Shown here piece after piece: positions 1-64,000 of a stretch of DNA of 64,000 nt. The position numbers and the translations under genes were made by a program. Each line of letters opens with the position of its first letter. The first letter of the stretch is position 1. This stretch comes from Georgenia ruanii (GTDB taxonomy: Bacteria > Actinomycetota > Actinomycetes > Actinomycetales > Actinomycetaceae). Location of the stretch: NCBI RefSeq assembly GCF_009193175.1, contig NZ_VUKE01000020.1, positions 1 through 64,000 of the forward strand. The letters are read 5' to 3'. Under the pieces are notes generated by a model. That model had not been told where the DNA came from. It ran no database searches and worked only from the letters and a program-made list of their open reading frames with translations.

Positions 1-82
1 ACTGGGTTGATAGGCCGGACGTGGAAGCGCGGTAACGCGTGGAGCTGACCGGTACTAATTGGCCGACAACTTGCCACAACAA
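1..82 (+). rRNA. rrl: 23S ribosomal RNA, 3' end only
   Basis: The first ~80 bases match the conserved 3' end of bacterial 23S rRNA, including the GACCGGTACTAATTGGCCGA stretch that precedes the terminal stem. The gene begins before the window. The exact 3' end is an estimate because the closing stem pairs with the absent 5' end. It is followed by a spacer of about 90 bases and then 5S rRNA, the usual order of an rrn operon. Confidence 0.9.
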
Positions 83-170
83 ACTAAGCATCAAAGCACT
101 GCTTGCGTCCACTGTACGGTTCCCGAGATACGCCCCACAACCTGCGTGTTGGGCCGGATATCTCCATAGA

Positions 171-288
171 GTTACGGCGGTCATAGCGAGGGGGAAACGC
201 CCGGTCCCATTCCGAACCCGGAAGCTAAGCCCCTCAGCGCCGATGGTACTGCACGGGAGACCGTGTGGGAGAGTAGGACACCGCCGAA
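171..288 (+). rRNA. rrf: 5S ribosomal RNA
   Basis: About 118 bases with the full 5S pattern: 5' GTTACGGCGG pairing with 3' CACCGCCGAAC, the CCCATTCCGAACCCGGAAG loop region around 206-224, and the GATGGTACTGC helix at 241-251. It completes the rrn operon whose 23S 3' end opens the window. Ends are accurate to a few bases. Confidence 0.93.
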
Positions 289-298
289 CACCCATTCA

Positions 299-340
299 CG
301 AGGAGGTCGCAACACCTGTTGCGGCCTCCTCGTCGTATAC
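299..340 (+). terminator. rrn operon terminator hairpin
   Basis: A 15-bp stem with one G-T pair (299-313 with 318-332, arms CGAGGAGGTCGCAAC and GTTGCGGCCTCCTCG) around a 4-base loop lies just after 5S rRNA. The following TCGTATA is only weakly T-rich, as is common in high-GC actinobacteria. It should separate the rRNA operon from the repeat-protein gene at 401. Confidence 0.8.
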
Positions 341-400
341 GGACAATTCGCACTGATATCGCGCCATTCTCGAGCGCGCCGAATGAGGAAAAGGAAAGCC

Positions 401-2191
401 ATGTCGAGCCAGCATGAAGGACCGGAGTCGGAGCGTCCTCCGCGCAAGGGCAATGGCTCCAACCCGCCGGCTCGTGGCCGCGGCGGCGACCGCGGCGATG
501 ACGCGTTCCGAGAGAGGGCCCGCAAGCGGTACGCCCGTTCTGACGGCGCGCGCTCCGAGCAGACCGACCGTCGTGAGGGTGGTTACCAGCGGCGTGATGG
601 TGACCGTCGAGAAGGCGGCTACCAGCGCGGTGAGGGTGGTTATCAGCGGCGTGATGGTGAGCGTCGTGAGGGCGGTTACCAGCGGCGTGATGGTGACCGT
701 CGAGAAGGCGGCTACCAGCGCGGTGAGGGTGGTTATCAGCGGCGTGATGGCGAGCGTCGTGAGGGCGGTTACCAGCGGCGTGATGGTGAGCGTCGTGAGG
801 GCGGCTATCAGCGGCGTGATGGTGAGCGTCGTGAGGGCGGCTATCAGCGGCGTGATGGTGAGCGTCGTGAGGGCGGCTATCAGCGGCGTGATGGTGAGCG
901 TCGTGAGGGCGGTTACCAGCGGCGTGATGGTGAGCGTCGTGAGGGTGGTTACCAGCGGCGTGATGGTGACCGTCGAGAAGGCGGCTACCAGCGCGGCGAG
1001 GGTGGTTACCAGCGGCGTGATGGTGACCGTCGAGAAGGCGGTTACCAGCGGCGTGATGGTGACCATCGAGAAGGCGGTTACCAGCGCGGCGAGGGTGGTT
1101 ACCAGCGGCGTGATGGTGACCGTCGAGAAGGCGGTTACCAGCGCGGTGAGGGTGGTTACCAGCGGCGTGATGGTGAGCGTCGTGAGGGCGGCTATCAGCG
1201 GCGCGACGGCAGTTCCCCGCGGCGTGACGGCGCAGGTCGGGGTGAGGGCTACGCACGTGCCGGAGGGAGCCGGCCACGCCGCGAGGAGCGCGCGGATCGT
1301 CCCGCCGAGCCGCACATCCCCGACGAGGTCGAGCCGCAGATGCTCGACCGGGCGGCCCGCGCCCGGCTGCGCACGCTGGGCAAGAACAACGCCGATCTCG
1401 TCGCTCGTCACCTGGTGATGGCCGGACGGCTCATCGACGACGAGCCGGAGACGGCGTACCAGCATGCCCAGGCCGCCATGCGGCGCGCCGGGCGCGTCGA
1501 CGTCGTCCGAGAGGCGCTGGCGCTGACCGCCTATGCGACCGGGCGCTACGCGGAGGCACTGCGTGAGCTGCGCACGGTGCGCCGTCTCTCCGGCATCGAC
1601 GCGCACCGCCCCATGGAGGCGGACTGCGAGCGCGGCCTGGGGCGGCCCGAGCGCGCGCTGGCCATCGTCGCGGAGACCGAGCCGGCGGCGCTGTCCGAGG
1701 AGGACACGGCCGAGCTGGCTATCGTCGCCAGCGGCGCCCGCGCCGACCTCGGCGAGCACGAGGCCGGCCTCCTGGTCCTCGAGTCCCCGCTTGTCGACCG
1801 GGTGAAGCAGCCTGAGCTGGTCCGTCGTCTCTCGCTGGTACGCGCCGACCGCCTCGAGGAGCTCGGCCGCACCGAGGAGGCGGCAGCCCTGCGCGAGGCC
1901 GCCGGGCCCGAGCCGGAGCCGGACGAGCCCGTCATCGTGGTCGACCTCGCGGAGCTCGACCCGGGCGCGGAGGAGGAGTCGGGTGGGGCGACTGCGACGG
2001 ATGTGACGCCCGGATCGGCAGATGCCGACGGGGCTGAGGCCTCGCCGGAGCATGTCGAGCGATCGCCGGAGGACGCCGAGGCAGAGGGCCTCTCCGGCTC
2101 GGAAGCCTCCCAGGAGCCGACGAGTGGTGACGGCACGACGACGACGGCGGACCAGGAGCCCGGCGCCACCGAGGACGGAGAGCGCCCGTGA
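401..2191 (+). CDS. RGG-like repeat protein with TPR-like domain and acidic tail
   Basis: Predicted 596 residues in three parts. Residues ~57-270 are an extremely basic, low-complexity array of about twenty GGYQR units (REGGYQRRDGE, sometimes shortened to GGYQRGE). Residues ~290-505 are helical and TPR-like, with ordered repeats of the YxxAxxAMRRAGR and EALxELRTVRRL kind. The last ~90 residues are acidic and disordered. The ATG at 401 follows a purine-rich RBS (GAGGAAAAGGAAAG), so the reading frame open upstream of it is not used. Related TPR proteins with basic N-termini occur near rRNA or tlyA genes in actinobacteria. The RG/RGG plus tyrosine composition suggests RNA binding or condensate formation, but that is inference. 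Its stop overlaps the next start (GTGA). The repeats leave long open frames on the other strand, which I regard as artefacts. The exact copy number is liable to strain variation or misassembly. Confidence 0.85.
   Translation: MSSQHEGPESERPPRKGNGSNPPARGRGGDRGDDAFRERARKRYARSDGARSEQTDRREGGYQRRDGDRREGGYQRGEGGYQRRDGERREGGYQRRDGDRREGGYQRGEGGYQRRDGERREGGYQRRDGERREGGYQRRDGERREGGYQRRDGERREGGYQRRDGERREGGYQRRDGERREGGYQRRDGDRREGGYQRGEGGYQRRDGDRREGGYQRRDGDHREGGYQRGEGGYQRRDGDRREGGYQRGEGGYQRRDGERREGGYQRRDGSSPRRDGAGRGEGYARAGGSRPRREERADRPAEPHIPDEVEPQMLDRAARARLRTLGKNNADLVARHLVMAGRLIDDEPETAYQHAQAAMRRAGRVDVVREALALTAYATGRYAEALRELRTVRRLSGIDAHRPMEADCERGLGRPERALAIVAETEPAALSEEDTAELAIVASGARADLGEHEAGLLVLESPLVDRVKQPELVRRLSLVRADRLEELGRTEEAAALREAAGPEPEPDEPVIVVDLAELDPGAEEESGGATATDVTPGSADADGAEASPEHVERSPEDAEAEGLSGSEASQEPTSGDGTTTTADQEPGATEDGERP
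569..1207 (+). repeat. in-frame 36-bp tandem repeat array
   Basis: Coding tandem repeats with a 36-bp unit (12 residues) built on GGTTACCAGCGGCGTGATGG, interspersed with shorter 21-bp units that encode GEGGYQR. Neighbouring copies are almost identical at the DNA level, including synonymous sites (GGCTATCAG versus GGTTACCAG in blocks). This indicates recent expansion by slippage or unequal recombination. Confidence 0.95.
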
Positions 2192-3258
2192 CGGCAGCGG
2201 CCCCCACCCTGCTGGCGAGCGACCAGCCGCTCGCCGGCGCGTACGACGTCGCGCTCATGGATCTCGACGGGGTGGTCTACCGCGGAGCGGAGCCGGTCGC
2301 GTTCGCCGATGCCGGGGTGGCGGCCGCGCGCGGGCTCGGCATGCGGATGATGTTCGTGACGAACAACGCCGCCCGCGCGCCGCAGACGGTGGCCGACCAG
2401 CTCACCTCCCTCGGCATCCCGACCGACGGCACCGACGTGATGACCTCGTCCCAGGCCGCGGCGGCGATCCTCGCCGAGGACCTGCCCGCCGGCGCGCTCG
2501 TGCTGCCCGTCGGCGGGGCGGGCCTGCGTTCGGCGCTCACGGAGGCCGGGTTCCGGCTCGCCGCCAGCGCAGACGACGCTCCCGTCGCCGTCGTCCAGGG
2601 CTTCGCGCCCGAGGTGGGCTGGCCGCAGCTGACTGAGGCCGCCCTGGCCATCGCCGCCGGCGCCCGCTTCGTGGCGACGAACCTCGACGCCACGCTGCCC
2701 ACCGAGCGGGGCATGGCCGTGGGCAACGGCTCCCTCGTCGCCGCGGTCACCAACGCCACGGGCGTCGTCCCGGTGTCCGCCGGCAAGCCGGAGCCGGAGA
2801 TCTTCCGGCAGGCCGCGCGGCGCGCCGGCGCCCGCCGCCCGCTCGCCGTCGGCGACCGCCTCAACACCGACCTCGCCGGCGCGCGTGCCGCAGACGTCCC
2901 GGGCCTGCACGTCCTCACCGGGGTCAGCGACGCCCGGGACGTCGTCCTCGCCCCGCCGCACGAGCGCCCGAGCTTCCTCGCCGTGGACCTGCGTGCTCTC
3001 GTCCAGCCCCACCCCGCGCCCGAGCGGGCGGGGGACTGGTGGCGCTGCGGCGCGGCCGCGGCGCGGGTGTGCGGCCCCGAGCCGCACCTGGAGGTGAGCC
3101 TGGCCGGGCGGACCATCACGCTCGACGGCGCCGACCCGGTGACCGTCTCACTCGACGCCTGGCGGTGCCTCGCCGCGGCGGCCTGGTCTGCCGCCGACAT
3201 GGGCGCGCCGCTGACGTACCAGCAGGTGCCGGTGCTCGAGGTCGTCGCCCCGCGATAA
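2188..3258 (+). CDS. HAD-superfamily phosphatase, NagD/class IIA type
   Basis: 356 residues, GTG start overlapping the upstream stop by 4 bases. HAD motif I is DLDGVVYRG (Asp25, Asp27), the NNAARAP motif II segment lies near residue 60, and the C-terminal GDRLNTDLAGA segment (near residue 223) supplies the motif IV acidic residues. These are hallmarks of class IIA HAD hydrolases such as NagD and p-nitrophenylphosphatases, which dephosphorylate small sugar or nucleotide phosphates. The substrate cannot be read from the sequence. Beyond the catalytic core there is an extra ~80-residue C-terminal segment starting at DWWRCGAAAARVCG with no motif I recognise. It sits between the repeat/TPR gene and tlyA, as in other actinobacteria, and is probably co-transcribed with them. 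Confidence 0.85.
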   Translation: MTAAAPTLLASDQPLAGAYDVALMDLDGVVYRGAEPVAFADAGVAAARGLGMRMMFVTNNAARAPQTVADQLTSLGIPTDGTDVMTSSQAAAAILAEDLPAGALVLPVGGAGLRSALTEAGFRLAASADDAPVAVVQGFAPEVGWPQLTEAALAIAAGARFVATNLDATLPTERGMAVGNGSLVAAVTNATGVVPVSAGKPEPEIFRQAARRAGARRPLAVGDRLNTDLAGARAADVPGLHVLTGVSDARDVVLAPPHERPSFLAVDLRALVQPHPAPERAGDWWRCGAAAARVCGPEPHLEVSLAGRTITLDGADPVTVSLDAWRCLAAAAWSAADMGAPLTYQQVPVLEVVAPR

Positions 3259-3298
3259 CCTCTTCGGGACGGCGGAAAGGCCACGGAAGGAGCGAGGG

Positions 3299-3457
3299 AT
3301 GGGCGTGACGCCTGCCGATCTGGCGGCGCGTGCCGCGGGGGAGGACCCGCTGGCACGGCTCGGCGACCTCGCGGAGACCCCGCTGGCCGAACAGGTCGCA
3401 GTCTTCGAGGCCATCCACGCCCACCTGTCCGGGCGCCTGTCGAGCGCCGAGCACTGA
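3299..3457 (+). CDS. small conserved-type protein (52 aa) before tlyA
   Basis: A short open frame with ATG start and a strong RBS (GGAAGGAGCGAGGG) ends one base before the tlyA start. The product is a helical, acidic 52-residue peptide beginning MGVTPADLAARAAG and ending SGRLSSAEH, with no membrane segment or cysteine. The tight fit between the HAD gene and tlyA, the RBS and the actinobacterial codon bias argue that it is translated. Function is unknown. Similar tiny frames are found in front of tlyA in other Micrococcales as I recall, but I could not check this. Confidence 0.7.
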   Translation: MGVTPADLAARAAGEDPLARLGDLAETPLAEQVAVFEAIHAHLSGRLSSAEH

Positions 3458-3458
3458 C

Positions 3459-4385
3459 GTGGCGCGTCGCGTCCGCATCGACACCGAGCTGGTCCGCCGC
3501 GGGCTGGCCCGGTCGCGCCAGCACGCCGCCGAGCTCCTCGCGGCCGGGCACGTGCTGCTCGACGGCGAGGTGGTCACCAAACCCGCCCGCCAGGTCGACC
3601 CCGCCCAGGCGCTGCGCGTCGACCTCGCCGAGACCGACGACTACGTCTCCCGCGGGGCCCACAAGCTCGCCGGCGCCCTCGACGCCCTCGGGGACGCCGC
3701 TCCCGTGGTCGCCGGGCGCCGCTGCCTGGACGCCGGCGCCTCCACCGGCGGCTTTACCGACGTGCTCCTGCGGCGCGGCGCCGCGCACGTCGTCGCCGTC
3801 GACGTCGGCTACGGCCAGCTCGCCTGGTCGCTGCAGACCGACGCGCGGGTGACCGTCCTCGACCGCACCAACGTCCGCACCCTGACCCCGGAGATGGTCG
3901 CCCCGGCGCCCGAGCTCGTCGTCGGGGACATGTCGTTCATCTCCCTCACCCTCGTGCTGCCGGCGCTGGCCCGCGCGGCCGCCCCGGACGCCGACCTGCT
4001 GCTCATGGTCAAGCCGCAGTTCGAGGTCGGCAAGGAGCGCCTCGGGCACGGCGGCGTGGTGCGCGATCCCGCCCTGCACGTCGAGTCCGTGCTCACCGTC
4101 GCCGCGGCCGCGGCGCGAGATGGCCTGGACACCTGGGCCGTGGTGCCCAGCCCGCTGCCCGGGCCGTCCGGCAACGTCGAGTACTTCGTCGCGCTGCGCC
4201 GGGACCACCCGCGCCCGCTGCGCGGGGCGGACCTCGAGGCGGCCGCCGCCGGGGCCGTGCGCACCGGCCCGGCCGGCACCGGCAACGCCGGCGCCCACCC
4301 GGCGGACGCCAGCCCGGCCGGCGCGATCCGCCCCACCGACCCGGGCGCCGCCGCGCCCGCCGATCCCCACCGGGAGACCCCATGA
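3459..4385 (+). CDS. tlyA: rRNA (cytidine-2'-O)-methyltransferase TlyA
   Basis: 308 residues from a GTG start one base after the preceding stop. Residues 1-60 form an S4 RNA-binding domain (VRIDTELVRRGLARSRQ...AGHVLLDG). An FtsJ-type Rossmann domain follows with the SAM-binding motif LDAGASTGGFTDVLL near residue 90, then DVGYGQLAW and VKPQFEVGKE. TlyA 2'-O-methylates cytidines in 16S and 23S rRNA, and in mycobacteria its loss gives capreomycin resistance. The C-terminal ~45 residues are a low-complexity Ala/Pro/Gly tail not needed for the fold. The stop overlaps the nadK start by 4 bases (ATGA), so the two are translationally coupled. Confidence 0.95.
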   Translation: MARRVRIDTELVRRGLARSRQHAAELLAAGHVLLDGEVVTKPARQVDPAQALRVDLAETDDYVSRGAHKLAGALDALGDAAPVVAGRRCLDAGASTGGFTDVLLRRGAAHVVAVDVGYGQLAWSLQTDARVTVLDRTNVRTLTPEMVAPAPELVVGDMSFISLTLVLPALARAAAPDADLLLMVKPQFEVGKERLGHGGVVRDPALHVESVLTVAAAAARDGLDTWAVVPSPLPGPSGNVEYFVALRRDHPRPLRGADLEAAAAGAVRTGPAGTGNAGAHPADASPAGAIRPTDPGAAAPADPHRETP

Positions 4386-5221
4386 GCCGCCGCATCCTCG
4401 TCGTCAGTCACGAGGGACGGCCTGACGCGGTCATCGCGGCGGACAAGGTCAGCGCCGCGCTGCGCCGCAACGGCATCGACACCGCCCGCGACGGCAGCGC
4501 CGAGGACGCCGAGCTGGTCATCGTCCTGGGCGGAGACGGCACGATCCTGCGCGCCGCCGAGGTCGCGCGCGCCCACGACGTCCCGCTCCTCGGGGTCAAC
4601 CTGGGCCACGTCGGCTTCCTCGCCGAGGCCGAGGAGGAGGCGCTGCCCGACGTCGTCGGCCGGGTGGTGGCCCGCGACTACGTCGTCGAGGAACGCATGA
4701 CCCTCGACATCACCGTCACCACCCCTGAGGGCGAGGTCCGGCACGACTGGGCCATCAACGAGGCCACGGTGGAGAAGGGCGAGCGGGCCCGCATGGTCGA
4801 GGCCACCATCGGCGTGGACGGCCGCGGCCTGTCGACCTTCGGCTGCGACGGCGTCATCCTCGCCACCCCCACCGGCTCCACCGCCTACGCCTTCTCCGGC
4901 GGCGGGCCGGTCGTCTGGCCCGACGTCGAGGCCATGCTCGTGGTGCCCATCGCCGCCCACGCGCTGTTCGCCCGCCCGATGGTCGTCGGCCCCAGCTCCA
5001 CCCTCGAGGTCGAGGTGCTGCCCTACGAGGACAAGCACGCCGTGGTCTGGTGCGACGGGCGCCGCATGCTCGACGCCCCCGCCGGCTCGCGGATCCGGGT
5101 GTGCCGCGGCGCCCAGCCGGTGCGCCTGGCCCGGCTGACGCAGGCGCCGTTCTCGGCCCGGCTCGTGGCCAAGTTCCACCTGCCCGTGCAGGGCTGGCGC
5201 GGCGTGAAGGAGCGCGCGTGA
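4382..5221 (+). CDS. nadK: NAD kinase
   Basis: 279 residues. Phosphorylates NAD to NADP in the cytosol. The diagnostic GGDGT motif is at residues 50-54, followed by LGVNLGHVGFLAE and the conserved TPTGSTAYAFSGGGP segment near residue 162. Length and motif spacing are normal for the bacterial family. It lies between tlyA and recN with overlapping start and stop codons on both sides, the same order as in Mycobacterium. Confidence 0.96.
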   Translation: MSRRILVVSHEGRPDAVIAADKVSAALRRNGIDTARDGSAEDAELVIVLGGDGTILRAAEVARAHDVPLLGVNLGHVGFLAEAEEEALPDVVGRVVARDYVVEERMTLDITVTTPEGEVRHDWAINEATVEKGERARMVEATIGVDGRGLSTFGCDGVILATPTGSTAYAFSGGGPVVWPDVEAMLVVPIAAHALFARPMVVGPSSTLEVEVLPYEDKHAVVWCDGRRMLDAPAGSRIRVCRGAQPVRLARLTQAPFSARLVAKFHLPVQGWRGVKERA

Positions 5222-6933
5222 TCGACCAGGTCCGGATCGAGAACCTCGGCGTCATCGCGGCGGCCGAGCTCGACCTCGACCCCGCCCTCACCGTCATCAC
5301 CGGCGAGACCGGCGCGGGCAAGACGATGGTCCTCACCAGCCTGGCCCTGCTGCTCGGCGGCAAGGCGGACGCCGCGCTGGTGCGCCGGGGCGCCGAGCGC
5401 GCCGTCGTCGAGGGCACCTTCACCGTCCCCGATGACGGCCCGGCGGCGGCCCGCGCCGAGGACGCCGGCGCCGCCGTGGAGGACGGCGAGCTCCTCGTCG
5501 CCCGCACCGTGCCCGCCGCCGGCCGCTCCCGCGCCCACCTGGGCGGGCGGACCGTGCCGACCGGGTTGCTCACCGAGATCGGCGAGCAGCTCGTCACCGT
5601 GCACGGGCAGGCCGACCAGCTGCGCCTGCGCGCCCCGTCCCAGCAGCGCGCCGCCCTGGACGCCTTCGGCGGCCCGGACCACGCGGCCCTGCTGGGCGCC
5701 TACCGCGAGGCGCACGGGGCGTTCGTGGCCGCCAGCGAGGGCCTCGCCGAGTGGGAGCGCGAGGCCGGGGCCCGCGAGCACGAGATCGCCCTGCTCCGCG
5801 CCGGGCTCGAGCAGGTCGACGCGCTCGAGCCGCAGCCGGGGGAGGACCACGCCCTGCGCGAGGAGGCGCTGCGGCTGGGCAACGTCGAGGAGCTGCGCCT
5901 GGCCGCCGGCCGGGCCCACCAGGCCCTCACCGGCGACGTCGACGCCCCCGAGTCGGTGGACGCCACCACCCTCCTCGACGCCGCCCGCCGCAGCCTGGAG
6001 CAGGCCGCCGACAACGACGCCGCGCTGGAGGGCTGGGCCGGCCGCCTCGCCGAGGCCTCCTACCTCCTCTCCGACGTCGCCGCCGAGCTGGCCGCCTACC
6101 TCGACTCCCTCGACGCCGACCCCGTCCGGCTCGAGGCGGTCCACGCCCGCCGCGCCGCCCTCGCCGAGCTCACCCGCGCGCACGGCCCGGACGTCGACGC
6201 CGTCCTCGCGTGGGCCGAGCAGGCCCGGGCGCGGCTGGACTACCTCGACGGCCCGGAGGACACCGCCGAGAAGCTGCGCGAGCGACTCGCCGCCGCCCAG
6301 GAGGCGGTCACCCGGGCCGGCGCCGCCCTGACCGCCTCTCGCCACGCCGTGGCCGAGCGGCTGGCCGCCGCGGTCGACGCCGAGCTCGCCGGCCTGGCCA
6401 TGGCCGGGGCCCACCTCACCGCCCGGCTCACCGCCCTGGAGGAGCCCGGCCCGCACGGCCTCGAGGGCGTCGAGCTGCTGCTCGCGCCGCACCCCGGCGC
6501 GCCCGCCCGCCCCCTGGGGCAGGGCGCCTCGGGCGGGGAGCTCTCCCGGGTCATGCTCGCCATCGAGGTCGCCCTCGCCGGGGCGTCCCCGGCCGACGGC
6601 GAGCTGCGCACCTTCGTCTTCGACGAGGTCGACGCGGGCGTGGGCGGCAAGGCCGCCGTCGAGGTCGGCCGCCGGCTCGCGCGGCTCGCCCGCGGCGCCC
6701 AGGTGATCGTGGTGACCCACCTCGCCCAGGTGGCCGCGTTCGCCGACCGGCACCTCGTGGTGAGGAAGAACACCCCGGGTGACGACGCCGTCGTCACCGC
6801 CACGGACGTGACCAGCGTGGAAGGGCCAGATCGCGTGCGTGAGCTGGCCCGGATGCTCTCCGGGCAGGAGGACTCCGAGACGGCCCTCCGGCATGCCGCG
6901 GAGCTTCTGGAGCGGGCCGACGTGCAACGATGA
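5218..6933 (+). CDS. recN: DNA repair ATPase RecN
   Basis: 571 residues from the GTG that overlaps the nadK stop. The open frame extends further upstream, but only from here does the SMC-like N-terminus (IDQVRIENLGVIAAAELDL) begin. Walker A GETGAGKT is at residues 29-36, a long coiled-coil middle spans about 150-380, and the signature (GASGGELSRVMLA) and Walker B (FVFDEVDAGVGG, near 466) are at the C-terminal end. RecN is a cohesin-like ATPase acting in double-strand break repair. It is usually SOS-induced, but here it is embedded in an operon and I see no LexA box of its own. Confidence 0.95.
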   Translation: MIDQVRIENLGVIAAAELDLDPALTVITGETGAGKTMVLTSLALLLGGKADAALVRRGAERAVVEGTFTVPDDGPAAARAEDAGAAVEDGELLVARTVPAAGRSRAHLGGRTVPTGLLTEIGEQLVTVHGQADQLRLRAPSQQRAALDAFGGPDHAALLGAYREAHGAFVAASEGLAEWEREAGAREHEIALLRAGLEQVDALEPQPGEDHALREEALRLGNVEELRLAAGRAHQALTGDVDAPESVDATTLLDAARRSLEQAADNDAALEGWAGRLAEASYLLSDVAAELAAYLDSLDADPVRLEAVHARRAALAELTRAHGPDVDAVLAWAEQARARLDYLDGPEDTAEKLRERLAAAQEAVTRAGAALTASRHAVAERLAAAVDAELAGLAMAGAHLTARLTALEEPGPHGLEGVELLLAPHPGAPARPLGQGASGGELSRVMLAIEVALAGASPADGELRTFVFDEVDAGVGGKAAVEVGRRLARLARGAQVIVVTHLAQVAAFADRHLVVRKNTPGDDAVVTATDVTSVEGPDRVRELARMLSGQEDSETALRHAAELLERADVQR

Positions 6934-6937
6934 GGCG

Positions 6938-8137
6938 GTGACTGCCCTTTTCCGACGCCGCGCCCTGACGGACACCGGGCCCGGGGTCTCGGGCCCGGCC
7001 CGCGTGGACGCCCGGACCAAGAACCTCACCAAGCGGCTGCACCCGGGGGACATCGCCGTCATCGACCACGAGGACCTCGACCGGGTCTCCGCCGAGGCGC
7101 TGGTCGGCTGCAAGGTCGCCGCCGTGCTCAACGCCGCCCGCTCGACGTCCGGCCGCTACCCCAACCTCGGCCCGGGCATCCTCCTCGAGGCCGGCATCCC
7201 CCTGGTCGACGACCTCGGCCCGGCCGTCATGTCCGTGCGCGAGGGCCAGCCGCTGCGCCTGGACGGCACCGAGGTCTACGCCGGCGACAAGCTCGTCGCC
7301 GCCGGCACCGTGCAGGACGCCGAGACCATCGAGACCAACATGGCCCAGGCCCGCGAGGGGCTGTCCGTCCAGCTCGAGGCCTTCGCCGCGAACACCATGG
7401 ACTACGTCCAGCGCGAGCGCGAGCTGCTCGTCGACGGCGTCGGCACCCCGAAGGTGCGCACGAAGTTCGAGGGGCGCCACGCCCTGGTGGTGGTGCGCGG
7501 GTACCACTACAAGGAAGACCTCGCGATGCTGCGCTCGTACATCCGCGAGTACCGGCCGCTCCTCATCGGCGTCGACGGCGGCGCGGACGCCATCCTCGAG
7601 GCCGGGCTCAGCCCCGACGTCATCGTCGGCGACATGGACTCCGTGTCGGACAAGGCGCTGCGCTCGGGCGCCGAGATCGTCGTCCACGCCTACCGCGACG
7701 GCCGCGCCCCCGGGCAGCGGCGGGTGGAGGACCTCGGCGTCGAGCACGTCGTCTTCCCCGCCACCGGTACCAGCGAGGACATCGCCATGCTCATGGCCGA
7801 CGACCTGGGCGCCGAGCTCATCGTCGCCGTCGGCACGCACGACACGATGATCGAGTTCCTCGACAAGGGCCGCGCCGGCATGGCCTCGACGTTCCTGACC
7901 CGGCTGCGCGTGGGCAGCAAGCTCATCGACGCCAAGGGCGTCTCGCGCCTGTACCGGACCCGGATCTCGACCTGGCAGCTGGTGCTGCTGGCGGCGGCGG
8001 GCGTGCTCGCCCTGTTCGTCGCGCTGGCGACGACCAACGTGGGACAGACGACCTTCGGCCTCTTCGGCGCCTGGTTCGACGACCTCGTGAACTTCTTCCG
8101 GTCGCTCGTGGGGCTGGCCCCCGCGCCGACGACCTGA
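6938..8137 (+). CDS. steA: cell-division-associated membrane protein SteA
   Basis: 399 residues, GTG start 4 bases after recN. The central part resembles the thiamin pyrophosphokinase-like fold (LLIGVDGGADAILEAG, DVIVGDMDSVSD), and a single C-terminal transmembrane helix lies at about 344-366 followed by a short tail. This is the architecture of SteA, which with SteB supports septal peptidoglycan hydrolysis in Corynebacterium. The following gene is the steB/mctB homologue, as in Corynebacterium and M. tuberculosis (Rv1697-Rv1698). The pyrophosphokinase-like fold is seen, but no thiamin role is implied. Confidence 0.85.
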   Translation: MTALFRRRALTDTGPGVSGPARVDARTKNLTKRLHPGDIAVIDHEDLDRVSAEALVGCKVAAVLNAARSTSGRYPNLGPGILLEAGIPLVDDLGPAVMSVREGQPLRLDGTEVYAGDKLVAAGTVQDAETIETNMAQAREGLSVQLEAFAANTMDYVQRERELLVDGVGTPKVRTKFEGRHALVVVRGYHYKEDLAMLRSYIREYRPLLIGVDGGADAILEAGLSPDVIVGDMDSVSDKALRSGAEIVVHAYRDGRAPGQRRVEDLGVEHVVFPATGTSEDIAMLMADDLGAELIVAVGTHDTMIEFLDKGRAGMASTFLTRLRVGSKLIDAKGVSRLYRTRISTWQLVLLAAAGVLALFVALATTNVGQTTFGLFGAWFDDLVNFFRSLVGLAPAPTT

Positions 8138-8151
8138 CCTGTGGAGAGCTG

Positions 8152-9198
8152 ATGATCGACTTCCGTTACCACCTCGTCTCGCTCATCGCGGTGTTCCTGG
8201 CGCTCGCCGTCGGCATCGTGCTGGGCGCGGGACCCCTGCGCGACACCATCGGGGACACCCTGACGGGTCAGGTGCAGGACCTGCGCGCGGACCGTGAGCG
8301 GCTGCGCGGCGAGCTCGAGGCGACCGAGCTGGACGTCACCGAGCGCACCACCTACCTCGAGCAGTCCGCCGGGGTGCTGCTGGAGAACACCCTCACCGAC
8401 CAGCGGGTCACCGTGGTGACGCTGCCGGGCACCACCACCGACGACGTCAAGGCGGTCCGCGACCGGCTCGCCCAGGCCGGCGCCCAGGTGGACGGCGAGG
8501 TCGCCGTCACCGACGCGTGGACCGACCCGAACAACCGCTCCTTCCGGCAGACCTTCGCCGGTCAGCTGCTCGGCTACCTCCAGCCCGCGCCGGCCGCCGA
8601 CGCCTCCGCCGAGACCATCTTCGGCCTGGCGCTGGGGCACGCGCTGACCCGCAGCGCGGAGGACGGCGGCCGCACCGCCGACGCCTCGACCCTGATGGAC
8701 CTGCTGACCTCGGCGGACGCGCCGCTGGTCACCCTGACCGCCGAGCCCACCGCCCCGGCCGACGCGACCGTCCTCGTCGGCCCGCGGCCGACGACGCCGC
8801 CCGCTCCGGGCACGCCCAAGGAGCAGACCGACGCCGCCGCCGTCGTCCTGGACAGCTACGTGCGCCTGGCCGACGGGCTGGCCACGGCGGGCCCGTCCGT
8901 CACCGTCGGCGCCGCGGCCTCCGACCTCGACCTCGTCGCCGCGGTGCGCCACGACGGCGACGTCGCCCGGCGGGTGACCACCGTGGACTCCGTCGGCGAA
9001 ATCACCGCCGCGCTCTCGACGCCGCTGGCCACCGCCGTCGCCCTCTCCGGCGGGCACGACCACTACGGCTTCCAGTCCGGCGCCACCGAGCCGGTGCCAC
9101 CGCGCGTCGAGCTGCCCTCGCGCACGCCGGCCACCGCTGAGGCCCCGGCCGAGGCGCCCGCGGAGGACGAGGCGGCCGCCACGCAGGACGCTGCATGA
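8152..9198 (+). CDS. steB: SteB/MctB family envelope protein
   Basis: 348 residues. The N-terminal IDFRYHLVSLIAVFLALAVGIVLGAG stretch is a signal-anchor helix typical of the MctB family, followed by a coiled coil at about 40-75. The remainder is extracytoplasmic and ends in a Pro/Ala/Glu-rich tail. In mycobacteria the homologue (Rv1698, MctB) was linked to copper handling; in Corynebacterium it is SteB, the partner of SteA in activating cell-wall hydrolysis. Position directly after steA favours the SteB role. Its stop overlaps the next start by 4 bases. Confidence 0.85.
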   Translation: MIDFRYHLVSLIAVFLALAVGIVLGAGPLRDTIGDTLTGQVQDLRADRERLRGELEATELDVTERTTYLEQSAGVLLENTLTDQRVTVVTLPGTTTDDVKAVRDRLAQAGAQVDGEVAVTDAWTDPNNRSFRQTFAGQLLGYLQPAPAADASAETIFGLALGHALTRSAEDGGRTADASTLMDLLTSADAPLVTLTAEPTAPADATVLVGPRPTTPPAPGTPKEQTDAAAVVLDSYVRLADGLATAGPSVTVGAAASDLDLVAAVRHDGDVARRVTTVDSVGEITAALSTPLATAVALSGGHDHYGFQSGATEPVPPRVELPSRTPATAEAPAEAPAEDEAAATQDAA

Positions 9199-10055
9199 GC
9201 CGCCTGCTCGACTTGGCGGCGCCCGCCGCGCTGGGTGCCGCGGCCACCGCCGTGGCCCAGGCCGCCCTCGAGGCGCGGCCCCCCGGCGGGCGCGAGCGCT
9301 GGCGGCGCACGAACTTCGCCGGCCGGGACGTCACCCTGCTCGGCGGCGCGGCGGCCGGGATCGGCGCGACCGCGGCCCCGCTCCTCGCCGCGGTGGCCGG
9401 CGGGCACCCCCGGGTGGCCGCCGCGGCGGTCGCCGCCGGGGCGGGCGCCGCGTTCGGCGCCGTCGACGACCTCACCGAGGACACCACCGCCGCCGCCAAG
9501 GGGCTGCGTGGGCACCTCGGGGCGCTGCGCCGCGGCCGGCTGACCACCGGCGCGCTGAAGATCCTCGGCATCGGTGCCGGCGCGCTGGCAGCGTCCGCGT
9601 TGGCCACCCCGCGCCCGCGGCGGCCCGGCGCGCCGGGTGCGCGGGCCGCCGACGTCCTCGCCGGCGCGGCCCTGGTGGCCGGCACCGCGAACCTGCACAA
9701 CCTCTTCGACCTGCGCCCGGGCCGCTCCCTCAAGGTCGCCGCCGCGCTCAGCGCGCCGCTCGCCCTGGCCGCGCCCGCCGGCGCCCCCGGCACGCTGGCC
9801 GCCGCCGCCCTGGGCGTGGCCGGCGCCGCCCTGCCCGACGACCTCGCCGAGCGGGCCATGCTCGGCGACACCGGCGCCAACGCCGTCGGCGCCCTGGTCG
9901 GCACCGCCCTGGCCGCCCACCCCTCCCGCGCCGTGCGCGCGGGCGCGCTGGCCGGCGTCGTCGCCCTCACCCTGCTCAGCGAGAAGGTGAGCTTCTCCGC
10001 CGTCATCGAGGGCACGCCCGCGCTGCGGCGGCTGGACGCGCTCGGCCGGCGCTGA
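9195..10055 (+). CDS. MraY/WecA-like integral membrane glycosyl-phosphate transferase
   Basis: 286 residues, strongly hydrophobic and Ala-rich with several predicted membrane helices. Motifs of the polyprenyl-phosphate N-acetylhexosamine-1-phosphate transferase family are present in order: GAVDDLTED near residue 91, NLHNLFDLRPGRSLK near residue 168, and GDTGANAVGALVG near residue 224. The family transfers sugar phosphates to a lipid carrier. This short version is common between mctB and murJ in Micrococcales. Its substrate is unknown; cell-wall or teichoic-type glycan assembly is a reasonable guess from the neighbouring murJ and GT4 genes. Confidence 0.75.
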   Translation: MSRLLDLAAPAALGAAATAVAQAALEARPPGGRERWRRTNFAGRDVTLLGGAAAGIGATAAPLLAAVAGGHPRVAAAAVAAGAGAAFGAVDDLTEDTTAAAKGLRGHLGALRRGRLTTGALKILGIGAGALAASALATPRPRRPGAPGARAADVLAGAALVAGTANLHNLFDLRPGRSLKVAAALSAPLALAAPAGAPGTLAAAALGVAGAALPDDLAERAMLGDTGANAVGALVGTALAAHPSRAVRAGALAGVVALTLLSEKVSFSAVIEGTPALRRLDALGRR

Positions 10056-10058
10056 GGA

Positions 10059-11690
10059 ATGGACCGCCTGCGCTCCCTGCTCGGCGGCGTCCTCGGCGCC
10101 GCCGGTCTCATCGCCGTCGTCACCCTCGCCTCCCGGGCCGTGGGGTTCGTCCGCTGGCTGGTGCAGTCCTGGACCGTCGGGGCCTCCGGCGCCGGCACCG
10201 CCTACGAGACGGCGAACCGCATCCCCAACGTCCTGTTCGAGGTCGCCGCCGGCGGCGCGCTGGCCGGGGCGGTGGTGCCGCTGCTGGCCGTGCCGCTGGC
10301 CCGGCACCTGCGCCGTGACGTGGACCGCACCGCCTCGGCGCTGCTGGGCTGGGCGCTGCTGGTGCTCGTGCCGCTCGCCGCGGCGGTCGCCGCCGCGGCC
10401 GGCCCGCTGGCCGGGCTGCTGCTGCCCGGCCGCGACGTGGATCCGGCCCTGGTCGCCCTGACGACGACGTTCCTGCGAATCTTCGCCCTCCAGGTGCCGC
10501 TGTACGGCGTGGGCGTGGTGCTCTCCGGCGTGCTCCAGGCGCAGCGGCGGTTCTTCTGGCCGGCGTTCGCGCCCCTGCTGTCCTCCCTCGTCGTCGTCGC
10601 CAGCTACCTCGCCTTCGGGGCGCTGGCCGGCGGCCACCAGGACGACCCGGCCGCCCTGCCCGGCGCCGCCGTGGCCTGGCTGGCGTGGGGCACCACCGCC
10701 GGGGTGGCGGCGATGAGCCTGTGCCAGCTGCCCCCGGTGCTGCGCTCTGGCGTCCGGCTGCGCCCGGGGCTGCGGTTCCCGCCGGGCGTCGCGCGCCGGG
10801 CCGGGCGGCTCGCCGCCGCCGGCATCGGGGCCCTGCTCGCCCAGCAGCTCAGCGTCGTCGTCGTCCTCTACCTGGCCAACACCGCAGGCGAGGTGGGCAC
10901 CATCAACGTCTACGGCTACGCCCAGGCGGTGTACTTCCTGCCCTACGCCGTCCTGGCCGTCCCGGTCTCCACCGCGGTGTTCCCGCGGCTGGCCGAGCAC
11001 GCCGGCACCGGGGACCGACGCGCCTTCGCCGCGCTGGCGGCCGGGTCCACCCGCCTGGTGGTGGCCGTCGCCCTCCTCGGGGCCGCGCTGCTCGTGGCGG
11101 TCGCCCCGGCGGCCACCGCCGTGTTCTCGCTGCGTTTCCCGATGCCGGGGATGACGGCGGCGATCACCTGGTTCGCGCCGGGCATCGTCGGCTACGCGCT
11201 GATCTTCCACATCTCCCGGGCGCTGTACGCCGTGGACCGCGGCCGCGCGGCGGTGGCGGCGACGGCGAGCGGCTGGCTGGTGGTCTCGGTCGCGTCGTGG
11301 GCGCTGACCGCGCTGCTGGCGCCGGACGGCGGGGACGGGCCCGCCACCCTCACCGCGCTCGCGCTGGGCTCCTCGCTGGGGATGGTCGTGGCCGGCGTGC
11401 TGCTGCTCGCCGCCATGCGCCGGGCGGGCGGGCCGGGCACCCTCGGCGGGCTCGCGCGGACCGGGGTCGTCGTCGTCGCCGGCGCGGCGCTGGGCGCGCT
11501 GGCCGGCCGGTGGGTGGTCGACGCCCTGCTCGCCGCCGTGGGCGCGGGCCTGGCCGGGGCGGTGGTGGCCGCCGTGGCCGGGGCCGTGGTGGCGGCCGCG
11601 CCGGCCGCGGCGGCGGTGCTGCTGCTCGACCGCGGGACGGTGCGGGCCGGGGCGTGGTCGCAGGAGTCGGGGGCGGACTCGCGGCCGTGA
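10059..11690 (+). CDS. murJ: lipid II flippase MurJ
   Basis: 543 residues, polytopic membrane protein of the MOP superfamily. The N-terminal segment ASRAVGFVRWLVQSWTVG followed by YETANRIPNVLFEVAAGGALAGAVVPLL is the typical MurJ/MviN beginning. The length allows the usual 14 helices. MurJ moves lipid-linked peptidoglycan precursor across the membrane. No cytoplasmic pseudokinase domain of the mycobacterial MviN type is attached. It starts 3 bases after the MraY-like gene and probably shares its transcript. Confidence 0.9.
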   Translation: MDRLRSLLGGVLGAAGLIAVVTLASRAVGFVRWLVQSWTVGASGAGTAYETANRIPNVLFEVAAGGALAGAVVPLLAVPLARHLRRDVDRTASALLGWALLVLVPLAAAVAAAAGPLAGLLLPGRDVDPALVALTTTFLRIFALQVPLYGVGVVLSGVLQAQRRFFWPAFAPLLSSLVVVASYLAFGALAGGHQDDPAALPGAAVAWLAWGTTAGVAAMSLCQLPPVLRSGVRLRPGLRFPPGVARRAGRLAAAGIGALLAQQLSVVVVLYLANTAGEVGTINVYGYAQAVYFLPYAVLAVPVSTAVFPRLAEHAGTGDRRAFAALAAGSTRLVVAVALLGAALLVAVAPAATAVFSLRFPMPGMTAAITWFAPGIVGYALIFHISRALYAVDRGRAAVAATASGWLVVSVASWALTALLAPDGGDGPATLTALALGSSLGMVVAGVLLLAAMRRAGGPGTLGGLARTGVVVVAGAALGALAGRWVVDALLAAVGAGLAGAVVAAVAGAVVAAAPAAAAVLLLDRGTVRAGAWSQESGADSRP

Positions 11691-11758
11691 TGACGCCGGC
11701 CCGGGCGCGCCCGGACCCCGTGCGCGCCCGGCGCGTGAGTGCCCGGGACCGTGCGTGA

Positions 11759-15450
<3,692 letters not shown>

Positions 15451-15560
15451 CGGCGGCTGCTCCGGCGCCTGAGCTGGGACGCTGAACCGCCGTCGGCGGT
15501 GACGGGACGGGCGAGCGGTGCGCGTCGGCACGGCCCACGATGCGAAGCCCGACGGCGCGG

Positions 15561-16526
15561 TCAGGCGCGGCGCGTGTAGAACGCGCTGCAGGCGAACGTC
15601 ACGGCCACCGTGAGCAGGCCGGCGCCGAGCATGTGCAGGCCCACGAGGACCTCCGGCAGCCCGAGGAAGTGCTGGGTGTAGCCGATCACGCCCTCGACGA
15701 CGACGACGCCGAGCAGCCACGGCCACACCCGGCGCGCCCGGTCGAGGCGCGCGTCGTCGCGCCGGCGGCCCAGCAGCACCGCGCCGGCCACGACCGCGAC
15801 GACGAACAGCCACACCGATCCCGAGTGCATCCGCGTGATGGCCAGCGGGTCGAGGGCGTACCGCGAGGCCTCGTCGAGGTCACCGGAGTGCGGTCCGGAG
15901 CCGGTGACCACGGTGCCGAGCGCGACGACGACCGCGGCGAGCCCCGCCAGGACCCACGGCAACGCCCGCAGCCGCCCGTCGGCGAGCCGGACGACGGGAC
16001 CGTCGCCCTGGCGCAGCCGCACGAGCACGTAGGTGGACACGGCCACGAGAGCCAGCGAGATGAGCATGTGGGAGCCGACGATGGCCGGGTGCAGGTCGAC
16101 CCAGACGGTCACCCCGCCCACGACCGCCTGCAGGGCGATGCCGGCGAGTGGCAGCCAGGCCAGCCGCCTGAGCGCCGGGGGCCGCGAGGCGGTGGGCTCG
16201 CGGCGGTAGACCGCCCACAGAAGCGCCACCGCGATGACGCTGAGCACCCCGGTGAGGGTGCGGTTCCCGAACTCGATGTACGGGTGGATCGAGGTCGCCT
16301 CGTGGAAGACGGGCGTGAAGGAGCCCGGCTCGCACATCGGCCAGGACGAGCAGCCCAGCCCCGAGCCGGTCAGTCGCACCGCGCCGCCGGTGACGATGAT
16401 GCCGATCTGCGCGACGAGGTTCGCCACGGCCAGGACCCACGTCAGGCGGTCGACCCGGCCGGCGGCGGGGGTGCGGGTGGCCCCGGCGGCGTCGTCGGGC
16501 CGGCGGGGACGGATCGCGGTGCTCAC
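15561..16526 (-). CDS. ctaA: heme A synthase (COX15/CtaA family)
   Basis: 321 residues, polytopic membrane protein. It oxidises heme O to heme A for aa3-type cytochrome oxidase. The first extracytoplasmic loop has the type-A CtaA cysteine pair (GLGCSSWPMC, Cys59 and Cys65), and the heme-binding stretch IHPYIEFGNRTLTG follows, with further conserved histidines in later helices. It is transcribed away from the Nudix gene. In M. tuberculosis the homologue likewise lies next to the ABC pair and sufR (Rv1456c-Rv1460). Confidence 0.92.
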   Translation of the reverse strand: MSTAIRPRRPDDAAGATRTPAAGRVDRLTWVLAVANLVAQIGIIVTGGAVRLTGSGLGCSSWPMCEPGSFTPVFHEATSIHPYIEFGNRTLTGVLSVIAVALLWAVYRREPTASRPPALRRLAWLPLAGIALQAVVGGVTVWVDLHPAIVGSHMLISLALVAVSTYVLVRLRQGDGPVVRLADGRLRALPWVLAGLAAVVVALGTVVTGSGPHSGDLDEASRYALDPLAITRMHSGSVWLFVVAVVAGAVLLGRRRDDARLDRARRVWPWLLGVVVVEGVIGYTQHFLGLPEVLVGLHMLGAGLLTVAVTFACSAFYTRRA

Positions 16527-16647
16527 CGCACCAGGGTACGTGGACCGCGGTGGGCGTCAGGGCCGCGGGAGGCGGCCCGGGCGGGGTACGGGCGTGGGGC
16601 TGCTCACGCCGGGGCGCGCCGGGAGCCGGCACGCCGCGCCCGCGGGT

Positions 16648-17451
16648 TCAGTCCCACCGGAAGTACCGGGCGGCGAGCCAGGAGCCGGCCGCCGTCCACA
16701 CCGCGAGCACGGCGAGGGCCGCGAGGTCGAGTCGCCCGGTGGTGGCCAGCAGGCGCAGCCCCTCGCCCAGTGCGCCGCAGGGGAGGAGGACGACCACCTG
16801 GGCGAGCGGGGCCGGCAGGGTGTCCACGGGCAGCAGCAGCCCGCCGCCGCCGGCCATGAGCACCCACAGCAGGTTCGCGACGGCGAGCACCGCCTCGGGT
16901 CGCAGCGTCCCGCCGATCAGCAGCGCCAACGAGACGAACACGGCGGCCCCGAGCAGCACGAACAGCGCCCCGCCGGCCAGCGCGGCGACGCCGAAGCCCT
17001 CACCGCGCCAGCCCAGCACGGCGGCGACGAGCAGCAGCACCACGGCCTGGACGGCCAGCACGCACACCACCGCGCCGAGCTTGCCGGCGAGCAGGCCCCG
17101 CCGGCCCAGCGGCGTCGTCGCGAGCATGCGCAGCACGCCCCAGCGCCGGTCGAACGCCACGGCGATCGCCTGGGAGGTGAACGCGGTGGAGGCCACGGCC
17201 AGGGCGAGGACCCCCGCCAGCGCGGCGGGCGCGCGCGTCGCGCCGGGCAGCGGCACGAGATCGGTGCGCACGAGCACCACCAGCGCGATCACCGGGAGGA
17301 TGAACGTGAGCAGCAGCTGCTCGCCGTTGCGCAGCACCGCGGCGGTCTCGAACCGGGTCTGGGCGAGCACCCGGCGGGCGCGGGTCCCCGCGTCGGCCCG
17401 GGGGACGCCGTCGACCGCGAGGCTCTGGGCGGTCATGTCCTGCTCCTTCAC
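16648..17451 (-). CDS. ABC-2 type transporter permease
   Basis: 267 residues with about six hydrophobic segments, starting MKEQDMTAQSLAVDGVP and with the cytoplasmic RRWGVLRMLATTPLGRRGLL element typical of ABC-2 permeases. Its start overlaps the stop of the upstream ATPase gene, so they form one exporter. The pair corresponds to Rv1457c/Rv1458c, described as a possible antibiotic-type exporter. The real substrate is unknown; the position between ctaA and suf suggests a heme- or iron-linked need, but that is inference. Confidence 0.85.
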   Translation of the reverse strand: MKEQDMTAQSLAVDGVPRADAGTRARRVLAQTRFETAAVLRNGEQLLLTFILPVIALVVLVRTDLVPLPGATRAPAALAGVLALAVASTAFTSQAIAVAFDRRWGVLRMLATTPLGRRGLLAGKLGAVVCVLAVQAVVLLLVAAVLGWRGEGFGVAALAGGALFVLLGAAVFVSLALLIGGTLRPEAVLAVANLLWVLMAGGGGLLLPVDTLPAPLAQVVVLLPCGALGEGLRLLATTGRLDLAALAVLAVWTAAGSWLAARYFRWD

Positions 17452-18479
17452 GCGCTCGTCCCCTCGCGCAGCGCCCGGCCGGTGAGGTCGAGGAAGGTGT
17501 CCTCCAGGGTCCGGCGGTGGACGGCGACGTGCGCGCCGGGGTGGCCGGCCTCGGCCACCGCGGTGGACACGGCGGCCAGGGTGCCGGCGTCGACGTCGCC
17601 GTCGGGGGTCACCTCCACGGCGTCGGCGACGGCGTGGACCCCGAGATCGGCGCGCTCGGCGCGGGCCAGCGCGGCGCTCAGCGCGGCGGCGAGCCCGGCG
17701 ACCTCAGCGGCCGGGGCCCCGTCGAGGCCGATACGCACCCGGACGCCGTCGGTCAGCTGGGCCGGGGTGCCCTCGGCGATGACCTGGCCGCGGTCGATGA
17801 TGACCACGTGGTCGGCCAGCTCCTCGGCCTCGGTCATGAGGTGGGTGGTGAGCACGAGGGACGTGCCGCCGGCGCGCAGCTCGCGCAGCAGGTCCCACAC
17901 CGCCAGCCGGGACTGCGGGTCCAGCCCGGCGGAGGGCTCGTCGAGGAAGACCAGCTCGGGGCGCCCGACGATCGCCCCGGCCAGCGCCAGGCGCTGGCGC
18001 TGGCCGCCGGAGAGCCGGCGCACGGAGGTGCGGGCGACCTCGGCGAGGCCCAGCCGCTCGAGCAGGGCGGCCGGGTCCAGCGGGTCGGCGTGGAGCCGGG
18101 CGAGGTGGGCGAGGACGGCGCCGGCCTTCGGGGCCATCGGCAGCCCGCCGTCCTGCAGCATCACGCCGACGCGCTCGCGCAGCGGCGCGTCGGACCCGCG
18201 CGCGGCGCGGTCGCGGCCGAGCACCTCGATGGTGCCGGCGTCGGGGCGGCGCAGCCCCTCGCAGCACTCGATGGTCGTCGTCTTGCCAGCGCCGTTCGGC
18301 CCCAGCACCGCGGTCAGCCGGCCCCGCTCGGCGGTGAGGGAGAGGCCCCGGACCACCTCGCGGCCCCCGTAGGACTTGCGCAGCCCGCGCACCGCCAGGG
18401 CGGGCGCGGCCGGCGCGGGCGAGGAGCCGGGGGACGCCGACGGCGGCCCGGAGAGGTCGGGGCGAGAGGGCGCACGCAC
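17448..18479 (-). CDS. ABC transporter ATP-binding protein
   Basis: 343 residues from the GTG at 18479. Walker A is GPNGAGKTTT, signature LSGGQRQRLALAG, Walker B LVFLDEPSAGLDP and H-loop LTTHLM. Single NBD of the DrrA/ABC-2 class, partner of the permease at 16648. The open frame continues to 18641, but that stretch merely translates the 25-bp tandem repeats; a TACGCT hexamer (18491-18486) sits 6 bases before GTG 18479, indicating a leaderless mRNA. The first ~30 residues are a Pro/Ser/Ala-rich lead. Confidence 0.88.
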   Translation of the reverse strand: MRAPSRPDLSGPPSASPGSSPAPAAPALAVRGLRKSYGGREVVRGLSLTAERGRLTAVLGPNGAGKTTTIECCEGLRRPDAGTIEVLGRDRAARGSDAPLRERVGVMLQDGGLPMAPKAGAVLAHLARLHADPLDPAALLERLGLAEVARTSVRRLSGGQRQRLALAGAIVGRPELVFLDEPSAGLDPQSRLAVWDLLRELRAGGTSLVLTTHLMTEAEELADHVVIIDRGQVIAEGTPAQLTDGVRVRIGLDGAPAAEVAGLAAALSAALARAERADLGVHAVADAVEVTPDGDVDAGTLAAVSTAVAEAGHPGAHVAVHRRTLEDTFLDLTGRALREGTSA

Positions 18480-18491
18480 CCGCACAGCGTA
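18477..18491 (-). promoter_or_regulatory. -10 hexamer with leaderless start for the ABC exporter
   Basis: On the minus strand TACGCT (18491-18486) is followed after 6 bases by GTG (18479-18477), the arrangement of actinobacterial leaderless genes. A second GTG directly abuts the hexamer (18485) and is less likely to be used. Confidence 0.55.
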
Positions 18492-18548
18492 GACACGCGC
18501 GCGGCGACGCCGGGCATCGGGCGTGGGGGAGTGGGGCGCGTCACAGTG

Positions 18549-18690
18549 CGCCGGGACGCCGTCGACCGGGAGGCGCCGGGACGCCGTCGGCCACGAGGCG
18601 CCGGGACGCCGTCGACCAGGAGGCGCCGGGACGCCGTCCACCTCGAAGCGCCGGACGCCGTCGTCCAGGAGGCGCGATCCCGCCGTCCGC
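18549..18690. repeat. 25-bp tandem repeat between ABC exporter and sufR
   Basis: Four 25-bp units (CGCCGGGACGCCGTCGACCA plus GGAGG-like ends) at 18549, 18574, 18599 and 18624, a 24-bp fifth unit at 18649, then a decayed partial copy. Each unit contains the nearly self-complementary GACGCCGTC. The array lies upstream of both divergent operons. It may be a stack of protein-binding sites or simply an expanded non-coding satellite. Confidence 0.85.
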
Positions 18691-18710
18691 CCCGGTGCCC
18701 GGTCTCACAG

Positions 18711-18729
18711 CCAGGTGAGGCTGACCTTC
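18711..18729. promoter_or_regulatory. DtxR/IdeR-like iron box upstream of suf operon
   Basis: CCAGGTGAGGCTGACCTTC matches 13 of 19 positions of the actinobacterial DtxR/IdeR consensus (TTAGGTTAGGCTAACCTAA), including the AGGT...AGGCT...ACCT core. It lies ~130 bases upstream of the sufR start. An AT-rich patch follows at 18741-18769 with a partly symmetrical AACAACAATGTTTTC (18751-18765), which could be the SufR site or the promoter, with TCTAAT at 18764-18769 as a -10 candidate. Iron control of the operon is inferred. Confidence 0.5.
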
Positions 18730-18857
18730 CTTGCGGGGAACGATTTTGGGAACAACAATGTTTTCTAATCGTGCCGGGCGGAGCGTGCCCGGTGCAGGCG
18801 GGCCCCGGCCCGCACGGAAGGCCTGCGGGCACGCGGAACGGACGAGGGGAGACGCAC

Positions 18858-19631
18858 GTGACCACGCCCGGCCAGCCCACGGCGCCCCGTCGCGGCACGT
18901 CCACGGACGAGGCCGGCACGCGCGAGCGGGTGCTCGAGCTCATCGTCGAGCGCGGCCCGGTGCCGGCGGCGACCCTGGCACGGGTCCTCGACCTGACCCC
19001 GGCCGCGGTGCGCCGTCACACCACGCACCTCGAGGAGCTCGGCCAGATCCGCGTGCACGAGCCCACCGGCACCGGTCAGCGCGGCCGCGGTCGCCCGGCG
19101 CGGCACTACGTGGCCACCGACGCGGGCCGGTCGGTGCTCTCGGACGCCTACTCCGACCTGGCCACCCAGGCCTTGCAGTTCCTGCGGGACGTCGCCGGCG
19201 AGGGCGCCCTCGACGCCTTTGTCGACGCCCGCGTCGGCGAGCTGGAGCGGCGCTACGCCCCGCTGCTCGAGCAGGCCGGCCCGGTCCCTGCGGCACGCGC
19301 GCACGCCCTCGCCGCCGCCCTGACGGCGGACGGGTACGCGGCCACCACCCGCGCCGTCGGCCCCAAGGGCTTCGCCCTGCAGCTGTGCCAGGGCCACTGC
19401 CCCGTGCAAGACGTGGCGCAGGCCTTCCCCCAGCTGTGCGAGGCTGAGACCCAGGCGTTCTCCCGCCTGCTCGGCGTGCACGTGCAGCGCCTCGCCACCC
19501 TCGCCGGCGGCGGGCACGTGTGCACCACCCACGTGCCCCTCTCCGCGGTCCCCACCCCGCTCACCACGCGTGACGCCGGGGCCGCCCGTTCCCGGACCAA
19601 GTCGCCCAGCGGCGTCACGGAAGGAAACTGA
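18858..19631 (+). CDS. sufR: Fe-S cluster-sensing repressor SufR
   Basis: 257 residues, GTG start with GAGGGGAGA upstream. The N-terminal winged helix ([32 protein letters not shown]) spans about 23-90. Four C-terminal cysteines are well placed to hold an Fe-S cluster: Cys177, Cys181 (LCQGHCP), Cys194 and Cys222 (HVCTTH). SufR represses the suf operon when cluster supply is adequate. It is the first gene of the operon and its TGA overlaps the sufB ATG by one base, so it should autoregulate. The C-terminal ~35 residues are a basic/Ser-rich tail. Confidence 0.92.
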
Positions 19632-21085
19632 TGACAAGTCCCACCCAGCAGGAGGTCACGGTGCCCGACGCGTCGATGACCGAGGACGAGAAGATCATTG
19701 CCTCGATCGGCAGCTACGCCTACGGCTGGTCCGATGCCGACGACGCGGGCGCCAACGCCCGGCGTGGTCTGGACGAGGACGTCGTTCGCAACATCTCGGC
19801 CCTGAAGCACGAGCCGGAGTGGATGCTCAAGCGCCGGCTCAAGGCGCTGAAGCTCTTCGACAAGAAGCCCATGCCCGGCTGGGGCGCGGACCTGTCGGAC
19901 ATCGACTTCGACAACATCAAGTACTTCGTCCGGTCCACCGAGAAGCAGGCCACCAGCTGGGAGGACCTGCCCGAGGACATCAAGAACACCTACGACCGCC
20001 TGGGCATCCCGGAGGCCGAGAAGCAGCGCCTGGTTGCCGGCGTCGCCGCCCAGTACGAGTCCGAGGTGGTCTACCACCAGATCCGTGAGGACCTCGAGGC
20101 CCAGGGCGTCATCTTCCTCGACACCGACACGGGCCTGAAGGAGCACCCGGAGATCTTCGAGGAGTACTTCGGCTCGGTCATCCCCGCCGGGGACAACAAG
20201 TTCGCCTCGCTCAACACCGCGGTGTGGTCCGGCGGCTCCTTCGTCTACGTCCCCAAGGGCGTCCACGTCGAGATCCCGCTGCAGGCCTACTTCCGCATCA
20301 ACACCGAGAACATGGGCCAGTTCGAGCGGACGCTGATCATCGCCGACGAGGGCTCCTACGTGCACTACGTCGAGGGCTGCACCGCCCCGATCTACCAGTC
20401 CGACTCGCTGCACTCGGCGGTCGTGGAGATCATCGTCAAGAAGGACGCCCGCGTCCGGTACACGACGATCCAGAACTGGTCGAACAACGTGTACAACCTG
20501 GTGACCAAGCGCGCCACGGTCGAGACCGGCGGCACCATGGAGTGGATCGACGGCAACATCGGCTCCAAGGTCACCATGAAGTACCCGGCCGTGTACCTCA
20601 TGGGCGAGCACGCCCGCGGCGAGACCCTGTCGATCGCCTTCGCCGGCGAGGGGCAGCACCAGGACACCGGCTCGAAGATGGTGCACCTGGCCCCGCACAC
20701 GTCGTCCTCGATCGTGTCGAAGTCCGTGGCCCGCTCCGGCGGCCGCGCCTCCTACCGCGGCCTGGTGCAGGTCCTCGAGGGCGCCGCGCACTCGAAGTCC
20801 AACGTGCTGTGCGACGCGCTGCTGGTGGACCAGATCTCCCGGTCCGACACCTACCCCTACGTGGACGTCCGCGTCGACGACGTCGAGATGGGCCACGAGG
20901 CCACCGTCTCGAAGGTGAGCGAGGACCAGCTCTTCTACCTCATGTCCCGCGGGATGCCCGAGACCGAGGCCATGGCGATGATCGTGCGCGGCTTCGTCGA
21001 GCCCATCGCGCGCGAGCTGCCGATGGAGTACGCCCTCGAGCTCAACCGCCTGATCGAGCTGCAGATGGAAGGATCCGTCGGCTGA
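19631..21085 (+). CDS. sufB: Fe-S cluster assembly scaffold subunit SufB
   Basis: 484 residues. Part of the SufBC2D scaffold on which Fe-S clusters are built. Conserved features include the N-terminal [19 protein letters not shown], the [21 protein letters not shown] segment and the C-terminal [16 protein letters not shown] with [22 protein letters not shown]. The beta-helix core includes YVEGCTAP and [13 protein letters not shown], carrying conserved cysteines. Overlaps sufR and sufD by one base each, giving tight coupling. Confidence 0.96.
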
Positions 21086-22299
21086 TGACCGCCACCACCA
21101 ACATGTCCACCGACCACACCCGCGCCACCGCGGACGCCGCCCACACCCACGGCGGCGGCACGGTGCCGGAGACGTCCCGCGCCGACCGCCGCTCGTCCTT
21201 CGAGCTGGCCGACTTCCCGGTCCCCACGGGCCGGGAGGAGGACTGGCGCTTCTCCCCGGTGGACCGACTCCAGCGGCTCTTCGCCGGTGACCTCACCGGC
21301 ACGGGCCCGGTGGTGACCGTCGAGTCCGACGACGACGTGCGCGTCGAGCGGGTCGGCCGCGACGACGCCCGCCTCGGCCAGGTCCTCGCGCCCGGCGACC
21401 GGGTCGCGGCCGCCGCGTGGCAGTCCTTCGGCGAGGCCCTCGTGGTCACGGTGCCGAAGAACCACGTCGACGCCCGCCACACGATGATCGCCATCAACGG
21501 CGACGCCGAGACCGCATCCGCCCCCGCCGCCGAGCACGTGCTCGTCGTGGCCGAGGAGCTCAGCGAGTCCCTCGTGGTGCTCGACCACCGCGGCAGCGCC
21601 GAGCTCGCCCAGACCGTCGAGATCGACGTCCGCGACGGCGCCCACCTCACCCTCGTGTCCGTCCAGGACTGGGACGAGGGCGCGGTCCACGTGGCCAACC
21701 ACCGGGCGCGGCTGGGCCGCGACGCGCGCCTCAAGCACATCGTCGTCAGCCTCGGCGGCGACATCGTCCGCCTGACCCCGGACGTGTCCTTCACCGCTCC
21801 CGGCGGCGACGTCGAGCTGCTCGGCCTGTACTTCACCGACGCCGGCCAGCACCAGGAGCACCGCCTCTTCGTCGACCACGCCGTGCCGAGCTGCAAGTCC
21901 CGGGCCACCTACAAGGGCGCCCTGCAGGGCGACGGCGCGCACTCGGTGTGGGTGGGCGACGTGCTCATCCGCCACGAGGCCGAGGGCACCGACACCTACG
22001 AGCTCAACCGCAACCTCGTCCTCACCGAGGGCGCCCGGGCGGACTCCGTGCCGAACCTCGAGATCGAGACCGGCGAGATCGAGGGCGCGGGCCACGCCAG
22101 CGCCACCGGCCGGTTCGACGACGAGCAGCTGTTCTACCTGCGCTCGCGCGGCATCCCCGAGGAGGAGGCCCGCCGCCTGGTGGTGCGCGGCTTCTTCGCC
22201 GAGCTCATCAACCAGATCGGCGTGCCGCTGGTGCAGGAGCGGCTCATGGAGGCCATCGAGCTCGAGCTGTCCAAGACCATGGGGGCCGCGGCTCGATGA
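21085..22299 (+). CDS. sufD: Fe-S cluster assembly subunit SufD
   Basis: 404 residues from the ATG at 21085, which shares a base with the sufB stop. It is the SufB paralogue in the SufBC2D complex: VPTGREEDWRFSPVDRL near residue 43, HRLFVDHAVPSCKSRATYKGAL and the C-terminal DDEQLFYLRSRGIPEEEARRLVV. The His/Cys segment H-x10-C used in cluster assembly is visible around residues 258-270. A second ATG seven codons in (MSTDHTR) is an alternative start. Confidence 0.95.
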   Translation: MTATTNMSTDHTRATADAAHTHGGGTVPETSRADRRSSFELADFPVPTGREEDWRFSPVDRLQRLFAGDLTGTGPVVTVESDDDVRVERVGRDDARLGQVLAPGDRVAAAAWQSFGEALVVTVPKNHVDARHTMIAINGDAETASAPAAEHVLVVAEELSESLVVLDHRGSAELAQTVEIDVRDGAHLTLVSVQDWDEGAVHVANHRARLGRDARLKHIVVSLGGDIVRLTPDVSFTAPGGDVELLGLYFTDAGQHQEHRLFVDHAVPSCKSRATYKGALQGDGAHSVWVGDVLIRHEAEGTDTYELNRNLVLTEGARADSVPNLEIETGEIEGAGHASATGRFDDEQLFYLRSRGIPEEEARRLVVRGFFAELINQIGVPLVQERLMEAIELELSKTMGAAAR

Positions 22300-22643
22300 C
22301 CGCCCAGCACGCCTGCGACACCGCGGACCTCGAGCCGGGCGAGGCCATGCGCCTGGACCTCGAGGCCGCGGACGGTACGCCGCTGCCCGTCGCGCTGGTG
22401 CGCGACGAGGACGGGGAGTTCCACGCCATCTCGGACATCTGCTCGCACGGGCAGGTGAACCTCTCCGACGGCGAGGTCGACGGCTGCACCATCGAGTGCT
22501 GGCTGCACGGGTCGACCTTCGACCTGCGCACCGGCAAGCCGCTGAGCCTCCCCGCCACCCAGCCCGTCCCCGTCTATCCCGTGACCGTGGACGGGGAGCG
22601 CGTCCTGGTGGACGTCGACACCACCGCCGACGTCGCGCGCTGA
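22296..22643 (+). CDS. Rieske-type ferredoxin in suf operon
   Basis: 115 residues, ATG overlapping the sufD stop. Rieske [2Fe-2S] ligands are Cys49-Ser-His51 and Cys68-x2-His71 (CSHG and CWLHG), spaced as in the small ferredoxin components of non-heme iron oxygenases. An extra Cys64 is present. There is no oxygenase gene here, so it most likely acts as an electron donor or intermediate in Fe-S assembly. Such a gene between sufD and sufC is usual in actinobacteria. Confidence 0.92.
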   Translation: MTAQHACDTADLEPGEAMRLDLEAADGTPLPVALVRDEDGEFHAISDICSHGQVNLSDGEVDGCTIECWLHGSTFDLRTGKPLSLPATQPVPVYPVTVDGERVLVDVDTTADVAR

Positions 22644-22676
22644 CGCCCCCCGCCGCCCCAGCCAGAAAGAAGACGA

Positions 22677-25276
<2,600 letters not shown>

Positions 25277-25280
<4 letters not shown>

Positions 25281-25609
25281 GCGAGACCATGAACCCGTCG
25301 CCGACGACCGCGGCCGACGTCGAGGAGGCGATGCGCGACGTCATCGACCCCGAGCTCGGCATCAACGTCGTCGACCTCGGCCTGATCTACGGCATCACCG
25401 TGGACCAGAACAACGAGGCGGTCATCGACATGACCCTGACCTCGGCGGCGTGCCCGCTGACCGACGTCATCGAGGATCAGGCCGGGATCGCGACGGAGGG
25501 CCTCGTCGCCGGCATCCGGATCAACTGGGTCTGGATGCCGCCGTGGGGCCCGGAGAAGATCACTCCCGAGGGCCGCGAGCAGCTGCGGGCACTCGGGTTC
25601 AACGTGTGA
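25277..25609 (+). CDS. sufT: MIP18-family Fe-S maturation factor (SufT)
   Basis: 110 residues, ATG overlapping the sufU stop. MIP18/DUF59 fold with the conserved VIDPELGINVVDLGLIYG segment (residues 22-39) and the TSAACPLTDVIEDQ motif with the reactive cysteine near residue 59. SufT helps mature Fe-S proteins downstream of cluster assembly. Last gene of the suf operon; a very strong inverted repeat follows at 25696. Confidence 0.93.
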
Positions 25610-26049
25610 CCTCGGCCCGCCGCGCCGCTGCGCCGTGACCCGAGCGGGCCGCGGTCAGGATGTGCTGGCCTGACGCGCGGCGCTCGACCGGGTAGCCGAA
25701 ACCTCCGTACGGACAATCCGTACGGAGGTTTCGGTTTGCATGGAGTCCGGGGGCGGGATTCCCACAGACGGGCGCCGGGCGCCCGCCGACAGCCGCGAGC
25801 GGATCATCAAACGCGAGCGGCGTGCGCAACCGCGTTGGCCATCGCCGTGACGGCGTTGGCCCATCGGCCGCCGCGACCGGATGCCAGTGGCCCCACCGCC
25901 CGTCCGGTCGGCGGTGGCGCTCAGGCGACGCTGGCCGAAGAGCACGTGCGGACTATCCGTACGGAAGCTTCAGCGAAGGTCGACATGGTCTCCACTCACG
26001 CCGGGCCGGACGGTTCGCGGCTCCGGTTGGCGCCGGATTCGTGGGGCCC
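25610..26049. other. 440-bp gene-free region after suf operon
   Basis: No convincing coding sequence on either strand. It holds the perfect inverted repeat at 25696-25734, a related half-copy at 25946-25971 and the 3' end of the convergent metallopeptidase. A CGCGTTGGCC / GGCGTTGGCC pair near 25830-25862 is the only other repeated sequence noticed. Confidence 0.7.
25696..25734. terminator. perfect 18-bp inverted repeat, likely bidirectional terminator
   Basis: Arms CCGAAACCTCCGTACGGA (25696-25713) and its exact complement (25717-25734) enclose a CAA loop. It sits between the convergent suf operon and the metallopeptidase gene and is followed by TTTG, fitting a bidirectional terminator. Its core GTACGGACAATCCGTACGGA recurs with changes at 25946 (GTGCGGACTATCCGTACGGA), which suggests a repeated element rather than a one-off hairpin. 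Confidence 0.7.
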
Positions 26050-26919
26050 CTACAGCTGCTGCGCGGCGAACGTGTCGCAGGCGGCCAGCGTGCCCTGCTC
26101 GTACCCGGTGGTGAACCACCGCACCCGCTGCTCCGACGACCCGTGCGTCCACGACTCGGGGTTGACCTGCTGGCCCGCCCCGGCCTGGATCCGGTCGTCG
26201 CCCACGGCCGCCGCGGCGTCGAGCGCGTCGCCGATCTGCTCCGGCGTCGGCGGCTGGAGGAAGGTCTGGCCCGAGTCGGGGTCGACGACGCTGGCGGCGT
26301 GGCCCACCCACAGCCCGGCGTAGCAGTCGGCCTGCAGCTCCAGGCGCACGCCGTCGGACTGCGGGCCGGTCGAGCGCTGGTCGATGGTGGCCATCGTGCC
26401 GAGCTGGTTCTGGATGTGGTGGCCCCACTCGTGGGCCACGATGTACTCCTGCGCCAGCGGCGCGTTTTCCGCGCCGAGCTGGGTCTCGAGCTGGTCGAAG
26501 AAGCCCAGGTCGAGGTACACGCTCTCGTCGGGCGGGCAGTAGAACGGCCCGACGGCGGAGGTCGCGCTGCCGCAGCCGGTCGCCACCTGACCCTCGAAGA
26601 GCTGGAAGGTCGGCTCGCGGTACTGCACCCCGCCCTGCTCGGGCAGCGCCGCCAGCCAGTACTGGTCGAGCGCGTCGGCGGTGTAGACCATGCGGCAGTC
26701 GGTGTAGCGGTTGGCGTCCGCTCCGGTCACGCAGTGCGCGAAGTCCTGGGCGGGCGCGGCGGTCTGCTGGCCACCGGGCAGGAACCTCGAGATGTCTTGG
26801 CCCGTGAACAGGAGGACGAGCAGCGCAACCAGTCCGGCGCCGCCGCCGACGGCGATGCCCTTGCCGCCGCCGCGGCGCACCCGGCTGGTGTCCGCACGGA
26901 CGTCGTCGTTGAAGGTCAT
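26050..26919 (-). CDS. neutral zinc metallopeptidase (YpfJ family), membrane anchored
   Basis: 289 residues. A single N-terminal transmembrane segment at about 21-40 follows a basic cytoplasmic start rich in Arg and Gly; the rest is extracytoplasmic. The zinc-binding HEWGHH motif has His163, Glu164 and His167, followed by the ELQADCYAGLW segment that provides the third ligand in this family. Paired cysteines (Cys63/75, Cys116/128) suggest disulfides. Members are annotated as neutral zinc metallopeptidases of unknown substrate. Convergent with the suf operon. Confidence 0.88.
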   Translation of the reverse strand: MTFNDDVRADTSRVRRGGGKGIAVGGGAGLVALLVLLFTGQDISRFLPGGQQTAAPAQDFAHCVTGADANRYTDCRMVYTADALDQYWLAALPEQGGVQYREPTFQLFEGQVATGCGSATSAVGPFYCPPDESVYLDLGFFDQLETQLGAENAPLAQEYIVAHEWGHHIQNQLGTMATIDQRSTGPQSDGVRLELQADCYAGLWVGHAASVVDPDSGQTFLQPPTPEQIGDALDAAAAVGDDRIQAGAGQQVNPESWTHGSSEQRVRWFTTGYEQGTLAACDTFAAQQL

Positions 26920-27065
26920 AGGCCGACCGTAATGCGGTGGCGGGCGGGCCGCCCTGCCGGGGGAAGGTTGCGGCCGACACGCGGCCGGACGCCATCCTGC
27001 CCCGACGTGGGATCCTGCACACCGCGTTCCGAACGGGAGCGCACCGAGAAGCGGAGGAGCAGCAG

Positions 27066-27944
27066 GTGGCCGACAAGCCCGCCGCCGAGGTCGCCGTCGA
27101 CACCGACCTCGTGCGCCGGTTGCTCGCGGCCCAGCACGCCGACCTCGCCGGGCCGCCGCTCCGCCTGGTCGCCAGCGGCTGGGACAACGTCATCTACCGG
27201 CTCGGCGACGACCTCGCCGTCCGGCTGCCGCGCCGCGCGGCCGCGGCCGACCTCATCGAGCACGAGCAGCGCTGGCTCCCCGAGCTCGCGAGACGCCTGC
27301 CGGTCGCCGTCCCGGTCCCCGTGCGCCGCGGCGTGCCGGGTCTGGGCTACCCGTGGGCGTGGACGGTGACGCGGTGGAGGCCCGGGACGACGGCGGCCGA
27401 GGTGCCGGCGGGGGAGCGGCGCGCGCAGGCCGAGCCGCTGGCCGCCGTCGTCGCCGCGCTCCACCGGCCCGCGCCCCCGGACGCCCCGCACAACCCAGTC
27501 CGCGGGGTGCCGCTGGCCGCCCGCCGCGACGCCGTCATCGGCCGGCTCACCAGCGGGCTCGTCCCGCAGGCGGATCGCGCCGCCGCGCTGTGGACCGAGC
27601 TCAGCGCGACGCCGGCGTGGGCCGGGCCGGCGCTGTGGCTCCACGGCGACCTCCACCCGGCGAATCTCGTCGTGGCCGACGGCGGCCTGGCGGCGGTCCT
27701 CGACTTCGGCGACCTCACCGCGGGCGACCCGGCCACCGACCTCGCCGCCGCCTGGCTGACCTTCGACGCCACCGGGCGGGAGCGGTTCGTCCGGGCGCTG
27801 GGTCACGCCTACGACGCCGCCACCTGGCGCCGCGCCCGCGCCTGGGCCCTCGCGCTCGCCACCGCCCTCCTCGCCCACTCCGACGACGCACCGGTGCTGC
27901 GCGCCGTCGGCGACCACGCGCTGCGGGAGGTGCTGGCCGGCTGA
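27066..27944 (+). CDS. aminoglycoside phosphotransferase-family kinase
   Basis: 292 residues from a GTG with GCGGAGGAGCAG upstream. Protein-kinase-like APH fold: VASGWDNVIYRLGDDLAVRLPRR near the start (nucleotide-binding lysine replaced by Arg in the RLP segment), the catalytic LHGDLHPANL near residues 192-201 and the DFGD metal site near 216. Such proteins phosphorylate aminoglycosides, macrolides or ordinary small molecules; most chromosomal copies have no known resistance role. Stand-alone gene. Confidence 0.85.
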   Translation: MADKPAAEVAVDTDLVRRLLAAQHADLAGPPLRLVASGWDNVIYRLGDDLAVRLPRRAAAADLIEHEQRWLPELARRLPVAVPVPVRRGVPGLGYPWAWTVTRWRPGTTAAEVPAGERRAQAEPLAAVVAALHRPAPPDAPHNPVRGVPLAARRDAVIGRLTSGLVPQADRAAALWTELSATPAWAGPALWLHGDLHPANLVVADGGLAAVLDFGDLTAGDPATDLAAAWLTFDATGRERFVRALGHAYDAATWRRARAWALALATALLAHSDDAPVLRAVGDHALREVLAG

Positions 27945-28087
27945 GCCCCGGGCCGCCCCGAGCCGCCGGCCGCCCCGCGCCGCCGGCCGTCCCGAGCGCG
28001 GCGGGCGCCATGGCGGCCGGGGGCGGTGCGGCGTGCGCCGCCGTCGGACGTGGCGAAAATGGCAAGAACGCGCGAAGCGGACCGCCG

Positions 28088-28093
28088 TACACT
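28088..28093 (+). promoter_or_regulatory. -10 candidate for ABC-F gene
   Basis: TACACT lies 56 bases before the GTG at 28149, downstream of a locally AT-richer GGCGAAAATGGCAAGAACG stretch. A leader of roughly 50 bases would result. No clear -35. Confidence 0.4.
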
Positions 28094-28148
28094 GGAACCG
28101 CGCCCCGCGGCGTACCCCCCTTCCCATGACATGTCTTGAGGTCTGCCT

Positions 28149-29762
28149 GTGATCACCGCCCATGACGTCTCCGTACGCATCGGCGCCCGTGAGCTGCTGC
28201 ACGAGGCGTCGTTCCGTGTCGACGCGGGGATGCGCATCGGGCTCGTGGGCCGCAACGGCGCGGGCAAGACCACGCTGACCAAGCTGCTCTCCGGCCAGGA
28301 GGAGACCGCCTCCGTCATCGAGCACACCGGCCAGATCGTGCGCACGGGGGAGATCGGCTACCTGCCGCAGGACCCGCGCACCGGCGACCTGCACGTCCTG
28401 GCCCGCGACCGGGTCCTCTCCGCCCGCGGCATCGACGCCATCCTGCGCCGCATCCGCAAGGCGGAGCAGACCATGGCCACCGCCACCGGCGACGCCCAGG
28501 TCAAGGCGATGGAGCGCTACGCCCGCCTCGATGCCGAGTTCACCGCCCAGGGCGGCTGGGCCGCGGACGCCGAGGCCGCCCGCATCACCTCCAACCTCGG
28601 CCTGCCCCAGCGCGTGCTCGAGCAGCCGCTGGAGACCCTCTCCGGTGGCCAGCGCCGCCGCGTGGAGCTCGCGCGGATCCTGTTCTCGGGCGTCGACACC
28701 CTCCTGCTGGACGAGCCGACCAACCACCTCGACCACGACTCGATCATCTGGCTGCGCGACTACCTCAAGACCTACAACGGCGGGTTCATCGTCATCAGCC
28801 ACGACGTCGAGCTGCTGCGCGAGACGGTCAACCACGTCTTCTACCTCGACGCCAACCGCGGCGTCCTCGACGTGTACAACATGGGCTGGGACGCCTACGT
28901 CAAGCAGCGCGAGGCGGACGAGCGGCGCCGCCGCCGCGAGCGGGCCAACGCCGAGAAGAAGGCCGGGGCCCTCATGGCGCAGGCCGACAAGATGCGCGCC
29001 AAGGCGACCAAGACCGTCGCCGCCCAGAACATGGCCCGGCGCGCCGAGCGGCTCATGGCCGGCCTGGAGGACACCCGCCGCGCGGACAAGGTCGCGCACC
29101 TGCGCTTCCCCGACCCCGCCCCGTGCGGCAAGACCCCGCTGACGGCCGAGGGGCTGAGCAAGTCCTACGGCTCCCTCGAGGTCTTCACCGACGTCAACCT
29201 GGCCATCGACCGCGGGTCCAAGGTGGTCATCCTCGGCATGAACGGCGCCGGCAAGACCACGCTCCTGCGGATCCTCGGCGGCGTGGAAAACCCCGACACC
29301 GGCGACGTCATCCCCGGGCACGGCCTCAAGGTCGGCTACTACGCCCAGGAGCACGAGACCCTCGACGTCGAGCGCACCGTGGTCGAGAACCTCCGCTCGG
29401 CCGCCCCGGACCTGGACGAGACCGGCGTGCGCAGCGTGCTCGGCTCCTTCCTCTTTTCCGGGGAGGACGCCGACAAGCCCGCCAAGGTGCTCTCCGGCGG
29501 GGAGAAGACCCGGCTCGCGCTCGCGGTCCTCGTGGTCTCCTCCGCCAACGTGCTGCTGCTCGACGAGCCGACGAACAACCTCGACCCGGCCAGCCGCGAG
29601 GAGATCCTCGCCGCGCTGCGCAGCTTCACCGGCGCCGTCGTGCTCGTCACCCACGACGAGGGCGCCGTCGAGGCCCTGCAGCCCGAGCGGGTGCTGCTGC
29701 TGCCCGACGCCGACGAGGACCTCTGGAACGACAGCTACCTCGACCTGGTCACGCTGGCCTGA
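28149..29762 (+). CDS. ABC-F family ATPase (ribosome-associated type)
   Basis: 537 residues with two ABC domains and no membrane segment. NBD1: Walker A GRNGAGKTTL near residue 38, signature LSGGQRRRVELARI, Walker B LLLDEPTNHLD. NBD2: Walker A GMNGAGKTTL near 363, signature LSGGEKTRLALAV, Walker B LLLDEPTNNLD. Between them is a basic coiled-coil linker (ERRRRRERANAEKKAG, residues ~257-310). This is the ABC-F design, whose members bind the ribosomal E site to regulate translation or protect against antibiotics. Linker length does not let me assign resistance. GTG start is weakly supported; no strong RBS. Confidence 0.88.
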   Translation: MITAHDVSVRIGARELLHEASFRVDAGMRIGLVGRNGAGKTTLTKLLSGQEETASVIEHTGQIVRTGEIGYLPQDPRTGDLHVLARDRVLSARGIDAILRRIRKAEQTMATATGDAQVKAMERYARLDAEFTAQGGWAADAEAARITSNLGLPQRVLEQPLETLSGGQRRRVELARILFSGVDTLLLDEPTNHLDHDSIIWLRDYLKTYNGGFIVISHDVELLRETVNHVFYLDANRGVLDVYNMGWDAYVKQREADERRRRRERANAEKKAGALMAQADKMRAKATKTVAAQNMARRAERLMAGLEDTRRADKVAHLRFPDPAPCGKTPLTAEGLSKSYGSLEVFTDVNLAIDRGSKVVILGMNGAGKTTLLRILGGVENPDTGDVIPGHGLKVGYYAQEHETLDVERTVVENLRSAAPDLDETGVRSVLGSFLFSGEDADKPAKVLSGGEKTRLALAVLVVSSANVLLLDEPTNNLDPASREEILAALRSFTGAVVLVTHDEGAVEALQPERVLLLPDADEDLWNDSYLDLVTLA

Positions 29763-29799
29763 TCCGCGCCCTGTCCGCGGGCACGCTGGTCCCAGCGAC

Positions 29800-29862
29800 C
29801 ACCATGGCCGTCTGGCCGTAGCCACCATGGCAGGTTGGCTGCAGCCAGGATGGCAGGTTGGC
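29800..29862. repeat. short direct repeats downstream of ABC-F gene
   Basis: CCATGGCAGGTTGGCTG-like units repeat (around 29824 and 29847), preceded by a related CCACCATGGCCGTCTGGC (about 29801). Non-coding, in the 108-bp gap between convergent genes. No obvious stem with a T-tract. Confidence 0.6.
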
Positions 29863-29870
29863 TGACGGGA

Positions 29871-30863
29871 TCAGTCCTGCGCGCCCGGTGCCCGCCCGGC
29901 GTCGTCCGCCGGCGGCAGCGCGGCCGGTTCGGGCATGACGAGGAGCTCGGGCCGTCCGGACCCGCCCTCGCGTCGCGGCGCCGCCGGCAGGCCCCGCGCG
30001 GCCCGGCGCAGCTGCTCGGAGACCTCCAGGTCCTCCTCGAGGTCGTCGCGGGTGACCCGGCGCACCGGCCCCATGCCGGCGCGCTCGGCGGCCTCCCGCC
30101 GGGCGAGGATGACGATCGCGCCCAGCGCGGCCGCCGCGAACAGCCCCCACTGGATGGTGTAGGAGAGGTTCAGGCCCCAGTTCAGGCTCGGCCGGGAGTA
30201 CGTGCCGAGCGCGACGGCGGCCGGCGGCCGCTCCGCGGCACCCAGGACGTAGCCGTCCATGACGGGCAGCCCGGCCGCCGCCGACACGTCGGTCACCTGG
30301 GCGGCCGCGGCGAGGACCTGCGGCGGGGTGAGGGTGTAGATCTGCCCGTGGGGCCGCTTGCGGTCCACGGGCGCCTCGGGCGCGCGGAGCCGCCCCGTCA
30401 CGGTCACCTGGCCGCTCGGCGGCTGGGGCAGGGCGCTGCCCGGCTCCTCCACCTCGTCGGCGGGCAGCCAGCCGCGGTCCACGACGACGACGACCTCCCG
30501 CCCGTCACCGAGCCGGGCGACGAACGGGGCCACCAGGTGCCCGGCCGCCTGGCCCTCCGCGGGACGGTTGCGCAGCACCACCGTCCCGCCGTCGACGTAG
30601 CGCCCGGTCATGGTCACCGGCCGCCACTCGTGCCCGGGCGGCACGCCGGTCCCGGTGAGCACGTCCTCGAGGGGGACGGGCGCGGCGTCGTAGACGGCAC
30701 CGATCTGGCGGGAGTCGGCGTGGCGGGACTCGTACCGGTGCCACTGCCAGCGGCCGAGGAACACGCAGGCGACCGCGACGGCGACCATCAGGGCGATGAG
30801 GCCGATCCAGCGGGGGGTCCTGAGGAAGGCGTAGCGCCGGGCCGGGGGCGTCGGCGCGCTCAC
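29871..30863 (-). CDS. SURF1-family cytochrome oxidase assembly protein
   Basis: 330 residues from a GTG at 30863. SURF1 plan: an N-terminal helix (WIGLIALMVAVAVACVFLGRWQWHR) ending in the GRWQ motif, a periplasm-side domain with RPVTMTGRYV, VLRNRP, VVVDRGWLP and a second helix near residue 245 preceded by NWGLNLSYTIQWGLFA. It assists heme insertion into cytochrome c oxidase, consistent with ctaA elsewhere in the window. The C-terminal ~70 residues are a charged, Pro-rich cytoplasmic tail. Overlaps the next upstream gene by 4 bases. Confidence 0.9.
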   Translation of the reverse strand: MSAPTPPARRYAFLRTPRWIGLIALMVAVAVACVFLGRWQWHRYESRHADSRQIGAVYDAAPVPLEDVLTGTGVPPGHEWRPVTMTGRYVDGGTVVLRNRPAEGQAAGHLVAPFVARLGDGREVVVVVDRGWLPADEVEEPGSALPQPPSGQVTVTGRLRAPEAPVDRKRPHGQIYTLTPPQVLAAAAQVTDVSAAAGLPVMDGYVLGAAERPPAAVALGTYSRPSLNWGLNLSYTIQWGLFAAAALGAIVILARREAAERAGMGPVRRVTRDDLEEDLEVSEQLRRAARGLPAAPRREGGSGRPELLVMPEPAALPPADDAGRAPGAQD

Positions 30864-31105
30864 CCGTGCGACTCGGCGAGCTCGTCGACGCCGACGACGT
30901 CGCGGAGGAAGGAGCGCGCGGCGAGGAACTGCGAGAGGTGCTCGCGGTGCGCGTCGCAGGCCAGCCACACCTTGCGCCGTCCGGCCGTGTGCAGGCGCGG
31001 GTTGTTCCACAGCAGCGCGTGCACGGCCGGCTCCCGGCACCCCTTGGCGCTGCAGACCAGCTGCCCGACGTCCTCGACATAGGGCAGCGCGGCGTCGGGG
31101 CTCAT
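30860..31105 (-). CDS. small cysteine-containing conserved protein (81 aa)
   Basis: 81 residues from ATG 31105, overlapping the genes on both sides by 4 bases. Contains VCSAKGCREPAVHALLWNNP, LACDAHREHLSQFL: a CxxxxC pair and a later CDxH, which could form a small zinc-binding site. Homologues sit next to SURF1 and the DUF3099 gene in many actinobacteria. Function unknown; the neighbourhood suggests a link to respiratory-complex or envelope assembly. Confidence 0.8.
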   Translation of the reverse strand: MSPDAALPYVEDVGQLVCSAKGCREPAVHALLWNNPRLHTAGRRKVWLACDAHREHLSQFLAARSFLRDVVGVDELAESHG

Positions 31106-31437
31106 GCGAGGTACTCCGTCTTGGGGTCGTAGGGCAGGCGGGGCAGCTGCTTCGGCTCGTCGCCGCCGGGCTGGGGCAGCAGCGCCTCGGGCTCCTTCGG
31201 GCGTTCGCGCCCGGCGTTGGCGAAGAGGACGGCGAGCATGGGCAGGAAGATCGCGCCCGCCCCGCACACCCACTTCCACCACCCTGGCACGACGAGCAGC
31301 AAGATCATGCAGGAGGTGCGGATGCCCATCGACGTGAGGTAGCGCACCGTCCGCGCGTGCACGTCCTCGGCCAGGGCACGCGGGGCGGAGGTGATCGCGT
31401 AGACCGGCTCGGCCTTGTGGCCCTTTCGTCCCCTCAC
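31102..31437 (-). CDS. DUF3099-type small membrane protein
   Basis: 111 residues, GTG start. It begins MRGRKGHKAEPVYAITSA, the conserved cytoplasmic start of DUF3099 proteins, followed by two transmembrane helices at about 33-50 and 55-75, and a charged C-terminal tail ending DPKTEYLA. Role unknown. First gene of a three-gene leftward unit with the 81-aa protein and SURF1. Confidence 0.85.
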   Translation of the reverse strand: MRGRKGHKAEPVYAITSAPRALAEDVHARTVRYLTSMGIRTSCMILLLVVPGWWKWVCGAGAIFLPMLAVLFANAGRERPKEPEALLPQPGGDEPKQLPRLPYDPKTEYLA

Positions 31438-31653
31438 CCCACCAGGCTACGCCGCGGCCGGGCCGAGGGCGGAGCCCGGTCCGCGTCACCTGTCACCGGC
31501 CGGCGGGGTGGCCCTGGGCGGCCGGCGACCATCGCCCGAGGCGGCGTCACCACCCGTCCGGGGCGGTCCGTGCGCGGGGACGGCTTCGCCCGGGCGGTGC
31601 GCCGTCGGCTACGGTTTCCCCGCAGCGACAGCCAGACGAACGGGAGACGACGG

Positions 31654-32370
31654 GTGAGCGAGCAGGGCGGGCGCAGTGTGCTGGTGACCGGGGCGAACCG
31701 GGGCATCGGCCGCGCCATCGCGGAGCGGTTCGTGGCCGCCGGGGACAAGGTGGCCACCATCTACCGCTCCGGGGAGCTGCCCGCGGGCGTGCTCGGCGTC
31801 GTCGGCGACGTGCGCGACACCGCCTCGATCGACGCCGCCTTCACCGAGATCGAGGCTCAGCACGGCCCGGTCGAGGTGGTCGTCGCCAACGCCGGGGTCA
31901 CCCGCGACCAGCTCCTCATGCGCATGAGCGACGAGGACTTCGACACCGTGCTCGACACCAACCTCGCCGGCGCCTTCCGCGTCGCCCGCCGCGCCAGCAA
32001 GGGGATGATCCGCCTGCGCCGCGGCCGGGTCGTGCTCATCTCCTCCGTCGTCGCCACGTACGGCGGGCCCGGCCAGGTCAACTACTCCGCGTCCAAGGCG
32101 GGGCTGATCGGCATGGCCCGCTCGATCACCCGCGAGCTGAGCGGGCGCGGCATCACCGCCAACGTCGTCGCCCCCGGCTTCATCGACACCGCGATGACGC
32201 AGGCGCTGCCCGAGAAGCAGCAGCAGGCCTATCTCGCCGCCATCCCGGCCGGGCGCTTCGGCGCGGTCGACGACGTCGCCGCCGCCGTGCACTTCCTCGC
32301 CAGCGACGCCGCCGCCTACATCTCCGGCGCCGTCATCCCCGTGGACGGCGGCCTGGGCATGGGCCACTGA
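31654..32370 (+). CDS. fabG: 3-oxoacyl-ACP reductase FabG/MabA
   Basis: 238 residues, GTG start after GGGAGACGACGG. Short-chain dehydrogenase with TGANRGIGRA NADPH-binding loop near residue 12, NAG motif (VVANAGVTRDQLLMRM), catalytic Ser near residue 131 and Tyr144-Lys148 (YSASK). It reduces 3-oxoacyl-ACP in fatty acid elongation. The enoyl reductase follows 68 bases later, the same pair as mabA-inhA in mycobacteria. A TACGGT hexamer about 40 bases upstream is a possible -10. Confidence 0.93.
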   Translation: MSEQGGRSVLVTGANRGIGRAIAERFVAAGDKVATIYRSGELPAGVLGVVGDVRDTASIDAAFTEIEAQHGPVEVVVANAGVTRDQLLMRMSDEDFDTVLDTNLAGAFRVARRASKGMIRLRRGRVVLISSVVATYGGPGQVNYSASKAGLIGMARSITRELSGRGITANVVAPGFIDTAMTQALPEKQQQAYLAAIPAGRFGAVDDVAAAVHFLASDAAAYISGAVIPVDGGLGMGH

Positions 32371-32437
32371 CCCACCCGCACCTCACCGACAACCACCCGC
32401 GGCACCCCGGCGTGCCGAGTAGAAGGAGACAACGCAC

Positions 32438-33205
32438 ATGGGCCTGCTCGAGGGCAAGACGATCCTGGTCACCGGGGTCCTGAAGGACAACTCCATCGCC
32501 TTCCACGTGGCACGGCTCGCCCAGGAGCAGGGCGCGCGCGTGATCCTGTCCTCCTTCGGCCGCCAGTTCCGCCTCACCGAGATCACCGCCCGCCGCCTGC
32601 CGCAGCCCGCGCCGGTGGTCCAGCTGGACGTCCAGAGCGACGAGGACCTCGCCAACCTCGCCGACGCCGTCCGTGAGCACGCCGACCACCTCGACGCCGT
32701 CGTGCACTCCATCGGCTTCGCGCCCCAGTCCGTCATGGGCGGCAACTTCCTCGCCGCCGAGTGGAAGGACGTCTCCACGGCCGTGGAGATCTCCGCCTTC
32801 TCGCTGAAGTCCCTCGCCGCGGCCGCCAAGCCGCTGATGGGCCCGGGCTCCGCCGTCGTCGGCCTGACCTTCGACGCCTCCTTCGCCTGGCCCGTCTACG
32901 ACTGGATGGGCGTGGCCAAGGCCGCCTTCGAGTCCACCTCCCGCTACCTCGCCCGCGACCTGGGCCGGGACGGCATCCGCGTCAACCTCGTCTCCGCCGG
33001 CCCCATCCGGACGACGGCCGCGACCTCCATCCCCGGCTTCGACCAGGTCGAGGGCGGCTGGGGCGAGCGCGCCCCGCTGGGCTGGGACGTCACCGACGCC
33101 GAGCCGACGGCGCGCACCGTCGTGGCGCTGTGCTCGGACTGGTTGCCGGCCACCACCGGGGAGATCGTGCACGCCGACGGCGGTGTGCACGCGATGGGGA
33201 TCTGA
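32438..33205 (+). CDS. fabI: enoyl-ACP reductase FabI/InhA
   Basis: 255 residues, ATG preceded by AGAAGGAGA. Glycine-rich start ILVTGVLKDNSIAFHVARLAQEQGA as in InhA, catalytic Tyr154 and Lys161 (YDWMGVAK), and the RVNLVSAGPIRTTAATSIPGF substrate loop. NADH-dependent last step of the fatty acid elongation cycle; the target of isoniazid-type and triclosan-type inhibitors in relatives. Its stop overlaps the next gene by one base. Confidence 0.95.
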   Translation: MGLLEGKTILVTGVLKDNSIAFHVARLAQEQGARVILSSFGRQFRLTEITARRLPQPAPVVQLDVQSDEDLANLADAVREHADHLDAVVHSIGFAPQSVMGGNFLAAEWKDVSTAVEISAFSLKSLAAAAKPLMGPGSAVVGLTFDASFAWPVYDWMGVAKAAFESTSRYLARDLGRDGIRVNLVSAGPIRTTAATSIPGFDQVEGGWGERAPLGWDVTDAEPTARTVVALCSDWLPATTGEIVHADGGVHAMGI

Positions 33206-33705
33206 TGGCGCACACCCTCGTGCTCCTCCGGCACGCCAAGGCGGAGCCGGAGGGGGACCTCGGGGACGCGATGCGGCCGCTGGCCGCCAAAGGCCGGCGG
33301 CAGGCGAGCGCGTTGGGACCGCAGCTGGCCGAGGCGGCCGGCGCGGTCGACCTCGCGCTCGTCTCCTCGGCGCTGCGCACCACCGAGACCCTCAAGCTGG
33401 TCGCCGCGGGCCTGCCCGTGCGCGAGCAGAGCGTGGTCGACGACCTCTACCAGGGCGGCCCGCGCGCCGTGCTCGGGCTGCTGCAGGATGTCGCCGAGGC
33501 GGCCCGCACGGTGCTCGTCGTCGGGCACGAGCCGACCATCTCCGGGCTGGCCTACCTGCTGCACGACACCCGCGACGACCTGGCGCGGCAGGTCAGCCTC
33601 GGGGTGCCCACCGCCACCGCCTGCGTGCTGACCGTGCCGGGCACCTGGCGCGACCTCGAGCGCAGCACCGCCCACCTCGACCGGCTGGTCCGCTCGCCGC
33701 ACTGA
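33205..33705 (+). CDS. SixA-type histidine phosphatase
   Basis: 166 residues. Histidine phosphatase superfamily: LLRHAKAE near the start holds the phospho-accepting His10, the second basic pair is in SSALRTTET near residue 55, and the VVGHEPTISGL histidine is near residue 105. The short, single-domain form resembles SixA, which dephosphorylates phosphohistidine on proteins. Joined to fabI by TGATG, an arrangement also seen in related actinobacteria. Substrate unknown. Confidence 0.88.
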   Translation: MAHTLVLLRHAKAEPEGDLGDAMRPLAAKGRRQASALGPQLAEAAGAVDLALVSSALRTTETLKLVAAGLPVREQSVVDDLYQGGPRAVLGLLQDVAEAARTVLVVGHEPTISGLAYLLHDTRDDLARQVSLGVPTATACVLTVPGTWRDLERSTAHLDRLVRSPH

Positions 33706-33863
33706 CGGCTCGTCGGCTCCGGGACCGGCATCGGTGCCCGCACCGCCACCGGCCTGGCGCGGGCCTCCCCGGGCCGCTGACACGGCTGCCGTTCCCCCTG
33801 CGCTCCCCCTGGCCGCACACCCGCGGGCGAGAGACAATCGAGGGGTCGGAGGGAGGAGCCGAT

Positions 33864-34031
33864 ATGTGTTACGGAAGCTACAGCGACTACTACCGGGCCG
33901 AGAGGGAGCGCCGTCGCCGCCAGGAGGAGACGACTCCGAAGGCCGAGCCGGAGAAGGAGACCGCCGCCCCGGTCGAGGCCGAGGCACCCACCGAGTTCGT
34001 CGCTGAAGAGCTCGAACCCACCCTGCGCTGA
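33864..34031 (+). CDS. small charged protein (55 aa)
   Basis: 55 residues. ATG preceded by GGAGGGAGGAGCC, with GACAAT about 25 bases upstream as a -10 candidate. The peptide starts MCYGSYSDYYRAERERRRR (Tyr-rich, then strongly basic) and ends in a Glu/Pro/Ala-rich acidic half. No hydrophobic segment. The strong RBS and own promoter-like hexamer support expression. Unknown function. Confidence 0.65.
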   Translation: MCYGSYSDYYRAERERRRRQEETTPKAEPEKETAAPVEAEAPTEFVAEELEPTLR

Positions 34032-34032
34032 C

Positions 34033-34971
34033 TCAGCGCCCCACCAGGCCGAGGACGGCGTCCAGCCGGGGAAATCCCACGGCGGCGGCGGCCTCGGCCT
34101 TCACTATGGGCTTGGCGCAGAAGGCCACGCCCAGCCCGGCTGCGGCGAGCATGCCGAGGTCGTTCGCGCCGTCGCCGACCGCCACCACCCGCTCCATCGG
34201 GACCCCGTCCGCCCGGGCCCAGGCGCGCAGGTGCGTCTCCTTCGCGGCGCGGTCGATGACGGGGCCGACCGTGCGGCCGGTGAGGCGGCCGCCGTCGACC
34301 TCCAGGCGGTTCGCCACGACGTGGTCGATGCCGAGCGACCGGGCCAGCGGGTCGACGATCTCGGCGAAGCCGCCGGAGACCAGGCCCACCCGCCCGCCGC
34401 CGGCGTGCACCGCCTCGACGAGCTCGCGCGCCCCCGGCGTCAGCGTCACGGCGGCGCGCACGTCCTCCAGGACCGCGACGTCCAGGCCGGCGAGGGTGGC
34501 CACCCGCTCGCGCAGGCTCGCGGCGAAGTCGAGCTCGCCGCGCATGGCCCGCTCGGTCACCTCCGCCACCTGCTCGCGGGTGCCCGCGTGCTCGGCGATC
34601 AGCTCGATGACCTCGGCGGTGATGAAGGTCGAGTCGACGTCCGTGACCAGCAGGCCCACGCCCTCGGCGGCGAGCGGCCCGGTCGTCAGGGCGGCGTCCA
34701 CGCCGAGCGCGATGGCGGGCGTGCGCAGCTCCGCCCGCGCCTCCTCCACCGCGGCGCCGGGGCGCAGGCGGCCCGTGAGGGCGAGGCCGTACCAGCCGGC
34801 GCGGGACGTGTCGGTGACCGTGACGCCGTCGCCGACCCGCTCCAGCAGCGTCTCGGCGTGCCGCACCAGCGTCGCGGGGATCGGCCGCGGGGCGACCAGC
34901 CCGGCGCGGACGGCGGCAGACGGCGGGACGGCGGCGGGCGCGGCGGGGCTCTCGATGGGGTCCTGGCTCAC
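34033..34971 (-). CDS. serB: phosphoserine phosphatase
   Basis: 312 residues. HAD phosphatase with the DVDST motif I (Asp111, Asp113), motif II VGLVSGGFAEIV and motif IV VVAVGDGANDLGML. Preceded by a ~100-residue N-terminal extension where other SerB proteins carry an ACT-like domain; here it is short and Ala-rich. Catalyses the last step of serine synthesis. Stop lies 2 bases from the convergent 55-aa gene. Confidence 0.93.
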   Translation of the reverse strand: MSQDPIESPAAPAAVPPSAAVRAGLVAPRPIPATLVRHAETLLERVGDGVTVTDTSRAGWYGLALTGRLRPGAAVEEARAELRTPAIALGVDAALTTGPLAAEGVGLLVTDVDSTFITAEVIELIAEHAGTREQVAEVTERAMRGELDFAASLRERVATLAGLDVAVLEDVRAAVTLTPGARELVEAVHAGGGRVGLVSGGFAEIVDPLARSLGIDHVVANRLEVDGGRLTGRTVGPVIDRAAKETHLRAWARADGVPMERVVAVGDGANDLGMLAAAGLGVAFCAKPIVKAEAAAAVGFPRLDAVLGLVGR

Positions 34972-35046
34972 CGGATCAGGGTAGGTGCGGCCCGGGGGGC
35001 CGCGGCGGGGGTGCCCATCAGGCAGGCCGATCGCCGCGGCGTCCGC

Positions 35047-36291
35047 TCAGCGCCGGACGACCCCGCCCTTGGGGACCACGGTGATCCCGCTCTCGGTGAC
35101 CGTGAAGCCGCGCTCGAGGTCGCGCTCGCGGTCCAGGCCCAGCTGCGCGCCGGGCTCGACGACGACGTTCTTGTCGAGAATGGCCCGGTTGACGGTGGCG
35201 TTGCGGCCGATGTTGACGCCGTCGAAGAGGACGGAGTCACGCACCGAGGACCACGAGTTCACCCGGGTGCCGGGCGAGAGCACGGAGCCGACCACCTCCC
35301 CGCCGGAGATGATGACCCCGGGGGAGATGATCGAGTCCAGCGCGTGGCCCAGCCGCTCGCGGTGGCCGTAGACGAACTTCGCCGGCGGCAGCCCCACGTA
35401 CCCGGTGTACAGCGGCCACTGCTCGTTGTAGAGGTTGAACACCGGGAAGACGGAGATGAGGTCCTGGTTGGCCTCGTAGAAGGCCTCCACCGTCCCCACG
35501 TCGCGCCAGTAGTTGCGGTCCCGGTCGGTCGAGCCCGGCACGTCGTTGAAGGTGAAGTCGTACAGACCCGCGGCGCCGTCCTTGACGAAGGCGGGCACGA
35601 TCGACCCGCCCATGTCGTGCTTGGAGCTCTCGTCGCGCGCGTCGGCGGTGACCGCCTCCACGAGCGCGTCGGCGTCCATGACGTAGTTGCCCATCGAGGC
35701 GAGGATCTCCGTGGGGGAGTCCGCCAGGCCGCGGGCCTCGGTCGGCTTCTCGAGGAACTCGCCGATCTTGTGCGGGTTGTCCTCGTCGGCCTCGATGACG
35801 CCGAACTGGTCGGCCAGCGACAGCGGCTGCCGGATGCCCGCCACCGTCAGCGGGAAGCCGGCGTCGATGTGCTGCTCGACCATCTGCGAGAAGTCCATGC
35901 GGTAGATGTTGTCCGCGCCGACGATGACGACGATGTCGGGCCGCTCGTCGTCGATGAGGTTGAGCGACTGGTAGATCGCGTCGGCGCTGCCGAGGTACCA
36001 GTGCTTGCCCACCCGCTGCTGGGCGGGCACCGGCGCGACGTAGTTGCCCAGCAGCGTCGACATCCGCCACGTCTTGGCGACGTGCCGGTCCAGGCTGTGC
36101 GACTTGTACTGGGTGAGCACGACGATGCGCAGGTAGCCGGAGTTGACGAGGTTGGACAGCGCGAAGTCGATGAGCCGGTAGATGCCGCCGAAGGGCACCG
36201 CGGGCTTGGCGCGGTCGGCCGTCAGCGGCATCAGCCGCTTGCCCTCGCCGCCCGCCAGGACGATGGCCAGTACGCGTGGGGATGCCGCCAT
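35047..36291 (-). CDS. glgC: glucose-1-phosphate adenylyltransferase
   Basis: 414 residues. ADP-glucose pyrophosphorylase: the N-terminal nucleotide loop [44 protein letters not shown] and FLEKP motifs, and the C-terminal left-handed beta-helix repeats ([19 protein letters not shown]). It supplies ADP-glucose for glycogen or maltose-1-phosphate synthesis and is divergent from glgA. On its strand a TATCGT hexamer (36304-36299) precedes the ATG by 7 bases, suggesting a leaderless mRNA. Confidence 0.96.
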
Positions 36292-36304
36292 GCCACAGAC
36301 GATA
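36289..36304 (-). promoter_or_regulatory. -10 hexamer with leaderless start for glgC
   Basis: On the minus strand TATCGT is followed by 7 bases (CTGTGGC) and the ATG. No Shine-Dalgarno is present, matching a leaderless transcript. The 142-bp divergent region must also hold the glgA promoter, possibly around TTAGGT near 36383. Confidence 0.5.
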
Positions 36305-36433
36305 TGGCGCGGCGCCGCCATCGGCAGAAGAACGGCAACAAATTGCCTCGTGTTGTCCGCATCACGTCCGGTGTGGGCATCCTTAGGTGCCGCGCAAGGC
36401 CGCGCCGGCCGGGGGACGAGGGAAGGAACTGGC

Positions 36434-37684
36434 ATGAGGGTCGACATGCTCACCCGGGAGTACCCACCACACGTGTACGGCGGCGCCGGCGTCCACGTGA
36501 CCGAGCTCGCCCGGGTGCTCGCCAAGAGCATCGACGTGCGCGTGCACGCCTTCGACGGGCCGCGCCTGAACGGCGACACCCACCACGACGCCGAGGTCCC
36601 GGTCACCGGCTACGACGAGCTGCCCGAGCTGGAGCGGGCCAACGCCGCCCTGCGGACGTTTGGCGTCGACCTTCAGATCGCCGGGAACCTGGCCGGGACG
36701 GACCTCGTCCACTCCCACACCTGGTACGCCAACCTCGCCGGCACGCTGGGCTCGCTGCTCAACGACGTCCCCCACGTGCTCTCCGCCCACTCTCTCGAGC
36801 CGCTGCGCCCGTGGAAGGCCGAGCAGCTGGGCGGCGGGTACGCCCTGTCGAGCTGGGCCGAGCGCACCGCCTACGAGCAGGCGGCGGGCGTCATCGCCGT
36901 CTCCGGCGGCATGCGCGACGACATCCTGCGCGCCTACCCCCAGGTGGACCCGAACAAGGTGCACGTCGTCCACAACGGCATCGACCTGTCCGGGTGGCAC
37001 CGCCCGCAGGACGACGCCGCGCGGGAGGCGGCCCGGGCCACGCTGGCCCGGCTCGGCGTCGAGCCCGACCGGCCCACGGTCGTCTTCGTCGGCCGTATCA
37101 CCCGGCAGAAGGGCCTGCCGCACCTGCTGCGCGCCGTCGAGCAGCTGCCGGCGGAGGTCCAGCTCGTGCTGTGCGCCGGCGCGCCGGACACCAAGGAGAT
37201 CGCGGCGGAGGTCACCGGGCTGGTGGAGGACCTGCAGGACCGCCGCGCCGGGGTGGTCTGGATCGAGGAGATGCTGCCCCGGCGCGAGCTCATCGCGGTG
37301 CTGGCCGCCAGCACGGTGTTCGTCTGCCCGTCGATCTACGAGCCGCTCGGCATCGTCAACCTCGAGGCCATGGCCGTCGGGCTGCCGGTGGTGGGCACCG
37401 CGACGGGCGGGATCCCCGAGGTGATCGACGACGGCGTCACGGGCCTCCTCGTCCCGATCGAGCAGGCCACCGACGGCACCGGCACGCCGCTGGACCCGGA
37501 GAAGTTCCAGCACGACCTGGCCGCGGCGCTGACGGAGGTGGTCACCGACCGGGAGCGGGCGGCGCAGATGGGCGTCGCCGCGCGCCGGCGGGTCGAGGAG
37601 CACTTCTCCTGGGACGCGATCGCCCAGCGCACCATCGAGGTCTACGAGACGGTCCTGTCCGGGTACCGGAGCCGGTCCGCCTGA
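36434..37684 (+). CDS. glgA: glycogen synthase / ADP-glucose glycosyltransferase (GlgA/GlgM family)
   Basis: 416 residues, ATG with GGAAGGAAC upstream. GT4-type GT-B enzyme: [18 protein letters not shown] at the N-terminus, [25 protein letters not shown], and in the C-terminal half [16 protein letters not shown] and the donor-site [16 protein letters not shown] (E-x7-E). The actinobacterial GlgA group includes mycobacterial GlgM, which makes maltose-1-phosphate from ADP-glucose rather than elongating glycogen; the sequence alone does not decide. Divergent pairing with glgC is the same as in M. tuberculosis (Rv1212c-Rv1213). Confidence 0.9.
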
Positions 37685-37753
37685 GCGCTCGCGCCGGCGC
37701 CGCCCGCGGGGGCTGGGCCGGGGCGCCGGCCGCCGGGACGCCGGCCGCCGGTG

Positions 37754-38620
37754 TCAGGGTCGCCGGGCGGGCCGGGTCGCGCTGGCCGCGCACAGCGCGT
37801 GCCGGGCGGCCCGTTCGACCGACGCCAGCGCCGACGCCCGCTGGGAGATCTGCGCCGCCGTCACGGCACCGCCGTCGTCGCTCAGGGCCAGGTCGATGAT
37901 GGCGAGCAGCCGCGCCGCGCGCTCGAGGACGTCGAGCTGGCGCGGGTCCAGGCCCGGGGGCAGCAGGCGGTCCGGCAGGGTGGCGAGCGAGAGGTCGAGC
38001 AGGTGCTCGGCCAGGTCCGGGCGGTCGCGGGCGACGTCGAGGTCCTCGAGCACCTCGACGGCCTCGGTCAGCGCCAGCTGGATCTCCCGGCGCGCCTGGG
38101 AGACGGAGTCCACCCCGGCGAGCAGCAGGCTGGGCGCGGGCAGGAGGTCGGTGATGTCCTGCTCAACCGTCCAGGTCACCAGCTCGCCGCGCTCGTAGAT
38201 GCTGCCGTAGGTGCTGCGCACCGGGACGACGACGCTGCACACCTCCGCGGCGCCGTCCGCCCGGCGCAGCAGAAGCCCCTCGCCGGCGTCGAGCAGGTCC
38301 GCCGACCGGGCGGCCGGCGCGCCCATGGGGTCCCCGGCCCGCGGCAGCAGCGCGGCGACCTCGATCACCGGGGTCAGGCCGGTGAAGAGCTCGTGCAGGG
38401 CGGCCAGCCAGGCGGACGCCGTCACGTCGGGACCACGCCGGGCCACGGGGGACGGGACCGTCTCGGCCGCCGCCCGCGGGCGGACGTGGACCTCGTGGTG
38501 CTCGCCGGACCGGGCGACGGCGCGCGCGGCCCGGAAGGCGGAGTCGCGGTCGGTGACGGTCGGGAGCCACAGCGCGAGCGTGACCGAGGCGGGGAGCTCG
38601 AGGATCGCCGGGCCGGACAT
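37754..38620 (-). CDS. uncharacterised actinobacterial protein (288 aa)
   Basis: 288 residues from ATG 38620. I do not recognise a family. Residues 1-190 look like a mixed alpha/beta domain (ELPASVTLALWLPTVTDRDSAFRA, DLLDAGEGLLLRRADGAAEVCSVVVPV), and residues 190-288 are helical with YGSIYERGELVTWTVEQDITDLLPAPSLLLAGVDS-like spacing before them. There is one cysteine in the core and no membrane segment. It is convergent with glgA and divergent from the ABC ATPase. Normal codon use, so a long-standing resident gene. Confidence 0.75.
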   Translation of the reverse strand: MSGPAILELPASVTLALWLPTVTDRDSAFRAARAVARSGEHHEVHVRPRAAAETVPSPVARRGPDVTASAWLAALHELFTGLTPVIEVAALLPRAGDPMGAPAARSADLLDAGEGLLLRRADGAAEVCSVVVPVRSTYGSIYERGELVTWTVEQDITDLLPAPSLLLAGVDSVSQARREIQLALTEAVEVLEDLDVARDRPDLAEHLLDLSLATLPDRLLPPGLDPRQLDVLERAARLLAIIDLALSDDGGAVTAAQISQRASALASVERAARHALCAASATRPARRP

Positions 38621-38788
38621 GGGTACCACGATACGAACCCGCGCCAGCCGCGGACGGCCCGGCGGCCCACGACCCGCCGCACGGTGTCCGGAACCTGTCC
38701 GGGCGGGCCCCGCCGCGGGCCCGCACCGCCGCGGGCCGGGATGCGTCTCGCGCGGCGTGCGCGCGCGGGGCAGGACCGAGGAGTGATC

Positions 38789-38803
38789 TAGGGTCGAGGC
38801 ATG
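38789..38803 (+). promoter_or_regulatory. -10 hexamer with leaderless start for ABC ATPase
   Basis: TAGGGT (38789-38794) is followed after 6 bases (CGAGGC) by ATG 38801. This is the same hexamer and almost the same context (TAGGGTCGA) as in front of pyrG. Confidence 0.65.
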
Positions 38804-39616
38804 GGTGATGTGCTCGAGCTGGCCGGGGTCTCCGTGCGCCGCGGGACCAAGACGATCCTCGGCGGGGTCGACTGGTCCGTGAACGAGGGCGAGCGCTGGG
38901 TGGTGCTCGGCCCCAACGGCGCCGGCAAGACGACCATCATCCAGATGGTCGCGGGCCGGCTGCACCCCACGTCCGGCACGGTGACGATCATCGGCGAGCA
39001 GCTCGGCAAGGTCGACGTCAACGAGCTGCGCCCGCTGGTCGGGCTCGCCTCGGCGGCCCTCGACCAGCGCCTGCCGATGGGGGAGAGGGTGATCGACGTC
39101 GTCGTCACCGCCTCCTACGGCATCACCGGCCGGTGGCGCGAGCAGTACGAGACCCTCGACACCGACCGGGCCCAGGCGCTGCTCGACGTCTTCGGCGTCG
39201 GCCACCTGGCCGCGCGCACCTACGGCACGCTCAGCTCCGGCGAGCGCAAGCGCGTCCAGATCGCCCGGGCGCTCATGCCCGACCCCGAGGTGCTTTTGCT
39301 CGACGAGCCGGCCGCCGGCCTCGACCTCGGCGGGCGGGAGGAGCTCATGGCCGCCCTCGCTGAGCTCGCCGGCGACAACCGGGCGCCGGTGATCGTGATG
39401 GTCACCCACCACGTCGAGGAGATCCCGCCGGGCTTCACCCACGCCCTGCTGCTGCGCGAGGGCGTGGTGGAGGCCGCCGGGCCGATCGACGACGTCCTGA
39501 CGCCGCAGAACCTCTCCCGTGCCTTCGGGCTCGAGCTCGAGGTCGAGCGCCACCGCGACCGGTTCAGCGCCCGGGCCGCGGGCGCCGGCGCGCGGGCCGG
39601 GGCGCACGTCTCCTGA
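38801..39616 (+). CDS. stand-alone ABC ATPase (molybdate ModF/YlmA-like)
   Basis: 271 residues. Walker A LGPNGAGKTT near residue 46, signature TLSSGERKRVQIARAL, Walker B VLLLDEPAAGLDLGG, and a His switch in MVTHHVEEIP. The SSGE signature and the IPPGFTHALLLREG ending resemble ModF/YlmA-type ATPases. No permease gene is adjacent, so the role is open (a regulatory ATPase or a distant transporter partner). Leaderless start. The last ~25 residues are Ala/Gly/Arg-rich. Confidence 0.85.
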   Translation: MGDVLELAGVSVRRGTKTILGGVDWSVNEGERWVVLGPNGAGKTTIIQMVAGRLHPTSGTVTIIGEQLGKVDVNELRPLVGLASAALDQRLPMGERVIDVVVTASYGITGRWREQYETLDTDRAQALLDVFGVGHLAARTYGTLSSGERKRVQIARALMPDPEVLLLDEPAAGLDLGGREELMAALAELAGDNRAPVIVMVTHHVEEIPPGFTHALLLREGVVEAAGPIDDVLTPQNLSRAFGLELEVERHRDRFSARAAGAGARAGAHVS

Positions 39617-39673
39617 GACCGCACAGGCGCCGGGCGCGGCGAACAGACCGCACAGGCGCCCGGCGCGGCGAAC
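39616..39673. repeat. 29-bp direct repeat, two copies
   Basis: Two adjacent 29-base copies (39616-39644 and 39645-39673) beginning AGACCGCACAGGCGCC, differing at one base. They start inside the stop codon of the ABC ATPase gene, so the second copy is an extra 3' flank. Non-coding. The rest of the 346-bp gap to 39963 holds the hairpin at 39755 and the NfeD promoter; I see no gene in it. Confidence 0.85.
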
Positions 39674-39754
39674 GCACGGCCTCGACGCCGTCGGGGCGAG
39701 CAGTGCGACGCCTGTCGGTCTCCGTCCGCCGTGGCCTCAGGACCACAGTGGGAA

Positions 39755-39783
39755 AACTTCGTCCGGCTATGCCGGACGAAGTT
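39755..39783. terminator. perfect 13-bp hairpin downstream of ABC ATPase
   Basis: Arms AACTTCGTCCGGC (39755-39767) and GCCGGACGAAGTT (39771-39783) around a TAT loop, flanked by GGGAA and CCC that extend the stem imperfectly. No T-tract follows on the plus strand, so it may be a GC-type terminator or a repeated palindromic element like the one at 25696. Confidence 0.6.
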
Positions 39784-39962
39784 CCCATGGGGCGCTGACC
39801 ACCGGTAGGGCGTCCCGCCAGCCCCCACGCCCCGCGCCCCAGAAACCACGCCTTCCCGTCCGCAAACCGGGCGGTTCTCGTCCCGGCGCCCGCCGCGACG
39901 GGTAGGATCTGGGCCACACGGTTGCGCAACCGCGCACGTCAGGACGGGTGAGGGGAGCGCAC

Positions 39963-40412
39963 ATGGCCTGGCTCTGGTGGCTCGGGGCCGCGCTGGTCCT
40001 CGGCGTCGTCGAGCTGGTCACGGTCGACCTCATCTTCCTCATGTTCGCCGGGGGAGCGCTCGCCGGCGCCCTCGCCGCCCTCCTCGGCGCCCCGTTGTGG
40101 GGGCAGGTGCTGGTCTTCGCCGTCGTCTCGGTCGTCCTGCTCTTCGGCGTGCGGCCGTGGGCCAAGCGGCTGCTGGCCCGGTCGACCCCCGAGACCCTCA
40201 CCAACGTCGCCGCGCACGTCGGGCGCGAGGCCACCGTCCTCATCGACGTCACCGAGCGGGCGGGGCGCATCAAGCTCATGGGCGAGGTCTGGACGGCACG
40301 CGCCGCGCGCCCCGGCACCGTCCTGCCCGCCGGCACCACGGTGCGCGTGGTGCGCATCGACGGCGCGATCGCCGTCGTCGAGGCGACCGCCGACACCACG
40401 CTGCACCCCTGA
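39963..40412 (+). CDS. NfeD-family membrane protein
   Basis: 149 residues. ATG preceded by GTGAGGGGAGC; TAGGAT at 39902-39907 is a -10 candidate. Two or three N-terminal membrane helices (residues ~3-65) and a C-terminal OB-fold domain (LTNVAAHVGREATVLIDV...GRIKLMGEVWTARA) typical of short NfeD proteins. NfeD proteins work with the SPFH protein encoded immediately downstream, in membrane domain organisation or protease control. Confidence 0.88.
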   Translation: MAWLWWLGAALVLGVVELVTVDLIFLMFAGGALAGALAALLGAPLWGQVLVFAVVSVVLLFGVRPWAKRLLARSTPETLTNVAAHVGREATVLIDVTERAGRIKLMGEVWTARAARPGTVLPAGTTVRVVRIDGAIAVVEATADTTLHP

Positions 40413-40431
40413 TCCCCGACCAAGGAGCGCC

Positions 40432-41721
40432 ATGACCGAGAGCCTGGGCAGCCTTTTCCTGACCGCCATCCTCGTCCTGCTCGCCATCGTCGTGATCGTC
40501 GCGATCTGGCGCGCCGTCCGCATCGTGCCGCAAGCGGTGGCGCTCATCGTCGAGCGGCTGGGCAAGTACCAGACGACGATGCACGCCGGGCTGCACTTCC
40601 TCATCCCGTTCGTCGACCGGGTGCGTTCCACCGTGGACCTGCGCGAGCAGGTGGTCTCCTTCCCGCCCCAGCCGGTGATCACCTCCGACAACCTCGTCGT
40701 CAGCATCGACACCGTGATCTACTTCCAGGTCACCGACCCCAAGTCGGCCACCTACGAGATCGCCAACTTCATCACCGGCATCGAGCAGCTGACCGTCACC
40801 ACGCTGCGCAACGTCATCGGCTCGATGGACCTCGAGCAGACCCTGACCAGCCGCGACCAGATCAACGGCCAGCTGCGCGGGGTGCTGGACGAGGCCACGA
40901 GCCGGTGGGGCATCCGCGTCAACCGCGTCGAGCTCAAGGCGATCGACCCGCCCGCCTCCGTCCAGGGCGCGATGGAGCAGCAGATGCGCGCCGAGCGGGA
41001 CCGGCGCGCCACGATCCTCACGGCCGAGGGCGTCAAGCAGTCCCAGATCCTCACGGCCGAGGGCGAGAAGCAGTCGGCGATCCTGCGCGCCGAGGGCCAG
41101 GCGCAGTCGGCGATCCTCAAGGCGCAGGGTGAGTCCCGGGCCATCCTGCAGGTCTTCGACGCCATCCACCGCGGCAACGCCGACCCCAAGCTGCTGGCCT
41201 ACCAGTACCTGCAGACCCTGCCCAAGATCGCCGAGGGCAGCTCCTCGAAGATGTGGGTCATCCCCACCGAGTTCACCGCCGCGCTGAGCTCGATCACCGG
41301 GGCCTTCGGTGGCAACGGGCGCGTCGGTGGCGGCGAGGGCGGCGGCGAGCCGGTCCCGCCGGTCGACTTCGGCCCGCAGGGCGGCGCGCTCGCCGGGGAC
41401 CTGCAGGAGACCAGCCTGCAGGACCCCGACGAGGCCCTCGCCGAGGCGCGCTCCTCCGCCGAGCGGGCCACCTCGGAGGCGACGACGGCGGGCACGGCCT
41501 CGGGCATGCCGTTCTCCTCCAGCGCCGAGCGCGGGCAGCGCCCGGCCGAGGAGGGCCCGACCCGCGCCGAGCGGCGCCGCGACGACGCGCTCGGCGCCGG
41601 CGGGGAGCGGGCCCGCCGCGAGGCGCTGCGCCGGGCGGAGGAGCTCAGCGGCGACGACACCCGCTTCGCGCCGCCGCCGCAGGACCCCGGCGACGACGGC
41701 GCCCAGCCGCCGCGCCCCTGA
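40432..41721 (+). CDS. SPFH/stomatin-family membrane protein (QmcA-like)
   Basis: 429 residues. N-terminal membrane anchor (SLFLTAILVLLAIVVIVAIW, residues ~6-25), then the SPFH domain beginning VPQAVALIVERLGKYQTTMHAGLHF. The repeated ILTAEGEKQSAILRAEGQAQSAIL-type heptad segment (residues ~195-235) is the stomatin coiled coil. A long charged, Ala/Glu/Arg-rich C-terminal tail (~285-429) is added. Starts 19 bases after NfeD; the two form a conserved NfeD-SPFH pair. Confidence 0.92.
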   Translation: MTESLGSLFLTAILVLLAIVVIVAIWRAVRIVPQAVALIVERLGKYQTTMHAGLHFLIPFVDRVRSTVDLREQVVSFPPQPVITSDNLVVSIDTVIYFQVTDPKSATYEIANFITGIEQLTVTTLRNVIGSMDLEQTLTSRDQINGQLRGVLDEATSRWGIRVNRVELKAIDPPASVQGAMEQQMRAERDRRATILTAEGVKQSQILTAEGEKQSAILRAEGQAQSAILKAQGESRAILQVFDAIHRGNADPKLLAYQYLQTLPKIAEGSSSKMWVIPTEFTAALSSITGAFGGNGRVGGGEGGGEPVPPVDFGPQGGALAGDLQETSLQDPDEALAEARSSAERATSEATTAGTASGMPFSSSAERGQRPAEEGPTRAERRRDDALGAGGERARREALRRAEELSGDDTRFAPPPQDPGDDGAQPPRP

Positions 41722-41800
41722 CCCGCCGCGTCCCCGGTCCGCGGCGCGGCCGGGACCGGGGACGAGCCGCACCGTCGAGGCGCCGAGCGCAGGAGGCGGC

Positions 41801-42754
41801 ATGGCCGTGCTGGCCCTCGCGGGCGACACGATGCTCGGCCGGCGCGTCGCGGAGGTCCTGGCCGAGGATCCGCGGGCGCCGCTGGTGGGGCCGCGGCTGC
41901 GCGCCGCGCTGGCCGCGGCCGACGCCGTCGTCCTCAACCTCGAGTGCTGCGTCTCCGCCCGCGGCCGGCGGTGGCTCGCGCCGGGCAAGCCGTTCTTCTT
42001 CCGGGCCCCGCCCCTCGCCGCCGACCGGCTCGCCGAGCTCGGCGTGCGGGCGGTGACCCTGGCCAACAACCACGCCCTCGACTACGGCCGTGACGCGCTG
42101 GTCGACACCCTCGAGCACCTCGCGGCCGCGGGCGTCGTCGCCGTCGGCGCCGGTCCCGACGTCGCCGCGGCGCGTCGCCCCGGGGCGCTCGACGTCGCCG
42201 GCGAGCCGCTGGCGCTGCTGGGCCTGACCGACCACCCGGCCGACTTCGCCGCCGCGCCGGACCGGCCCGGCGTCGCCTTCGCCGACCTGCGCTCCGCCGT
42301 GCCCGGCTGGGTCACCGCGGCGATCGGCGGCGCCGGCGCGCCGGTGCTCGTCAGCCCGCACTGGGGGCCGAACATGGCGACCGAGCCGCTGCCGTACGTG
42401 CGCCGCGCCGCGGCGGAGCTGGTCGCCGCCGGTGCCGCGCTCGTGGCCGGGCATTCCGCGCACGTCGTCCAGGGCGTGGCCGGGCGGGTGCTCTTCGACC
42501 TCGGTGACTTCCTCGACGACTACGCGGTGCACCCGACGCTGCGCAACGACCTGGGCGCCCTGTGGCTGGTGCACCTGGCGGGCGGGACCGTCCGGGCGGT
42601 GGAGGCGGTGCCGGTGCGGCTGCGCCTGGCGCTGACCGAGCTCGCCGCAGGCGACGACGCGGCCTGGGTACGCCGGCGCCTGCGGGCCGCGTGCGCCGCC
42701 CTCGGCACCGAGGCGCGCGACGACGGCGACCGCGTCCGCATCGGCTCAGGCTGA
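41801..42754 (+). CDS. CapA/PgsA-like metallophosphatase-fold protein
   Basis: 317 residues, ATG after AGGAGGCGGC. CapA family (poly-gamma-glutamate biosynthesis type): GDTMLGRRV near residue 8, LNLECCVS near 47, TLANNHALDYG near 88, VSPHWGPNM near 183 and GHSAHVVQG near 217 supply the metal-binding residues of the calcineurin-like fold. Unlike classical CapA there is no signal peptide or membrane helix, and no capB/capC genes lie nearby. A cytosolic phosphoesterase of unknown substrate is the safer reading. Confidence 0.85.
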   Translation: MAVLALAGDTMLGRRVAEVLAEDPRAPLVGPRLRAALAAADAVVLNLECCVSARGRRWLAPGKPFFFRAPPLAADRLAELGVRAVTLANNHALDYGRDALVDTLEHLAAAGVVAVGAGPDVAAARRPGALDVAGEPLALLGLTDHPADFAAAPDRPGVAFADLRSAVPGWVTAAIGGAGAPVLVSPHWGPNMATEPLPYVRRAAAELVAAGAALVAGHSAHVVQGVAGRVLFDLGDFLDDYAVHPTLRNDLGALWLVHLAGGTVRAVEAVPVRLRLALTELAAGDDAAWVRRRLRAACAALGTEARDDGDRVRIGSG

Positions 42755-42890
42755 CCCCCCACTCCGAGGGGCGTTCATTTCGCCGTGCGCGGAGGCGGGC
42801 CGGCGCCGCCCGCACGGTGCGGGACGCTGTCGGTGCCATCGCATACTGTGTGCTCGCCGCGGCCCTCGCGGCACCGCCCGAAGGGGTCCG

Positions 42891-44819
42891 ATGCTCATCC
42901 GTGTCCTGCGGCGCTTCCTGCGCCCCTACCGCCGCGACGTCGCGCTGGTGGTCGCGCTCCAGCTCGTGCAGACGCTGGCCGCGCTGTCCCTGCCCACCCT
43001 CAACGCGGACATCATCGACGACGGCGTCGTGCGCGGCGACACCGGCTACATCATGCGCACCGGCGCCGTGATGCTCGGCATCACGGCGGTGCAGGTGACC
43101 TGCGCGATCCTCGCCGTCTACGTGGGCGCGCGCACCGCCATGACCGCGGGCCGGGACCTGCGCTCGGCCGTCTTCGACCGGGTGCAGCGCTTCTCGCTCG
43201 CGGAGATGGGCCGCTTCGGGGCCCCGTCGCTCATCACCCGCTCGACCAACGACGTCCAGCAGGTGCAGATGGTGACCCTGCTGACCTTCACCATCATGGT
43301 GATGGCCCCGATCATGATGGTCGGCGGCGTGGTCATGGCGCTGCACCAGGACGTGGGCCTCTCCGCGCTGCTCCTCGTGGTCGTGCCGCTGCTCGCGGTG
43401 GTCATGGGACTGGCGATCTGGCGCATGGGGCCGCTGTTTCGGAAGATGCAGAAGCGGCTGGACCGGATCAACCTCGTGCTGCGCGAGCAGATCGCCGGCG
43501 TCCGGGTGGTCCGCTCCTTCAACCGGCAGCCGACCGAGCGGGAGCGGTTCGAGGGGGCCAGCACCGAGCTGTTCCGGACGGCGCTCGGCGTCGGCCGGCT
43601 CATGGCGCTGGTGTTCCCCGCGGTCATGCTCATCATGAACGCCTCGTCGGCGGCGGTGATCTGGTTCGGGGCGGGGCGGATCGACGACGGCGCGATGCCG
43701 GTCGGGTCGCTCGTGGCCTTCCTCAACTACCTCATGCAGATCCTCATGTCCGTCCTCATGGCGGTCATGATGTTCATGATGGTGCCGCGCGCCCAGGTCT
43801 CCGCCGAGCGCCTCGGCGAGGTGCTCGCCACCGACCCGGAGATCGTCGCCCCCGCCGAGCCGGTGCGCCTCGCCACGGTGGGCGCCGCGGCACGCGCTGG
43901 CACGGGTGGTGCGGCGGCCGCCGGGCCTCCGGGCGGCCCGGCGGTCGGCGACGGGGTGCGGGCCGGTAACGGGGTGCGGGCCGGTAACGGGTTCCGCGGC
44001 GGCGACGGGTTCCGCGGCGGCGACGTGCCGGGCGCCGCCGGCGAGCTGCGCGGCGCGGACGGCGCGCTCGGCCGGCACCTCGCCGTCGAGCTCGACGGGG
44101 CCACCTTCGGCTACGCCGGCGCCCAGGCCCCCGTGCTCCGCGACGTCACCCTGCGGCTGGAGCCGGGCCGGACCACCGCGGTGATCGGCTCCACCGGCGC
44201 GGGCAAGACCACCCTGGTCAACCTCATCCCGCGCCTCATCGACGTCACCGCCGGCGCGGTGCGGATGGGTGGGGTGGACGTGCGGGAGGTGGATCCGCGC
44301 GAGCTGCGCGAGCACGTCGCGCTCGTGCCCCAGAAGGCCTACCTCTTCTCCGGCACCGTCGCCTCCACCCTGCGCCACGGCCGGCCCGCGGCCACCGACG
44401 CCGAGCTGTGGGAGGCCCTCGAGGTCGCCCAGGCCCGGGACTTCGTCGAGGCGCTGCCCGGGGGTCTCGACGCCCCGGTGGAGCAGGGCGGCACGAACTT
44501 CTCCGGCGGGCAGCGCCAGCGCCTGGCCATCGCCCGGGCGCTGGTGCGCCGGGCGGACATCTACCTCTTCGACGACGCCTTCTCCGCCCTCGACTACGCC
44601 ACCGACGCCCGGCTGCGCGCCGTGCTGCCCCGGGCGACGCGCGGCGCGGCCGTGCTCGTCGTCGCCCAGCGGGTGGCGAGCATCCGCGACGCGGACACCA
44701 TCGTCGTCCTGGACGCCGGCCAGGTGGTCGGCTCGGGCACCCACCAGGAGCTCATGGACGCCAACGCGACCTACCAGGAGATCGTCCTGTCCCAGCTCAG
44801 CGCGGAGGAGGCGGCATGA
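42891..44819 (+). CDS. heterodimeric ABC exporter subunit with degenerate ATP site
   Basis: 642 residues. Six-helix exporter domain (1-310), then an NBD with Walker A GSTGAGKTT near residue 433 and intact signature NFSGGQRQRLAIARA. Two catalytic positions deviate: Walker B reads YLFDDAFSALD (Asp in place of the catalytic Glu, near 560), and the H-loop is VVAQRVAS (Gln in place of His, near 593). The next gene has the complementary variant signature, so together they make one degenerate and one active ATP site, as in TM287/288 or BmrCD. An unusual Gly/Ala/Arg-rich insert (~330-400) separates the TMD and NBD. Stop overlaps the partner start. Confidence 0.92.
   Translation: MLIRVLRRFLRPYRRDVALVVALQLVQTLAALSLPTLNADIIDDGVVRGDTGYIMRTGAVMLGITAVQVTCAILAVYVGARTAMTAGRDLRSAVFDRVQRFSLAEMGRFGAPSLITRSTNDVQQVQMVTLLTFTIMVMAPIMMVGGVVMALHQDVGLSALLLVVVPLLAVVMGLAIWRMGPLFRKMQKRLDRINLVLREQIAGVRVVRSFNRQPTERERFEGASTELFRTALGVGRLMALVFPAVMLIMNASSAAVIWFGAGRIDDGAMPVGSLVAFLNYLMQILMSVLMAVMMFMMVPRAQVSAERLGEVLATDPEIVAPAEPVRLATVGAAARAGTGGAAAAGPPGGPAVGDGVRAGNGVRAGNGFRGGDGFRGGDVPGAAGELRGADGALGRHLAVELDGATFGYAGAQAPVLRDVTLRLEPGRTTAVIGSTGAGKTTLVNLIPRLIDVTAGAVRMGGVDVREVDPRELREHVALVPQKAYLFSGTVASTLRHGRPAATDAELWEALEVAQARDFVEALPGGLDAPVEQGGTNFSGGQRQRLAIARALVRRADIYLFDDAFSALDYATDARLRAVLPRATRGAAVLVVAQRVASIRDADTIVVLDAGQVVGSGTHQELMDANATYQEIVLSQLSAEEAA
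43953..44024 (+). repeat. 18-bp in-frame repeats inside ABC exporter linker
   Basis: Two 18-bp copies of GGGGTGCGGGCCGGTAAC (43953, 43971) followed by two copies of GGGTTCCGCGGCGGCGAC (43989, 44007). They encode a flexible VRAGNG/FRGGDG linker between the membrane and ATPase domains and look recently duplicated. Confidence 0.9.
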
Positions 44820-46750
44820 GCGCGCACGGGCCCGGCCCCGGCGGCCGGCCCGGCGTGGCCCCCGGGCAGAAGTCCATGCACTTCGGCGCCTCGCTGCGGC
44901 GGCTGGTGCGGACCCTGCGCCCGGAGCGCCCGCGGCTGATCGCCGTCGGGATCCTCGGGTCGGTGTCGGTCGCGCTGGCCGTGCTCGGCCCGAAGATCCT
45001 CGGCGACGCGACCAACATCGTCTTCAACGGCGTCGTCGGGCGCATGCTGCCCGCCGGCGTCACCCAGCAGCAGGCCGTCGAGGGGCTCCGGGCCAGCGGC
45101 CACGGGCAGATCGCCGACATGGTCGCCGGCATGAAGCACCTCGTGCCCGGGCAGGGCATCGACTTCGACGCGCTGGGACGCACGATCCTCCTGGTGCTGG
45201 GCGTCTACGTGCTCTCCGCGGTGTTCCTGTGGCTCCAGGGACGCATCCTCGCCGGGGTCGTGCAGCGCACCGGCTACCGGCTGCGCCAGGACGTCCAGGC
45301 CAAGATCGACCGGCTGTCCCTGGCCCACCTCGACGCCCAGCCCCGCGGCGACGTCCTGTCCCGGGTGACCAACGACATCGACAACGTCACCCAGAGCCTG
45401 CAGCAGACGCTCTCGCAGCTCGTCACCAGCGTCCTCACCGTCATCGGCGTGCTGGTCATGATGTTCTACCTCTCCTGGCAGCTCGCCCTCATCGCGCTGG
45501 TCACCGTGCCGCTCTCGGCGATCCTCACGGTCGTTATCGCCAAGCGGGCCCAGGGACAGTTCGTCATGCAGTGGAAGTCCACCGGGGACCTCGGCGGCCG
45601 GGTGGAGGAGGCCTTCACCGGGCACGAGCTCGTCACCGCGTTCAACGCCCAGGACACCTTCACGGCGAGCTTCGAGACCGAGAACGACCGGCTGTACCGC
45701 TCGAGCTTCAAGGCCCAGTTCATCTCCGGGACGATCATGCCGGTGATGAGCTTCGTCTCGAACCTCAACTACGTCCTGGTCGCGGTGGTCGGCGGGCTGC
45801 GGGTCGCGTCCGGCGCGCTGACGCTCGGGGAGGTGCAGGCGTTCATCCAGTACTCCCGCCAGTTCAGCCAGCCCCTGGCCCAGATCGCCTCGATGTCCAA
45901 CCTGGTCCAGTCCGGGGTGGCCTCGGCCGAGCGGATCTTCGAGCTCCTGGACGCGGAGGAGGAGACGCCCGACCCAGTGCCGTCCGAGCGGCCCGCCCAG
46001 GTCCGCGGCCGGGTGGAGTTCTCCCACGTCAGCTTCCGGTACACGCCGGACACCCCGCTCATCGAGGACCTCAACCTCGTCGTCGAGCCGGGCCAGACCA
46101 TCGCCGTCGTCGGCCCCACCGGCGCGGGCAAGACGACCCTGGTCAACCTCATCATGCGGTTCTACGAGATCGACGCCGGCACCATCAGCCTCGACGGCGT
46201 CGACACTCGCCGCATGAGCCGGGAGGACCTGCGCGACCAGGTCGGGATGGTGCTCCAGGACACCTGGCTGTTCAAGGGCACGATCGCCGAGAACATCGCC
46301 TTCGGGCGGGCCGGGGCCACCCCCGCGGACGTCCTCGCGGCCGCGCGGGCCACCAGCGTGGACCGCTTCGTCCACGCCCTGCCCGAGGGGTACGAGACGG
46401 TCATCGACGAGGAGGGCGGGGGCGTCTCCGCCGGCGAGAAGCAGCTGATCACCATCGCCCGCGCGTTCCTCGCGGACCCGCAGATCCTCATCCTCGACGA
46501 GGCGACGAGCTCGGTGGACACCCGCACCGAGGTCCTCGTCCAGCAGGCCATGGCCGAGCTGCGCCGGGGCCGCACCAGCTTCGTCATCGCGCACCGCCTC
46601 TCGACCATCCGCGACGCCGACCTCATCCTCGTCATGGAGCACGGCCGCATCGTCGAGCAGGGCACTCACGCCGGGCTGCTCGAGGCCGACGGCGCGTACG
46701 CGCGGCTGTACCAGTCGCAGTTCGCCGCCCCGGTCGCCGAACAGGCGTGA
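44816..46750 (+). CDS. heterodimeric ABC exporter subunit with intact ATPase residues
   Basis: 644 residues, ATG overlapping the partner gene by 4 bases. N-terminal cytoplasmic lead, six-helix exporter domain (about 40-370) with a larger loop (MLPAGVTQQQAVEGLRASGHG) between the first two helices, then the NBD: Walker A GPTGAGKTT near 441, Walker B LILDEATSSVD with catalytic Glu, H-loop IAHRLSTIRDAD. The signature is GVSAGEKQLITIARA instead of LSGGQ, the complementary half of the partner's degenerate site. Likely multidrug or lipid exporter; no adjacent regulator. Confidence 0.92.
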   Translation: MSAHGPGPGGRPGVAPGQKSMHFGASLRRLVRTLRPERPRLIAVGILGSVSVALAVLGPKILGDATNIVFNGVVGRMLPAGVTQQQAVEGLRASGHGQIADMVAGMKHLVPGQGIDFDALGRTILLVLGVYVLSAVFLWLQGRILAGVVQRTGYRLRQDVQAKIDRLSLAHLDAQPRGDVLSRVTNDIDNVTQSLQQTLSQLVTSVLTVIGVLVMMFYLSWQLALIALVTVPLSAILTVVIAKRAQGQFVMQWKSTGDLGGRVEEAFTGHELVTAFNAQDTFTASFETENDRLYRSSFKAQFISGTIMPVMSFVSNLNYVLVAVVGGLRVASGALTLGEVQAFIQYSRQFSQPLAQIASMSNLVQSGVASAERIFELLDAEEETPDPVPSERPAQVRGRVEFSHVSFRYTPDTPLIEDLNLVVEPGQTIAVVGPTGAGKTTLVNLIMRFYEIDAGTISLDGVDTRRMSREDLRDQVGMVLQDTWLFKGTIAENIAFGRAGATPADVLAAARATSVDRFVHALPEGYETVIDEEGGGVSAGEKQLITIARAFLADPQILILDEATSSVDTRTEVLVQQAMAELRRGRTSFVIAHRLSTIRDADLILVMEHGRIVEQGTHAGLLEADGAYARLYQSQFAAPVAEQA

Positions 46751-46800
46751 GACCTGCGTGACACCCGGCCGCCGGTCGTCGACCGCGCGGCGGCCCCGGC

Positions 46801-46838
46801 CTGCCTGACGGGGGCCGGGCTGCCTGACGGGGGCCGGG
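46801..46838. repeat. 19-bp direct repeat before trmH-family gene
   Basis: CTGCCTGACGGGGGCCGGG occurs twice in tandem (46801-46819 and 46820-46838). It lies just upstream of a GAGAAT hexamer (46850-46855) that stands 6 bases before GTG 46862, a probable leaderless promoter for the methyltransferase gene. Confidence 0.75.
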
Positions 46839-46861
46839 CGCCGGCGGGGGAGAATGCTCCG

Positions 46862-47728
46862 GTGCTGATCCGCATCACCGACCCCGCCGACGACCGCCTC
46901 GGCGACTACACCCACCTCACCGACGTCGCCCTGCGCTCCAAGCACGAGCCCGCCAAGGGCCTGTACATCGCCGAGAGCTCCAACGTCATCCGCCGTGCCC
47001 TGGAGGCCGGCCACCGGCCCCGCTCCTTCCTCATGGCCGAGAAGTGGCTCGAGTCCATGGCGCCGGTCATCGCCGCGGCGCCGGGCTGCGAGGGCGCGCC
47101 CGACGGCGGGGAGCAGGTGCCGGTCTTCGTCGCCGAGGAGCCGGTGCTGCGCGCCATCACCGGCTTCCACCTGCACCGCGGGGCGCTCGCGGCGATGCAC
47201 CGCCCCCCGCTGGCCGGCGTGCGGGAGCTGCTCGAGGGGGCCCGCGCGGGCGCCGGCGCGCGCCGGGTCGCGATCCTCGAGGACATCGTCGACCACACCA
47301 ACGTCGGGGCCATGTTCCGCAGCGCCGCCGGGCTGGGCGTCGACGCGGTGCTCGTCACGCCGCGCTGCGCGGACCCGCTGTACCGCCGCTCGGTGCGGGT
47401 GAGCATGGGCACCGTCTTCCAGGTGCCCTGGACCCGGCTGACCACCTGGCCCGGTGCCATCGACCGCCTCCACGACGCCGGCTTCACCGTCGCCGCGCTC
47501 GCCCTGAGCGACGACGCGGTCAGCCTCGACGACTTCGCCGCCTCCCCGGCCGTCGCCGACGCCGGCGCGAAGGTCGCCCTGGTGCTCGGCACCGAGGGCG
47601 ACGGCCTGGCCCGCGCCACGGTCGAGGCCGCCGACGTCGTCGTGCGCATCCCCATGGCGGGCGGGGTGGACTCCCTCAACGTGGCCGCCGCCTCCGCCGT
47701 CGCCTTCTGGGCGACTCGCCGCCGCTAG
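46862..47728 (+). CDS. SpoU/TrmH-family RNA 2'-O-methyltransferase, complete copy
   Basis: 288 residues, GTG start. The N-terminal RNA substrate-binding domain (YTHLTDVALRSKHEPAKGLYIAES) is followed by the knotted SPOUT domain: motif 1 DHTNVGAMFRSAAGLGVDAV (near 142), motif 2 ALVLGTEGDGL (near 240) and motif 3 IPMAGGVDSLNVAAASAV (near 262). It methylates ribose in rRNA or tRNA; the exact target is unknown. From 47303 on, the 3' half is about 90% identical to a second, truncated copy at 49616, with a low-GC cassette between. Its 3' half may therefore have arrived with that cassette while the gene stayed intact. Confidence 0.9.
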   Translation: MLIRITDPADDRLGDYTHLTDVALRSKHEPAKGLYIAESSNVIRRALEAGHRPRSFLMAEKWLESMAPVIAAAPGCEGAPDGGEQVPVFVAEEPVLRAITGFHLHRGALAAMHRPPLAGVRELLEGARAGAGARRVAILEDIVDHTNVGAMFRSAAGLGVDAVLVTPRCADPLYRRSVRVSMGTVFQVPWTRLTTWPGAIDRLHDAGFTVAALALSDDAVSLDDFAASPAVADAGAKVALVLGTEGDGLARATVEAADVVVRIPMAGGVDSLNVAAASAVAFWATRRR

Positions 47729-47829
47729 TCAGGCCATGCTCTTAGTAGTCTGCTGCGTATACGCCCGAATGTTCTATATGTCGGGGTAACGCCCGGTATC
47801 GACCTGCGCAAACCGCCCTAGGATTCGAT

Positions 47830-48786
47830 TCAGACAGCGTACGGTTGTGCATCCTTGATTGAGGTAGTGATTTCGATAAACGTAATTGAGATCCGGAGAT
47901 AATCTTCTCCTGTGCCGGCTCGTATTGTCCACGCGGCGCCGATGTCAGAGTCGACGCCATGGTCCGCCGCATTTCGGACATTTGAAAGATACTTGCCTAT
48001 TGCAGCAACCTTCTTTGGTAATGCTCTGGCCCTATCGAATGCATCGACCTTGGCGCCTAGGCCTGTCGCCCCTGCTACGCTTACCGACATGTCCGAAGCG
48101 AGTTGAGAGAGATACGATTCGATGGCGTTTCCCGCCGATACCACTGCTCCACGAGAGTCGCTCTGGCTGACCTTCAGATACGCTTCGGCGAGAGGTTGAA
48201 GTACTGAAGAATGGTCCACGTAGTTGCGTGCGCGCTCGGACATCCAGTCGCGGACGCGTAGCTCCGCTTCGGCGAGTTCCGCAACCGCTCCGGCGAGGAG
48301 GGTTGTGAAGTCTTCCTCTAGTTCAAAACGGACCTCATGATTGCCTCCTGCCGTTGCTCGTAGACTCTGGCAATAGGTTCCTAGGCTGAGGAGGGTCTGC
48401 TTGATTGTCTCCCTGTGAGCCGCTAGTCCAAGCAGTGCGCGCGTTTGCTGGGCAGCGGTTCCAGCTCCTTCGCCTGACAGGTGGAGGAGTTCCCGAAACA
48501 CGCGAAACGGTTCGTATGCCTCAACAGCTATTCGAAGTACAGCGGCCCTCTGTGCTAACACTGGGGTATTGAGGAGGCGAGCGAGGGGACTAGCGGCTTT
48601 GTAGCAGTTACCGTCGCACCGAATTAGTCCTAAATCTTCGGCGAGTTCAAGCGCCGCCACAGCATTGACATTCGGCAAATCGAGGAAGTCTGCGACCATG
48701 TCCGCCGTCGCCGCATCTCGGCCGGCGACCACGCCCTGCACGGCACCAACGACGTTGTCAGCCGTGGTATCTGCGAGCCGCGTCAT
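47830..48786 (-). CDS. cassette protein with C-terminal HEPN/Abi-like domain
   Basis: 318 residues. N-terminal ~80 residues resemble a winged helix (TADMVADFLDLPNVNAVAAL, LAEDLGLIRCDGNCYKAAS). The middle is helical. The C-terminal part reads AGNAIESYLSQLA near 218-230 and YLSNVRNAADHGV with Arg271-x4-His276, the R-x4-6-H signature of HEPN ribonucleases and of the Abi_C-type RN..HG ending. This suggests an RNase-type effector, but no family assignment was verified. Its start overlaps the stop of the upstream cassette gene by 4 bases. Codon use is much less GC-biased than in neighbours, indicating transfer. Confidence 0.75.
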   Translation of the reverse strand: MTRLADTTADNVVGAVQGVVAGRDAATADMVADFLDLPNVNAVAALELAEDLGLIRCDGNCYKAASPLARLLNTPVLAQRAAVLRIAVEAYEPFRVFRELLHLSGEGAGTAAQQTRALLGLAAHRETIKQTLLSLGTYCQSLRATAGGNHEVRFELEEDFTTLLAGAVAELAEAELRVRDWMSERARNYVDHSSVLQPLAEAYLKVSQSDSRGAVVSAGNAIESYLSQLASDMSVSVAGATGLGAKVDAFDRARALPKKVAAIGKYLSNVRNAADHGVDSDIGAAWTIRAGTGEDYLRISITFIEITTSIKDAQPYAV

Positions 48787-49544
48787 CGTGGGTCGTCGCC
48801 GTCGAGCCCTTCGAGCTCATCGGCCGCGCGCTCGATCGAGTCGAGCATCGTTCGAATTTGAACGCCAAGGTCGGGAAGTTGGCTCGGCTCTACACTGATG
48901 TTCACAATCAACTTCAGAGCAACGGAAGTTCCCCCGGGCGCCTGTTCGATTACCCGCTGGACGGTCGGGCCCTGAATGGGCAGAGGCTCGGGCGACGGCA
49001 TGGGTGCGTCCCCCGGAGGGCGGACGGGTTCATCGACAGGGGTGGCACTTTCACTGATGTTTAGAGCGACCACCTGACCGTCGCGTTCGGCCACGAGCCC
49101 CGCTTGTTTCATCATCTCGATGACGGCGGCGGCGCCGGCCAGTGCCCGCGTGCTCTTGTCAGCCCCAGCTGTATACACGATTTGCGTCGCCAGTGTTGAC
49201 GCGTCCATGCCGCCACGTACCCGGATCGCGGCGATGATGCGTTGGATGATGGTCTGGCCGGAGAGGACTTCGCGCCATGCCGCTGATATGTCGTTCGCTT
49301 CTCTGAAATCCAGTGCGCGAGCCAGCTTCTGGCCGACTGCCGTTACACCTTTATCCCGGCCGCCTTCTAGTACGCCGACCGATACAAGGAACCCCGTGTT
49401 ACGGCTGATCTCTCCCGCAGGGGAGCCGGCGATTCCTGCGACGGTCTCCAGGTTGGTCTTCCCGCCCACATGGTTGTACGCCTGAACAATCCGGGAGAGC
49501 GTCTCGTACGACGCGCCAGGCAACTTAAACGTATCGTCCACCAT
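48783..49544 (-). CDS. cassette winged-helix-like protein, partner of HEPN-like gene
   Basis: 253 residues from ATG 49544 (a TTG at 49604 would add 20 residues, but these look like junction translation). Residues 8-80 resemble a winged helix (ETLSRIVQAYNHVGGKTNLETVA... GFLVSVGVLEGGRDKGVTAVG), and a second similar unit spans 90-160. A Pro-rich linker (165-205) leads to a small C-terminal domain (SVALKLIVNISVEPSQLPDL, helix to 247). I do not recognise the family. Translational coupling with the downstream gene implies a joint function, for example a sensor or antitoxin for the R-x4-H protein. Low GC, same origin. Confidence 0.72.
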   Translation of the reverse strand: MVDDTFKLPGASYETLSRIVQAYNHVGGKTNLETVAGIAGSPAGEISRNTGFLVSVGVLEGGRDKGVTAVGQKLARALDFREANDISAAWREVLSGQTIIQRIIAAIRVRGGMDASTLATQIVYTAGADKSTRALAGAAAVIEMMKQAGLVAERDGQVVALNISESATPVDEPVRPPGDAPMPSPEPLPIQGPTVQRVIEQAPGGTSVALKLIVNISVEPSQLPDLGVQIRTMLDSIERAADELEGLDGDDPR

Positions 49545-49609
49545 GAGGGCATGGTTGCGGTCGCGGGCTCTCAGTGTGCTGCGACGCGCCGAGAGGCCGA
49601 CCAAATTTA

Positions 49610-50044
49610 AACAATGTCGGGGCCATGTTCCGCAGCGCCGCCGGGCTCGGGGTCGACGCGGTGCTGGTCACGCCGCGCTGCGCGGACCCGCTGTACCGCC
49701 GCTCGGTGCGGGTGAGCATGGGCACCGTCTTCCAGGTGCCCTGGACCCGGCTGACCATCTGGCCCGGCGCCATCGACCGGCTCCACGACGCCGGCTACAT
49801 CGTCGCCGCGCTCGCCCTGAGCGAGGACTCGGTCAGCCTCGACGACTTCGCCGCCTCCCCGGCCGTTACCGCGCCCGACTCGAAGATCGCCCTGGTCCTG
49901 GGCACCGAGGGGGAAGGCCTCGCCCGCGCGACCGTCGACGCGGCGGACGTGGTCGTGCGCATCCCGATGGCCGGCGGGGTGTACTCCCTGAACCTCGCGG
50001 CCGCCTCGGCGGTGGCGTTCTGGGCGACGCGGGCTAGGGCCTGA
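49610..50044 (+). pseudogene. 5'-truncated second copy of trmH-family methyltransferase
   Basis: An open frame of ~145 codons starting within motif 1 (NNVGAMFRSAAGLGVDAV) and running to a normal stop. By eye there are about 40 differences in ~415 positions from the 3' half of the complete gene: very few in the first 170 bases, more towards the end. The N-terminal substrate-binding half and a start codon are missing. Motif 3 is altered (GGVYSLNLAAAS instead of GGVDSLNVAAAS). The frame is intact, so decay is recent. It is probably the original chromosomal 3' end left after cassette insertion, as its downstream flank continues as ordinary high-GC DNA. Confidence 0.85.
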
Positions 50045-50134
50045 CGACGCGCTGTCGCGAGGCGCGACGACGGCGCAGACCGGTCGCACGCGACCGCCCG
50101 GCAGGCAGTGGTGCTCCGCTCGAGAGGGGACGTC

Positions 50135-50369
50135 ATGGACGCGCGAATCGTCGAGTCCTTGACCATGGTGGCGATCGGTGACGGCGTGCTCAGCGCTCTG
50201 TTCCCGGTGGCACACACCGCCCGGTGGGAGAGGGGGCCCTGGGGCCCCGGTGCTGGCCTGGTTCAGGGAGCGTCCGGGCCTGACCCGGGCGCTCGGGGTG
50301 GCGGAGGCCGTCGGTGCCGTCGCCCTGGCCGCCCGCCTGACGCAGTCCCCGGGGCAGGCCGGGAGGTAG
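50135..50369 (+). pseudogene. small membrane-type ORF with frameshift
   Basis: ATG 50135 (GAGAGGGGAC upstream) opens MDARIVESLTMVAIGDGVLSA, with LFPVAHTARWERGPW in the same frame to about 50240. The natural continuation (APVLAWFRERPGLTRALGVAEAVG, stop at 50369) is in another frame. Removing one G from the GGGG at 50241-50244 joins them into a ~78-residue protein with two hydrophobic segments. It is either a true frameshift or a sequencing error in a G/C run. Unknown function. Confidence 0.6.
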
Positions 50370-50519
50370 GTCCGGGACGACTCTCTCCGGCAGGTCGTCC
50401 GACGTTCGCGGGGGCCGGGCGGCTCGGTCCCCGACATGGGTTCCCTCAGCCCGCGCCCCCGCCCGTGCCCGCGCCGCCCGTGCCCGGGTCCGACGGCCGC
50501 GCCCGTGCGCGTGGCCCGG

Positions 50520-50909
50520 TCAGTGTTCGGCGTCCGCGTCGAGGACGAGCGAGTCCGGCGCCTGGGCCAGCCCGAGGATCTGGCGCACCACCGGCGGGGC
50601 CCAGGAGCGCCCCGGGTCGTGCACCAGGCGCGGGTTCGTCAGTTCCACCAACCGGCCACGGGTCCGCACCCGGCATCCGCCGGCGGCGCGCACGTTGCGC
50701 ACCCAGTCGGTGGACGGGCCGTAGGTCAGCGCGATTCGGTAGCCGGCACCGTCGCGGAAGATGTTGACCGGCACGGCGTACTCGCGGCCGGAGCGGCGAC
50801 CTCGGTGAACCAGGAGCGCGAAGCCGGGCAGGTACGGGGCCACGAACCGCATCACGCGGTTCAGCGCCCGCTTGTTCACCCGGCCCACCCACAGCGGGAT
50901 CGGGCTCAT
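50520..50909 (-). CDS. deazaflavin (F420)-dependent nitroreductase-family protein
   Basis: 129 residues. Ddn-like split beta-barrel: LLVHRGRRSGREYAVPVNIF, GAGYRIALTYGPSTDWVRNVRAAGG and an RLVELTNPRLVHDP ending are the usual family stretches. Members bind F420 and reduce quinones or nitro compounds. No signal or membrane helix. A stand-alone minus-strand gene; a decayed relative of the same broad group lies at 58549. Confidence 0.85.
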   Translation of the reverse strand: MSPIPLWVGRVNKRALNRVMRFVAPYLPGFALLVHRGRRSGREYAVPVNIFRDGAGYRIALTYGPSTDWVRNVRAAGGCRVRTRGRLVELTNPRLVHDPGRSWAPPVVRQILGLAQAPDSLVLDADAEH

Positions 50910-51004
50910 CCGTCCTCCTCCGGCCCCTGCCGGTGCGGCGGACCCGCCCCGCGCGCGACCGCCAGCCCCTAGTGTGGCCCCACGGTCAGCCGAGAGGGAC
51001 GGCG

Positions 51005-51448
51005 ATGGTGCACCCGATCATGTTCGACGACGACGACCCCTACCTGGCACGCCTGCGCGCGGTCGCGCTCGCCTTCCCCGACGCCGCGGAGGTCATCTCG
51101 CACGGCCGGCCGCACTTCCGGGTCAAGAAGGTCTTCGCGGTCTACGGCTCGGGCACCAAGGGCCCGGCGGAGACCCGGCTCCGCTACGACCACGGCCTCG
51201 TCGTGCTGCCCGAGGCGGGGGAGCGGCTCGCGCTGGAGCAGGACGCGCGCTTCTTCCTCCCCGCCTACCTCGGGCCCAGCGGGTGGGTGGGGCTCGACCT
51301 GGCGGCGGGCGGGCGGACCGGGCCCGAGGGGGTCGACTGGGCCGAGGTGGCCGAGCTGCTCGACGGGTCCTACCGGCAGGTGGCCGGCGCCCGGCTGGTG
51401 GCCCGGCTGGACGCCGAGGGCAGCCCCGCGGCCCGCACGCGGGCCTGA
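51005..51448 (+). CDS. MmcQ/YjbR-family protein
   Basis: 147 residues, ATG preceded by CCGAGAGGGACGGCG. YjbR/MmcQ fold features: LRAVALAFPDAAEVISHGRPHFRVKKVFAVYG at the start and GWVGLDLAAGG later, with a helix before the Arg-rich end. Family members are small double-wing DNA-binding-like proteins with no established function. A possible -10 (TAGTGT) lies at 50969-50974. Confidence 0.85.
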   Translation: MVHPIMFDDDDPYLARLRAVALAFPDAAEVISHGRPHFRVKKVFAVYGSGTKGPAETRLRYDHGLVVLPEAGERLALEQDARFFLPAYLGPSGWVGLDLAAGGRTGPEGVDWAEVAELLDGSYRQVAGARLVARLDAEGSPAARTRA

Positions 51449-51640
51449 GCGGCGCGGCCCGCAGCCGCGTCACATGAGCACGCCGGCGGCGGCGGTGCAG
51501 GCCGTGGGGCCCGCCCACCGCCGCGCCGCCTCGCGCCACGTCGTCCACAGCCCGGCCCCGGCCGGGCCGCGCCCCGGCCCGCGGTCCGGGCACGCTGCTG
51601 CCCACGCGACGCGACCGCCGTCGCCGGAGGGAGGGACGTC

Positions 51641-52246
51641 GTGGACGCCACGGGTGAGGTCGGCACGCTGACCGAACGAGAGCTGTACGGGCCGCGCGGG
51701 TGGAGCGTGCGGGCGGGGGTGTGGGAGGTGCTCGCGCCGTTCACCATGCCCCGGTACGTGCCCTGGACGGCCTGGGAGGGCGCCGGGGAGCCGCCCGACG
51801 AACCTGGCGCGGCCGAGGCGCCCGCGGCGGTGGTGGCGGGGGCACCGACCCGCGACCACGTCTCCTGGGCCGGCCTCGACGGCGCGGCGGCCGCGGAGCT
51901 GCTCGACCGGCTACCGTCCGCACAGCTTCTCGACCGGCAGAACGACGCCCCGGAGCTGGCGGCGATGCTCGGCGCCGCGGCCGAGCACCCCGGCCTGGTG
52001 GAGGTCCACGGCTACGGCATCGGTCCGCAACGGTGCGACGAGCGGGTGACCGCGGAGGGGCTGGTGGTCTATGCGTTCGCGGACGTCGTGGTCAGCCCCC
52101 ACCACGGCCCGGGCTGCCGGTGCGGGGAGCTGTGGGGGCTGGTCGGCGACGTCCTGGGCCTCGACGGCGAGCTCCCCGACGAGCTGCACCGGATCCGCCC
52201 ACCCTGGGCGCCGCACCGCGAGGGCTGGTGGCTGTGGTGGGACTGA
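51641..52246 (+). CDS. uncharacterised protein (201 aa)
   Basis: 201 residues, GTG start with a strong RBS (GGAGGGAGGG). Not recognised. It begins MDATGEVGTLTERELYGPRGW, has an Ala/Glu/Pro-rich stretch near 45-70, and ends in a Trp-rich segment (HREGWWLWWD). A compact CRCGELWG motif near 163-170 with HHGPGC before it could bind metal. Cytosolic by composition. Between yjbR and the convergent SulP gene. Confidence 0.7.
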   Translation: MDATGEVGTLTERELYGPRGWSVRAGVWEVLAPFTMPRYVPWTAWEGAGEPPDEPGAAEAPAAVVAGAPTRDHVSWAGLDGAAAAELLDRLPSAQLLDRQNDAPELAAMLGAAAEHPGLVEVHGYGIGPQRCDERVTAEGLVVYAFADVVVSPHHGPGCRCGELWGLVGDVLGLDGELPDELHRIRPPWAPHREGWWLWWD

Positions 52247-52279
52247 GGCCAGTGGTGCGGCGCCGGGGTGGCGGGCCGG

Positions 52280-54010
52280 TCAGCGGGTCGGCACGGCCGC
52301 GCAGTCGAGCAGCGACCGGCCGTCCAGCTCGTGGCGCACGTGGTGGCGCGCGTGCGCGACGGCGGCAGGCAGGTCGTGGAAGTAGTGCGCCGCACCGATG
52401 GCGTCGAGCACGCCCACCGCCCCCGCCACCCGCAGCTGGTCCGCGTCCAGGCCCTTGAGCAGGACGGTCATGCCGCGGCGCTGCAGGCTCGTGATGATCT
52501 CGCCGAGCGCATTGGCGCCTGAGGCGTCCATCATCCGCACGTCGGTGAGCACGAGGACGATGGCGCGAACGCCCCTGACGGCCGTGAGCTCGTCGAGGAA
52601 CTGCTTGGTGCCGCCGAAGAAGAGCGCGCCGTGGAAGCGGTAGACGGCGATGTGCTCGTGCAGCAGCGCGTCCTCCTCGGCGGCGTCGAGCTCGCGCACC
52701 CCCAGCCGCCGCAGCCCGGAGACGCGCGACATCGCCCGCAGCGCGAGAAACGCCGCCACCGCCACACCCGCCTGCACCGCGACGACCAGGTCGAAGACGA
52801 TCGTCACGGCCACCGTGACGACGTACACCAACGCGTCCGCGCGGCTCGAGCGCACGATCGAGCGGGCCGTGCGCAGGTCGATCATCCGCAGCGCGGTGAC
52901 GATGAGCACCCCGGCGAGGGCGGAGGTGGGCACCAGCGCGACCACCGGCGCGGCGGCCAGGACCACGATCACGAGCACGACGGCGTGGCTGGCGGCGGCG
53001 ACCCGGGTGCGGGCACCTGCGCGCACGTTGACCGCCGTCCGCGCGATCGCCCCGGTGGCCGGCATGCCGCCGAAGACCCCGCTGGCCATGTTCGCCAGTC
53101 CCTGGCCGACCAGCTCGCGGTCGGCGTGGGCGCGGGGCACCTCCTGGACCATCCCGTCGGCCACCCGGGCCGAGAGCAGGCTCTCCAGCGCCGCCAGCGC
53201 GGCGATCGCCAAGGCCGAGGGGAACATCGCCGCGAGCGCCTCGGCATCCCAGGAGGGCAAGGCCGGGGCCGGCAGCGAGGCCGGCATCGCGCCGATGCGG
53301 GCCAGCGGCAGCCGCGCCGCCTCGGCGACCACGGTCGCCAGCGCGACCGCGATGAGCGAGGCCGGCAGGGAGCGGCGAACCTTGCCGAGGACGAGCATGA
53401 GGACGATGACCCCGACGGTCACCGCCAGCGGCACCGCGGCCCGGCGCGGGTCCGCGGCCTCGAGGGTGCCCAGCGCCACCAGCCCGGCGTTCACGCCCGC
53501 GGCCCGGGGGGTGTCCAGGGCGAGCGGCACCTGCTGGAGGAAGATGATCGCCCCGATGCCTAGCGTGAAGCCCTCGACCACCGGCCAGGGGATGACCGAG
53601 ACCAGCCGCCCCATACCGGCCAGGCCCATGACGACCACGAGCAGGCCGGCGAGGATGGACAGGGCAAAGACCGCCTCCGGGCCGTAGTGGGCGACGACCG
53701 GGACGAGCACCACCGTCATCGCGCCGGTGGGCCCGGACACCTGCAGGTGGGAGCCGCCGAGGACGGCGGCCACGAGGCCGGCGACGATCGCGGTGACCAG
53801 CCCCGCCGCCGCCCCCACGCCGGAGGCGACGCCGAAGCCCAGCGCCAGGGGCAGGGCGACGATGCCGACGGTCAGCCCGGCCGCCAGGTCCCGGCGCCAC
53901 GAGCGGGACAGGCCGGCGTAGTCGCTGCGCCGGGGCAGGACCAGGCCGGCCGCCCGGCGGCCGAGGGCGGCTACGGTCCAGCGCGGCTGCAGCGCCTCGA
54001 GCCCGCTCAC
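52280..54010 (-). CDS. SulP-family anion transporter with STAS domain
   Basis: 576 residues from GTG 54010. The N-terminal transporter domain (~35-430) begins DLAAGLTVGIVALPLALGFGVASG and contains the SulP LQVSGPTGAMTVV loop and GLANMASGVFGGMPATGAIART segment. A C-terminal STAS domain (~450-560) includes ALFFGGTKQFLDELTAV and VLTDVRMMDASGANALGEI. Transports sulfate, bicarbonate or another anion; the substrate cannot be read. Co-transcribed with the arsR gene, overlapping it by 4 bases. Confidence 0.92.
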   Translation of the reverse strand: MSGLEALQPRWTVAALGRRAAGLVLPRRSDYAGLSRSWRRDLAAGLTVGIVALPLALGFGVASGVGAAAGLVTAIVAGLVAAVLGGSHLQVSGPTGAMTVVLVPVVAHYGPEAVFALSILAGLLVVVMGLAGMGRLVSVIPWPVVEGFTLGIGAIIFLQQVPLALDTPRAAGVNAGLVALGTLEAADPRRAAVPLAVTVGVIVLMLVLGKVRRSLPASLIAVALATVVAEAARLPLARIGAMPASLPAPALPSWDAEALAAMFPSALAIAALAALESLLSARVADGMVQEVPRAHADRELVGQGLANMASGVFGGMPATGAIARTAVNVRAGARTRVAAASHAVVLVIVVLAAAPVVALVPTSALAGVLIVTALRMIDLRTARSIVRSSRADALVYVVTVAVTIVFDLVVAVQAGVAVAAFLALRAMSRVSGLRRLGVRELDAAEEDALLHEHIAVYRFHGALFFGGTKQFLDELTAVRGVRAIVLVLTDVRMMDASGANALGEIITSLQRRGMTVLLKGLDADQLRVAGAVGVLDAIGAAHYFHDLPAAVAHARHHVRHELDGRSLLDCAAVPTR

Positions 54011-54339
54011 AGCTCCGCCAGGGCGCCACGGGCCGCGTCGAGGCGGTGGAGGAGGAACGTCCGGGCGGCAGCGAGCATCTGCGCCACGGACGGGTCGGCC
54101 AGGGCGTAGGTCACCACGTTGCCGCGCCGCGACTTCGTCACCACCCCCGCCCGCCGCAGCACGGTGAGGTGCTGGGACAGGTGGGAGGCCTCGATGCCGA
54201 TGTCTGCCAGCAGCGCGCTGACCGGCCGGTCGGCCTCGGCGAGGAGCTCGAGGGTGCGGATGCGCACCGGGTGGCCGAGCGCCTTGAACAGCTCGGCCTT
54301 GATCTCGTAGACGGGTGTCGCGATGGCGCGGTCGGGCAC
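54007..54339 (-). CDS. ArsR-family repressor without cysteines
   Basis: 110 residues, GTG start. ArsR winged helix: LFKALGHPVRIRTLELLAEADRPVSALLADIGIEASHLSQHLTVLRRAGVVTKSRRGN. It has no cysteine at all, so the classical metal- or persulfide-thiol sites of ArsR, CadC or BigR/SqrR are absent; sensing would need His/Asp ligands, dimer contacts or another signal. It is the first gene of the unit with the SulP transporter, and a 10-bp palindrome lies 27 bases upstream of its start, so autoregulation is likely. Confidence 0.9.
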   Translation of the reverse strand: MPDRAIATPVYEIKAELFKALGHPVRIRTLELLAEADRPVSALLADIGIEASHLSQHLTVLRRAGVVTKSRRGNVVTYALADPSVAQMLAAARTFLLHRLDAARGALAEL

Positions 54340-54365
54340 GGGCAGGTTCCACTCGGTCGGGACTG

Positions 54366-54391
54366 GTGACTTGATGAATATATCAAGTCAC
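54366..54391. promoter_or_regulatory. palindromic ArsR operator in divergent promoter region
   Basis: Perfect 10-bp arms GTGACTTGAT (54366-54375) and ATCAAGTCAC (54382-54391) around GAATAT. The AT-rich centre contains a TATATT on the minus strand that could be the -10 of the arsR-SulP unit, so a bound repressor would block polymerase directly. The site also faces the flavoprotein gene starting at 54531, which may share the control. Confidence 0.8.
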
Positions 54392-54530
54392 TCATCGTGT
54401 GGTGGCGGCCGGGCGGCGGGCAGGACCAGCTGCCGGCCGCGGCGCCCGACCTGCTGCCCGCGCGGTCGAGGGAGAGACTCGGAGATGGGTGCCGGGTGCG
54501 TCATGGTCCGCCCCGGGTGAAAGGAGAGTC

Positions 54531-55925
54531 ATGACCGAGATCGAGGACGTCGAGCTGCTGGTGATCGGCGGGGGCAAGGCCGGCAAGTCGCTGGCGATGG
54601 ACCGGGCCAAGGCCGGCTGGAAGGTCGCCATGGTCGAGCGGGACAAGATCGGCGGCACGTGCATCAACGTCGCCTGCATCCCGACCAAGTCGCTGGTGGC
54701 CTCGGCGCGCACCCTCCTCACCGCCCGGCACGCGGGCGAGATGGGCATCGAGCTCGACGGCACTGCGCCGGCGGCCACCCTCGAGGGCCTGCGCGCGCAC
54801 AAGGAGGGCGTCGTCGGCGGCATGGTCGCCGCGCACGCGAAGATGTTCCACGACTCGGGCATGGACTTCCTCATGGGGACCGCCCGGTTCGTCGGCGAGC
54901 GCACCGTCGAGGTCGCGCTCAACGACGGCGGCACCCGGGTGCTGCGCGGGCGCGACGTGGTCATCAACACCGGCACCACCCCGACGCACCCGGACATCCC
55001 CGGGCTGGCGGACGTCGACCCGTGGGACTCCGAGGGCATCTTGCGGATGGAGCGCATGCCCCGGTCCATCGTCATCCTCGGCGGCGGGTACGTCGGCTGC
55101 GAGTTCGCCTCCATGCTCGCCGTCACCGGCGTGGCCGTCACGCTCGTGCAGGGCCGGGGGCAGCTGCTGCCCCGCGAGGACCCGGACGTCGCCGCGGCGG
55201 TGGCGGACGTGCTGCGCGGCCAGGGCGTCGACCTGCGCCTGGGCGTGCGCGCCACCGCGGTGCGCCGCGACGGCCAGGGCGCCGTCGTCGCCCTCTCCGA
55301 CGGCACGGAGGCCACCGGCGCCGAGCTGCTGGTCGCCACCGGCCGGACCCCCGTCACGGCGGACCTCAACCTCGCGGCCGCCGGCGTCGAGCTCACCGAC
55401 CGCGGCTTCGTCGTCGTCGACGACCACCTGCGCACCACCGCCGACCACGTCTGGGCGGCCGGGGACGTCGCGGGCAGCCCCCAGTTCACCCACGCCTCGT
55501 GGAACGACTTCCGCATCCTCAAGGCCCTGCTCACCGGCGGCGAGGCCTCCACCGCGGGCCGGCTCGTGCCCTACACCGTGTTCACGACGCCGGAGCTCGC
55601 CCGGGTGGGCATGACCGAGACCCAGGCGCGCGCCGCCGGCCGCGACGTCAAGGTGGCCCGGCTCGACGTCGCGGCGATCCCGCGCGCCAAGACCCTCCGC
55701 ATGGGCCAGGGGACGTGGAAGGCGGTCGTCGACGGCGCCACCGACGAGATCCTCGGCGTCGCCCTCCTCGGCCACTCGGCCGGCGAGGTCGTCGCCGCGG
55801 TGCAGATGGCCATGCTCGGCCACCTCACCTACCAGCAGGTGCGGGACGCGGTCATCACCCACCCCACCATGGCCGAGGGACTGAACCTGCTCTTCGACAC
55901 CATCACCGCGGAGGTCCCGGCCTGA
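54531..55925 (+). CDS. FAD-dependent pyridine nucleotide-disulfide oxidoreductase
   Basis: 464 residues, ATG with AAAGGAGAGTC upstream. FAD-binding IGGGKAGKS at residues 12-20, redox pair Cys44-x4-Cys49 (GGTCINVACIPTK), NAD(P)-binding ILGGGYVGCEFAS near 181, and the AAGDVAGSPQFTH FAD motif near 316. The C-terminal dimer domain ends with THPTMAEGL, lacking the HPT-x-SE acid of lipoamide and glutathione reductases; no extra cysteines as in mercuric reductase. Probably a thiol or quinone-type reductase. Divergent from arsR-sulP across the palindromic operator. Confidence 0.88.
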   Translation: MTEIEDVELLVIGGGKAGKSLAMDRAKAGWKVAMVERDKIGGTCINVACIPTKSLVASARTLLTARHAGEMGIELDGTAPAATLEGLRAHKEGVVGGMVAAHAKMFHDSGMDFLMGTARFVGERTVEVALNDGGTRVLRGRDVVINTGTTPTHPDIPGLADVDPWDSEGILRMERMPRSIVILGGGYVGCEFASMLAVTGVAVTLVQGRGQLLPREDPDVAAAVADVLRGQGVDLRLGVRATAVRRDGQGAVVALSDGTEATGAELLVATGRTPVTADLNLAAAGVELTDRGFVVVDDHLRTTADHVWAAGDVAGSPQFTHASWNDFRILKALLTGGEASTAGRLVPYTVFTTPELARVGMTETQARAAGRDVKVARLDVAAIPRAKTLRMGQGTWKAVVDGATDEILGVALLGHSAGEVVAAVQMAMLGHLTYQQVRDAVITHPTMAEGLNLLFDTITAEVPA

Positions 55926-56006
55926 CCGGCCCCCGCCGCCCGGCTTGCGCAGCGCTCACTCGTCCGCCGCCTCGCCCGCTCAGCGCCCCGCTCGCCCGCC
56001 CGGCGC

Positions 56007-57365
56007 TCACTCGTCCAAGGCGGGCGAGGCGCCGGGCGGCGGGGTCGGCGGCAGTCTGGGCGGCGGGCTGGCCGGCGTCGTCGGCGGTGCCGAGGGCTGG
56101 GCCGGGGCGGTGGCCGGGGCGGTGGCCGGGGTGCCGCTCCGGCGGTCGGCGGGATCGTGCTCGCGGCGCGAGAGCGCCAGGAACGGCAGGCCGAGCAGCG
56201 AGATCCCCGCGCCGACGACGAAGGACGGCCCGTAGCCCCACACGTCGGCCGCCCGGCCGAGCACCGGCTGGGCCCACACCCCGCCCGCCGAGCTGTTGAG
56301 CGAGTCGAAGGACAGGATCGTCGCGCGCTGCGCCGAGGGGATCATGCCGTTGAGGTAGGCCTGCCGGATGGGCGCGGCGGCCGCGAAGAGCAGCCCCCAC
56401 ACGACGATCACGGCCAGGACCGCCCAGAACTGGGCGATGGTGCCCACGAGCACGAGGGTGCCCGCGCTGACCGCCGCGGCAAGGAGCAGGGCGGAGGTAC
56501 GCCGGCGGAACAGGAGGCGCAGGCGCGGCGCGGCGAGCCCGCCGAGCATCTGCGAGCCCGCGACGATGGCCGCCACCAGGCCGGCGATCGAGTACGCCCG
56601 CGGGTCGCCCCACAGCTGCAGCAGGTACGGCTGGAGGGCGTAGAAGACGTAGATGCCCACGCCGCCGGTGAACAGCGCCTCGAGCATCAGCCAGCGCACC
56701 GGGGGCCGGCGCCAGCCGTACTGGATCGACGCCGAGAGCACCCGGCGGACCTCGGCTGTGGGCGACCGCCCGCGCCGCGGGCTGAAGCCGAGATCGTGCA
56801 TGAGGCGGTAGGCCAGGAGGAACATCGCCACGAGCACCACACCGCGGAGCACGTAGGGCACGCCGAGGTTGGACGCCTGGGCGATGATGCCGCCTGCCAC
56901 CGAGCCGACGAGCATCGCGGCCCCGGAGACGATCTGGCCCCGGCCGAAGACGGCCTCCATGTCGCCGGTGTAGCCGGTGGCGCCCAGCGCGTCGACCAGC
57001 CAGGCCTCCACAGCCCCGGAGAAGAAGGTGAAGCCCAGGCCGATGAGCATCGAGACGACCGCCCACAGCCAGAACGCCGCGCCGGTGTGCCACAGCAGCA
57101 CGTACAGCACGGTGGTCACGGCCAGCGTGATCGTGCCGAGCAGGTAGGAGTAGCGCCGCCCGGCGGTGTCGGCGACGACGCCGGTGGGCACCTCGAAGAC
57201 CACCATGCCGGCGGTGAAGAACGCGTTGGCGGTGAAGGCCTCGAGGTTCGACAGCCCCGCGTCGAGCAGGAAGATCGTGTTGATGCCCCAGATGAGCGAC
57301 GCCGCGAGGGTGTTCCCCAGCATGAGCACGAGGTAGATGCGCACGACCGACCGCGGCGTCGTCAT
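56007..57365 (-). CDS. MFS transporter
   Basis: 452 residues with about 12 hydrophobic segments. Features of the major facilitator superfamily include EVPTGVVADTAGRRYSYLLG after helix 2 (motif A) and a related RLRLLFRRRTS loop in the second half. The C-terminal ~45 residues are a Pro/Ala/Thr-rich disordered tail. Substrate unknown; EVPTG-type MFS proteins are often drug or small-molecule exporters. Stand-alone minus-strand gene ahead of trmL. Confidence 0.87.
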   Translation of the reverse strand: MTTPRSVVRIYLVLMLGNTLAASLIWGINTIFLLDAGLSNLEAFTANAFFTAGMVVFEVPTGVVADTAGRRYSYLLGTITLAVTTVLYVLLWHTGAAFWLWAVVSMLIGLGFTFFSGAVEAWLVDALGATGYTGDMEAVFGRGQIVSGAAMLVGSVAGGIIAQASNLGVPYVLRGVVLVAMFLLAYRLMHDLGFSPRRGRSPTAEVRRVLSASIQYGWRRPPVRWLMLEALFTGGVGIYVFYALQPYLLQLWGDPRAYSIAGLVAAIVAGSQMLGGLAAPRLRLLFRRRTSALLLAAAVSAGTLVLVGTIAQFWAVLAVIVVWGLLFAAAAPIRQAYLNGMIPSAQRATILSFDSLNSSAGGVWAQPVLGRAADVWGYGPSFVVGAGISLLGLPFLALSRREHDPADRRSGTPATAPATAPAQPSAPPTTPASPPPRLPPTPPPGASPALDE

Positions 57366-57420
57366 GGCGGAAACGTACGCCGCCTGCAGGGGGGCGCGCT
57401 CCGGCGCGGACCAGGCTCGC

Positions 57421-57885
57421 TCAGATCCCGCCGGGATACCCGTGCTGGCGCCAGGCCTCGTACACCGCGATGGCGGCGGAGTTGGACAGGTTGAGCGAAC
57501 GGATGCCCGGGACCATCGGGATGCGCAGCCGGTCGCTCATCCGGGCGTCGGCGAGGACCTCGGCCGGCAGGCCGGTGGGCTCGGGCCCGAAGAGCAGGGC
57601 GTCGCCGGGCCGGTAGGCGACGTCGGCGAAGCTGCGGGTGGCGTGCCCGGTGAAGGCGAAGACCCGGCCCGGCGCGACGGCGGCCAGCGCGGCGTCGAGG
57701 TCGGGATGGACGACGACGTTGGCGAGGTCGTGGTAGTCCAGTCCGGCGCGGCGCAGATGGGCGTTGGAGAGGTCGAAGCCCAGGGGTTCCACGAGGTGCA
57801 GGGTGGCACCGGTGCAGGCGACCATCCGGATCGCGTTGCCGGTGTTCGGCGGGATGCGGGGCTCGTAGAAGATCACGTGGAACAC
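57421..57885 (-). CDS. trmL: tRNA (cytidine34-2'-O)-methyltransferase TrmL
   Basis: 154 residues from GTG 57885, near the 157 of E. coli TrmL. Minimal SPOUT enzyme: FYEPRIPPNTGNAIRMVACTGATLHLVEP, LLFGPEPTGLP, and the knot motif IPMVPGIRSLNLSNSAAIAVYEA. It methylates the wobble nucleotide of leucine tRNAs. A GTG three codons later (57876) is an alternative start. A second SPOUT gene in the window, distinct from the pair at 46862/49610. Confidence 0.93.
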   Translation of the reverse strand: MFHVIFYEPRIPPNTGNAIRMVACTGATLHLVEPLGFDLSNAHLRRAGLDYHDLANVVVHPDLDAALAAVAPGRVFAFTGHATRSFADVAYRPGDALLFGPEPTGLPAEVLADARMSDRLRIPMVPGIRSLNLSNSAAIAVYEAWRQHGYPGGI

Positions 57886-58201
57886 GAGGGCCCATGTTCC
57901 CACGTGGCGCCGCCTCTCCCCGTCAGAACTCCCTCCCCGCCGAAGCGCCGCCGGTCCTCCGCCGTCGACCGAGGGATGGCGTCGTCGGCGCGTCGGCGGC
58001 TTCCCGCCGGCCGCCGGGCCGCCATCCCCGTCCTGCAGGGGCGTGCCATGCAGCGAGCCCGCGCCAGCACGCGTGGTTGTGCCGAGGTACCCCGACACGT
58101 CGGGAGCGTAGCCACCGGCGGCCCCGAGGGTGGCGCCAACCGGCTCGGCGTACGCTGCCCACGGCGTCGCGTCGCGGCGCGGAGGACAAGGGAGTTCCGA
58201 G

Positions 58202-58474
58202 ATGATGCTGGCAACGACGAAGGTCGAGGACCTGGACCGCTTCCTGAGGATCTTCTCGACCAAGGGCGCCGAGAAGCGTCGACAGCACGGCTCCAAGGGG
58301 GCATCCGTCTTTCGTGATCCCGTCGAGAAGGACAGGGTCTGGGTCCTCTTCGACTGGGATGCCGACGGCTGGCAGCACTACGTGTCCGACCCGGACGTGG
58401 CGCCGATTCTGCGGGAGGCAGGGCACATCGGTGCGCCGCAGCCGGCGCAGCTCGTCGGTGAGTACGAGGCCTGA
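58202..58474 (+). CDS. small ABM-like alpha/beta protein (90 aa)
   Basis: 90 residues, starting MMLATTKVEDLDRFLRIFST. The pattern beta-helix-beta with VWVLFDWDADGWQHYVSDPDVAPILREAG resembles the ferredoxin-like dimeric barrels of antibiotic-biosynthesis monooxygenase or YCII-type proteins, but no active-site motif can be named. ATG 58202 and 58205 are both possible; AAGGGAG lies 10 bases upstream. No operon partner. Confidence 0.75.
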   Translation: MMLATTKVEDLDRFLRIFSTKGAEKRRQHGSKGASVFRDPVEKDRVWVLFDWDADGWQHYVSDPDVAPILREAGHIGAPQPAQLVGEYEA

Positions 58475-59063
58475 TCAACGCCGAGATCAGGCGGTCGCCC
58501 GGGCCAGGTGACGTTCGTTGAACCACGATGCTCGCTGGCATGGGGTGCCTAGCTGCCGGTCGTGAGGCGACGAAACGGGGCGGCGACCCGCTCGAGTTCG
58601 CGGACGGTACCGCGTGAGCACCAGCGGGGACGCCACCGTCCTGCCCTGCGGCGGCCGCGCACCTCGAGCGTCACCCCGGCGGCCCATCGTCAGTACCCCG
58701 CCCCCTACTGGGCGGCGGTGAGCCGATTGAGCGCCTTGGCGAGCGCGCTCGGCCCGCCGCGGTACAGCCACCGGTCGAGCCGGTGCCACCATGGCGTCCA
58801 TCTGCTCGCAGCCACCGCCGGCCGCCTACGCCGCCGGCCGCGACGTCGACGTCGTCGTCTCGGTCACGGCGGTGACGGTGACGGCGCCCGCCCTCCCGGG
58901 CGAGACGGGGGAGCACGGACATCCGGAGGCCTTGCGGCCAGCGTCCTTTCAGCCTGACGCTCTTTCATGGAAGAGGCGGTGGCACCGGTCGGGCGAGCGG
59001 TGGGGGACGTCCCGCCCTGGTCCCCGCACCTGACCAGGGCGTCACCCGACCGAGGAGGCGCAG
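58475..59063. other. 589-bp region without intact gene
   Basis: Contains the remnant described at 58549-58830 (minus strand). 58831-59063 has no recognisable coding sequence or repeats; a purine-rich RBS for the ferredoxin-reductase gene is at 59051-59058. Confidence 0.6.
58549..58830 (-). pseudogene. decayed deazaflavin-dependent nitroreductase-like remnant
   Basis: On the minus strand one frame reads WHRLDRWLYRGGPSALAKAL then NRLTAAQ and a stop (58707-58705), a stretch like the N-terminus of PF04075-type F420-dependent nitroreductases. Just beyond, after a frame change, come VTLEVRGRR and, in a further frame, QGRTVASPLVLTRY, which match the next part of the same family. At least one stop and two frameshifts have accumulated and the C-terminal half is gone. 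Family identification is from memory of typical sequences, not a search. Confidence 0.5.
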
Positions 59064-60737
59064 ATGCGACTGGTCGTGGACATGACGAAGTGCCAGGGCT
59101 ACGCCCAGTGCTGCTTCCTGGCGCCCGACGCGTTCCGGATCCGGGGCCGGGAGGCGCTGCTGTACGACTCGGGGCCGGCCGACTCCGAGCGCGACAAGAT
59201 CCTGCAGGCGGCCGCCGCCTGCCCCGTCCAGGCCATCCACCTCGACCGCCCGGACTACCGAGGGCCGGCGGGGGGAAGCCCGCGGGCCGCCCGCCCCGAG
59301 GCCGCGCCCGGTCCCCTGCGCCCGGACGGCCGCGTCGTCATCGTCGGCGCCTCCCTGGCGGGGTTGCGGGCGGCGGAGGCGGTCCGTGCGGAGGGCTTCG
59401 CCGGCCGACTGACGCTGATCGGCGACGAAGCGGCCGAGCCCTACGACCGGCCACCGCTGTCGAAGGAGGTCCTGGAGGGGATGCCGGTGGACCACACCGT
59501 CCTGCCCCGGCTCCGGGCGCTGGACGCCGAGTGGAGGCTCGGGGTCGCCGCCACCGGCCTGGACCTCGCTGCCAAGCGGGTGCGCCTGGACACCGGTGAG
59601 GAGGTGGGCTTCGACCGTGTGCTGATTGCCACGGGCACCCGGTCCCGGCCCTGGCCCGACCCCGCCGAGGCCCGCCTGGACGGGGTGCTCACCCTCCGCA
59701 CGCAGGAGGAGGCCGCGGACCTTCGGGAGCGGCTCGCGGCGCGGCCCGGCCGGGTCGTGGTCCTCGGCGGCGGGTTCACCGGGTGCGAGGTCGCCTCGGT
59801 CGGCCGCGAGCTCGACGTGCCGGTGACGGTCGTCCAGCGCGGACCGGTGCCGCTGTTCGCCACGCTCGGCGGCGTCATCGGGGCCGTCGCGGGGGAGATC
59901 CAGCGCGAGCACGGCGTCGACCTCCGCACCGGCGTCACCGTCACGAAGCTGGAGGGGGATGACGCCGGACGGCTGCGACGTGCCCGGCTGTCCGACGGCA
60001 GCACCGTCGACGCCGACGTCGCCGTGGTGGCGCTCGGCGCCGTCCGCAACGTCGAGTGGCTTCGCGGCTCCGGCCTGGCCACCGGCGCCTGGGGCGTGGC
60101 CTGCGACGCGGGCTGCCGCGTGTTCGACCTCAACGGGCTGGTCACCGACGACGTCTTCGTCGCCGGCGACGTCGCACGGTTCCCCCACCCGATGTTCGGC
60201 TTCGAGTTCCTGGCGCTCGAGCACTGGGGCAACGCCGTCGCCCAGGCCGAGATCGCCGCCCACAACATGGTGACCGGCCAGGCGCGACGCTGGCCGCACC
60301 TGTCCGTGCCGGTCTTCTGGTCCATCCAGTTCGGCCACGTCATCAAGTCGGCCGGGGTGTCCGCCATCGCCGACGAGGTGGTCATCACCCAGGGGTCGGT
60401 GGCGGACCGGTCGTTCGTCGCGGCCTACGGCCGCCGGGGCCGCCTCGTCGCCGCCGTCACCGTCGACCAGTCCAAGTGGCTGGAGCACTACCAGCGGCTC
60501 ATCGCCGAGGCGGCGCCCTTCCCGCCCCGCGAGGCCGCCGACGAGCCGGACGGGATGCGACCCGTGCCGGCCCAGATGCCCGCCCCGGTCATGCCCTGGC
60601 GGGCCAGCGAGGACGCCACCCTCGCGGTGACCGGGCACGAGCCCAGCGAGTGGCAGGCGGTGTGGCGGCCCCGCAAGCCCCGCACCCCCGCGGTGCCGGC
60701 GCCGCAACCGATCCAAGCGCAGGAGCTAAGGACATGA
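59064..60737 (+). CDS. ferredoxin-ferredoxin reductase fusion for P450
   Basis: 557 residues, ATG after GAGGAGGCGCAG. Residues 1-65 are a small ferredoxin: Cys10-x5-Cys16 and Cys53-Pro (CQGYAQCC, AACPVQ), the three-cysteine pattern of [3Fe-4S] P450 ferredoxins. Residues ~90-490 are a ferredoxin-NAD(P) reductase: VVIVGASLAGLRAAEA FAD loop, PYDRPPLSKEVL, VVLGGGFTGCEVAS NAD loop, VAGDVARFPHP. The C-terminal ~60 residues are Pro-rich. It transfers electrons from NAD(P)H through FAD and the cluster to the P450 encoded by the next gene, whose start overlaps its stop (ATGA). Confidence 0.92.
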   Translation: MRLVVDMTKCQGYAQCCFLAPDAFRIRGREALLYDSGPADSERDKILQAAAACPVQAIHLDRPDYRGPAGGSPRAARPEAAPGPLRPDGRVVIVGASLAGLRAAEAVRAEGFAGRLTLIGDEAAEPYDRPPLSKEVLEGMPVDHTVLPRLRALDAEWRLGVAATGLDLAAKRVRLDTGEEVGFDRVLIATGTRSRPWPDPAEARLDGVLTLRTQEEAADLRERLAARPGRVVVLGGGFTGCEVASVGRELDVPVTVVQRGPVPLFATLGGVIGAVAGEIQREHGVDLRTGVTVTKLEGDDAGRLRRARLSDGSTVDADVAVVALGAVRNVEWLRGSGLATGAWGVACDAGCRVFDLNGLVTDDVFVAGDVARFPHPMFGFEFLALEHWGNAVAQAEIAAHNMVTGQARRWPHLSVPVFWSIQFGHVIKSAGVSAIADEVVITQGSVADRSFVAAYGRRGRLVAAVTVDQSKWLEHYQRLIAEAAPFPPREAADEPDGMRPVPAQMPAPVMPWRASEDATLAVTGHEPSEWQAVWRPRKPRTPAVPAPQPIQAQELRT

Positions 60738-61966
60738 CCGAGACCAGCCAGACCAGCCTGATGCAGCGGATGCTCGACTACGCCAACCGGCCCGACCCGT
60801 ACCCGCTCTACGAGGAGCTGCGCAGGACGCCCGTCCGGCGTGAGGAGGACGGCACGTACCTGGTCGGCACCTACCGGGAGATCGTCCAGCTGCTGCACGA
60901 CCCGCGACTGAGCTCCGACGCCCGCAACCGGCCCGACGGCGGCGCGGGTGCGGGGGAGGGCGACGGGATGTCCTTCAGCTTCATCCTGCTCGACCCGCCG
61001 GAGCACGACCTGCTCCGGCGGCTGGCGATGCGGCACTTCGGCCCGCCCCACCGGCCCGCCTTCCTCGACGGCCTGCGGGCGGACATGGCGCGCATCGTCC
61101 GCGAGCGCATCGACGCCTTCGCCGGCCGGCACGAGGTCGACATCGTCGACGCGCTGGCCTACCCGTTCCCGGTGACCGTGATCTGCGACGTGCTCGGCGT
61201 GCCGCACGAGGACGAGCCCCTCTTCCACGAGTGGGTCGAGGAGATCATCCAGCCCGGCGAGGCGACCGGCCCGGTCGATCTCGAGGCGCGGCGGAAGCGG
61301 GCCGAGCAGGTGATCTCCAAGGCCCGGGACTACTTCGCGGGGCTGGCCGAGGAGCGCCGCCAGGCGCCGCGCGACGACATGCTCTCCGGGCTGGTGACCG
61401 ACGACGGTCCCGAGGGCCGGATGTCCGAGGACGACATGCTCAACACCGCCGTCCTGCTCCTCATCGCCGGGCACGAGACGACGGTCAACATGATCGGCAA
61501 CGGCACCCTCACCCTCCTGCGCCACCCCGAGGTGATCGAGCGGCTGCGCCGGGAGCCGCAGCTGATCGCCCGCGTCTTCGAGGAGCTGATCCGCTACGAC
61601 TCGCCGGTGCAGTTCGTGCCCTTCCGGACGACAGTCGCCGACGTCGAGGTGGGCGGGACCACCATCCCGAAGAACGCGGCGGTCACCCTGGTGCTCGGCT
61701 CCGGCAACCGCGATCCCGCCTTCTGCGCCGATCCCGACCGGTTCGACCCCGACCGGGAGGAACGGGAACATCTCGGCTTCGGCGGCGGGATCCACTACTG
61801 CTTCGGGGCCCCGCTCGCCCGGATGGAGACGCAGGTGGCGCTGGGGGAGCTGGTCCGGCGGCTGGAGAACCCCCGCCTCGTCAACGACCCACCCCCGTAC
61901 CGGCGCAACGCCTTCCTGCGCGGCCCGCGGCACCTGCAGGTGGCGTTCGACGGCGTGCGGGACTGA
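60734..61966 (+). CDS. cytochrome P450
   Basis: 410 residues, soluble bacterial class I type. I-helix AGHETT at 245-250, K-helix E-x2-R in FEELIRYDSPVQ, and the heme loop FGGGIHYCFGAPLAR with heme-ligand Cys356. Substrate unknown; the conserved Thr of the oxygen-activating groove is present, so it should be catalytically normal. The fused ferredoxin-reductase gene directly upstream provides its electron chain. CYP family cannot be assigned by eye. Confidence 0.95.
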   Translation: MTETSQTSLMQRMLDYANRPDPYPLYEELRRTPVRREEDGTYLVGTYREIVQLLHDPRLSSDARNRPDGGAGAGEGDGMSFSFILLDPPEHDLLRRLAMRHFGPPHRPAFLDGLRADMARIVRERIDAFAGRHEVDIVDALAYPFPVTVICDVLGVPHEDEPLFHEWVEEIIQPGEATGPVDLEARRKRAEQVISKARDYFAGLAEERRQAPRDDMLSGLVTDDGPEGRMSEDDMLNTAVLLLIAGHETTVNMIGNGTLTLLRHPEVIERLRREPQLIARVFEELIRYDSPVQFVPFRTTVADVEVGGTTIPKNAAVTLVLGSGNRDPAFCADPDRFDPDREEREHLGFGGGIHYCFGAPLARMETQVALGELVRRLENPRLVNDPPPYRRNAFLRGPRHLQVAFDGVRD

Positions 61967-62005
61967 GGGCGACGACGAGCACCGGGCCCGCGCGGGCCCG
62001 GCGCC

Positions 62006-62659
62006 CTAGGCCACCGCGAGCCCCTCGACGACCTCCGCGCCCGGCAGCGCCGCGAGCACCTCGCCGGGCAGGAGAAGCTTGGAGCCGCGGATCCCGGAGC
62101 CGATGATCGCGTGCCCGTGCGTCACCCGCGGGTCGAGCAGCAGCCGCCACGTGTCCGGGACACCGACCGGGGTGATGCCGCCGTACTCCATGCCCGAGGC
62201 CGCCACGGCCTGCTCGGTGGGCCAGAACGAGGCCTTGCGCACGTCGAGCAGCCGGCGCACGACGTTGTTGACGTCCGCCCGGGTGGTGGCCCGCACGACG
62301 CAGGCGGCCACCCGCTCCTCGCCCGCACGCTTGCCGGCCACGAGGACGCAGTTCGCCGACGCGGCGAGGGGCAGCCGGTGGGCCTCGGTCATGGCCGCGG
62401 TGTCGGCCAGCCCGGGGTCGATCTCGGCCACCAGCACCTGGGCGCCGAGGTCCGGGTGGCGGTCGGCCAGGGTGGCCAGCGCCAGGCGCACGGGCTCCGC
62501 CAGCAGCTCGGGCCGGGACAGGGCCGGCACCCACACCAGGGTCCCGAAGGCGACGGCGCCGGGCTCGCCGAGCACCGCCGTCGGCTCGGCGGGTGGGTCC
62601 TGGGGGGCCGCGGCGCCCTCGGGTGCCGCGCCCGGCGTGGTCGGCGTCTCCGCCGTCAT
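62006..62659 (-). CDS. YbaK/prolyl-tRNA editing-domain protein
   Basis: 217 residues from ATG 62659. Residues ~70-217 form the YbaK/EbsC fold: HRLPLAASANCVLVAGK, VRATTRADVNNVVRRLL, MEYGGITPVGVP and the VIGSGIRGSKLLLPGEVL-type ending. Family members hydrolyse mischarged aminoacyl-tRNA. The N-terminal ~70 residues are an Ala/Pro/Glu-rich extension followed by an unusual GTLVWVPALSRPELLAEPVRLAL segment. Free-standing. Confidence 0.85.
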   Translation of the reverse strand: MTAETPTTPGAAPEGAAAPQDPPAEPTAVLGEPGAVAFGTLVWVPALSRPELLAEPVRLALATLADRHPDLGAQVLVAEIDPGLADTAAMTEAHRLPLAASANCVLVAGKRAGEERVAACVVRATTRADVNNVVRRLLDVRKASFWPTEQAVAASGMEYGGITPVGVPDTWRLLLDPRVTHGHAIIGSGIRGSKLLLPGEVLAALPGAEVVEGLAVA

Positions 62660-62676
62660 GCGTGCTCCTCCCGCGT

Positions 62677-63204
62677 TCAGTTCTTGAAGGTCGCCACGAG
62701 CACCGCCCGGGCGATGGTGTGCTCCAGCAGCAGGAAGGAGGTCTTGGCCAACGAGACGTCCTCGTCCAGCTCGAGCGTCTCGGTGTCGAGCGCGTGCACG
62801 ACGAAGTAGTAGCGGTGCTCGCGGTCCCCGGGCGGCGGGGCGGCGCCGGTGTAGGCGTGCTCGCCGTCGTCGTTGCGCAGGTGCATGCCCGCGCCGGGGA
62901 GCATGAGGTCCGACTGGCCGGCGCCCTGCTCGAGCTCGGTGACGTCGGCGCCGAGGTCGAGCACCGCCCAGTGCCACCAGCCCGACGGCGTGGGGGCGTC
63001 CGGGTCGAAGCAGGTCACCACGAAGCCCCGCGTCTCCTGCGGGAAGCCCGACCAGGCCAGCTGCGGGGAGACGTTGCCGCCCGCGGCGCTGTGCGTGGCG
63101 GCCATCGGCCGGCCGTCGGTGAGGTCGGCCGACGTCACCGTGAAGGACGGGACGGCGGGGAGCTTCTCGTAGGGGTCCTGCGCCAGCGGTCGGTCAAGCC
63201 TCAT
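62677..63204 (-). CDS. YbhB/YbcL (PEBP-like) family protein
   Basis: 175 residues from ATG 63204. Phosphatidylethanolamine-binding-protein fold: GNVSPQLAWSGFPQETRGFVV, CFDPDAPTPSGWWHWAVLDL and the later HAYTGAAPPPGDREHRYYFVVHALD, which supply the conserved DPDAP and PPPGxxHRY anion-pocket motifs. No signal peptide, cytosolic. Function of bacterial members is unclear. Probably co-transcribed with the YbaK-type gene 17 bases downstream. Confidence 0.92.
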   Translation of the reverse strand: MRLDRPLAQDPYEKLPAVPSFTVTSADLTDGRPMAATHSAAGGNVSPQLAWSGFPQETRGFVVTCFDPDAPTPSGWWHWAVLDLGADVTELEQGAGQSDLMLPGAGMHLRNDDGEHAYTGAAPPPGDREHRYYFVVHALDTETLELDEDVSLAKTSFLLLEHTIARAVLVATFKN

Positions 63205-63436
63205 GGAGTCCTCCGTGCTCGGTGGGTCGAGACGCCGCCCGCGGCGCCGCCCCTCGGCCCCCAACCTAGGACATCCCCGCCGACTGCGCGGGACGGCGGG
63301 CGCGGCGTGCCGGGCTCGCCGGACGGCGGCCGGCCGCGAGGTGGCCGGCACCCAGCGGTGGCCATCACCCCTGCGGAGGGAGCCGCGCGGGCTCGCGCGC
63401 TGTCAGCATCGAGGGCGTGACCGACGGGAGCGGGGC

Positions 63437-64000
63437 GTGACCACCGACGGGAGCGGCTGGACCACCGGGACCGTGACGGTGGACCGCCGGTCCGTCTTCT
63501 ACCGGCGCAGTGACGGCGGCCACGACGGCGTGCCGATCGTCCACGTCCACGGCTTCGCGATCTCCGGTGCCTACCTCATGCCCACGGCGCGCCGGCTCGC
63601 CGCCCACCGGACCAACGTCGTGCCGGACCTCCCCGGCTACGGCCGCAGCGAGCACCCGGGCCGCGCCCTCGGCATCCCGGCCCTGGCCGACGCCCTGCTG
63701 GTGATCCTCGACGCCCTCGGACTTCGCGAGGTCGTCCTCGTGGGCAACTCCATGGGGTGTCCGGTCAGCCTCGAGGTCGCGCACGTGGCACCCGAGCGGG
63801 TGCACCGCCTCGTCCTGGTCTCACCGGCGGGCGGCGTGCAGAACCAGCCGCTGCCGCGGGCGCTGGCCCAGCTCGCCGCCGACATCGCCCGCGAGAGCCC
63901 GCGGATGGCCCCCGTGGCGCTCCCGGACTACGTCCGCTTCGGCCCGGTCAACGCCCTGCACCTGTTCAGCGAGCTCACCCGGTTCCCCTCGCTCGAGCGC
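63437..64000 (+). CDS. alpha/beta hydrolase, 3' end cut by window
   Basis: 188 codons visible from GTG 63437; the gene runs past the window. Alpha/beta hydrolase: oxyanion HVHGFAISG near residue 38, DLPGYGRSEHPG near 66, nucleophile elbow VGNSMGCP with Ser105, then LVLVSPAGG. Catalytic acid and His lie beyond the window. A short decoy frame just upstream duplicates the same GTGACC-GACGGGAGCGG segment, so the start could be misread by 18 bases. Substrate unknown. Confidence 0.85.
   Translation, partial: MTTDGSGWTTGTVTVDRRSVFYRRSDGGHDGVPIVHVHGFAISGAYLMPTARRLAAHRTNVVPDLPGYGRSEHPGRALGIPALADALLVILDALGLREVVLVGNSMGCPVSLEVAHVAPERVHRLVLVSPAGGVQNQPLPRALAQLAADIARESPRMAPVALPDYVRFGPVNALHLFSELTRFPSLER

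Follow-up and report, generated by a model that had tools for sequence, protein, structure and literature searches.

PICI-like phage satellites carry an integrase together with packaging or interference genes. For some defence islands no clear means of movement is apparent; E. coli islands that encode an integrase but are otherwise devoid of mobility genes are discussed in PMC10121019, and CIMEs are described in PMC5704250 as decayed ICEs or IMEs that keep attL and attR and are moved in cis after accretion. Integration of a prophage in a SpoU-like methyltransferase gene is predicted in Mycobacterium abscessus (attB-29), at the sixth codon and with an integrase (PMC10654092). The element examined here, found in a 64,000-nt stretch of a Georgenia ruanii contig (the window), also lies inside a trmH/SpoU gene, but at another position and with no integrase, and with two genes only it does not qualify as a PICI-like satellite. 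It is probably a small att-flanked, non-autonomous (CIME-like) integrative element recombined by an integrase acting in trans. The islands described below lack even an integrase but have exact ends, a fixed codon and a spread between families, and named phages carry an integrase at the same core; what moves integrase-less islands therefore becomes a testable question.

The element occupies positions 47303-49616 of the window. The trmH/SpoU gene at 46862-47728 (plus strand; PF00588 match, 2e-35) is complete because the insert provides a foreign 3' half. The native 5' half (46862..47302, plus strand) runs through the codon of Asn-147 and meets the element-borne 3' half (47303..47728, plus strand) at an attL-like left junction (47299..47334, plus strand), which consists of CAACGTC and the rest of a 32-nt block. 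Two minus-strand open reading frames overlapping by 4 nt (48783-49604 and 47830-48786) follow, then a right end of 70 nt (49542..49611) reaching from the ATG at 49541 to the displaced trmH half, an attR-like junction (49612..49647, plus strand; CAATGTC and the rest of the same block) and the displaced native 3' half (49616..50044, plus strand). The block is identical at 47303-47334 and 49616-49647 and lies within a direct repeat of 418 nt (47299-47715 and 49612-50028; 90% identity, E 9e-158). The GC content of 47729-49611 is 0.593, and that of the two flanks, over about 5 kb each, is 0.738 and 0.755. The complete SpoU gene, the low-GC two-gene insert, the repeated 3' half and the identical block are thus as an earlier sequence-only reading had given them, and its statement that the insert has no integrase holds for the open reading frames and for family profile searches. 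No ICE or IME gene was seen among the open reading frames between 47728 and 49612, and ARAGORN found no tRNA in the window. The element resembles CIMEs in having att-like sites at both ends and no integration or transfer genes, but it differs in that its insert (1.9 kb plus the gene half) has no visible ICE remnant and that small elements resembling it occur repeatedly, at several genes. The suggestion that an integrase-less carrier of this kind might be undescribed is not quite right, as att-flanked elements without an integrase are already named CIMEs in PMC5704250.

The origin of the two 3' halves was assessed by comparison with G002, the closest relative compared, which has a single continuous trmH, not tandem copies, followed by DNA matching the window from 50072 on. 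Relative to G002, the 5' half (46862..47302) has 19 synonymous and 4 amino-acid differences in 146 codons, the 3' half in the complete gene (copy 1) has 29 synonymous and only 7 amino-acid differences in 139 codons, and the displaced 3' half (copy 2) has 15 synonymous and 13 amino-acid differences in 139 codons. In the tree, copy 2 groups with G002, with an ultrafast bootstrap of only 85, and sites uniting copies 1 and 2 numbered 12, against 22 and 17. As judged from these sequence comparisons, the truncated copy 2 is the native 3' half, apparently decaying, and copy 1 is foreign. The sequence-only reading was right that the second copy is truncated, but the foreign half is the one in the complete gene. 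The gene-restoring geometry that it had proposed fits the empty site in G002, where comparison with a relative lacking the cassette had been suggested as a check. Three weaker trmH matches (30-40% identity) on other contigs of the same genome were taken as paralogues.

The product of 47830..48786 (minus strand; 318 aa) is putatively HEPN-like, as suggested by a match to DUF4145 (PF13643) at E 0.0024, below the family cut-off, and by the C-terminal sequence RNAADH, an R-x4-H form of the R-x4-6-H motif that aligns with the R and H columns of other pairs. The partner gene (48783..49541, minus strand) encodes 252 aa from ATG 49541, which is a likelier start than TTG 49604, up to which the frame is open; its product gave no significant family match in profile searches and is likened by its pattern to winged-helix partners, a possible assignment. 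AlphaFold2 models of both proteins were poor (pLDDT 47.7 for the HEPN-like protein and 54.9 for the partner), and a PDB sequence search returned nothing relevant (best E 0.014 and 0.08). No relatives of the HEPN-like protein were detected in genome contigs, plasmids, phages or 198 other genomes, and none of the partner among the same 198 genomes; the check for the pair at unrelated loci thus gave no match. The arrangement, a short winged-helix-type gene followed by a coupled HEPN gene, is that of PDC-M34, a PADLOC candidate defence system (M34A and M34B), and an M34A-like gene lies inside the trmH of G007, a genome of the same genus. However, the window proteins match no PADLOC model up to E 1, and hhalign profile comparison with other pairs was not significant. 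The cassette is probably anti-phage, and the earlier suggestion of a possible defence module is supported as a possibility. Literature searches for PDC-M34 or for HEPN with DUF5343 under those names returned nothing.

Displaced trmH 3' ends at the same place were found in 8 of 159 genomes of the order, the window counted, and five of these eight carry type I restriction. When translated, six of nine displaced copies start at the same Asn codon; these six stem from three distinct islands, and the other three copies share 2-3 codons more. The trmH site is not reserved for two-gene carriers, as the sequence-only reading would have had it, because restriction islands of 8-10 kb occupy the same codon. 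An 8.1-kb island is common to three families, with 93.7-96.0% identity over 7.3-7.7 kb and, for one pair, 99.0% over 4,489 bp; the host trmH halves in these families align only partially, mostly at 75-83%. The insertion core AACGTSGG corresponds to the codons for Asn and Val within the NxGA motif of SpoU. In G163, G265, G155, G167 and G200, which share the Asn-codon breakpoint of the window, the intact gene consists of the host half, an in-frame linker and a new SpoU domain starting with R-I-A or the like, as in the Streptomyces phages Kamino and Sitrop; the window element has no linker. An exception to the breakpoint is G007, which lies outside the 159-genome census: its trmH holds a different pair, HEPN and DUF5343-like, and the remnant begins near residue 242, not 147. 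Profile searches found no PF00589 or PF07508 match within the trmH islands, two of which retain a PF00239 protein without a recognisable form of the usual catalytic serine motif. When joined, the ends of five islands and of the window element contain no palindrome (p 0.44-0.90), and over its right arm the window element agrees with the host sequence before the core at 3 of 12 positions, no better than chance (p=0.69).

PDC-M34A-like loci of similar make-up also occur at other genes. Of 14 such loci, including the window and G007, 7 are spanned by a direct repeat; among 26 control places the figure is 1 (Fisher p=0.0012). Of these controls, 14 lie in the window and 12 are trmH loci from relatives, and some of them have less surrounding sequence than the test loci. 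The repeats are 1.5-2.3 kb apart in five of the seven flanked loci, and half of the 14 have no spanning repeat, including L050 and L067, in which the HEPN partner is putative. Excluded from the set were L070, at a contig end, and L068, L059 and L060, with partial or weak matches; L070 has a spanning 28-nt repeat, of a sequence that recurs there. Over 398 kb, 13 such repeats were tallied, seven of them at M34A-like loci. Flanking repeats were found for M34-type loci at AKR, ychF and tRNA sites, and two AKR insertions in different genera share a breakpoint codon. The AKR 5' piece had no match in viral contigs but matched seven phage records, of which an unannotated faecal contig reached 79% and the others 37-42%. 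Both the M34A and the M34B models are matched by L040 and L041; L047, tested for A only, matches M34A, and L051, tested for B only, matches M34B. No match was obtained for the M34A-type protein of G007 in plasmids, for that of L041 in plasmids or phages, or for alignment A2 in viral contigs.

When phages were searched with the trmH half, 24 records matched, of which Kamino (PP750867), Sitrop (NC_054676) and one unannotated contig were examined. In Kamino and Sitrop a large serine integrase, which the window element lacks, adjoins a trmH 3' half. Like the window element, the phages carry this half on the element, and in both an inverted repeat surrounds the same NVGA-type core (17/30 in Kamino and 18/30 in Sitrop, p=0.0025 each against shuffles, at a place picked by eye before the shuffle test), centred on AACGTGG/GCGC in Kamino and on the equivalent place in Sitrop. 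They differ in that the core, an attachment site inferred from sequence rather than mapped experimentally, is followed by a linker and by trmH homology starting some 15-21 codons ahead of the Asn codon. Kamino-like integrases (E<=1e-50) are encoded in 13 of 296 genomes of the class, with no trmH within the 1.5-kb flanks in these 13. The genome containing the window has no PF07508 match. With the Kamino integrase as query, tblastn gave a weak match at window positions 37946-38398 (E 2e-4), which has no evident recombinase ORF and was taken as chance. In plasmids, the whole trmH protein has only relatives below 60% identity.

Sequence comparison thus places the element inside trmH, at the NxGA codons for Asn and Val (core AACGTSGG); a foreign 3' half at its left end keeps the gene whole, and the native half is displaced to the right end. 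In the mechanism that we favour, the crossover would be catalysed in trans by a site-specific integrase that a visiting element encodes, most likely a large serine integrase of the Kamino/Sitrop kind, encoded beside its own trmH 3' half. The cargo may be an abortive-infection or toxin-antitoxin-type pair, in which a DNA-binding partner would either hold a HEPN RNase in check or activate it. Such an element would persist because the completed trmH renders it harmless, and because it shields its host against phages and may occupy a site used by them.

A less likely account, though one with an appreciable chance, is that a complete integrative element placed the cargo at trmH and later lost its integrase, so that the cargo now spreads in a purely passive way, through homologous recombination in trmH and the flanks after transformation, transduction or conjugation. 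Integrase loss would agree with the description of CIMEs as having shed integration and transfer genes while retaining attL and attR (PMC5704250), with finding no integrase in the islands and no helper beside trmH, and with the PF00239 protein of two islands without a recognisable serine motif. However, homologous exchange would hardly give a 94-96% identical 8.1-kb island with the same core ends in three families, and random decay does not predict the recurring small size (1.5-2.3 kb in five of seven flanked loci). One-sided homology, in which donor DNA carrying trmH and the genes downstream of it recombined in the 5' half and was joined at random inside the resident gene, so that the old 3' half stayed in place, would account for a foreign 3' half next to a native 5' half and for the different breakpoint of G007. 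It is improbable, as random joining predicts scatter, whereas six displaced copies from three distinct islands share one codon, five islands have in-frame linkers and a repeated SpoU start, and both AKR insertions have one breakpoint. Least probable is that trmH was duplicated in tandem and two genes later entered between its copies, or that a transposon produced a long target duplication: either would leave the 418-nt direct repeat, but G002 has a single trmH, copies 1 and 2 are not mutual closest relatives (copy 2 groups with G002, support 85), and no transposase is present among the window ORFs.

The window element may belong to a wider class, which we propose only tentatively and as rather doubtful. 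These 'att squatters' would be minimal defence modules (HEPN pairs or type I restriction) with a gene-restoring half-gene as sole attP and no recombinase of their own, moved by integrases of the phages that they resist and then occupying the attachment site of those phages.

In the window, a complete trmH/SpoU gene (46862-47728) is followed on its 3' side by two minus-strand genes that overlap by 4 nt, and then by a second trmH 3' half (49616-50044). The GC content between the trmH copies is 0.593, as compared with 0.738 and 0.755 in the flanks. The sequence-only reading had described this layout of complete gene, coupled low-GC pair and second 3' half, with an identical 32-nt block in the copies at 47303 and 49616; layout and block were both found to be correct, the layout is beyond chance, and the direct repeat extends in full to 418 nt at 90% identity (E 9e-158). 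An imperfect tandem repeat of 19 nt (46796-46833) lies immediately 5' of trmH.

The comparison with a relative lacking the cassette, which the same reading had proposed, is provided by G002, the closest relative available, where the site is empty and a single continuous trmH is followed by DNA matching the window from 50072 onward. About 1.5 kb on the 3' side of trmH in G002 (locus L025, 3439-4927) has no counterpart in the window. Relative to G002, the 5' half of the window trmH has 19 synonymous and 4 amino-acid differences in 146 codons; over the 139 codons of each 3' half, these counts are 29 and 7 in the intact gene and 15 and 13 in the displaced copy. In a tree, the displaced copy clusters with G002 with modest support (ultrafast bootstrap 85), and a weaker single-site count gave 22 for displaced copy plus G002, 17 for intact copy plus G002 and 12 for both copies. 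As judged by these difference counts and the grouping with G002, the displaced half looks native and freed from constraint, and the half completing the gene looks foreign and under constraint.

At least two matches to the trmH 3' half were found in 10 of 159 genomes of the order, including that of the window, at E≤1e-15, a threshold that shorter remnants, G007's for example, escape. The second match in G046 and G236 comes from a paralogue or from a full-length copy located on a different contig. The other eight genomes, the window's included, hold nine displaced copies, six of which (window, G163, G265, G155, G167 and G200) start, in translation, at the Asn codon of the SpoU NVGA motif, residue 147; in the remaining three, from G226 (two) and G253 (one), 2-3 further codons are shared. 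In the intact gene of G163, G265, G155, G167 and G200, the host half ending in VDHTNV is joined through an in-frame linker to a new SpoU domain beginning at RIAVLEGLVDHT or similar. The cargo is a type I restriction system, assigned by family match in G155 and G200, and through DNA identity with these islands in G163, G265 and G167; that of G226 includes, by eye, arsenic, metal and transporter-like genes. The window pair is one among several cargoes at this trmH hotspot codon. In G226 (C1, 2167020-2218588; loci L076-L078), three successive trmH 3' ends are spaced by ~29 and ~22 kb, which suggests that a single gene holds two islands in tandem. Candidate defence genes in trmH islands also include an FRG-domain protein (PDC-S15; L080, 12041-12784) and a type IV restriction-like protein (L081, 8173-9099).

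The islands of G163, G265 and G155, which belong to three families, share their ends and align over 7.3-7.7 of 8.1 kb at 93.7-96.0% identity; G265 and G155 reach 99.0% over 4,489 bp. Their host trmH halves align only partly, in stretches of 53-151 nt at 75-83% plus two shorter segments (37-42 nt, 86-89%), and for one pair of 5' halves no alignment was obtained. A different island is common to G167 and G200 (7.8 kb, 88.4%) and matches the former over only 351-446 bp at ~76%.

A second case in the genus was found in G007, where two minus-strand genes, ordered as in the window, lie between an intact trmH and a frameshifted trmH 3' remnant. The HEPN gene is of the Ymh type (PF09509, 1.2e-26), and its partner matches PDC-M34A, a PADLOC candidate defence model (1.4e-14), and, under the cut-off, DUF5343 (0.00036). 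Neither protein is recognisably related to those of the window. Because the remnant begins near residue 242 and not at 147, either it has been shortened or the insertion used a different point.

The 318-aa window protein has at its C-terminal end the motif RNAADH, which fits the R-x4-H pattern typical of HEPN RNases, and matches DUF4145, under the cut-off, at E 0.0024; DUF4145 is classed as HEPN in PMC3710099. The 252-aa partner corresponds in position and size to M34A-type proteins of other loci, with a similar C-terminal pattern by eye, and hhalign of either protein against the other pairs gave nothing significant. From the architecture of the pair, its HEPN motif and the restriction systems that share this site, we infer a probable defence role.

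The window element is apparently mobile and gene-restoring, and lacks an integrase. Like a cis-mobilizable element (CIME) or a satellite, it would need an integrase from elsewhere, although the decayed-ICE origin of a CIME is only putative here. Searches for PF07508 (large serine recombinase) gave matches in 8 of 15 genomes and those for PF00589 in all 13, none of them within trmH islands or, in G161, G354 and G055, within the AKR, ychF and tRNA-Gly elements. Two type I restriction islands in trmH carry at their ends a resolvase-like PF00239 protein with an HTH (L079, 11593-12288, minus strand; L080, 3114-3695, plus strand), in which no N-terminal catalytic serine motif of the usual kind can be recognised. 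A Kamino/Sitrop-type serine integrase is a possible helper. In these Streptomyces phages the serine integrase directly adjoins a trmH 3' half that shares 63% identity with the window protein across residues 126-286. Inverted repeats surround AACGTGGGCGCG in Kamino and the corresponding sequence in Sitrop, with 17/30 and 18/30 matches (p=0.0025 each by shuffles, the place having been picked by eye beforehand), as a serine-integrase attP at the trmH core would be expected to show. The available part of the Kamino paper describes the integrase, predicts that the phage is temperate, and names no trmH site. When seven distinct element arms are pooled, the sequence preceding the core resembles that of the host itself (38/84, p=0.0022), but the window arm by itself gave 3/12 (p=0.69). 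Against such a helper, this inverted-repeat symmetry is absent when the ends of the islands, or those of the window element, are joined, and no Kamino-type integrase lies within 1.5 kb of trmH in the genomes searched. The window crossover is thus placed by position, with this integrase as its putative agent.

M34A-like genes occur beyond trmH. The PDC-M34A model matched 6 of 347 genomes of the order, an alignment of eight M34A-like proteins including the window's matched 9 of 394 genomes of the class (its own included), and a patterned scan of genome_contigs gave six loci, three already found by the model. Of 14 distinct loci compared with their flanks, a set that includes the window, G007, and L050 and L067 (HEPN partner unconfirmed in these last two), 7 are spanned by a direct repeat (at least 25 nt, 80% identity, spacing 1-5 kb), as compared with 1 of 26 places in a limited control (Fisher p=0.0012); L050, L063-L067 and L069 have none by these measures. 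The insertion sites are trmH (twice), a gene that we take to encode an aldo/keto reductase (AKR; twice), the 3' ends of a presumed ychF and of a tRNA-Gly gene, and the end of a tRNA-His gene. The AKR gene is interrupted at one shared codon, EIFTKV|Y, by M34-type pairs in Isoptericola sp. AK164 (L049, 5657-7573) and Cellulomonas humilata (L051, 5631-7429), and by geometry its new 5' half is supplied by the element. In C. humilata the element-borne half is lower in GC than the displaced piece (0.612 and 0.656); in Isoptericola it is not (0.656 and 0.641). In L062 (6949-10901), a 48-nt tRNA-Gly 3' repeat spans an M34A-like gene, a HEPN-like gene, a third gene, presumably DUF3883-like, and an rve transposase.
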